Notes under the pieces: generated by a model | Told to the model about the DNA's origin: nothing | The model's input: only the letters and a program-made list of their open reading frames with translations | Databases searched by the model: none | Position numbers and translations under genes: made by a program | IMG/VR virus record: IMGVR_UViG_3300034082_000345 | Location: 1 to 29,635 of that record | Direction: 5' to 3' (one strand) | DNA: 29,635 nucleotides | Source: a virus | Shown: one piece after another, positions 1 through 29,635 of the stretch | Layout of the letters: each line of letters begins with the position of its first letter | Position numbering within the stretch: the first letter of the stretch is position 1

Positions 1-127
1 TGAGGATGAGCTTGTTTGGTTGGTCCACATCGATGTCAACATATAAATTGTACATGGTGAAGATAGACTTGACAAAGTCGGATTGCTTAATCTTGAGCGG
101 CACATATTGGTTGATGTCCAGGATACC
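1..127. repeat. left copy of 127-bp terminal direct repeat (circular assembly overlap)
   Basis: These 127 bases are identical to 29509-29635. A perfect repeat whose length equals a common assembler k-mer, with an open reading frame continuing in phase across it, is what a circular or circularly permuted genome gives when written as a linear contig. Trimming one copy leaves 29,508 bp. A real short terminal repeat of the packaged DNA is possible, but it would fall inside a coding sequence and match the k-mer size only by chance. Confidence 0.95.
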
Positions 128-1549
128 GCCAATCACTTGGATGTTGGTTGATGGAAGTATCTTGATACGCAGTGAGTTCACCTTGATTTCAGCATTGACA
201 GGATTCGGTGCTGGTGTGTATGGAAAGGTTGTGTTTGTGAACCATGCTGTAAATCCTTGTTGAACTCCGATGCTGATATTCATCGTGTCACCAGTGTTGA
301 GTCCACCTGAACCCGCTGCACTCTGACCGAAGATGATGCCACCTGTCTTGGTTCCTGATGATGGAGGTGAGAAGCTATGCACACCAGATGCAAGTGCAAA
401 GCCTGTGCCGATGATTTGAGTGTCATCTATGTTGACGAACTGATCGATGTATGAACCGAATGCAGTAGCCAATCGAGGTCTGCCAGTGTATGCGTTATAG
501 TTGTTGTAAACCGTTACACCATTTGTGTTGTTGATGTAGAAGTCATAGTTCAATTCATACTCAATGATGAACACCTCACCACTGAATACGTTGGTGTTGA
601 ATGGCACAGTGAACACACCTGTCGATGGATTGAATAAACCCTGTATATCAGATATCTCGGTCCACCCCGTTATCGGGTCATAATCTCCAAAGGTATTGGT
701 TGGCTCAACGAAGGTGAATGATGTGGTCAGTTCCTCATCGACCAAATAATCCTGTGCATCAAAGTTGTTCTCATCACCATTGTATGGGATAAGCAGCTTA
801 TCGAATCGTGCAGCTGCGAGTCCTGACCACTCGTATTGGAAACCCGCTGAGGAGAATATCCTATCGAGGTAGGTCTTGGCATAGATAGCTGGTTTGAATT
901 GACTAACATTTAACACATTGTCAGTGTCGAATGGCATCACATATTTGAAGCCATCAGTGACAGTATTTTGAAATGAGTTGATGATGTCAACAGCTGTGAA
1001 GGTATGGTTGAGGTCAGTGAAGTCGAGGTCAGTCAGCTCAGCATTTGTAATCGCAGTAAAGAACTCAATGCGAGTGTCCTTGATGAGGACCTCATACTCC
1101 ACCCCTTGCTCATAGGCATCGGTGACTTGAGTCTTTTTGACCGACAACAACTGAAGCAAAGCATCCTCAATGATGGGAATGCCATCCTGTATGACTGCAC
1201 ACTTGGTGATTGCGTTGATGTCGAATGTACCAGCTTGGATGTTTACATCATAGTAGTGGTTCAACATCTCGTTGTTGTTCTTGCTTCCAACCAATGTGAT
1301 GGTCTTGGAGAACGTTCCTGTGCGCTTGGTGAAATCTCTGATGTCTCCGACTGCAAAGTTCAGAGGGAAGGATGTATCTTCCTTCACATCAAGGTATCCA
1401 CCACCCTGTTGGTCATATCCGAGAGTGTTCAGAAAGTCGATGCAACACTGCTGTGCTTCGAATACTCCACCATCAGCAATGACCCTGTCCTCGAATGCAG
1501 TGACTTGTGAGCCAATCGATGAGGAGTATTTGATTTGTATCTTAACCAT
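1..1549 (-). CDS. large tail-tip/fibre-like protein, 5' part (residues 1 to about 516 of 947, gene spans contig ends)
   Basis: This is the N-terminal part of a 947-residue protein whose remainder is at 28214-29508. I chose the ATG at 1549 because it overlaps the end of the 475-residue tail gene by 8 bp and follows an ACAACATAA leader like those of other virion genes here. Samples of the frame between 1549 and 1 show no stop, and the frame continues in phase (482 codons to the ATG at 103, equivalent to 29611). Residues 22-36 carry A-D-G-G-V-F-E-A-Q-Q-C-C, close to the C-terminal A-E-G-G-V-L-E-A-E-P-C of the repeat protein at 5066-5437, a motif I associate with Bacteroidota phage virion proteins. 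A GTFSKTIT segment is shared with the neighbouring 475-residue protein. Its size and its place directly before the tape measure suggest a tail-tip, hub or side-fibre component. The specific function is inferred. Confidence 0.8.
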   Translation of the reverse strand, partial: MVKIQIKYSSSIGSQVTAFEDRVIADGGVFEAQQCCIDFLNTLGYDQQGGGYLDVKEDTSFPLNFAVGDIRDFTKRTGTFSKTITLVGSKNNNEMLNHYYDVNIQAGTFDINAITKCAVIQDGIPIIEDALLQLLSVKKTQVTDAYEQGVEYEVLIKDTRIEFFTAITNAELTDLDFTDLNHTFTAVDIINSFQNTVTDGFKYVMPFDTDNVLNVSQFKPAIYAKTYLDRIFSSAGFQYEWSGLAAARFDKLLIPYNGDENNFDAQDYLVDEELTTSFTFVEPTNTFGDYDPITGWTEISDIQGLFNPSTGVFTVPFNTNVFSGEVFIIEYELNYDFYINNTNGVTVYNNYNAYTGRPRLATAFGSYIDQFVNIDDTQIIGTGFALASGVHSFSPPSSGTKTGGIIFGQSAAGSGGLNTGDTMNISIGVQQGFTAWFTNTTFPYTPAPNPVNAEIKVNSLRIKILPSTNIQVIGGILDINQYVPLKIKQSDFVKSIFTMYNLYVDIDVDQPNKLIL

Positions 1550-2969
1550 TTATGTTGTCCTGATTTGCGAATCTGACATTGATGTTTTGACGGATGAGAT
1601 TCTTGTTGCGCTGCTTGTACACCTCGTATGAGTTGGTGTTCAATATCACAGGCTGATACGTTGACTCAACCACCTGAAGTGTATCACCACAAATATACGA
1701 TACTTTCTTGATGAACGTCTGAGGTGAGGTCATGACTTCCTCGAAGTATTGAGCCATGTCTTGAGTCATCCAATCAGAGTTGAGGTCAAGTGATTTGACT
1801 GCGTTCACATTGAGTTGGTTGAATCCAAAATCCTCAGTGTTGTATGTCCAGTGGTCAGAGCCATTGACGAAGCCTTCGACCTTTCGGTTGAACACCTCAC
1901 GACTGACATCTCCTCGCTCATATGATTTGAGCTGGAAGGCGAATGATGAGTATGAACCAAGACGATCCAGGAACACAATATGATACTGCTCCATGAGCGT
2001 TCTCCTGTCGATGTACACTCGATACTTGACCGAGTCTTGTTGACCGAGTGTTGAGCTGTTATCGAACCAAAAGTCAAACCAATCAATACCATCAGTCAAG
2101 AACAGTCCATTGTTCCCCGCACCCACAGCCACCTGTGCAATCTCATCAACCGAGGTGATGGTCTTGGAGAATGTACCACCAAGAGAAGTCTCAAAGCGCA
2201 CAGTTGATGTTGTCTTTGGTTTGCGTAGGTTCAACCAAGCATCTTGTCCTGGTGTCATGTAGAACGTGGTCGGCTGATTTGTCAACCACAATGCAGAGGG
2301 TTGGTTCAGTGTGAAATCAGTCTCATCGTATGTTGCCCAATCCATCCATCTGAAAGCTCCGTTGTATGCAATGTTGGCATCGTACTCGGTGATGTCTCTG
2401 AAGATGACTTTGCGATTGTCAGCGTATTTGACTACACCATCGATGGTTGCACTCGTGATCGTGGACCATGCCACGTTGACAACCACTGTTGACGCTGTTG
2501 CACTGACCACAGTGTGCAGTCCTTCGAGTTGAGGATTAGCAGCACCACCATCAGCTTGAGTGATGACAACCTGGTCACCCGCAACAAATGTGTTGGATAC
2601 GTTGATTTGAGTGTTGCCACTCGCATTGGTCAGTGATGATGTGTATGTGAACTCAGCCACATACTCCTCACCAACCTTGACATCGTACTCATATGATGAG
2701 TTGGGTGCGCCAATGTGGGTGGTTGACAGTGTATCCAAATCCCATGAGACTTGTGTCTGAAGTAGCTTGGACATATCTTGCTCACCGTACCCATCAATGA
2801 TGCGTGGCAATACTTTGTACTCGGCAATCTTGTTTGACGTTCCCGCCTCATAGATGTCGAATATATACCTGAAGCCACTGTTGTTCTTGTTGGTTGAATC
2901 AACAATGAACTTGAGCGGATTGTACGCTGGACTAAAGTCCTGGGGTGATGCTATCGAAGTTTGGCTCAT
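1542..2969 (-). CDS. tail/baseplate structural protein, 475 aa
   Basis: This 475-residue protein is rich in beta-strand, Ser/Thr and aromatic residues and has no signal peptide, membrane segment or enzymatic motif that I recognise. A Thr/Val/Ala-rich stretch around residues 110-180 looks like an inserted beta-sandwich. A GTFSKTIT segment near residue 265 also occurs in the large tail protein encoded next. The start at 2969 overlaps the upstream 120-residue gene by 38 bp and the end overlaps the 947-residue gene by 8 bp, so the three are probably translationally coupled. Position between the receptor-binding cassette and the tail-tip gene suggests a distal tail or baseplate part that links fibre to tip. 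That role is inferred from context. Confidence 0.7.
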   Translation of the reverse strand: MSQTSIASPQDFSPAYNPLKFIVDSTNKNNSGFRYIFDIYEAGTSNKIAEYKVLPRIIDGYGEQDMSKLLQTQVSWDLDTLSTTHIGAPNSSYEYDVKVGEEYVAEFTYTSSLTNASGNTQINVSNTFVAGDQVVITQADGGAANPQLEGLHTVVSATASTVVVNVAWSTITSATIDGVVKYADNRKVIFRDITEYDANIAYNGAFRWMDWATYDETDFTLNQPSALWLTNQPTTFYMTPGQDAWLNLRKPKTTSTVRFETSLGGTFSKTITSVDEIAQVAVGAGNNGLFLTDGIDWFDFWFDNSSTLGQQDSVKYRVYIDRRTLMEQYHIVFLDRLGSYSSFAFQLKSYERGDVSREVFNRKVEGFVNGSDHWTYNTEDFGFNQLNVNAVKSLDLNSDWMTQDMAQYFEEVMTSPQTFIKKVSYICGDTLQVVESTYQPVILNTNSYEVYKQRNKNLIRQNINVRFANQDNING

Positions 2970-3294
2970 AAGGGAATTCCTCTTTTATTGAATGACCAGC
3001 AAATGCGTGTTTCGGGTTCTTTGGTTCTACAAGGTTAGCCCCGAACTCGTAAAGCTCAGTTGACATAACGTCGTAGTGATATCCGTCTGCGTAGATAGGT
3101 TCGGTAATTACTTCCATTCCTTCCATTACGGGAGGAGTTAGCATAATCAACCCAATTTCAACAACTGCTTGTACTCCGTTTCCGTAGGCTTCGTGTTTTT
3201 CTCCGTTGAACTCAACCTCGATGAGAATGTTTTTGGCTTTAAGGTCTGCGAGTGCGGTGTCCTTGTTTTCGTATGTCAGTTTATATATGTTCAT
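2932..3294 (-). CDS. small virion or fibre-accessory protein, 120 aa
   Basis: This 120-residue, mildly acidic protein has no recognised domain. Its C-terminal half contains Y-H-Y-D-V-M and N-P-K-H-A-F segments that I associate, by memory only, with small proteins encoded beside fibre genes in Bacteroidota phages. It abuts the fibre gene upstream (3294 is shared) and its end overlaps the 475-residue tail gene by 38 bp. A fibre-assembly chaperone or a short linker protein would fit this place, but nothing in the sequence proves either. Base composition is intermediate between the A/T-rich fibre gene and the richer tail gene. Confidence 0.6.
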   Translation of the reverse strand: MNIYKLTYENKDTALADLKAKNILIEVEFNGEKHEAYGNGVQAVVEIGLIMLTPPVMEGMEVITEPIYADGYHYDVMSTELYEFGANLVEPKNPKHAFAGHSIKEEFPYEPNFDSITPGL

Positions 3295-5069
3295 TAGATA
3301 GTTGTTAAGGTTGCTAATTGTGCGTTAGTCAAGCGTGTTTTCCAAAGGGCGGCGGCGTTTCCAATCAACCCAGTAAAGGTTTCGCTACCAGTTAAGCCAG
3401 CTAAATTACCTAAATATAATTGAGATAAGTTAGCTTGTATTGCATTAGGTTGAATCATTCCAGTAATAGCAGAACCATCAATATACATACTTGTATCATT
3501 AGCTTTATATGCTAAAGCAACTTTATACCTATTGCCTTTAATAATACCATTAGCAGTAACACCACCAACAAGACTTCCGTTTGTCCATATTCGCGAAGAT
3601 AACCCACTATTGATTGGGTCATATTCTAAATATATTGCCTCTAAATAAGTTTGATTTGAGGTTGCTAAATTTATTAATATTGGTGCGGTACCATTTGGAG
3701 CAATAAAATCCAAGAACAATGTCCCCTCCGTTTGACCGATAAGCGAACTGATACCCGTCTTTGATATTACGTCTGCGTTGCGTGTTACACTTGCTGAGGT
3801 TGTAGGTATGTATGATGTTGGGTATGAACCTTGCTCTAATTGCACTCCAAACCATTCATTGTAAACATTAGGTGTGTTTGAATTTCCAAAGCGACCGCGT
3901 AAACTAATTACCGCAAGAGTAATTGGAACACTACAATAAATTCTATACCATCCGTTAGCCAATGCGGTAAACCCACTAGATGTAATTGCACCCGATGTGA
4001 TTATTGTTTCAGAAGCAAAATTAAAATCCATAAAACTAACATCCCCGCCAATACCAACGTGAACGGGTTTTATAGTTGCTGAAGCGTCTGTTCCTTGTTT
4101 TACATAAGCACTCCAAGTATAAGTATTTACGGCAATACCAACTGATTGTTCAAAATAAACATCGTTTGCAGTAGCTCCGTTTGTTATTCTTTTTGCACTA
4201 TTTAATCCATTTGGACCTATTTGATTAGAAGTAATTGAACATTGATTAAATGTAAAATTAGGTGTTAATGCTTCGCTATATGTTTGTAAATTTGTCCTCT
4301 GCGGTTCTACTAACAAACTTGGACAAGTTCCGTTTGAGTAGTCAAGTCTTGGGATGTTTAGTCTTGTTTCCGTTTTTTGGTAGTCTTTAGCGGTTGAGCC
4401 TTCGACAAGTTGAGCACCCCAAGCGTAAACACTTTGACCTGTAACCCTTGTAAAAGAATTATTTCCGTCAGGGTAAAGCATAAACGCAGTATATGCAACT
4501 GCATTCGGTACATATCCAGTAACTGAACAACGATACCAACCATTCCCGACATTTTCAATTTCAGTATCTAAAATAACTGCTGCACCATCGGGTAGGTTAC
4601 CACCTACTACACCCGTAGACAAATTAAACCAAACATACATTTCTCCATAAGTAGTTGCACCACTTCGAGCAATAGCAAGTACTGCCCAGTCATTGTTGGT
4701 ACGCTTCAAATAAACGGAATGCGTAACTATTTGAGAAGTATTGACGGATGAATAAGTTTGTAAAATAATACCCGAAGACGAACTATTTGTGATTGTGTCA
4801 GCGGTTGTGCTTCCGTTTGGTGCGGTGGTGCTATTTGTAGAAATGCTTAAAGCGGTCTTATTCCAAATTGAATTGCTAAAATCTTCGCTATATGAAAGCA
4901 AATTGTAAGGCACTAACTCCACCAAGCCAGCTGAGTTAACTCTTGTTGCGGTGGTCGCTCTTGTTACTGACAAGTCGCCACTTCCGTCCGACGGAATAAC
5001 GGAATAAAGTTTGCCCTCTTTATATCCGTTTGGCGTTACTATTAAGGAAGCGGTGTCTAATAGGCTCAT
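3294..5069 (-). CDS. putative receptor-binding tail fibre with tandem beta-sandwich domains, 591 aa
   Basis: This 591-residue protein starts with a short conserved-looking N-terminal part containing D-G-S-G-D-L-S-V-T-R-A-T. Two related carbohydrate-binding-like beta-sandwich modules follow (about residues 58-235 and 258-430). Each begins with Y-S-E-(D/A) and contains NGWYR and VQLEQG or AQLVEG segments. A LamG/concanavalin-like C-terminal module (about 440-585) contains I-D-G-S-A and Y-L-G-N-L. This architecture is typical of phage adhesins that bind surface glycans. The coding region is visibly richer in A/T and in TTA, AAT and AAA codons than the flanking tail genes, which points to exchange of the host-range module by recombination. 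It overlaps the upstream repeat protein by 4 bp. Receptor binding is inferred from domain type and location. Confidence 0.75.
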   Translation of the reverse strand: MSLLDTASLIVTPNGYKEGKLYSVIPSDGSGDLSVTRATTATRVNSAGLVELVPYNLLSYSEDFSNSIWNKTALSISTNSTTAPNGSTTADTITNSSSSGIILQTYSSVNTSQIVTHSVYLKRTNNDWAVLAIARSGATTYGEMYVWFNLSTGVVGGNLPDGAAVILDTEIENVGNGWYRCSVTGYVPNAVAYTAFMLYPDGNNSFTRVTGQSVYAWGAQLVEGSTAKDYQKTETRLNIPRLDYSNGTCPSLLVEPQRTNLQTYSEALTPNFTFNQCSITSNQIGPNGLNSAKRITNGATANDVYFEQSVGIAVNTYTWSAYVKQGTDASATIKPVHVGIGGDVSFMDFNFASETIITSGAITSSGFTALANGWYRIYCSVPITLAVISLRGRFGNSNTPNVYNEWFGVQLEQGSYPTSYIPTTSASVTRNADVISKTGISSLIGQTEGTLFLDFIAPNGTAPILINLATSNQTYLEAIYLEYDPINSGLSSRIWTNGSLVGGVTANGIIKGNRYKVALAYKANDTSMYIDGSAITGMIQPNAIQANLSQLYLGNLAGLTGSETFTGLIGNAAALWKTRLTNAQLATLTTI

Positions 5070-5437
5070 ATATCAAATTGGTTTAATGTTAATTCAAGGC
5101 AAGGCTCTGCCTCCAGGACTCCACCCTCGGCATTGATTCTCGCAATCAGTAGGTCAATCAAATCAGCATTCGCTTGTATCTCCATAGCAAGAGCCTGAAT
5201 CCACGATCCGTTGACTGGAGCAGTCGCACCGAAGTCCTCAGCCAAGGATTGAATCCATCCCTCACCGAGATCGTGGTTGACATCAAAGAACTCGCACAGT
5301 GCTTGGAGCCATGACCCATTGACCGTTGCTGTGATTCCATAGTGAAAGCAGATTGACTGCCAAAGTGACTCATTGACCACCGACCCATTGAGGTCATGCA
5401 GTATGGTATGGAGCCATGATTGATTGTATATTGCCAT
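5066..5437 (-). CDS. tryptophan-periodic 18-residue repeat virion protein, 123 aa
   Basis: The protein has five degenerate repeats marked by tryptophans at residues 8, 26, 43, 61 and 79, spaced 17-18 residues. The unit resembles V-N-G-S-W-(L/I)-Q-A-L followed by an acidic or aromatic stretch, and is predicted helical with turns. Residues 100-113 then carry R-I-N-A-E-G-G-V-L-E-A-E-P-C, close to the N-terminal motif of the 947-residue tail protein. It is the first structural gene after large terminase and overlaps the fibre gene by 4 bp. It may be a fibre shaft, anchor or adaptor; its role is not known to me. The start follows a TGCAACATA-type leader shared by several virion genes. Confidence 0.7.
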   Translation of the reverse strand: MAIYNQSWLHTILHDLNGSVVNESLWQSICFHYGITATVNGSWLQALCEFFDVNHDLGEGWIQSLAEDFGATAPVNGSWIQALAMEIQANADLIDLLIARINAEGGVLEAEPCLELTLNQFDI

Positions 5438-5439
5438 AT

Positions 5440-5450
5440 CCTATGTTGCA
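5440..5450 (-). promoter_or_regulatory. TGCAACATAGG leader motif before the repeat-protein gene
   Basis: Read on the minus strand the bases are TGCAACATAGG, followed after two bases by the start codon. The same motif, TGCAACATAAG, sits just before the starts of the genes at 25712, 24011 and 21438, and a weaker version precedes 1549. It may act as a translation-initiation or regulator-binding element. Confidence 0.4.
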
Positions 5451-5467
5451 GATTTGATGTCAAGTGT

Positions 5468-6628
5468 TTAGAAGGCGAAGTATGAATCATCGGTATAGTA
5501 CTCTTGGCGAATGTGAGTGGTCGCATATCGGATGGCATCCATGGCATCATCGTACAGCTTCACAGGTTCATCCATGATGAGGTCCCCGACCTTTTTCCAT
5601 TTGTAGTTTTCGTATTCCTTTTTGACTCTCGGGTCATCCTGACACCACACCCCAAAGGTTTTGATGTTGTCGATTCCTTTCTTGACCACCTTGTTGGCGT
5701 TCATCACATCGTACCCAGCGTTGTTCATCTCGGCAATGATTTCAGGTCGAGCGTAGTCAGCCACGATGGTGACATACTTCTCGATGCTCAGCTCATCTAT
5801 TCGAGCGATGAGGTTGGTGGTGGTCAGATACGATTCATAGATGACAGGCTCGATGTAGATGTCATTCTCGCAGTGGTACACCCTTATCAGTGCTGTGGGG
5901 TGGTTGTACCCGAAATCGATTCCATATACAAAGTTGACGAACCGAGCGGGTCGATGCTTCACAAAGGTCCAATTCGAATATATGTTCGACTTGCTGATTG
6001 CCTTCTCACCAAGCGCATAGATTTGATACAGTGCCTCATCAGTGCGCTTGAGGTCCTCAATCTGACGCTTGATGCTGTCGGGGAGGAATGGGTTGTCCTT
6101 GTATGTTGACTTGATGATGATGCTCTCCTCCATCGGTAGGTCATACAACCAGGATGATGACTCACTCGGGTTGTAGTCGAAGATGAGCTTTGACTCGGTC
6201 CTCATGTTGAGCTGCTGAAAATCTTCAAACCATAGTTCGTTGGCTTCATTGCACCATCCCACATCACGCTTTCGCCCTCGTATCTTCTGCTCATCATCCA
6301 CCGAAAAGAACTCCACGATGCTGCCATTCGGGAAGGTGTAGATGTGTTCAGACTTGTTGTGACTGCTCACCTCATATATATCCATTGCCTTCATGATTTC
6401 AAAAAAGTCACGCATCACTGTTGCCCTGAGAGCTGGGAATGTTTTGCGCACCACACTGACCACTTTGTTGGGGTGCTGGATGCAGTACACAATAATCATC
6501 TGACACAGGCTGTATGTCTTACTTGATCGTGAGCCACCCTCATTGATGATGAACCTGAGGCTCGGGTCAGCCAATGCAGTGTAGTTCTTTTCGAAGATGA
6601 CAGTGCTGTCGATTGTGATTGCAGCCAT
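5468..6628 (-). CDS. terL: terminase large subunit (PBSX/phage terminase family), 386 aa
   Basis: This is the ATP-driven DNA-packaging motor with its nuclease domain. The ATPase shows a Walker A G-S-R-S-S-K-T at residues 32-38, a Walker B V-G-W-C-N-E at 123-128 with catalytic Glu128, and an F-D-Y-N-P coupling motif near 150. The RNase H-like nuclease shows Asp238 in G-I-D-F-G-Y, Asp291 in V-A-D-Y-A and the terminal pair in D-D-A-M-D-A-I-R-Y-A (about 360-369). Length is normal for the compact terminases of small siphophages. It follows the small subunit after a 76-bp gap that holds a possible promoter. Headful or cohesive-end cutting cannot be decided from this sequence. Confidence 0.95.
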   Translation of the reverse strand: MAAITIDSTVIFEKNYTALADPSLRFIINEGGSRSSKTYSLCQMIIVYCIQHPNKVVSVVRKTFPALRATVMRDFFEIMKAMDIYEVSSHNKSEHIYTFPNGSIVEFFSVDDEQKIRGRKRDVGWCNEANELWFEDFQQLNMRTESKLIFDYNPSESSSWLYDLPMEESIIIKSTYKDNPFLPDSIKRQIEDLKRTDEALYQIYALGEKAISKSNIYSNWTFVKHRPARFVNFVYGIDFGYNHPTALIRVYHCENDIYIEPVIYESYLTTTNLIARIDELSIEKYVTIVADYARPEIIAEMNNAGYDVMNANKVVKKGIDNIKTFGVWCQDDPRVKKEYENYKWKKVGDLIMDEPVKLYDDAMDAIRYATTHIRQEYYTDDSYFAF

Positions 6629-6687
6629 AGCTCAAGTTTAGGCAATACCAAAGCCATACAAGAGTTTTCCCTTATATGACATTTCTA

Positions 6688-6695
6688 CAAATATA
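6688..6695 (-). promoter_or_regulatory. possible Bacteroidota -7 box before large terminase
   Basis: Minus-strand bases TATATTTG match the Bacteroidota -7 consensus TAnnTTTG exactly, about 60 bp upstream of the large-terminase start in the only sizeable gap between the terminase genes. I see no convincing TTTG element at the usual -33 distance, so this is a weak call. Confidence 0.3.
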
Positions 6696-6704
6696 GCAAT
6701 AATA

Positions 6705-7127
6705 CTATTCAGTAGGTTTAATAATATTCACCTTCACCTCGGAGATAGTTTGCCCTCCACTGGTGATGTCAGTTTTCTCAGTCAGTCCATTCAGACGTTG
6801 AGTGATGGATGGGTTGTATTGTCCAGCCATGCCTCCCTCGATTTGGTCTTGCTTGATGTTTGCCTCTATCGTGCGGCAGATTGTGGTATACGCTGAATAT
6901 CTCCCATCGGTATTTGCGAAATAATCTTCCACGCTCTTATGCTTATCAGCAGCAAATGCTCTGAATCCAACCACAGTGAGCGGTCTCTCAAGCGGTACAG
7001 GGACAGCTTCACCTGTCTTATTGGATAGCTGATAAAGATATCGAGGATTGTCCTTGCACCATTTGCGGTACTCTTGGAACAATTGCCACATATCTTCGGG
7101 TGTTTCTATATTTTTAGTTCTGCCCAT
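6705..7127 (-). CDS. terS: terminase small subunit (gp3-like DNA-packaging protein), 140 aa
   Basis: This 140-residue protein would recognise phage DNA and load the large subunit. The middle has R-P-L-T-V-V-G-F-R-A-F-A (about 48-59), then D-Y-F and a helical segment, then I-E-G-G-M-A-G-Q-Y-N-P-S (about 96-107) and a short R-L-N-G-L-T-E-K tail. This order matches the small-terminase family that includes DNA-packaging protein gp3. The C-terminus probably contacts the large subunit. The start shares one base with the upstream stop codon (TAATG), and large terminase follows directly. Confidence is high from the pairing and the motif order. Confidence 0.85.
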   Translation of the reverse strand: MGRTKNIETPEDMWQLFQEYRKWCKDNPRYLYQLSNKTGEAVPVPLERPLTVVGFRAFAADKHKSVEDYFANTDGRYSAYTTICRTIEANIKQDQIEGGMAGQYNPSITQRLNGLTEKTDITSGGQTISEVKVNIIKPTE

Positions 7128-7468
7128 TAGATTAGATTTAGTCCTTTAAGTTTACTTTCTGCCCAATCAAGTCCTGTCTTGCCACCCCATAGAAGGAATG
7201 AAACGTATCCACAGTCCTCAGGTGCTGAATCATCAAATGTTGGCTCTGCTCTGCTGAGATATGAGTACATCCGTTTGATGGTATCGACTGAGATTGGTTC
7301 TTTGTTTGCGAGTTGTTGACCTCTAACCTTCCCGACTTGTGTGGCACACTTGTTCCCCAGCTCCTCATTGAGTTCAATACCTCGTCTTGCGTTGTTGCGC
7401 ACTGAATCGGGATAGTCGCTGTATGAGTCCTCAGCAAATGCGTGAAGGTACTTAGATAGCGGTGTCAT
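7127..7468 (-). CDS. conserved pre-terminase protein of unknown function, 113 aa
   Basis: The chosen ATG at 7468 gives 113 residues and a 17-bp overlap with the gene before it; the frame stays open upstream, but that part is the antisense side of coupling and looks like shadow sequence. The protein contains V-R-N-N-A-R-R-G-I-E-L-N-E, then V-R-G-Q-Q-L-A, then T-I-K-R-M-Y-S-Y-L-S-R, then S-F-L-L-W-G-G-K-T-G-L-D-W-A. I recognise this pattern (RA-rich helix, RxxQLA, RM, LWGG..G..WA) from small phage proteins near packaging or head-protease genes, sometimes as a fused domain, but I know no function. The gene ends one base into small terminase, so co-translation is likely. Confidence 0.7.
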   Translation of the reverse strand: MTPLSKYLHAFAEDSYSDYPDSVRNNARRGIELNEELGNKCATQVGKVRGQQLANKEPISVDTIKRMYSYLSRAEPTFDDSAPEDCGYVSFLLWGGKTGLDWAESKLKGLNLI

Positions 7469-7760
7469 TGTTTCTATTCCTTTTGCTTTCTTTCTTAGCG
7501 ACTGCATTGACTGGTCTTTTTCGTTTTGGTTTTGGTTCAACTGCTGGAGCTTCGACTTGCTCATCTGCCTCAATACCTTCATATCTGATAGGCTCAGGCA
7601 CTGTTGCGGTCTCTGCTTCCTTTTCAAACAGGTATCCGAGTCCTATGGTGACATAATATCGGTACTTGCTGACATCTATGTTGTCAACAATGATGGTTTT
7701 GTTTCCGAGCGATGTCCTTTTGATGATGGTCTTGCCCTGAAATTCGGTTTTGATTTTCAT
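7452..7760 (-). CDS. hypothetical protein with basic C-terminal tail, 102 aa
   Basis: The N-terminal half (K-T-I-I-K-R-T-S-L-G-N-K and Y-Y-V-T-I-G-L-G-Y-L-F-E) looks like a small folded domain. The C-terminal third (about 70-102) is very rich in Lys, Arg, Pro and Ala and could bind nucleic acid. I recall similar small proteins just before terminase genes of Bacteroidota phages but no assigned role. The start overlaps the sigma-like gene by 77 bp, an unusually long overlap. Since both frames look coding, I keep this start rather than a shorter one. Confidence 0.65.
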   Translation of the reverse strand: MKIKTEFQGKTIIKRTSLGNKTIIVDNIDVSKYRYYVTIGLGYLFEKEAETATVPEPIRYEGIEADEQVEAPAVEPKPKRKRPVNAVAKKESKRNRNNDTAI

Positions 7761-8274
7761 TGTATATGATTTTTAGGTTGTTTTTTATCTCTGCAATTAG
7801 GTAGTGAGCTGATGTCGGTGGGATATCAAAGTACTTCGCCATTGATCGTGCTGTTGTATATCCATCATCGAAGTAAGCCTTCGCCACTGTTATCTTCACA
7901 TTGTCGGTGAGTGAATCTCGGTATATGTCCACGCATGACTTCCATCCATGGTATTCCTTCTCGATATTTATCTTATCAATAAGGTCAGTATCATCAACCA
8001 TCACATCAGGAACAGCTGTTTCATTTGCTGCCATGCGCTCCTGACGATTGGTGTCCAGGTTCTGCCACATCACTTGTCGCTTGATTGAGTTCATCATTAG
8101 TCCTTTGACATCAGGGTCGGGTCCTGCGTCCTGTATTGATGTGCAGTGAAGATATGCGTTGTTGATGACAACATCGGGATTGATGCGTGGATTGTACTTG
8201 GAGCAAAAAAACCGAGCGTATCGAAATAGCTCGGCATAGTGCCTGGTGATATATCGGTCAAGAGATGCTTTCAT
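7684..8274 (-). CDS. putative sigma-like transcription factor, 196 aa
   Basis: Residues 1-75 (R-Y-I-T-R-H-Y-A-E-L-F-R-Y-A-R and D-V-V-I-N-N-A-Y-L-H-C, then L-M-M-N-S-I-K-R-Q-V-M-W) resemble region 2 of ECF-type sigma factors. Residues about 125-170 (V-A-K-A-Y-F-D-D-G-Y-T-T-A-R-S-M-A-K-Y-F-D-I-P) look like a region 4 helix-turn-helix. The last 25 residues overlap the following gene and read like an unselected tail. Placed at the boundary between replication and packaging genes, it could direct RNA polymerase to late promoters. A plain helix-turn-helix DNA-binding protein is the alternative. Confidence 0.5.
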   Translation of the reverse strand: MKASLDRYITRHYAELFRYARFFCSKYNPRINPDVVINNAYLHCTSIQDAGPDPDVKGLMMNSIKRQVMWQNLDTNRQERMAANETAVPDVMVDDTDLIDKINIEKEYHGWKSCVDIYRDSLTDNVKITVAKAYFDDGYTTARSMAKYFDIPPTSAHYLIAEIKNNLKIIYNENQNRISGQDHHQKDIARKQNHHC

Positions 8275-8470
8275 ACCAATTAATGAAGTCCTTGTACCAT
8301 ATTTTTCGCCTCACCATGGAGCAGAAACATTCTCGGTCTGACTTTGCCTGGACTCGCTCCTTGATTTTCTTGAGTGGGAGCAGTGCTTTCTTGCTGAAGC
8401 GGTGCGCATCATCCATCGCAATCACTGTTGCGATATATTCGATGTCAGTATTTGTCAGTCCTGTGTCCAT
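8258..8470 (-). CDS. hypothetical protein, 70 aa
   Basis: I chose the ATG at 8470 because translation from there gives a compact helical, basic protein and overlaps the upstream membrane-protein gene by 16 bp; the frame is open to 8566, but that part lies inside the upstream gene. The sequence includes two cysteines in E-C-F-C and ends W-Y-K-D-F-I-N-W-Y-E. It overlaps the sigma-like gene by 17 bp and so is probably translated with it. No family is recognised. A partner of the sigma-like protein would fit the coupling, but this is a guess. Confidence 0.55.
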   Translation of the reverse strand: MDTGLTNTDIEYIATVIAMDDAHRFSKKALLPLKKIKERVQAKSDRECFCSMVRRKIWYKDFINWYESIS

Positions 8471-8694
8471 TGAGTTATTAAATAAGCCACCATTGAGACG
8501 AGTGCGGCATATACTATGTTGCCTGTGAGTATCAAAGTGGTCCAAAATGAGGTACATTTCCAGCACTCGAATGATGCGTGAACAAACTGCATGAATTTAC
8601 CCTCAAATCTCATAAAGATATAATCAATCAGCCAGTGAAGAGGTTCGAATTTAGCGATGAGCCATCCGATTGCGAGTCCTGTGATTAGTTCCAT
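8455..8694 (-). CDS. small membrane protein with C-x2-C motif, 79 aa
   Basis: Hydrophobic segments lie at about residues 2-30 and 52-74. Between them is C-W-K-C-T-S-F-W, which resembles the cysteine motif of DUF1360-type membrane proteins. It overlaps the preceding 38-residue membrane-protein gene by 10 bp and the following gene by 16 bp. The role is unknown; superinfection exclusion or modification of the host envelope are possibilities without direct support. It is not part of the recognisable lysis cassette, which is elsewhere. Confidence 0.6.
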   Translation of the reverse strand: MELITGLAIGWLIAKFEPLHWLIDYIFMRFEGKFMQFVHASFECWKCTSFWTTLILTGNIVYAALVSMVAYLITQWTQD

Positions 8695-8801
8695 AGATCA
8701 AAGATAAAAGAAATAATCAGAATAATACTAACAACTGACATCAGTATCATTGTGCCAATAGCAGCCATTTCTTCTCTGCGGTCGTCTTTGTTTAGTTTCA
8801 T
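8685..8801 (-). CDS. single-span membrane micro-protein, 38 aa
   Basis: This short frame has a charged N-terminus (K-L-N-K-D-D-R-R-E-E) followed by one hydrophobic span (about 13-35) ending F-I-F-D-L-W-N. The start lies after an A-rich AACAACAAGAACA leader like those of other genes here, and the end overlaps the next gene by 10 bp. The clean split into charged head and membrane span, with coupling to another membrane protein, supports a real gene despite its size. Confidence 0.55.
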   Translation of the reverse strand: MKLNKDDRREEMAAIGTMILMSVVSIILIISFIFDLWN

Positions 8802-8849
8802 TGTTCTTGTTGTTTAGTTTACATTTCTTGTTTACTTATGTGGCAATTT

Positions 8850-9065
8850 TTACCACTTATCCTTGCTTGCATTGACATCTGCCTTCAGCTTCTCAATGTA
8901 TAGCGTGGCATCCATCAGTTCCTCCTGGAGATGGTTCAGCCAATCAATGAAGCTGAGGTCATCACGATCAAGAGTGCGCCCATATTTCTCGATGCCTCTC
9001 TCGCTGCGCTCATAATACTTGGCAAGTACCTTGAGAAGTATTGGGTCTTTGATTTGCTGCTCCAT
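8850..9065 (-). CDS. MazG-like small protein, 71 aa
   Basis: The segment R-G-I-E-K-Y-G-R-T-L-D-R-D-D-L-S followed by D-W-L-N-H-L-Q-E-E-L-M-D-A (about 24-52) resembles the short MazG-like (all-alpha NTP pyrophosphohydrolase) proteins of phages, where the E-E-L-x-D-A helix supplies metal ligands. At 71 residues it has only the core helices. It may hydrolyse a nucleotide to adjust the host pool or alarmones. The start shares one base with the upstream stop. Family membership is moderately likely; the activity is inferred. Confidence 0.6.
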   Translation of the reverse strand: MEQQIKDPILLKVLAKYYERSERGIEKYGRTLDRDDLSFIDWLNHLQEELMDATLYIEKLKADVNASKDKW

Positions 9066-9253
9066 CAGTTCAAACTTGCATATTGTGCAAAGAACTCATC
9101 AGCACTCACCTCAGATATGTGTACCTCATCTGATACAGTCAGCACAATACAACTACTTATGTTAGGCATCATCTCAAAAAGGTCGTGGACTCTTGCAACC
9201 AACTTGTCGAGGTTGTCATTTTGTGTACCAATGTAGGCGATAAAGTACTTCAT
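9065..9253 (-). CDS. hypothetical protein, 62 aa
   Basis: This 62-residue acidic protein begins K-Y-F-I-A-Y-I-G-T-Q-N-D-N and has an alternating strand-helix-strand look. It has no motif that I recognise. Its 4-bp overlap with the HTH gene upstream and 1-bp junction with the MazG-like gene downstream show it belongs to the same translationally coupled series. Confidence 0.6.
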   Translation of the reverse strand: MKYFIAYIGTQNDNLDKLVARVHDLFEMMPNISSCIVLTVSDEVHISEVSADEFFAQYASLN

Positions 9254-9459
9254 TTCATTAGATATTTAAATGCTTGAATATAGAACTCCTCACTCACTGA
9301 CTCACCCTTCATGAATCGGTACAGCATTGAGTAATTGACTGACATATCCTCAGCCATGTGGGTCATCTTGTATCTCTTGACGAGAAGGGACTCCAACTGC
9401 TTATGGATGAAGTCCCTGATTGTTTCCCCATCAGAAAGGTAGATCGTCATCGATTTCAT
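9250..9459 (-). CDS. small helix-turn-helix protein, 69 aa
   Basis: Residues about 26-56 (L-V-K-R-Y-K-M-T-H-M-A-E-D-M-S-V-N-Y, then L-Y-R-F-M-K-G-E) fit an XRE-like helix-turn-helix. An internal ATG at 9450 is an equally good start. The gene overlaps the end of the DUF3127-like gene by up to 29 bp. It could be a transcriptional regulator of the early operon; one place to look for its operator is the GTGACGA inverted repeat at 13860-13888. DNA binding is inferred. Confidence 0.6.
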   Translation of the reverse strand: MKSMTIYLSDGETIRDFIHKQLESLLVKRYKMTHMAEDMSVNYSMLYRFMKGESVSEEFYIQAFKYLMK

Positions 9460-9754
9460 CAGTGATTGGTTTTGATGCTGGTGATGCTGATGCGATTCGG
9501 ATGTCCCATGCGTTCAGTGACACATAGAACTTCCCATTGTACTCACGACCTCGGAGGTCAAACTTCACCTCACACTCTTGACCGACTTTGGCTCCATCAA
9601 GGAATCTCACTCTCTCATTGACTGCTTGGAACTGTACCAACTGAGGATACTTGTCTCCAATACTGAGAACGAACTCAACGAGGTTCATCTTCTCGCTTAC
9701 TTGTTTGGCTTCACCGATGAGGTGGATTGTGCCTTTTGCTTTTAACTCTTCCAT
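9431..9754 (-). CDS. DUF3127-like OB-fold protein, probable single-strand DNA-binding protein, 107 aa
   Basis: Residues 1-88 match the DUF3127 pattern known from Bacteroidota: G-T-I-H-L-I-G, F-V-L-S-I-G-D-K-Y-P, V-G-Q-E-C-E-V-K-F-D-L-R-G-R-E-Y-N-G-K-F-Y and A-W-D-I. This is an OB-fold type domain. The protein ends D-E-I-D-D-D-L-P-F, which copies the acidic Phe-terminated tip by which bacterial SSB recruits partners. Placement directly after an annealing protein and its nuclease supports a role as phage SSB in replication and recombination. Single-strand DNA binding is an inference from fold, tail and context. Confidence 0.75.
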   Translation of the reverse strand: MEELKAKGTIHLIGEAKQVSEKMNLVEFVLSIGDKYPQLVQFQAVNERVRFLDGAKVGQECEVKFDLRGREYNGKFYVSLNAWDIRIASASPASKPITDEIDDDLPF

Positions 9755-9763
9755 GTTCTTGGG

Positions 9764-10381
9764 TTATTTATTTACTAATTGTTGATAATACTCGTCATAA
9801 TACTCAGATGCCAACTTCAATCGCTCAATCATCTGAATCTCTTTATCCTCATCTCTGACCCATGACAAGACAGTGATTCGTTTCTCGGGGTCAATGTGAT
9901 CAACTCGGTGCAACGAAAGGTTCTCCCATTCGTTTAGATACTCATCCCAAGTGGTGACCATGCAGTACACCAATTCAGCCACATCCTTGTCATACAACAT
10001 CATGTATGCAATCAGCTGCCACTCGTATTCGGATTTGTATCCCTCATCAGGTGTGGCTGGAAACGTATCCAATGACCAAGATGTTTTGACATCGATGATT
10101 GCATTCTCCAGGACAATATCAGCTGTGCCGATGAGATAGTCATTCTCGACTGTTGTCTCATTCTTTTGGTAGTCAGTGAAGCGTACTGCATTGAGTAGGG
10201 AGATTGACTCGAGTTCTTGCTCCCTACCTTTGAAGATATACTTATTGTTCAGCTCAGTGGTGTAGTTATAGAAGTCCTCCTTCGCACACTGTCTGATGTA
10301 ACTCTTGGCGGTTTCACCCATCTCTGACTTGCCTCTTCCGTTGGTCATCAGCTTCCCGATTTGCGATGGATGCCATTTCAT
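9764..10381 (-). CDS. RecB/YqaJ-like PD-(D/E)XK nuclease, 205 aa
   Basis: The active-site pattern is visible as Asp88 in G-T-A-D-I-V, Asp97 and Lys99 in I-D-V-K-T, and Gln122 in W-Q-L-I-A-Y-M. This is the layout of RecB, lambda-exonuclease/YqaJ and Cas4 nucleases. It overlaps the ERF-type annealing-protein gene by 4 bp (ATGA). Such pairs act as exonuclease plus annealase in single-strand-annealing recombination and in resolving replication intermediates. The C-terminal 60 residues are acidic and helical. Exonuclease direction and substrate are not readable here. Confidence 0.8.
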   Translation of the reverse strand: MKWHPSQIGKLMTNGRGKSEMGETAKSYIRQCAKEDFYNYTTELNNKYIFKGREQELESISLLNAVRFTDYQKNETTVENDYLIGTADIVLENAIIDVKTSWSLDTFPATPDEGYKSEYEWQLIAYMMLYDKDVAELVYCMVTTWDEYLNEWENLSLHRVDHIDPEKRITVLSWVRDEDKEIQMIERLKLASEYYDEYYQQLVNK

Positions 10382-10917
10382 AGGTTCAATGCTTTGAGTT
10401 GAACTTCAGTGAGTGCGTAGTTGGCAACCAACTGCTCTGCTGTGTACTTTCCATTCGCAATGGACTCCACTGCCTTCTCAAATCGAGCGTTGTCAATCTT
10501 TGGCTTTCCTGTTGCTGCTGATGAGGCTGTATTGCCATCATCATCCACTGCTTGAAGTGAGAGAAGTGACTGCAAAGTACCTCGTCTGAAGTAGGTAACA
10601 GCTGCCAATGATTTCTGAGGGTCCACCATTGGCGGCAAACTCATGAATGACTCGATGTGTTCACCTGATTCGATGTCGATGATGCGAGTCACCACATCAT
10701 TGCCAACCACAGGCTGCAACAATAGCAGTCCATGCTCGTGAAGTATTGGCTCCACCGTTGTGAGCAGCGCATTGATATCAGCGTAACTCTTTTTGAAGTG
10801 TGGATTCGTTGCATTCTTGGACACCTTGCCAATTTGCTGCTTGGCAGCGTGTAGTTTCTGCCAAATGTTGAGGATTGGCATCTCTGCCTCCTCGGTTTTT
10901 TTCCTTGTTGTTGTCAT
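10378..10917 (-). CDS. ERF-family single-strand annealing protein, 179 aa
   Basis: ERF-type features are the N-terminal helix L-H-A-A-K-Q-Q-I-G, N-P-H-F-K-K-S-Y-A-D-I-N (about 38-49), then E-P-I-L-H-E-H-G-L-L-L-L-Q and A-A-V-T-Y-F-R-R-G-T-L. ERF proteins form rings that anneal complementary single strands. The C-terminal tail (about 130-179) has a small helical domain that probably binds a partner. The gene follows a 31-bp gap after the VRR-NUC-like gene, so it may have its own weak promoter, and it couples by ATGA overlap to the nuclease gene. Confidence 0.85.
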   Translation of the reverse strand: MTTTRKKTEEAEMPILNIWQKLHAAKQQIGKVSKNATNPHFKKSYADINALLTTVEPILHEHGLLLLQPVVGNDVVTRIIDIESGEHIESFMSLPPMVDPQKSLAAVTYFRRGTLQSLLSLQAVDDDGNTASSAATGKPKIDNARFEKAVESIANGKYTAEQLVANYALTEVQLKALNL

Positions 10918-10948
10918 AATTGTTAGAATTTATTGTAAAAATACACAT

Positions 10949-11407
10949 TTATTTGATTACTTGTGTGAACTCATCATAAAATTTCAGCATATCTGCAAAA
11001 GTTTTTACGATTATGTATGTGCCACCAGCCTCTTCGATGGCTTTCTGATATGCTTTCTGCACATCTGACTGTCTATCCTTGCCATATTTGACCTCAATCT
11101 TCACACTTCTCCCCTTGATCGTGGCAGAGATATCTGCTGAACCTGGTGTACCTGTTCCCTTGGTCCACTGCCCACCAATGGCAACACCATCAGTGCGGTA
11201 CTTTTTGCGATACACACCCATTGTGTTGATGCGTTCAGCTTGACATCCATTGTACTGGAGGAATGCAATCACCGACTTGGTCAGCTCATTCGCTGAGTTA
11301 TCATTCCAGTGATTCAGTGATATCATCTCAGGCTTCATCGTTGGGTACTTTGCCATCTTGTATTGCAGCTGGAGGTCTTTGAGGATTTGTCGCTCTTGTC
11401 GTGTCAT
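10949..11407 (-). CDS. VRR-NUC-like nuclease, 152 aa
   Basis: The C-terminal part holds a compact PD-(D/E)XK site: G-T-P-G-S-A-D-I (about 86-93, Asp92), K-I-E-V-K-Y-G (Glu105, Lys107) and D-V-Q-K-A-Y-Q-K-A-I-E-E-A-G-G-T-Y (about 115-131). This is the VRR-NUC pattern found in phage Holliday-junction-resolvase-like enzymes. The N-terminal 70 residues are helical and may bind DNA. It couples to the primase-helicase gene by a 4-bp overlap, so it probably cleaves branched replication or recombination DNA. The precise substrate is inferred. Confidence 0.8.
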   Translation of the reverse strand: MTRQERQILKDLQLQYKMAKYPTMKPEMISLNHWNDNSANELTKSVIAFLQYNGCQAERINTMGVYRKKYRTDGVAIGGQWTKGTGTPGSADISATIKGRSVKIEVKYGKDRQSDVQKAYQKAIEEAGGTYIIVKTFADMLKFYDEFTQVIK

Positions 11408-13803
11408 AGTTCTTTTGCTTTATCATTTAACTCATCCCACACATCACCATCAGTCGGTGGGGTTGACTGTTCTCCTTCAAGTTCGAAGTATCTTCCGTTG
11501 TGGTTTCTCCCCTTGGTCAATGTCAATCCTTTGAAATCAGCATACGACTGCACCCATTTGAGAAATCTGCGAGGCTCAAGGTCTTTGAATCCTGTGAACT
11601 CAGATGTAAACTCTTGGAGCTTGGCTGAATTATAGTGGTAAATTGATACAGGAAGATTGCCCTCCTCAACCCAATCAAAGAAATCCTTGCACGTTGCCTG
11701 GATGAATCGCTTGGCATCTGCGTTGATGCTGATTGATTTGACCAATCCAAACTGAAGATAATTCTGAAGGCATCCAATCATGTAGTTGTCGAATCTCAGC
11801 CAATCATTCTCAGCCCATGAATCAAATAATAGCCGACCATACTCATCAAGTGGACTGCGTTTGGAATGGAAGTACTGAAAAAACTCAAGCTCGTGCCTTC
11901 TGCGATCATGTGATGACCCAGCACCACTGATGACATAGTTGGTTGTGATGACAATCTTGGGACTGCGATCAAAAGGAATGAAGATTTCATCCTTGTTTTT
12001 TCGGTTGACAGTGATTCCCTCAGTGATAAGGCTGAACAACTGCTCAAAGTCAAAGTTTCTGCGCACATCATCGAAGGCAAGTATCTGAGTATCGAGATTC
12101 ACTCGCTGATATACAAAGTCTGACTTGCTTGGATTGAAGCTCTTGCCATCAATCTTGACAATTTTGCGCAGATTGCCGATGGCTGTCAACATGAGTGACT
12201 TGCCTGACCCTCCATTTGGGTTGTCATCAATCTCTTGGTCATTGAAAATTATCGCCTTTTGGTCAGTTTTATCTTTGTAGGTATGGATTAGGTATCCGAG
12301 AGTGGTTTCAAGGGCTGAGATGCGAGGAGAATCATCAGCAGATACCTTGCTCACAAAGTTTTCGAAGTCATTTGTGTGGTCATCCATCAGCTTGAAGTCA
12401 CGTTGAATGATTTGGTTCTCCCAAATGTAGCCATCCACATCAATGTATGACATCAAATCGACTGCATCCTTGGTCACCTTTGCCACTCCATTCTTGTATG
12501 GGATATATGAGGCATCCTTTGTATCCTGGAGCATCAAGATATTGATTGAATCAATCATATTAAGAAATGACTCATTGAACAGGATGGTCAACTTTGAGCA
12601 GTGATTCCATACATCCAACTCACCCTTGTCCTGGAGGTAGGTCAAAACGAAATCTTTGATTTGCTCAGTGCTGCTGATTCTGACTTTGTTCTCAATCACT
12701 CTGACAAAGGTTGGTTTCTCTGCGTTCTCAGGATAGTATTTATTGAATCCGTTCTTAACTAAGAACTCGGAGTATTTGAGTGGTTCGATGGTGACTGTTC
12801 CCTTGTCATTCTTGGACCAAAAGATATCTTCTCCTGTCTTGATTTCTTTTTTGACATCCTCAACCACATCACCCCGAACATTCAACTGCTTCTTGATATC
12901 CTCTTCAGGAATGCCGCTCTTGAGTTTCTGCTTTATTTTTTGAAAGGTATCCTTGTCCTCAAAATACTTCATGCCGAAAGTGGCTTTCTTGTATGCACTT
13001 CGAATGGTGGTGACCATCTCTTGCTCTGAGAATGATGAGCCTTGACAGTACTTGGTCCATATGTACTGTTCAGTCGTGTCCTTGTGAATGCCATACTCGC
13101 ACATGACAGCTGCCAATTTAAACACATATTGATTGCGACTGCCATCAACGAACTCACATCCATGGTCAAAGCGTTCAATCAAGCTGATGATTTTGTCCTC
13201 ATCATTGAGTACACAAGTTGGTGTGCGCTCAGTGTAGTTGAATCCCTCATCGTGTTCAATACCATTGAACTCTTGGCAGAACTCATTGAAGTATATCTTC
13301 GGGTCATATGATTCAAAGCATACTCGACTCACGTTGCTATTCTTTTGGTCGAAGTATTCTGATTGAAAGTACTTGCCGAATGCGTTGAATCTGCGCTTGT
13401 GTTCTACCTTGTCGCACTTTGGGATTCGAATCACTGCCTTGAGTCCATTGCCCGATGGGGAAGTGAACACCATCATCACATGAGTGTCATCAATCAGACG
13501 CTTCCTTTCGGCATCCATCACTTTTGCATTGGGATATTGGTCGAAGTCCAGGATGCACAATCCACTATGTTCAACCAAGCTGTTGTCATTGCGCTCAGTG
13601 AAGATGCCATTGAACATGATTGCATTGAGTGATGACTTGAGTCGCTCATGCTCGGGGTCAGACTTCTCGAGTGATCGTATTGCGTTCACTTTACGAATCA
13701 AATCAGGTGTTCCGTTCTTAATTCGGTTTTGCACCTCATAGATTGAGAGGTTGTATGGTGTTTCTTTGCTGTTAAATAGGTTTTTAAATACTGATACTTT
13801 CAT
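11404..13803 (-). CDS. VirE_N/BT4734-type primase with D5-like SF3-type helicase, 799 aa
   Basis: I chose the ATG at 13803 because the A-rich AAAAACAACT leader precedes it; the frame remains open to 13887 but that part lies inside the repeat-rich gap. Residues 60-175 match BT4734-like VirE_N primase domains: I-L-D-F-D (85-88 region), S-P-S-G-N-G-L-K (115-122) and V-S-R-V-C-F-E-S-Y-D-P. Residues about 204-275 look like a PriCT domain. The helicase part has Walker A G-G-S-G-K-S (531-536), Walker B A-F-D-D-V (576-580), sensor I-V-I-T-T-N-Y (617-623) and an arginine finger in S-H-D-R-R-R-H-E-L-E-F. It would unwind and prime DNA at the origin. Cluster position beside the GTGACGA repeats supports a replication initiator role. 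Confidence 0.9.
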   Translation of the reverse strand: MKVSVFKNLFNSKETPYNLSIYEVQNRIKNGTPDLIRKVNAIRSLEKSDPEHERLKSSLNAIMFNGIFTERNDNSLVEHSGLCILDFDQYPNAKVMDAERKRLIDDTHVMMVFTSPSGNGLKAVIRIPKCDKVEHKRRFNAFGKYFQSEYFDQKNSNVSRVCFESYDPKIYFNEFCQEFNGIEHDEGFNYTERTPTCVLNDEDKIISLIERFDHGCEFVDGSRNQYVFKLAAVMCEYGIHKDTTEQYIWTKYCQGSSFSEQEMVTTIRSAYKKATFGMKYFEDKDTFQKIKQKLKSGIPEEDIKKQLNVRGDVVEDVKKEIKTGEDIFWSKNDKGTVTIEPLKYSEFLVKNGFNKYYPENAEKPTFVRVIENKVRISSTEQIKDFVLTYLQDKGELDVWNHCSKLTILFNESFLNMIDSINILMLQDTKDASYIPYKNGVAKVTKDAVDLMSYIDVDGYIWENQIIQRDFKLMDDHTNDFENFVSKVSADDSPRISALETTLGYLIHTYKDKTDQKAIIFNDQEIDDNPNGGSGKSLMLTAIGNLRKIVKIDGKSFNPSKSDFVYQRVNLDTQILAFDDVRRNFDFEQLFSLITEGITVNRKNKDEIFIPFDRSPKIVITTNYVISGAGSSHDRRRHELEFFQYFHSKRSPLDEYGRLLFDSWAENDWLRFDNYMIGCLQNYLQFGLVKSISINADAKRFIQATCKDFFDWVEEGNLPVSIYHYNSAKLQEFTSEFTGFKDLEPRRFLKWVQSYADFKGLTLTKGRNHNGRYFELEGEQSTPPTDGDVWDELNDKAKEL

Positions 13804-13814
13804 GTCATAGTTGT

Positions 13815-14018
13815 TTTTCGTGACGCTAATGTACAAAAAATTGCTGATTTGTGACGATTCGTGACGATGTGTGAATTGTATCGTCACGCTTGTATCCTTT
13901 ACTGGTATTGAGTTTCAGCAAAAGCGTGACGATGTGACGATAAAAAAACTAAAAATTTTAAAATAAAAATAAGGGTCTTAATAGGTTCGGTATATAAAGA
14001 GATGTGTCATATCGTCAC
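13815..14018. other. candidate phage replication origin (repeat cluster plus A/T-rich run)
   Basis: This is the largest gap in the genome. It holds seven GTGACG(A) copies and an extreme A/T run (13939-13973) of the kind that melts easily, between genes for a DnaA-domain-IV-like protein and a primase-helicase. The arrangement is that of a replicator: protein-binding repeats, an unwinding element and adjacent initiator genes. The repeats may instead be operators for an early repressor. Confidence 0.5.
13820..14018. repeat. GTGACGA repeat cluster (iterons or operators)
   Basis: Forward copies start at 13820 (GTGACG), 13851, 13861, 13926 and 13934; reverse copies (TCGTCAC) lie at 13881-13887 and 14012-14018. 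Two forward pairs are spaced 10 and 8 bp. CGTGACGAT (13860-13868) and ATCGTCACG (13880-13888) form a perfect 9-bp inverted repeat with an 11-bp spacer. The last copy lies inside the end of the DnaA-like gene. Confidence 0.75.
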
Positions 14019-14396
14019 AAGTCTCTCATCATACACCCCCCTCTTGATTCTACTCTTAATGATTTTCAAGGTAGCGTATGACTGACATTTCAGAATATCG
14101 GTGATAAGGTCCCTCGCTGATTCCCTGTCAACATGGTCCAACAAGAATTGATATTCTGCAATGCACTCCAGGTATAGCTTGTCATTGGTGCTGGTCATCC
14201 ATTCATGTGTGCGAAGGCTGTGCAGCACTGTTGCGTGGTCACGTTTGAACATTTCGCCAATATCCTTGAGGGTCATCCCTGTTGATCGCAGCTCATGCAT
14301 CAGAAATGCTCTGCGATACACCAGCTCATGAGTGCGGTCCTTGGCAGATAGCCTATCTCGTTTGATGAGTTCTTGTATTTTGTCGAATTGGTTCAT
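14007..14396 (-). CDS. stand-alone DnaA-domain-IV-like protein, 129 aa
   Basis: Residues about 22-62 match the DNA-binding domain of DnaA: V-Y-R-R-A-F-L-M-H-E-L-R, then M-T-L-K-D-I-G-E-M-F, then the signature R-D-H-A-T-V-L-H-S (52-60). No AAA+ domain is present; the remaining residues form two helical segments. It couples to the methyltransferase gene by 4 bp. Its end runs into the GTGACGA-rich gap, suggesting that it binds those repeats and starts phage replication together with the primase-helicase. It could instead compete with host DnaA for its boxes. Domain recognition is firm; the binding site is inferred. Confidence 0.8.
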   Translation of the reverse strand: MNQFDKIQELIKRDRLSAKDRTHELVYRRAFLMHELRSTGMTLKDIGEMFKRDHATVLHSLRTHEWMTSTNDKLYLECIAEYQFLLDHVDRESARDLITDILKCQSYATLKIIKSRIKRGVYDERLVTI

Positions 14397-15520
14397 AATA
14401 AATTTTTAAGTATTTTGTAAAGTACATTGACAACAATTGAGTTGCCAGCTTGCTTGTATGCTTGTGAGTCAGAGACAGTCCAAGTGAATGTATCAGGGAA
14501 GTCCATTAGTCGGAAACATTCTCGTGGAGTTAATCTGCGGATTTTGTAATCATTTGGCAAAGTAATAGCATTTCCACCCCAAGTAACTTGACCTGCATTT
14601 AAAGCAGGACACAAAGCATTAGAATCATATATCCTGTTTTGTTGATATGGTTGACCACCTCCACTTTTACTTTCTTTACTTGGATTTAATTGAATTACAC
14701 CTTGATTGCACCCAGTATCTAATGTTTGAGCCACTCCTTTACCTACTCTTCCTCTTCGTGTTTCGCTATTTGGAACACTAAAATTGATAGAATCACCAAT
14801 TCTTGCTGCTTCATAACCTTTAGATGTAGCAGATTTGACTTTAAAATCATCAACAAAAATATCATCAATAATCTTTTCACTCAAAAAATACTTCTCATCA
14901 ACCTCATCCTCAAGTACATCCTTAAGCCTTTTGGTGAGATGCTCCTCTCGTGGGAATTGAAAGCGGTTATCAGCATCATCTCGTATTCCAATTAGGAAAA
15001 CTCGCTCACGATTTTGAGGAACACCGTGATGCTTTGCGTTGAGAACCTGCCAATACAAATGGTATGGAACTGACTCTTCATATGGGAACAACACAGGCAC
15101 TCCGTTGACCGACTTACCTCCAAGCATATTCACCCACTCTTGGAATGTTCTGCCACCATCATCAGAGAGCAATCCTTTGACGTTCTCGAATATAAAAAAT
15201 CTCGGTTTGTTTACCTGAATAAACTCGTGTGAATTAAAAAACAAGATACCTCGCTTGTCATCCTTACCAAGTCGCTTCCCAGCTAATGAGAACGCTTGAC
15301 AAGGCGGTGATGTCATATAAATATGTAATGACTCGGGTGGAATCTCTCGGTCATATACGTTGGTTGGATAGTATTCAGGCTCACCATAGTTGTGGATGAA
15401 CGTCTCACGAGCAAACTTGTCCATATCACAGGCGAAAACTTCCTTGTATTGAATACCTAATCGAATGAGTGCTTGATTGAATGCACCCACTCCGCTGAAG
15501 TCAGAGCCTACCCTTAACAT
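14393..15520 (-). CDS. orphan cytosine-5 DNA methyltransferase, 375 aa
   Basis: All main motifs of C5 methyltransferases are present: D-F-S-G-V-G-A-F (7-14, cofactor binding), S-P-P-C-Q (71-75, catalytic Cys74), F-E-N-V-K-G (111-116), Q-N-R-E-R-V-F (169-175), L-T-P-R-E-C-F-R-L-M (330-339) and Q-A-G-N-S-I-V-V-N-V (357-366). No restriction endonuclease gene adjoins it, so it is best seen as protection against host restriction or a modifier of phage DNA. The target-recognition part (about residues 205-318, bases 14570-14893) is more A/T-rich than the flanking motifs, suggesting that its specificity was swapped by recombination. Confidence 0.92.
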   Translation of the reverse strand: MLRVGSDFSGVGAFNQALIRLGIQYKEVFACDMDKFARETFIHNYGEPEYYPTNVYDREIPPESLHIYMTSPPCQAFSLAGKRLGKDDKRGILFFNSHEFIQVNKPRFFIFENVKGLLSDDGGRTFQEWVNMLGGKSVNGVPVLFPYEESVPYHLYWQVLNAKHHGVPQNRERVFLIGIRDDADNRFQFPREEHLTKRLKDVLEDEVDEKYFLSEKIIDDIFVDDFKVKSATSKGYEAARIGDSINFSVPNSETRRGRVGKGVAQTLDTGCNQGVIQLNPSKESKSGGGQPYQQNRIYDSNALCPALNAGQVTWGGNAITLPNDYKIRRLTPRECFRLMDFPDTFTWTVSDSQAYKQAGNSIVVNVLYKILKNLL

Positions 15521-15660
15521 GGTGATACTTTAAATTTACCATCGTTATATCTGCCTGTCCAAATCAGTTCACTCTTGTACCAATATGCCAATGCTTTGCT
15601 GTGGAAGCTCCACTCCTGGACAACCTTGTTGCCGAAGTGGTATGTGAGTTTGAATTTCAT
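15514..15660 (-). CDS. hypothetical small protein, 48 aa
   Basis: This short gene lies between a 36-residue frame and the methyltransferase gene. It starts with an ATGA overlap of the upstream stop and overlaps the methyltransferase start by 7 bp, which is strong evidence for translation. The protein is basic and aromatic (four Tyr, three Trp), with H-F-G-N-K-V-V-Q-E-W and W-Y-K-S-E-L-I-W-T-G. No family is recognised. Confidence 0.55.
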   Translation of the reverse strand: MKFKLTYHFGNKVVQEWSFHSKALAYWYKSELIWTGRYNDGKFKVSPC

Positions 15661-15767
15661 ATCTCTTGCATTTTAATTTCACAAATTCGGTTATAAAGAT
15701 CGTGATTGAACGTAGTCCAAAACCGATTATATTGGTAGGTGTCAAACGAACCACCAATCTTCATCAT
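15657..15767 (-). CDS. hypothetical micro-protein, 35-36 aa
   Basis: The frame can start at either of two adjacent ATGs (15767 or 15764) and ends with an ATGA junction to the 48-residue gene. The peptide contains G-S-F-D-T-Y-Q-Y-N-R-F-W and Y-N-R-I-C-E-I-K. The coupling to its neighbours is the main support; upstream extension of the frame is a shadow of the acidic gene at 15742-16059. Confidence 0.4.
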   Translation of the reverse strand: MMKIGGSFDTYQYNRFWTTFNHDLYNRICEIKMQEI

Positions 15768-16059
15768 CTCTCGGGTCGTAGTTGTAGCACTCATAGCAGA
15801 ACTCGTGGAAGTTCTCGGTTGCGTTGTCAGTAAGTTCTTGCATTGCTTCATCGCACTGCTCGAGGGTGAGGTTTTGTTGCCACTCTGCTGATTCAATTGT
15901 CCATGTTTCATTGTTGTTGTTTTTATCATAGTTATAAATTAGTTCTATTGTGCCGATATGCTCATCATCATAGCGATTGTACACATCAACGATGATTGTG
16001 TTGGCTGAAGCATTGGATGACTGCTCCGCAAACCAAAACTTATTTGCCATATTTTTCAT
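15742..16059 (-). CDS. strongly acidic small protein, about 105 aa
   Basis: Starts at 16059 and 16050 (M-A-N-K-F-W) are both plausible, each overlapping the upstream membrane-protein gene; an ATG at 16104 lies deeper in that gene and is less likely. The protein is very rich in Asp, Glu, Asn and Tyr, and has few basic residues, ending D-D-E-D-W-W-F-V. Such composition is seen in DNA-mimic anti-restriction proteins and in SSB-type tails, but no family motif is visible. Its place in the first early operon fits a host-takeover or anti-defence role; this is inference. Confidence 0.6.
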   Translation of the reverse strand: MKNMANKFWFAEQSSNASANTIIVDVYNRYDDEHIGTIELIYNYDKNNNNETWTIESAEWQQNLTLEQCDEAMQELTDNATENFHEFCYECYNYDPRDDEDWWFV

Positions 16060-16279
16060 TGTAGATTCTTTGAGCATAGTTGTTATATAATTTTGAGAGT
16101 TCATATCTTGACTTGTGATATGTTTGATGGTCGATGGTCGGTGTGTCCTTTACTGGAGGTCGCACTGTTGACATCATCCAAATCAAAAGCATTGCTCCTG
16201 TGATGAATATCACTACACCACCAAGAATCTGACGTTCATCTTGGTTGAGGTCTGAGAATAGAAATTTAATTGTTTTCAT
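16040..16279 (-). CDS. small single-span membrane protein, 79 aa
   Basis: A charged N-terminus is followed by one hydrophobic span at about residues 19-38 (G-G-V-V-I-F-I-T-G-A-M-L-L-I-W-M-M), then a hydrophilic tail rich in Tyr, Lys and Asn. No family is recognised. The start overlaps the end of the 58-residue gene by 14 bp, and its end overlaps the acidic gene by 20 bp. Confidence 0.6.
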   Translation of the reverse strand: MKTIKFLFSDLNQDERQILGGVVIFITGAMLLIWMMSTVRPPVKDTPTIDHQTYHKSRYELSKLYNNYAQRIYNEKYGK

Positions 16280-16442
16280 TGTCTTCGATTGTTTCTAATA
16301 AGTTACTGATTGCATTCCACTGCGCAGCTGAGTGGCGGGTTCCTCGGTCATCGGGACCGAATGATTCTCTCATGTCGAGAAGTTCTTGATACATCTCAGC
16401 CTCCTGGCTGCGGATGAGGTCGATAATTTGTTCTTTTGTCAT
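16266..16442 (-). CDS. hypothetical acidic helical protein, 58 aa
   Basis: The translation begins M-T-K-E-Q-I-I-D-L-I-R-S-Q-E-A-E and continues with a helical, acidic sequence containing F-G-P-D-D-R-G-T-R-H-S and ending E-T-I-E-D-N-E-N-N. It is short but fills the space between the first gene of the operon and the membrane-protein gene, and overlaps the latter by 14 bp. No domain is recognised. Confidence 0.5.
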   Translation of the reverse strand: MTKEQIIDLIRSQEAEMYQELLDMRESFGPDDRGTRHSAAQWNAISNLLETIEDNENN

Positions 16443-16445
16443 GGC

Positions 16446-16634
16446 TTATTTGTTTTGAAAATATACTCTTGATAATTTATAATCGCTCTTCAAATGCATA
16501 TTTGACATTTGTCCAATCAATTGAGAGAGATGTTCTTGCTCTTGCTCTTTGGTGTTAATTCCTAAAACAATTTGTTTGCTAACATTTAGCTGTCCGTTGT
16601 GCAAGTTTTTGATTTCGATGATAAGTGTTTTCAT
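16446..16634 (-). CDS. hypothetical protein, first gene of the early operon, 62 aa
   Basis: This 62-residue protein (M-K-T-L-I-I-E-I-K-N-L-H-N-G-Q, then a Glu/Gln-rich helix) has no recognised family. It is the first gene after the hairpin terminator of the lysis/metallophosphoesterase operon and is preceded by an A-rich leader and a possible promoter at 16657-16687. Early expression is inferred from this place. Confidence 0.55.
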   Translation of the reverse strand: MKTLIIEIKNLHNGQLNVSKQIVLGINTKEQEQEHLSQLIGQMSNMHLKSDYKLSRVYFQNK

Positions 16635-16656
16635 ATTTGTTTTCGATTTGATACGG

Positions 16657-16687
16657 TGAAATTACACATAAGTTTCATATCTGCAAA
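16657..16687 (-). promoter_or_regulatory. possible early promoter
   Basis: On the minus strand TTTG (16687-16684) is followed after 19 bases by TAATTTCA (16664-16657), a two-mismatch version of the Bacteroidota -7 box TAnnTTTG at the usual spacing. It lies just after a terminator and just before the first early gene, where a promoter is expected. The -7 match is imperfect. Confidence 0.35.
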
Positions 16688-16728
16688 ACTTTTTTCACAT
16701 TTTTTTTCATCTATGCACAAAATAAGCC

Positions 16729-16752
16729 AAAAAAAGGGGTATTTCTACCCCT
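16729..16752 (-). terminator. hairpin terminator with GAAA loop
   Basis: On the minus strand AGGGGTA pairs with TACCCCT around a GAAA tetraloop and is followed by a run of six to seven T. It lies 24 bp after the metallophosphoesterase stop and separates the lysis operon from the early operon. Confidence 0.85.
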
Positions 16753-16776
16753 CAAAACAATTATGAACTCCCGAAG

Positions 16777-17655
16777 TTACAAAGGAAATTTCATACTATC
16801 GATGTTTTTGTACATTTTTCTTTGACCATCTCTCTCAAATCGCTCAGATTCGAACACTAAGATGCGACCTCCTGTCGGTTTAACAGGCGCACCACGTTCA
16901 ACGTGCCACCCTTTTGAGCCATCACCGTACTCTTCCTTGTATGTTCCTGTGAGCATCATGTGAATCTGCTTGTGTTCGTGGCGATATCCAATCTTGTTGT
17001 TGTGATCAATGGTATCTCTGACATCATTTCGAGCAGCGTTCTCATGGATGTGACCCATCGTGAACACATCGAAGTCCTCATACATCTCCAATGCCCTGGT
17101 GAGGTTCAATGCTCCCTTGGTAACTACACCACCACCACCTGAACCATGAAAGTATTTGATTTTGAATGATGATGATATGCCGTTGCCAATATCTTGACGA
17201 ACTACAATCCAACCACCATATCCACCAGTATAGACTTGAGTGCTATTTTTGTAGTTGAGGAGGTCAACGAATCTCTGAAGGATGTCGGTCTCTTGATACT
17301 TGATGATTGCAGTCTCATGATTGCCGTATCCGATAACAGTAAGCAAGTGGGCATATGGTGACCACCACTCAACAGCTGTCTCAACGATTGAATCGAGGTA
17401 CTTGGCATTGTTGTGTTCAGGTCTGATGTCTGATTTGTTCCCTCTGCGATCTCCGCGACCCTGCATGAGGCATAGCATATCCCCATTTATCATGACAGGT
17501 ATCTGATTATCAAGGCAATAGTCGAGGTCTCTCTTGAGAATCTTCCAATCGCATTTGGGATTGTCCCAGTGGATGTCAGAAAGCATTGCAATTTTAACTT
17601 GTTTGCCATCCATCTGAATCTCGTGGATGTTTTTTGCGTGTTTTTTTACAATCAT
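16777..17655 (-). CDS. calcineurin-like metallophosphoesterase, 292 aa
   Basis: The metal-binding motifs are complete: S-D-I-H-W-D (Asp27, His29), N-G-D-M (Asp59), G-N-H-E (Asn112, His113), Y-F-H-G-S (His170) and G-H-I-H (His202, His204). Such enzymes hydrolyse phosphoesters in nucleic acids or nucleotides with two metal ions. The start overlaps the spanin gene by 4 bp, and the gene ends the lysis operon, so expression late in infection is likely. The substrate is not readable. Degradation of host DNA or RNA, or action on a nucleotide signal used in defence, are both possible. Confidence 0.85.
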   Translation of the reverse strand: MIVKKHAKNIHEIQMDGKQVKIAMLSDIHWDNPKCDWKILKRDLDYCLDNQIPVMINGDMLCLMQGRGDRRGNKSDIRPEHNNAKYLDSIVETAVEWWSPYAHLLTVIGYGNHETAIIKYQETDILQRFVDLLNYKNSTQVYTGGYGGWIVVRQDIGNGISSSFKIKYFHGSGGGGVVTKGALNLTRALEMYEDFDVFTMGHIHENAARNDVRDTIDHNNKIGYRHEHKQIHMMLTGTYKEEYGDGSKGWHVERGAPVKPTGGRILVFESERFERDGQRKMYKNIDSMKFPL

Positions 17656-18074
17656 AGTTGTGTTTTGGAGTACCTAAATAGGTACATGGTTCCCATTCCC
17701 ATCACAAAGCCAAGAATCAGCACCCAAAATACAGGCTTTTCTTTTTGGCTTTTGTACTTTGCCACCTCAACCTTTTGAACTTGACGGATGGTGTCACGCT
17801 TGAGGCGATATATGATGCGCTCCTGATACCTTGTTCTTGGCACATAGGATGTCTTATATTGAATGATTGTGTCCTTGGTGGTATAGAACCTTTCGTACAC
17901 TATTTCGTTGTCTCTTATGATAGGAAACGAATCAACAGTTGTGATGCGAATTGTATCACCCACCTCCTCGCACTTATATCCTTTTTTAATTGCTTTGCGC
18001 AGATGATAGTTGGATGAGCAACTTGTCGCAAATATTGTCACAATTAGTGACAGAATAGTGACTAAATTTCTCAT
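17652..18074 (-). CDS. putative one-piece spanin (u-spanin), 140 aa
   Basis: The N-terminus is a lipoprotein signal with a relaxed lipobox ending F-A-T-S-C (Cys19), so the protein is probably lipidated in the outer membrane. The C-terminus has one transmembrane span at about 114-133 (V-F-W-V-L-I-L-G-F-V-M-G-M-G). The middle is hydrophilic with many charged residues and beta-like character. Outer-membrane lipid plus inner-membrane span in one chain is the unimolecular spanin architecture of phage T1 gp11. It follows holin and amidase and overlaps the amidase gene by 4 bp, which completes a three-step lysis set. The host must be diderm, in line with Bacteroidota. The spanin role rests on topology and place. 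Confidence 0.75.
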   Translation of the reverse strand: MRNLVTILSLIVTIFATSCSSNYHLRKAIKKGYKCEEVGDTIRITTVDSFPIIRDNEIVYERFYTTKDTIIQYKTSYVPRTRYQERIIYRLKRDTIRQVQKVEVAKYKSQKEKPVFWVLILGFVMGMGTMYLFRYSKTQL

Positions 18075-18718
18075 AGATTCTTTAGCATTTCAATCATTCG
18101 TGGGCAAGGGTAAATGTCGCTTTTATCTTTACGCACTGAATTGTGGGTGTAGATTCCTGGAGTTCCTTTGAATGCTTCCTTGTCAAGTCCAAATATCTCT
18201 GACCGATAGTCACTTGGGATGTTGTATGTCTCACATAAGTACTCAACTAATTGACGAGTGCTTTCAATTTGTGCATCGGTGTATTTATACCAGTGCTTGT
18301 ATCCTTTGTATGGTGTATCTAATGTGGTGACCATGGAGTCAGGCACAGCAGCATTGACGTAGTTATAAAATTTACCACCTTTTTCTTTGAGATACCCCCA
18401 GTTGCATACCTCAATTCCAACTGATGACTTGTTGAGGTTCTTGTACGGTACTCCTTGTGCTTTAAATTCCTTATCACCAACACCCAAATGCCATGCCCAA
18501 TGCTTTGATGAATAGCACTGCACAATCAATCCATCAGCACCAACCACAAAGGCTGTTGCAATACGCTCAGTGTTCCCATTCCAATATCTGCTGACTGCTT
18601 CAGCGTTGCCACTTCCAGCTGTATGGTGGAGATATATTTGATTTTTGAGTGACTCTTCAGCAAAGAACTGAGATTCTTTGAGACGTACTTGTTTGATTTT
18701 TGAAATGTCTAATTTCAT
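18071..18718 (-). CDS. zinc-dependent N-acetylmuramoyl-L-alanine amidase endolysin, 215 aa
   Basis: The fold is amidase_2/PGRP type. Zinc ligands by pattern are His31 in Y-L-H-H-T-A-G, His192 in Y-T-H-N-S and Cys205 in I-Y-P-C-P-R-M, the last in the position of Cys130 of T7 lysozyme. The centre has T-A-F-V-V-G-A-D-G and W-H-L-G-V-G plus V-G-I-E-V-C-N-W-G. No export signal or binding domain is seen, so release through the holin is expected. The gene starts about 50 bp after the holin stop and couples to the spanin gene. Confidence 0.9.
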   Translation of the reverse strand: MKLDISKIKQVRLKESQFFAEESLKNQIYLHHTAGSGNAEAVSRYWNGNTERIATAFVVGADGLIVQCYSSKHWAWHLGVGDKEFKAQGVPYKNLNKSSVGIEVCNWGYLKEKGGKFYNYVNAAVPDSMVTTLDTPYKGYKHWYKYTDAQIESTRQLVEYLCETYNIPSDYRSEIFGLDKEAFKGTPGIYTHNSVRKDKSDIYPCPRMIEMLKNL

Positions 18719-18770
18719 AAGTTATATTTAAAGGTACAAATGTCAAGTATTTTGTCCTTTTTACTGGACA

Positions 18771-19196
18771 TTATTTCCAAGCATCAAGCTCTTCCTTGGA
18801 CCTGGTCACAAACTTTCTCATTGCTGCCAATATATTTTTGCCTGTCACACTCTCATATGATTCATTGATACTCTTGACCTCAACAATAACACAAAAGAAT
18901 GCAACAAATTTGGTCATGATAAGCTCAACAGCGATGAAGTGTGCGATGATATCACCAGCAATGAATCTCTCAATGAGGAAGGTGAACACAATACCACCTG
19001 AATACAGTGCAGCCTTACCAAGTGTGTCACTCAATCTGCGTGATTTGAATGATGCCCAACCATTTTTTTTAACTGATCGCCAAACTCCAAAAATGGTGTC
19101 AATAAATATGGCAATAATTGCAACCAAAACCATGGGTTGCACTGGAGCGAGTACTGTGAACAATGATGCGAAGAGAATAAGTGTTGTATTTTTCAT
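18771..19196 (-). CDS. holin of the phage_holin_4 type, 141 aa
   Basis: I chose the ATG at 19196 because it begins a run of hydrophobic residues and forms a TGATG junction with the adaptor gene; the longer frame to 19271 is a shadow of that gene. Hydrophobic segments lie at about 4-34, 64-84 and 90-108. The motif D-T-I-F-G-V-W-R-S-V-K-K-N-G-W-A-S-F-K-S matches the conserved loop of toxin-secretion/phage-lysis holins, and the tail is charged. It forms pores that start lysis and let the amidase reach peptidoglycan. Confidence 0.8.
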   Translation of the reverse strand: MKNTTLILFASLFTVLAPVQPMVLVAIIAIFIDTIFGVWRSVKKNGWASFKSRRLSDTLGKAALYSGGIVFTFLIERFIAGDIIAHFIAVELIMTKFVAFFCVIVEVKSINESYESVTGKNILAAMRKFVTRSKEELDAWK

Positions 19197-19762
19197 CAGA
19201 TGACGAGAATTTGATTGTTGTATCCATTGTTGCGTGGATAACCACAGTTCCAAGTACCATCCATGAAGCAATCACCGATGCACTGATTGCATTCAATTTG
19301 TGGGCGAAGGTCGGTGTCACGATTCTCATGGCTGATGAAGATAGGATATTCAGCTCGGTTCTTGACCAGGTATCTGATGAGTCGCATCTCAAAAAATGAT
19401 GCTTTCTGAGCATAGTGTTCCATGCCAAATGCCACCTCTGAACGTGATACACTTGATGAGTTGTCACCAAATTGAGTTTGCAGTCCTTTGTTCTTGAGTT
19501 GATATGTCAATCCAAAGACAGCATCTTCAGCTGACCTCCATGCGATGACAGGCTGAATGAATGTGACGAGTGTCTCTTCCTCAGGTGTGAGAGTTTGATC
19601 GTTGTATGCCTCAAGCAAATGGTTATAAAAGACAGTACCAAGTATCGGCATCACTCGGAGCTGTGCTTGAGTGGCAACATATGGGAACACATCAGTCACA
19701 TCCACATTGGCTGTGATGGGAGTGTTGGTCTTGAGGTAGTTTTCAGTGATAAAGTACAGCAT
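19196..19762 (-). CDS. DUF6712-like head-tail adaptor candidate, 188 aa
   Basis: This 188-residue helical protein starts Y-F-I-T-E-N-Y-L-K-T-N-T-P-I and continues with V-F-P-Y-V-A-T-Q-A-Q-L-R-V-M-P-I-L-G, an arrangement I recall for DUF6712 proteins placed next to portal genes in Bacteroidota phages. The last 60 residues contain four cysteines (C-N-Q-C, C, C) near the end, perhaps metal-binding. The start is fused to the portal stop codon. Position suggests a connector between portal and tail (head completion). The assignment is by recall and context. Confidence 0.65.
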   Translation of the reverse strand: MLYFITENYLKTNTPITANVDVTDVFPYVATQAQLRVMPILGTVFYNHLLEAYNDQTLTPEEETLVTFIQPVIAWRSAEDAVFGLTYQLKNKGLQTQFGDNSSSVSRSEVAFGMEHYAQKASFFEMRLIRYLVKNRAEYPIFISHENRDTDLRPQIECNQCIGDCFMDGTWNCGYPRNNGYNNQILVI

Positions 19763-21093
19763 CAGATTTGAGGTGTTTGTTGTTGTTCGGCTTGATTGGC
19801 TGTGACATCACCACCTTCAATCGGTCCAAGTGATGCCAATGCTCTGACCTCGTTAATGGTCATCTGCTCGAGGACTTTGGTTGCAACCAATGGGCTCATT
19901 GCGTTGAGTGCATCCGATGTTTTGGAAGCATCTTCATCGATTTCAACAATCGTCTCATTGATGATTTGAAAGTTGTTGATTTGGAACTCAGCCACGCTCA
20001 ACTTGGCGATGTGAAGTATTTCGTTGAATATATCTTGCACTTGATCTCTGAGCGGCATCACGACATTCTTTTCAAAAATGACATATGCTTGTTTGATATC
20101 AGAACCTGAACCGAGTGAGCCTGTTGTGCGCACACCCATGAGTATCGGGTCGATTGTATGGGCAAAACAAATCTGCTCAGTGTTCAACCCAGATGCCTCT
20201 TGGAAGAGTTTGTCATTTGAGTTGGTTGGTAGGCTCTCAATCTTCGGCAACTGCTCTGCTGAGTTGGCAAAAAATGCGGCAGTTTTCCCTGCATTGTGGG
20301 CTCCTTTGAGCTTGTCGATGGTTTGTCGAAGTACATTCTTTTCCTCCTCCGATTGCGGTCTTTTCGGGAACATGATTGCAAACGATGGGAAGATACTGTT
20401 CTGAATGTTGGACTTTGCGAAGTAACTTAACTCGCCCGAGAGAAACGCAAAATTAAGTGCGGAGGAGTATTTTGGCAGCGGATACCAGTCCTGACCCAAG
20501 CACTCGACCTCATAAACAAAAAGCTGTTCACGATCAGTGCATGATGGATGATGCCTTTTGATTTCTTGGATATCAATTCGAGTGGACCAATCCTCACAAA
20601 TGAAGTACTGATTCTTGTTGCGACCTTTTCTGACCTTCTCGGGTGAGACATTCTCTGCCTTGGTCATCTTCATCTTCTCATCAAAAAACAAACGAAAGTA
20701 CACTCGGTTGTGTACAATCAATTGCTCTGTTGTGATTCGAGCGGTCTTTTTAAGTTTGATTTTTTTCTCAAATGTGTACAGCTCGAGGAGGTCCTTCGGT
20801 GTTGCGTTGGCTGTCTTGAGTTCAAATCCACCACCAATGACTGCGTTAGTTTTGTAGTCCACGATGGAACCATGAAGTGGTGAGCTGTAAACCATTTGAT
20901 TGAGCAACTGTGGATACATATCATCCTGACCAAATCTAATTTGGTTGGCGGTAGTGTATCGACCATTCACATATGGGAGTGACAGGTTTGCGCCACCAAC
21001 TTTCAAGAATGGTGTGCTGAAAGCATCATAATTGGATGTTATCATCTCAACTGCTTCCTCTTTTTTTGCTCTGAATATATCGTACCAAGCCAT
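19762..21093 (-). CDS. portal protein, 443 aa
   Basis: This forms the dodecameric ring through which DNA enters the capsid. The N-terminal part (F-G-Q-D-D-M-Y-P-Q-L-L, then S-S-P-L-H-G-S-I-V-D-Y-K) and the core G-S-D-I-K-Q-A-Y-V-I-F-E followed by P-L-R-D-Q-V-Q-D-I-F-N fit the PBSX/HK97-like portal of Bacteroidota phages. The C-terminus is Gln/Thr-rich and follows an L-G-P-I-E-G-G turn. It sits 3 bp after the small structural gene. The length is typical, and no membrane segment is present. Confidence 0.85.
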   Translation of the reverse strand: MAWYDIFRAKKEEAVEMITSNYDAFSTPFLKVGGANLSLPYVNGRYTTANQIRFGQDDMYPQLLNQMVYSSPLHGSIVDYKTNAVIGGGFELKTANATPKDLLELYTFEKKIKLKKTARITTEQLIVHNRVYFRLFFDEKMKMTKAENVSPEKVRKGRNKNQYFICEDWSTRIDIQEIKRHHPSCTDREQLFVYEVECLGQDWYPLPKYSSALNFAFLSGELSYFAKSNIQNSIFPSFAIMFPKRPQSEEEKNVLRQTIDKLKGAHNAGKTAAFFANSAEQLPKIESLPTNSNDKLFQEASGLNTEQICFAHTIDPILMGVRTTGSLGSGSDIKQAYVIFEKNVVMPLRDQVQDIFNEILHIAKLSVAEFQINNFQIINETIVEIDEDASKTSDALNAMSPLVATKVLEQMTINEVRALASLGPIEGGDVTANQAEQQQTPQI

Positions 21094-21096
21094 ATG

Positions 21097-21438
21097 TTAG
21101 TCGTAAATTGATGAAATTGATGCGCCACTGACAACCATTCTACCCTCCTCAATGACCACTCCTGTGGTGTCACTGATTTCGGTTGGTGGTATGGTTGATT
21201 CGTACACGCTGTATGAGTATTGTCCCTTCATTAGTTCCACATCGATTGGTTCATCCAAGTAAAAGAGATTGAATCTCTCAGGATATGGTGAGTCATCGGT
21301 GTTGGTGAACAAGATTGGGTCGGATGTTGGGTTCATTTTGTTTTGGAATACGAACAAATAATACGGTGAAGGCAGCGTTGACACTTCCGACAGTGTCAGC
21401 ACTATGCTGTTGACCTCACCTTTGTTGATGTATATCAT
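21097..21438 (-). CDS. small beta-rich structural protein, 113 aa
   Basis: This 113-residue acidic, beta-rich protein starts M-I-Y-I-N-K-G-E-V-N and ends V-V-S-G-A-S-I-S-S-I-Y-D. I recall similar small proteins between capsid and portal genes of Bacteroidota phages, without an established role; a head decoration or collar part is likely. The start is preceded by the TGCAACATAAG leader with an identical 16-bp extension to the one before 25712, suggesting shared control. Confidence 0.65.
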   Translation of the reverse strand: MIYINKGEVNSIVLTLSEVSTLPSPYYLFVFQNKMNPTSDPILFTNTDDSPYPERFNLFYLDEPIDVELMKGQYSYSVYESTIPPTEISDTTGVVIEEGRMVVSGASISSIYD

Positions 21439-21440
21439 TA

Positions 21441-21456
21441 CTTATGTTGCAATTAG
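21441..21456 (-). promoter_or_regulatory. CTAATTGCAACATAAG leader, copy before the 113-aa gene
   Basis: The 16 bases are identical to those at 25715-25730, and both end two bases before an ATG (at 21438 and 25712). An exact 16-bp copy in such a place suggests a selected signal rather than chance. Confidence 0.55.
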
Positions 21457-21472
21457 GTCAAATTTTGTTCAT

Positions 21473-21499
21473 AAAAAAAGCCACCCCGAAGGATGGCTT
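21473..21499 (-). terminator. hairpin terminator with TTCG loop
   Basis: On the minus strand AAGCCATCC pairs with GGGTGGCTT (one G-T pair) around a TTCG tetraloop, then runs into seven T. It ends the transcription unit that holds the probable tail tube gene, 27 bp after its stop. Confidence 0.85.
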
Positions 21500-21525
21500 C
21501 CACAACTATGAACAGGAAAAGTTGT

Positions 21526-22044
21526 TTAGATTACTGCAAGAACAGCGGCTTCCTCAATCTCATATGATAGTTGGTCCATTTCCGCTAACAATGTAACGGA
21601 GTATTTAGAACCATCTGCACGAGTTGTGCCTGAACCCTCACCGACTGCGCTCAATTGAAGGAATGGGAAGTACCAGTACTTACCGTTCATATCCTTGACA
21701 ATTGCATTCAAGTATTGTTGACCCGCACCAAGTATCTTAATTGCTTGAGATTTGTCTTGGTCTCTTCGGTGGAACAATAGGTTGATTGTCGCAGTTACAT
21801 AAGATGAACCATTCACAAGGTCAATTGCTGCATCTTCAGTGTATGAACCTGTGTTTCTGCGTATTTCAAAAGCAGTGTAATCAGGCGCACCACCACTGAG
21901 TGTGATTGCATCAATTGTGTATGTGTTGGTTGCATCGAGTGTAAAAGTGTCGATGTTGTCTTGCTGATTAATCCAAATTTTTTCAATGCCACCACTATTG
22001 TTGTCGCACGATTTGACGATTGTTTCTAATGCTTCACAAGCCAT
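21526..22044 (-). CDS. probable major tail tube protein, 172 aa
   Basis: This 172-residue beta-rich protein has L-L-F-H-R-R-D-Q-D-K-S, then I-V-K-D-M-N-G-K-Y-W-Y and the closing block D-G-S-K-Y-S-V-T-L-L-A-E. The last part resembles tail tube subunits of small siphophages, which close a beta-barrel with similar strands. It lies between two strong terminators, as expected for a protein needed in high copy. A capsid decoration protein is the main alternative, given its place next to the capsid gene. Confidence 0.55.
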   Translation of the reverse strand: MACEALETIVKSCDNNSGGIEKIWINQQDNIDTFTLDATNTYTIDAITLSGGAPDYTAFEIRRNTGSYTEDAAIDLVNGSSYVTATINLLFHRRDQDKSQAIKILGAGQQYLNAIVKDMNGKYWYFPFLQLSAVGEGSGTTRADGSKYSVTLLAEMDQLSYEIEEAAVLAVI

Positions 22045-22065
22045 TTTGAATATATTTAATCAGTT

Positions 22066-22095
22066 AAAAAAAAGAGGGGAGTATTTCATCCCCTC
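22066..22095 (-). terminator. hairpin terminator after the major capsid gene
   Basis: On the minus strand GAGGGGA pairs with TCCCCTC around an 8-base loop and is followed by eight T. It lies 8 bp after the major capsid stop. Confidence 0.85.
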
Positions 22096-22102
22096 GGAGA
22101 TA

Positions 22103-23023
22103 CTATGAATAAAGAACGATTTCAGCACCGTTAACGTGGTGGAAACCAACTTTCATATTTGCACGAGTACGGATATAAGGCTCAGCAACAGTGTCAGAAA
22201 GGTTCACAGCTCTTAACGCTTTTGAATCTCCTTCAGCATCGAAGCAATATAAAAGATTGTCCTTCAACGTCAATACAGCAGTGTTGTCTGGCATACCTTC
22301 ACAAACAACAACATTCACACCAAGATATGTCAAGTTGAGTGGAGTTGTTACATATGTCAAAGTGTTACCTTGAGCAGCAGCCAATTCGTATGCGTTAGCC
22401 ACGTTGGTAGAAACATACAAGCGAAGGTCAGATTTTCTGCGGATGATTGCAGATGGAGCAGCTGCGAAGATAAGAGCAAGTTGAGCCAATACGTTTCCGC
22501 TGTTTACAGTTGTGTTTGCAACATCAACAACAGTTGCATCAGCAAGTAAACCTTTGATATAACCATCACAAAGAGCAAGGGTAGTATTTTCAGATTCAGT
22601 GTCACCTTGCCAACGGATAAGCTCGATGTCTTGACCGATTTGCTTAGCCATTGTGTTCCAATAGAAGTCCATGAATGAAGCAACAGTGAAGTCACCATTT
22701 GAACCTTTTGTCATTTGCAAAGCAACGAATGATTGCTCAAGGTCAAATTGACAAATTTGAGCCATAGCTGAAAGCGCACATACGTCAATCTCAACTGCGC
22801 TCAAGTCATCAGTTGGAGCGTCAAAAGGACAAGTTGATGATTGGAGAATGTTGCCGAATAATACGGTAGCTAATTTGGTTTTTGACTTAATACCTGGCAA
22901 AAGGCGGTAGTTGTCAGCGATGTTCTCTTCAGACAAATATGCTTTTGAGAAAAACGCTTCAGGATTGGCTGCCAATAAAGCTGAAGCATCTACATCCAAA
23001 TCGAATTTTAAATTTTTAGACAT
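22103..23023 (-). CDS. major capsid protein, 306 aa
   Basis: The protein has an N-terminal helical stretch (about 10-45), a central A-S-F-M-D-F-Y-W-N-T-M-A-K-Q and a C-terminal beta part ending G-F-H-H-V-N-G-A-E-I-V-L-Y-S. This fits an HK97-fold capsid protein as seen in small Bacteroidota siphophages. It has even codon use, a strong terminator right after the stop and an A-rich leader, as expected of the most abundant protein. The protease/scaffold gene precedes it by 13 bp. Capsid identity is inferred from gene order and pattern rather than an active-site motif. Confidence 0.85.
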   Translation of the reverse strand: MSKNLKFDLDVDASALLAANPEAFFSKAYLSEENIADNYRLLPGIKSKTKLATVLFGNILQSSTCPFDAPTDDLSAVEIDVCALSAMAQICQFDLEQSFVALQMTKGSNGDFTVASFMDFYWNTMAKQIGQDIELIRWQGDTESENTTLALCDGYIKGLLADATVVDVANTTVNSGNVLAQLALIFAAAPSAIIRRKSDLRLYVSTNVANAYELAAAQGNTLTYVTTPLNLTYLGVNVVVCEGMPDNTAVLTLKDNLLYCFDAEGDSKALRAVNLSDTVAEPYIRTRANMKVGFHHVNGAEIVLYS

Positions 23024-23036
23024 TGTTATTTGGTTT

Positions 23037-24011
23037 TTATTGATTTACAAATTGATTAAACTTCGCAAATTTTTCACTCATTGAGAGTTGGGTCATTTGC
23101 GTTTCGACCTCTTCATCATTGTTCTCTGCATATATCTCCTCGATTTGGTTGCGGAGGTCTGCGATCATAGAAATGATTGCTTTCTCTCTCTCTTCCAACA
23201 TCGGCAAAACAATTGCAGCGATTGCTTCCGCATCGGTAGCTGGGTCGATAGCCATAGCCTCATCAGTGGTGGTTGACTCTTCAGTTGTCTCTTCAACTGT
23301 TGTGTCTTCCATCGCCACCTCTTCGGTTGACATCTCTTCCTCAACCACTTCCTCGGTTGGTTCTTTTTCCACCTCTTTAATCTCAACAACTTCACCGTCT
23401 TTTACGACATAGATTTTGTCTTCGATTTGGTGTTCTCCATCAGGTAACATCATGTTATTTAATTTAATTTGTTCCGATAATTTAAGACCGAGAAAGCCTT
23501 CAATGGAGAAACCGACTTGATCGTTGGCAACCAATTCGGCAAAGTAGTCAGCATCGGTCACCTGTGCGGTCACCATGAGTGTACCCTTTGGTACTTCAAT
23601 GCCAAATGTTGAGTACGCTTTGTCCTTGGTTGGGTTGTCAACAATCCATGTCTCAAGGATGTAGGCTGGTACTTTTTTCTCGGTGTCGTGTTCCAAGTTG
23701 AAGATGTCACGATTGCGCAAATCAGCCATGAACTTGGTGTGAATTTGCTCGATGACTTCCAAAGTGAACTGCACATAATACTCACCATCTTCAGAATCTC
23801 TGCGATATATGTCCATCGGTATCATCGCTGGAGCTGTGATGCGATACTTTACATCATCAGCAAACATCAATCTCTTGTCGCTTCCAAAACTAACCCCCTT
23901 AACCTTAACAGCGGGGAGATTTGTGAAAGCTATCATTTCAATCCCGAGGTTTTCTCCATCGGAGTACTCCTCATCGATTGTGATTTTGTAGATAGGCAAG
24001 TCTTTTGTCAT
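23037..24011 (-). CDS. XkdF-like prohead protease with C-terminal scaffold region, 324 aa
   Basis: Residues about 60-180 match the XkdF-like serine protease family: L-E-H-D-T (His108), A-Y-I-L-E-T-W-I-V, F-G-I-E-V-P-K-G-T and V-G-F-S-I-E-G (Ser169). These would cut scaffold and capsid proteins during head maturation. Residues 210-255 are almost all Glu, Thr and Val, followed by a helical coiled-coil (about 265-324). Such a tail is typical of a built-in scaffold that is removed by the protease. It adjoins the major capsid gene, so both act in head assembly. Confidence 0.85.
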   Translation of the reverse strand: MTKDLPIYKITIDEEYSDGENLGIEMIAFTNLPAVKVKGVSFGSDKRLMFADDVKYRITAPAMIPMDIYRRDSEDGEYYVQFTLEVIEQIHTKFMADLRNRDIFNLEHDTEKKVPAYILETWIVDNPTKDKAYSTFGIEVPKGTLMVTAQVTDADYFAELVANDQVGFSIEGFLGLKLSEQIKLNNMMLPDGEHQIEDKIYVVKDGEVVEIKEVEKEPTEEVVEEEMSTEEVAMEDTTVEETTEESTTTDEAMAIDPATDAEAIAAIVLPMLEEREKAIISMIADLRNQIEEIYAENNDEEVETQMTQLSMSEKFAKFNQFVNQ

Positions 24012-24039
24012 TGCTTATGTTGCATTTTTTGTATATTTG
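24011..24039 (+). promoter_or_regulatory. probable promoter for the plus-strand gene pair
   Basis: TTG (24011-24013) precedes TATATTTG (24032-24039) by 18 bases; TATATTTG is an exact match to the Bacteroidota -7 box TAnnTTTG. The gap between the divergent starts is only 42 bp, so transcription would begin about ten bases before the ATG at 24054. Confidence 0.6.
24014..24024 (-). promoter_or_regulatory. TGCAACATAAG leader before the protease gene
   Basis: On the minus strand these 11 bases match the leaders before the genes at 25712 and 21438 and end two bases before the ATG at 24011. Confidence 0.5.
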
Positions 24040-24053
24040 TTCAAAAAATAGTT

Positions 24054-24602
24054 ATGATATCAATCTTTGACAGGGAGATTCCCAACAAAATGGATGAGCT
24101 GACCATTGAGCAGTTCGAAAAAATTAGTCAAATTCTTAACAACCAGGAGTATGACAACATTGAAAAGTATGTTGAGATGTTCAAATACCTTGGCATCGAG
24201 GAGAAGCTATGGGATGACTACCCATTCAGCGAGTTCATTGAGTTAGTTAAGACCTTTAATATTGACTCATACACCCCACAGGAGCCTGTGACATCCATTG
24301 AATTGGAAGGATATACCTACACAGCGGAGATGCGCTTGTCAGTTAAGGAGACCAAGCTGATTGAGAAGATTGTGAACGGTAAGCCGAACAACTATATCAG
24401 TGACATCCTTGCAATCATGTTCAAACGCACTGACCTTGGCAACACTGAACACTTCGCAGATGCACATTTGAAACTCAAGGCAAAGATGTTCAGAACTCAA
24501 AAGGCTGGATTGTGCGTACCATACATTGTGTTCGTCACTGAAAAGATTGCAGAGTATGCAAAAGCCAACGCTCCCGAAGGGATGGCATCAAGTCAATCTT
24601 GA
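24054..24602 (+). CDS. probable tail-assembly chaperone, 182 aa (plus strand)
   Basis: I chose the ATG at 24054 because it follows the promoter-like sequence; the frame is open upstream to 23688, but that part opposes the protease gene. The protein is helical and acidic, beginning I-F-D-R-E-I-P-N-K-M-D-E-L-T-I-E-Q-F. An M-(D/N)-E-L-T-(I/L)-x-x-F segment recurs in the protein encoded next, which overlaps by 47 bp in the +1 frame. A pair of overlapping helical proteins beside the tape measure is the usual tail-chaperone pattern, which in many phages uses programmed frameshifting. The opposite strand is odd. The role is inferred from place and overlap. Confidence 0.6.
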   Translation: MISIFDREIPNKMDELTIEQFEKISQILNNQEYDNIEKYVEMFKYLGIEEKLWDDYPFSEFIELVKTFNIDSYTPQEPVTSIELEGYTYTAEMRLSVKETKLIEKIVNGKPNNYISDILAIMFKRTDLGNTEHFADAHLKLKAKMFRTQKAGLCVPYIVFVTEKIAEYAKANAPEGMASSQS

Positions 24603-25293
24603 GCAGTTCATTGAGTTAAGGTCTTTGCAACCCGATGATGGGTTGTTCAACCACAACATTGATATTCTCTGCACACTCACTGACTCATATCCTGAGGACT
24701 ATGATGATGCTGAACTGCATGAAGTGTCGGAGTGGTTTAAAGATTTGCAGTGGCTGTATTCTGAACCAAACAAGAACCATGTCGGGCAGATTGGCAAATT
24801 CCAAATCAAGCCAATGAATGAGTTGACGCTGGGTGAGTTCATCGACCTTGAGTACTATTTCACCCAGGACTACATCAAGAATCTTCCAAACATTTGCGCA
24901 CTGTTGTATCGCATTCCTGAAGTCATCGAGGATGATGTGGTGGCAAAGTGGGAGACAGCCAACTTCAAAGTATCAGCGAGAGCGCACTACTTCCTGGAGC
25001 AACCAATCACCAAGACATATGGCATACTCACTGAGTATATCAAATTTAGGGACCAATTTATCTCATCACATTCCAACCTAATGACTGAAGATGTGGAAGA
25101 TGACCTCACTGATATCGATGACCCTGAAGAGCGCAAAGAAGCAGAGAAGCAAAAGGCATCCAACAAATGGGGATGGGAGCAATTAATATGGTCGATGTGC
25201 AATGGTGACCTGACCAAGTATGACCAAGTCATAAATATGAAGCTGATACTTGTGTTCAACTTCCTTGCAATGCGTAAAGAATTAGATATTTAG
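24556..25293 (+). CDS. probable second tail-assembly chaperone, 246 aa (plus strand)
   Basis: The ATG at 24556 gives 246 residues; a further ATG at 24526 is possible. Two copies of a Leu-rich motif occur: V-N-L-E-Q-F-I-E-L-R-S-L near the start and M-N-E-L-T-L-G-E-F-I-D-L-E near residue 86. They resemble the motif near the start of the first chaperone, so the two proteins may have arisen by duplication. The protein is acidic, especially at D-V-E-D-D-L-T-D-I-D-D. It is made either by separate initiation or by a +1/-2 frameshift inside the 47-bp overlap. The stop overlaps the end of the minus-strand gene at 25290 by 3-4 bp, so the two units converge. Confidence 0.6.
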   Translation: MQKPTLPKGWHQVNLEQFIELRSLQPDDGLFNHNIDILCTLTDSYPEDYDDAELHEVSEWFKDLQWLYSEPNKNHVGQIGKFQIKPMNELTLGEFIDLEYYFTQDYIKNLPNICALLYRIPEVIEDDVVAKWETANFKVSARAHYFLEQPITKTYGILTEYIKFRDQFISSHSNLMTEDVEDDLTDIDDPEERKEAEKQKASNKWGWEQLIWSMCNGDLTKYDQVINMKLILVFNFLAMRKELDI

Positions 25294-25712
25294 TAATCGA
25301 GAGAGTAATTGAACTCACCGAATAGCGGCACAAAGTCGTATATCACCTTCGGCTTTTTTCTTAATAGGTTACCGAGTTCCAAGATTGGGAACTTTTGCGC
25401 CAAGTCTGCGACATACATACCATACATCTCGGCAATAAGTCCATTCATCTCGAGTGCATCATTGAATTTCTTGACCAATCTGAAGGGTGCGATGGTGGCT
25501 GTACCGTTGTTGAGATATCCAAAATAATAAGCAGCAAGAATCTCGATTCGGAGGTTGCCTTCAGTGGTCACCTTGGCATTGATTTTGACTGAATCATACA
25601 AGGTGTATGTGTCAATCAGTGCTTCATCCTTAATAACTTTCTTGAGTGTGTTGGCAACTCGTCTCCTGACTGGATACTTGTAATTGAACTCGCCTGTGTT
25701 TTTGTATGCCAT
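25290..25712 (-). CDS. HK97-gp10-like tail-completion candidate, 140 aa
   Basis: This 140-residue protein starts A-Y-K-N-T-G-E-F-N and has R-R-R-V-A-N-T-L-K-K-V, then L-Y-D-S-V-K-I and A-A-Y-Y-F-G-Y-L-N-N-G-T-A. The Y-F-x-Y-L-N-x-G-T pattern after a D-S-(I/V) segment recalls HK97 gp10-like neck proteins, which join head and tail. The start is two bases after a TGCAACATAAG leader that includes the stop of the preceding gene. The end overlaps the plus-strand chaperone by a few bases. Assigned from pattern and place. Confidence 0.55.
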   Translation of the reverse strand: MAYKNTGEFNYKYPVRRRVANTLKKVIKDEALIDTYTLYDSVKINAKVTTEGNLRIEILAAYYFGYLNNGTATIAPFRLVKKFNDALEMNGLIAEMYGMYVADLAQKFPILELGNLLRKKPKVIYDFVPLFGEFNYSLDY

Positions 25713-25714
25713 TT

Positions 25715-25730
25715 CTTATGTTGCAATTAG
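25715..25730 (-). promoter_or_regulatory. CTAATTGCAACATAAG leader, copy before the gp10-like gene
   Basis: These bases are identical to 21441-21456. The element includes the TAA stop of the 149-residue gene, so it acts within a polycistronic message, if it acts, rather than as a promoter at a gap. Confidence 0.5.
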
Positions 25731-26176
25731 TCAACAATTTGTTTAGGAATCTGACAATCGGTCCATGAATCCATGGTGAATGTGATGTTCATCAACCACC
25801 CAGCAGCATAGTCGAGGAGATCATTGTTGAGAGGAATCAAGGAAGGGAATCCAACCACATCGAAATCACGATCATCAAGGCTGAAGGTGTAGTTCAGATA
25901 CAAGTCCATGAGTATCTGATGGCAGTCGCTGAGAATTACATTGATGTTTGCCCTATCTTTTTGGATGATATCAAAGCAATAGATTTCAAGAGTGAAGTCA
26001 TTGGTGTTATCGGTAGGGATTGCATCCACAGGCACGATGTACACAATCGGATACTTCTCATCCTTGGTGGCAAAGTTGAACAACTGCTCTTTAAAGTCAG
26101 AACCTACTTTCTTGACTTGAAGATGTGCATCATAGAATCCTATGATTTCATTTATGAGTGCTTGGTAACTTATCAC
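25727..26176 (-). CDS. tail-terminator-like candidate, 149 aa
   Basis: This 149-residue acidic protein contains Y-P-I-V-Y-I-V-P-V-D-A-I, then F-T-L-E-I-Y-C-F-D and a helix Q-I-L-M-D-L-Y-L-N. The alternation of strands and helices is what tail-terminator or head-closure proteins show, and several such genes lie next to the tape measure in Bacteroidota phages. It overlaps the tape-measure stop by 4 bp and ends at the leader of the gp10-like gene. No specific motif is decisive. Confidence 0.55.
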   Translation of the reverse strand: MISYQALINEIIGFYDAHLQVKKVGSDFKEQLFNFATKDEKYPIVYIVPVDAIPTDNTNDFTLEIYCFDIIQKDRANINVILSDCHQILMDLYLNYTFSLDDRDFDVVGFPSLIPLNNDLLDYAAGWLMNITFTMDSWTDCQIPKQIVD

Positions 26177-28221
26177 AGTACTGAATTTTGAATGATTTTG
26201 CTGACCTTGTTTTGAACCCCTGTCATCTCGGTCTCACTGACCACAGCCTGAACTGTGATAGTTTGGTTGGTCTCAACCCCTTGAGATTGGCTCACGTTGT
26301 TGGCTGCGTTCCCTTGACCGAATAGGTTGCCAGGTACGAATGATGGAACGGATGAAGATGGTGATGAGGATTCATTACCTCCTCCTCCAGTTCCGTTGGG
26401 TGAAGGTGTAGATGTTGGATTTGTGAGCAGTGCTTTTGCCTTTGCGATGTTAGTGACAATCTGAACAATCCCAGCTGCATACTGTGCAACTCCCGCTGCT
26501 CCTCCTGTCACCGAGTTGAGTGGGTTGGCACTTGACATTGCAACCAATGAAGATATCGCCTTCGCTGTATCGATACCGATTTGAATCAGTGCCTGAGCCT
26601 TGTTGAATTTTTCAAGTTTCTTTTGGTCCTTGATGAATGCCTCACCTATCGCACCAAGCCCTTGAGCAACTGATGATGCAATCTCAATCTTTGCATCTCG
26701 AATTGCCTTTTCGTTATTGATTGTCTCAAGTGCTTTTTGTTTTATCTCAGCTTTTTCCTGGTCATCAAATTTCTTGTTAATTTCGGCAAGTTCTTTTCTT
26801 TGATTGTCTTGCAAGATTTTTGCATCCGCACCATATCGATTGGCTTCAGCAATTAAGTTGTCATAGTAGTATGTGCGCTCTTGAATTTCTTTTTGACGAG
26901 CGTTTAGACCAGCTTGATAAATTGCTTCTTGGATTGCTTCCTCACGATCAAGTTCAGCATTTTGAAAGTCAACTAATTTTTGAGACAATGCTTGTTGACG
27001 AGCAAGTTCAACATCAGCAGCCGCTTTGTTTATTGCATCTATTTCAAGATTTTTGGCAGCCTCAAGACCAGTGATATCTTTTTTGTATTTTTTAGCCTCA
27101 GTGATAAGAGCATCATACTTTGTTTTGACATCATCTATTTCACGTTGTTGTTGCGTCTTGGTTGAATCAAGAACCAGCTTATTTGCCGCATTGATTTCAG
27201 CCTGAATAGCCTTGAGACCATCTTGATACTTTTTGGCTGCCTCCTCATTTTTTGCCTTGGCTTCCTCTTTTGCTTGTTTGTCAGCAGCAGCTTGGTCAGC
27301 AGCTTCCTGGATTGCCATGAGTTTGCGTTCCTTGGAACCATCCTTGATTATTTTATTCTCCTCCTCGATACGTTTGCGCAGTGATTTTCTGCGCTCTATG
27401 GAATCCTTATCAGTCAATCCTTTCAATTCGGAATACTCTTTTCGAGCATCTCCCAATCGTTTACTTGCTGCTTTGCTGATGGCTGTTGATTTGTCCATCT
27501 CCAGCTTGGTGGTATCTTTACCCGCAGCTTTCGCTTTGGCAATCTCAATATCGTATTGGTCAGATATTGCTTCAGTTCTTTTCTCTGATGAATTGAATGC
27601 CTTTTCATTGGCTTTCTCCATTGTTCTCGCATTCTCTTCAGCAGCATATGATGTCAAGCCCAACCAATCGGTCAACTCCTTGAATCCATCAATGAGTGCA
27701 TTGATAGGTATCATCAATACATCAAGCACCTTTTGAAGTACACCAATTTTATTTAGGAACACACCTATCGCCACCACAATTGCAGTGACCACAGCAACCA
27801 ACAAAAAGATTGGATTTGCGAGGATTTGCATTCCGAGTTTAACGAATGCACCACCCATCGTTGTGATGGTTGATGTCAAACCTTTCATGCTCTTGCTGAT
27901 ATCCTGTGCATTCAACCCACCAAGATTCTTGGCAAATACTTTCGCTTTATCTGATGCCTCTTCAAAATCAAGTGACATGATTGAATCACGAATACCACCA
28001 AATGAATTGGATATCTGCTCAAATTTTGAACCTGATGCAAAGACATTGACAGCATCGTTGGCATCTTTAATCCTATCAGCAACCTGACCAGCTTGGGCAG
28101 CGAGTGCCGCCATTTGTTCAGGGTCGGATGCTTCAGCAATTGCTGCCTTGAGGGATCGGAGTTCTGCCTTGAGTGATTGAACCCCCGATAGCTTGAGTGG
28201 TATTTCGACTTCGTTACTCAT
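26173..28221 (-). CDS. tape measure protein, 682 aa
   Basis: This sets tail length. The N-terminus has long helical coiled-coil segments (about 10-60 and 200-500, rich in Lys, Glu and Ala). A hydrophobic stretch lies at about 134-156 (N-P-I-F-L-L-V-A-V-V-T-A), and a second, Ala/Gly-rich one at about 550-610, as typical for proteins that enter the host membrane during ejection. The C-terminus ends M-T-G-V-Q-N-K-V-S-K-I-I-Q, the closing pattern of Bacteroidota tape measures. At 682 residues, a tail of about 100 nm is expected from the usual 1.5 angstrom per residue. It overlaps the junction-spanning gene by 8 bp and the 149-residue gene by 4 bp. Confidence 0.85.
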   Translation of the reverse strand: MSNEVEIPLKLSGVQSLKAELRSLKAAIAEASDPEQMAALAAQAGQVADRIKDANDAVNVFASGSKFEQISNSFGGIRDSIMSLDFEEASDKAKVFAKNLGGLNAQDISKSMKGLTSTITTMGGAFVKLGMQILANPIFLLVAVVTAIVVAIGVFLNKIGVLQKVLDVLMIPINALIDGFKELTDWLGLTSYAAEENARTMEKANEKAFNSSEKRTEAISDQYDIEIAKAKAAGKDTTKLEMDKSTAISKAASKRLGDARKEYSELKGLTDKDSIERRKSLRKRIEEENKIIKDGSKERKLMAIQEAADQAAADKQAKEEAKAKNEEAAKKYQDGLKAIQAEINAANKLVLDSTKTQQQREIDDVKTKYDALITEAKKYKKDITGLEAAKNLEIDAINKAAADVELARQQALSQKLVDFQNAELDREEAIQEAIYQAGLNARQKEIQERTYYYDNLIAEANRYGADAKILQDNQRKELAEINKKFDDQEKAEIKQKALETINNEKAIRDAKIEIASSVAQGLGAIGEAFIKDQKKLEKFNKAQALIQIGIDTAKAISSLVAMSSANPLNSVTGGAAGVAQYAAGIVQIVTNIAKAKALLTNPTSTPSPNGTGGGGNESSSPSSSVPSFVPGNLFGQGNAANNVSQSQGVETNQTITVQAVVSETEMTGVQNKVSKIIQNSVL

Positions 28222-29635
28222 ATGTACGAACTTCTAATGATGAATATTTTAAACTGCCATCTTGGTGTTGATGGTTTTGAGTGTTGGTTGTTCTGACATA
28301 TATTGTACCGTCTGACTTTATTTCAGCGGTAGCAAGGTGGTCATGTTCTACGTTGCCAATTATCACAAAAGTGTTCAGAGTATTAAGTGGATTCGGTGCA
28401 GTACCGATATACTCACCTTGCGCTGTGCGAGTCCATATAACACCACCAATCGTATCAGACAACACAATGGCTGTTGGTGCTGCTGTTCCAACTTGAGACA
28501 AGAGCGCAGTGTATCCACCCGATGCTGTGGTAACTCCATTGATTTTCGGTGTGATGAGTCCATCCTCGGTGAGAATCTTATTGTCTCCGATGACCAATCC
28601 CTTGAGTCCTTGACCGATGATGTTGCCCTCACCTTTCACGATCACATCATCCCCTGAGAGATTGCCATTGGCAGTGGTTGACTTTGTCTGAAGGATGGTG
28701 TCAACTGATACTGCTGTGGTGGTTGCTGATGTCGGTGTTCCTGGTGCAGTTATGAATGGAGGTAGTTCAATCTCAGTGTCGATGCTGATGAGTTCAACCT
28801 TGGTCGCTGTTTCTGCGTTGGCATTGTAGTCGATAATTCGGTTGATGTTCCACCATGAGTTGTCGATGCGTACCTTTTGATTTAGCTCAAGTGTTTGAAT
28901 GTCAGCCTCGTTGAGATTAAAGTAAGCAACCAACATCTTGCCTGTGTTGATTTGGTTCACTGTTCTCCTCCAATACAAATTGTACAGGTTGTTTGCTGTT
29001 AATGTTTGGGGTGAATAATAGTAGAAGTCATTCGTGCCAAACATGATGTCAAATGTCGGAAGGAGTGGGTCATCAAAGTGACCAAGTACAGGATACTTCT
29101 CGATGCCAAATTCACCTGTCGTGCCATACTCAATCAAATCCCATGAACCACAAGTCTTGAATCCTCCATCGTAAAGGATGCGAATGTTGGTCTTGGGTGC
29201 ATCACCGTTTAGTGCGGGGACATAAGCATCGAATGTTGTGGCAACCACAGGGGTTGGTGAGAACAATAGTTCTTTGGTCTCCGTTCCTTTGACATATTCG
29301 TTGTCAAATGTGTACTCGAGTTGACCATATATCTCATCAGTCATTTGTGTGTACACCTCATTCGGTGAATCCTTGTCTGCTTTGTATGTGAGGGTCAGTT
29401 TCTTTGAGGTGATGTCAGGCAAGAATATCAAGTCTTGCTCTCTCTCCTTCATGAGCTTATATGTCCAATCTACCTCTTGACCTGAATCATAGTACTCATC
29501 CCTGTGCTTGAGGATGAGCTTGTTTGGTTGGTCCACATCGATGTCAACATATAAATTGTACATGGTGAAGATAGACTTGACAAAGTCGGATTGCTTAATC
29601 TTGAGCGGCACATATTGGTTGATGTCCAGGATACC
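28214..29635 (-). CDS. large tail-tip/fibre-like protein, 3' part (gene continues from 1549 across the contig ends)
   Basis: This is the C-terminal part of the 947-residue protein begun at 1549 (bases 29509-29635 repeat 1-127 and count once). An ATG at 29611 is internal and not the real start. The region from residue about 483 to 800 is beta-rich, with L-K-H-R-D-E-Y-Y-D-S-G-Q and V-R-I-D-N-S-W-W-N-I-N-R. The end has short repetitive segments such as T-A-S-G-G-Y-T-A-L and N-T-Q-N-H-Q-H-Q-D, common in phage fibres. It ends 8 bp inside the tape-measure gene. Total length is 947 residues (2,844 bp including the stop). Confidence 0.85.
   Translation of the reverse strand, partial: GILDINQYVPLKIKQSDFVKSIFTMYNLYVDIDVDQPNKLILKHRDEYYDSGQEVDWTYKLMKEREQDLIFLPDITSKKLTLTYKADKDSPNEVYTQMTDEIYGQLEYTFDNEYVKGTETKELLFSPTPVVATTFDAYVPALNGDAPKTNIRILYDGGFKTCGSWDLIEYGTTGEFGIEKYPVLGHFDDPLLPTFDIMFGTNDFYYYSPQTLTANNLYNLYWRRTVNQINTGKMLVAYFNLNEADIQTLELNQKVRIDNSWWNINRIIDYNANAETATKVELISIDTEIELPPFITAPGTPTSATTTAVSVDTILQTKSTTANGNLSGDDVIVKGEGNIIGQGLKGLVIGDNKILTEDGLITPKINGVTTASGGYTALLSQVGTAAPTAIVLSDTIGGVIWTRTAQGEYIGTAPNPLNTLNTFVIIGNVEHDHLATAEIKSDGTIYVRTTNTQNHQHQDGSLKYSSLEVRTYE
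29509..29635. repeat. right copy of 127-bp terminal direct repeat
   Basis: This is identical to 1-127 and continues the same reading frame. It should be trimmed when the genome is circularised. Confidence 0.95.

Follow-up and report, generated by a model that had tools for sequence, protein, structure and literature searches.

Two opposite-strand genes in an uncultured phage group probably encode tail assembly chaperones resembling gpG and gpGT

The inverted gene pair and its neighbours

Our study examined a stretch of virus DNA of 29,635 nt (hereafter the window), corresponding to positions 1–29,635 of the IMG/VR record IMGVR_UViG_3300034082_000345. The window carries an exact 127-bp terminal repeat (1–127 = 29509–29635), and the genome (~29.5 kb, circularly closed) is therefore probably complete; one gene spans the junction of its ends. 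Two overlapping genes, here termed G1 and G2, are read from the plus strand within a late region that is otherwise read from the minus strand (Table 1). A preliminary description of this DNA had named them as the only plus-strand genes, and they are indeed the sole convincing ones. A codon score trained on eight minus-strand genes of the window favoured the plus strand in 16 of 245 bins, ten of which form one contiguous run at 24001–25320, the only such run found, with the other six isolated and of small margin. One further plus-strand ORF (8931–9236, 101 aa) lies near an isolated plus-favouring bin and overlaps small minus-strand ORFs, and another (1004–1510) is antisense to a long minus-strand ORF. 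The geometry first described for the pair also holds, namely a divergent region of 42 bp, which the protease gene closes at 24011 and G1 at 24054, and a head-on junction at which G2 and a completion gene overlap by a few bases, here four.

Table 1. Features of the G1–G2 locus and of the adjoining genes (positions in the window)
Feature	Position	Strand	Description and basis
Probable major tail (tube) protein, presumed T-domain partner	21526..22044	-	phrog_19091, E=0.0012; function inferred
Probable major capsid protein	22103..23023	-	phrog_1623 virion structural protein, E=1.1e-21; P12024S gp02, E=3e-7, aligned
Head maturation protease (Peptidase_S78_2), divergent neighbour	23037..24011	-	PF14550, E=2.6e-8; P12024S homologue
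Divergent gap, protease start to G1 start	24012..24053	.	42 bp; sequence
TGCAACATAAG element by protease start codon	24014..24024	-	exact copies also at 21441-21451 and 25715-25725
Predicted -7 promoter box TATATTTG	24032..24039	+	exact TAnnTTTG; conservation
G1	24054..24602	+	182 aa; probable gpG-like tail assembly chaperone with the G domain alone
G1/G2 overlap	24556..24602	+	47 nt; likely G2 ATG at 24556, inside G1
G2	24556..25293	+	245 aa; probable tail assembly chaperone resembling frameshift product gpGT, single frame
G2 part matching -1 frame extension and T domain	25033..25293 (boundary approximate)	+	EYIKFRDQF ... KWGWEQLIWSMCNGDLTKYD ... FNFLAMRKEL; alignment
Tail-to-tail overlap, G2 and completion gene	25290..25293	.	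4 nt, common TTAG; sequence
HK97-gp10-like tail completion protein (tentative)	25290..25712	-	140 aa; PF04883, E=0.006, under its cut-off; phrog_5, E=0.12
g149	25727..26176	-	149 aa; homologue of gene directly downstream of P12024-like chaperone; hhalign 96%, E=4.7e-9
Probable tape measure protein	26173..28221	-	682 aa; inferred from length and composition

The family assigned to the probable tail tube protein, phrog_19091, is also that of gp03 of the isolate Nonlabens phage P12024S. The tentative completion protein gave a weak profile match to the gp10-like gene of P12024-like phages (hhalign, P=0.009), and the 682-aa probable tape measure protein had a weak match to the unnamed family phrog_5807 (E=0.035) and no Pfam match. 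The pair thus adjoins a gp10-like gene and lies two genes from a probable tape measure gene, a placement within the tail module. The capsid and protease of the window weakly match those of P12024S, and portal and terminase genes were also found. Away from this region and beside a methyltransferase gene, a small minus-strand gene (14007–14396) has a product in which PF08299, the C-terminal DNA-binding domain of DnaA, was recognized (E=5.9e-11).

Relationship of G1 and G2 to a frameshift-type chaperone gene

The capsid and protease matches to P12024S led to gp38 and gp39 of that phage, two unannotated overlapping genes directly downstream of its terminase gene (NC_018271, in which they are entered as hypothetical). 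A scan with gp38 recovered 63 IMG/VR loci, hereafter P12024-like. The G frame crosses a run of nine or ten T followed by A (T9-A run) in all 63 sequences examined, namely 62 of these loci and P12024S, a single locus (L267) having been dropped as a cut-off sequence. A second, overlapping ORF matching the GT profile was present in 64 of 65 loci (the 63 plus L274 and L276), always in the -1 frame; L242 was the one locus where none was found. The KWGW-type motif lies in this -1 frame. At one point the P12024-like chaperones of 212–248 aa were taken for in-frame fusions, a reading rejected when all frames were read and T fell in the -1 frame. Positions 23136–23830 of P12024S and the loci L205–L266 thus form an unannotated -1 frameshift candidate, with the -1 ORF in 62 of 63. 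Together these features give the P12024-like chaperone gene a G/GT architecture, in which actual frameshifting is inferred.

The P12024-like locus is otherwise similar to that of the window, with g149-like and gp10-like neighbours, homologous protease, capsid, portal and terminase genes, and, as in the window, a G domain and a KWGW-type T domain. Unlike the window, it has a single chaperone gene, which contains the T9-A run, carries T in the -1 frame and is codirectional with the terminase gene; a second chaperone gene was not found in P12024-like loci. The terminase large subunit gene lies upstream on the strand of the chaperone in 53 of 63 loci. It was on the opposite strand in none of the 63 and was not found in the remaining ten, five of which are cut short. 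In all 16 loci whose gene order was compared, the single chaperone gene is followed by same-strand genes of 149–157 and 154–179 aa. The first of these, on the plus strand in 53 of 62 loci, is homologous to g149, and the second is gp10-like. Loci were oriented by their match, so that the plus strand of the G ORF is in most P12024-like loci a matter of construction, whereas the strand of the neighbours is not. The same neighbours are retained, and only the strand of the chaperone relative to them differs between the window group and the P12024-like loci.

The identity of G2 was examined against a virtual GT family, made by joining in a script the G part of P12024-like loci to their -1 frame; this reference family was itself recognized by its frameshift-like architecture and not by annotation. 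Members more than 90–95% identical were dropped from the profiles. G2 aligned with the virtual GT family over 222 columns (hhalign, E=9.4e-20) and, with more members, over 225 columns (E=7.1e-25), compared with 148 columns for the G frame alone (E=5.3e-9). When the GT-family profile was run on the window, one ORF was found at E<=0.05, and this was G2 (E=1.3e-18). Early profiles built from few sequences had given P values of 0.022 (G1–G2), 0.007 (G2–gp38), 0.25 (G1–gp38) and 0.08 (G2–gp39), and an early comparison of the A3 profile with P12024S gave E=4e-4; a clear result required more diverse families and inclusion of the -1 frame. The predicted model of G2 (pLDDT 83.2) had 37 Foldseek matches in BFVD at E<=0.001. 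I6R9M9 of P12024S, a protein of 175 aa, the length of gp38, was matched at E=2.2e-6, and Flavobacterium phage 6H gave a weak fold match.

By profile comparison, G1 is a shorter paralogue of G2. The two families aligned over 172 columns (hhalign, E=3.5e-7), and G1 aligned with the 0-frame G family of P12024-like phages over the N-terminal 85 columns only (E=1.7e-6), while eight control pairs in the same comparison ranged from 0.027 to 0.65. A0A6J7X091, a viral protein that is 79% identical to G1, was among the fold matches of the G2 model (TMt 0.68, E=1.9e-4). The predicted model of G1 itself (pLDDT 53.6) is too poor to use alone, although by eye helices and strands follow one another in it much as they do in G2. 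A PDB profile search gave G1 a single match below 0.01, to a juvenile hormone methyltransferase (E=0.003), which was judged to be chance. The G1 and G2 products, of 182 and 245 aa, share an N-terminal domain, the longer one bearing a T-like extension.

The term probable chaperones used in the preliminary description is thus backed for both genes by profile comparison and synteny, and for G2 also by fold. A comparison of predicted structure with known chaperones, suggested at the same time, bore this out in part: the G2 fold matches the P12024S protein, and annotated chaperones were matched only weakly (E=0.14 and worse). Neither gene had a significant PHROG or Pfam match or a PDB profile match to a chaperone, the PDB fold search (G2 only) returned none, and neither matched the lambda or TP901-1 chaperones directly in sequence or solved structure; the P12024S protein likewise matches only an unnamed PHROG. 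This lack of a PHROG or Pfam name, together with a weak GerE match of G1 (Pfam E=0.03, below cut-off), is what would speak for early regulators or other non-tail proteins, which we regard as extremely improbable because G2 matches the virtual GT product over its full length and because of the G2 fold and the synteny.

Conservation of the arrangement and signals in the divergent gap

IMG/VR was scanned with G1, with G2 and with their alignments. Three of the scans each returned their best 80 loci, and the group is therefore larger than counted here. Merging of identical sequences (identity being the only criterion) left 123 distinct G1–G2 sequences, the window included, with identity down to 51% (G1) and 41% (G2); one contig may underlie several loci, and the loci numbered L203–L347 stand outside these counts. 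With loci oriented like the window, the order was protease (minus), G1 (plus), G2 (plus) and completion gene (minus) wherever these were present. The pair was opposed to the strand of the late operon in 122 of 123 sequences, the exception being L181, which has one neighbour match (g149) on the plus strand. The divergent gap measured 42–46 bp in all 123, and 42–66 bp in more distant loci, excluding two 81-bp rows with a misplaced start. G2 and the completion gene overlapped by 4 nt in 120 of 123 sequences and by 12 nt in L183; they were 242 bp apart in L181, the junction having yielded a value in 122 of the 123.

A scan anchored on the P12024S capsid gene returned its best 80 loci, many on contigs already counted and some more distant. 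Among these, G1 and the protease gene ran in opposite directions in 52 of 52 loci; for G2 the count was 51 of 52, with the P12024-like locus L274 as the exception. No codirectional two-gene intermediate was found among the loci scanned. A scan of genome contigs found no relative of G2. With tblastn against named phages, no isolate was found for the G1 and G2 of the window or for those of L335, each search pair giving a single match judged to be chance (E=4 and E=1, respectively). One record of 38,240 bp (IMGVR_UViG_3300020043_004889; L033 and L050) holds the G1–G2 locus twice, in non-identical copies about one genome length apart, and is possibly a concatemer or a misjoin.

The reading frames of the pair bear on whether a frameshift persists in another form, with ribosomes passing from G1 to G2 within their overlap and making a G1–G2 fusion. 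The overlap was 47 nt in 107 of 123 sequences and 41, 32 or 71 nt in the other 16, for which it was mostly taken from the alignment start, with no ATG found nearby. These lengths differ by multiples of three, so that the frame relation of the two genes is the same in 123 of 123, and in 15 of 123 there was no ATG at the aligned G2 start or within 10 codons upstream (for example L075); both observations would suit a fusion. Initiation at an ATG, as at 24556, is for the same reason not universal. However, an ATG does open G2 in 108 of 123, a fusion would carry two G domains, and no in-frame slippery heptamer is present in G1 or G2 of the window. Among relatives, no in-frame slippery heptamer recurs in more than 16 of 134 (G1) or 5 of 100 (G2) distinct sequences. 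In L335 (about 7226–8817, minus strand) an extra ORF of ~120 codons lies between G1 and G2 and overlaps both, so that a direct shift from one to the other cannot work there. Taken together, a G1–G2 fusion appears highly improbable. GT lies in one frame in G2, and with no in-frame slippery heptamer in the window G1 and G2 were not assigned to the frameshift subtype of G/GT chaperone genes.

The divergent gap contains an exact Bacteroidota -7 box, as first described, in the form of TATATTTG (TAnnTTTG). A single match of this kind is weak, as the window holds 28 copies of TAnnTTTG where chance alone predicts 21; it is conservation that lends weight to the promoter. TAnnTTTG stands 12–17 nt before the G1 ATG in 76 of 80 distinct upstream sequences, compared with 1.9 of 80 on average after base shuffling, although the 80 are related sequences and not independent. 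Two of the four misses (L318 and L340) are a matter of start-codon choice and carry the box, and the L289 and L333 type have TATATTCG. In the near group the box takes the forms TATATTTG, TATCTTTG, TAAATTTG and TATTTTTG, in which positions 3–4 are never G, in agreement with the refined Flavobacterium johnsoniae consensus TAHHTTTG given in the available text of PMC6847099. The box spans -12 to -5 relative to the transcription start in excerpts of PMC9723704 and PMC6847099, which predicts a start at 24044 and a leader of ~10 nt. By eye, no -33 element (TTTG) occupies a fixed place upstream of G1; this element is described as much less evident than the -7 box (PMC6847099, available text). G1 and G2 thus apparently have their own predicted flavobacterial-type promoter. 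A sigma-70 scan of the window found 21 sites against 21.0 in shuffles.

On the other side of the gap, TGCAACATAAG sits 2–3 bases before the start codons of the minus-strand genes that begin at 21438, 24011 and 25712, with a variant at 5440–5450, and may serve as a late start signal. From one relative to another its three copies tend to vary together, TGCAATATAAG and TTAATATATA being two of the forms that they take. In 55 distinct triples the best 10-mer agreement was 9.67 within a genome and 8.35 between genomes, with none of 300 permutations as high, and three control genes gave 7.62; these permutations ignore kinship, and the concerted change therefore rests on perhaps few clade-level events. 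The copies behave as if read by a co-evolving factor, and Pfam found no phage sigma factor for them in 10 small proteins of the window.

AACAAA lies upstream of TGCAACATAAG, and in the divergent gap it is the complement of TTTGTT in the -7 box, so that the two start signals seem to overlap there. The conserved TAnnTTTGTTCA could accordingly be read as the upstream half of the minus-strand protease start signal (complement TGAACAAA), with G1 and G2 transcribed by other means. AACAAA on the minus strand, ~10 nt upstream of the protease TGCAACATAAG, also precedes the TGCAACATAAG copies at 25712 and 21438, where no plus-strand gene starts, as such a reading would expect. Yet the TA of the box is absent from the window at 25712 and 21438, distant loci keep TAnnTTTG and lose TTCA, and the exclusion of G from positions 3–4 in the near group follows the F. 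johnsoniae pattern (PMC6847099, available text). A plus-strand -7 box and a minus-strand start signal may also simply overlap. We therefore consider it quite improbable that the conserved bases serve the protease gene alone, and retain the predicted promoter of G1 and G2.

No terminator-like hairpin was listed at 23361–27494, the convergent junction included, in a scan that was weak overall (9 sites against 8.2 expected), and overlapping converging transcripts are plausible on this account. The different timing or antisense control of neighbours raised in the preliminary description would be one possible consequence of such opposed transcription. A hairpin and T run follow the capsid gene (22074–22095, minus strand), and another was seen by eye in the leader before 21438. 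Hairpins and T runs of this kind point to a late region divided into several transcription units.

Evolution of the pair and its meaning

We consider it likely, from these sequence and model comparisons, that G1 and G2 are siphophage-like tail assembly chaperones in the roles of gpG and gpGT, encoded by two opposite-strand genes in place of one frameshifted gene. The full-length alignment of G2 with the virtual GT product, and the relation of G1 to it as a shorter paralogue, suggest that two genes took the place of the usual frameshift in this group. In the available text on lambda and TP901-1 (PMC5009743, PMC4493119), as in the inferred roles of G1 and G2, a short G and a longer GT share an N-terminal domain and both are needed. 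There GT arises by -1 frameshifting, whereas the window has two genes, no slippery site and the opposite strand. In lambda, according to passages of PMC5009743, gpG attaches to the tape measure protein, and tail tube subunits are recruited by a few gpGT molecules by way of their T domain; the G:GT ratio of ~30:1 is crucial.

By analogy, G1 as gpG would keep the tape measure protein soluble and extended, while the N-terminal G domain of G2 would join the G1–tape measure complex and its C-terminal T domain would bring in tail tube subunits. Both genes would be translated from a single mRNA with a short leader and a 5' end near 24044. The G:GT ratio would be set by how strongly G1 is translated compared with G2, which has its start within G1, or by a factor unseen here. 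A TP901-1 mutant with only fused GT made normal-looking but non-infectious particles (PMC4493119, available text), which would explain, by analogy, why a separate G gene was retained.

The present state would have come about through a duplication (or the acquisition of another copy), together with a local inversion and the disappearance of the slippery site, if the frameshift state is ancestral and the relatives really frameshift. A tree placed G1, G2 and the single chaperones in three separate groups, so that the split of G1 and G2 is older than the radiation of the window group. The tree had no outgroup and therefore does not give the order of events; G1 could come from another phage.

The chaperone identity may be right and the flip nevertheless a neutral relic of an old inversion, with no special timing and a promoter that merely rescued expression. 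To this we assign a little less than an even chance. The cluster of chaperone, g149 homologue and gp10-like gene is intact and only the strand of the chaperone has changed, a state that one or two local inversions would produce, and no terminator signal was listed around the inverted pair. Against a relic stands an arrangement that is near-constant to the base over wide divergence, although tight packing alone would suffice for this. A relic would in any case be compatible with the two-gene G/GT reading. A bolder proposal is that duplication replaced the frameshift throughout a lineage of small uncultured phages and that the inverted, separately promoted unit controls the G:GT ratio. Its promoter would have bases in common with the start signal of the divergent head operon and its transcripts would run into the late mRNA, so that strand choice and antisense transcription would tune tail assembly in place of ribosome slippage; this we hold to be unlikely.

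The G/GT frameshift is described as widely kept in long-tailed phages, with a fixed ratio of the two proteins as its presumed purpose (PMC5009743, available text). Two chaperone genes without an annotated frameshift were noted in 342 SEA-PHAGES genomes, for which the authors presume a joined frameshift gene (PMC10885494, available text). Those cases differ from the window group, which has two full paralogues with GT in one frame. Phage RcZahn is mentioned in an excerpt of PMC8601537 as having chaperone genes without clear frameshift signals. In the open-access literature searched, no report of a two-gene inverted G/GT arrangement was found.

The interest of the locus lies in the apparent shift from one frameshifted gene to two across an uncultured phage group, and not in the strand alone. 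Annotators who look for a slippery site next to the tape measure gene would overlook chaperones of this kind. If the inverted promoter matters, the pair would be a case of strand choice timing tail assembly. The two-gene lineage would also offer a natural test of whether it is the slippage as such or just the protein ratio that counts, with two proteins that can be made and tested singly.
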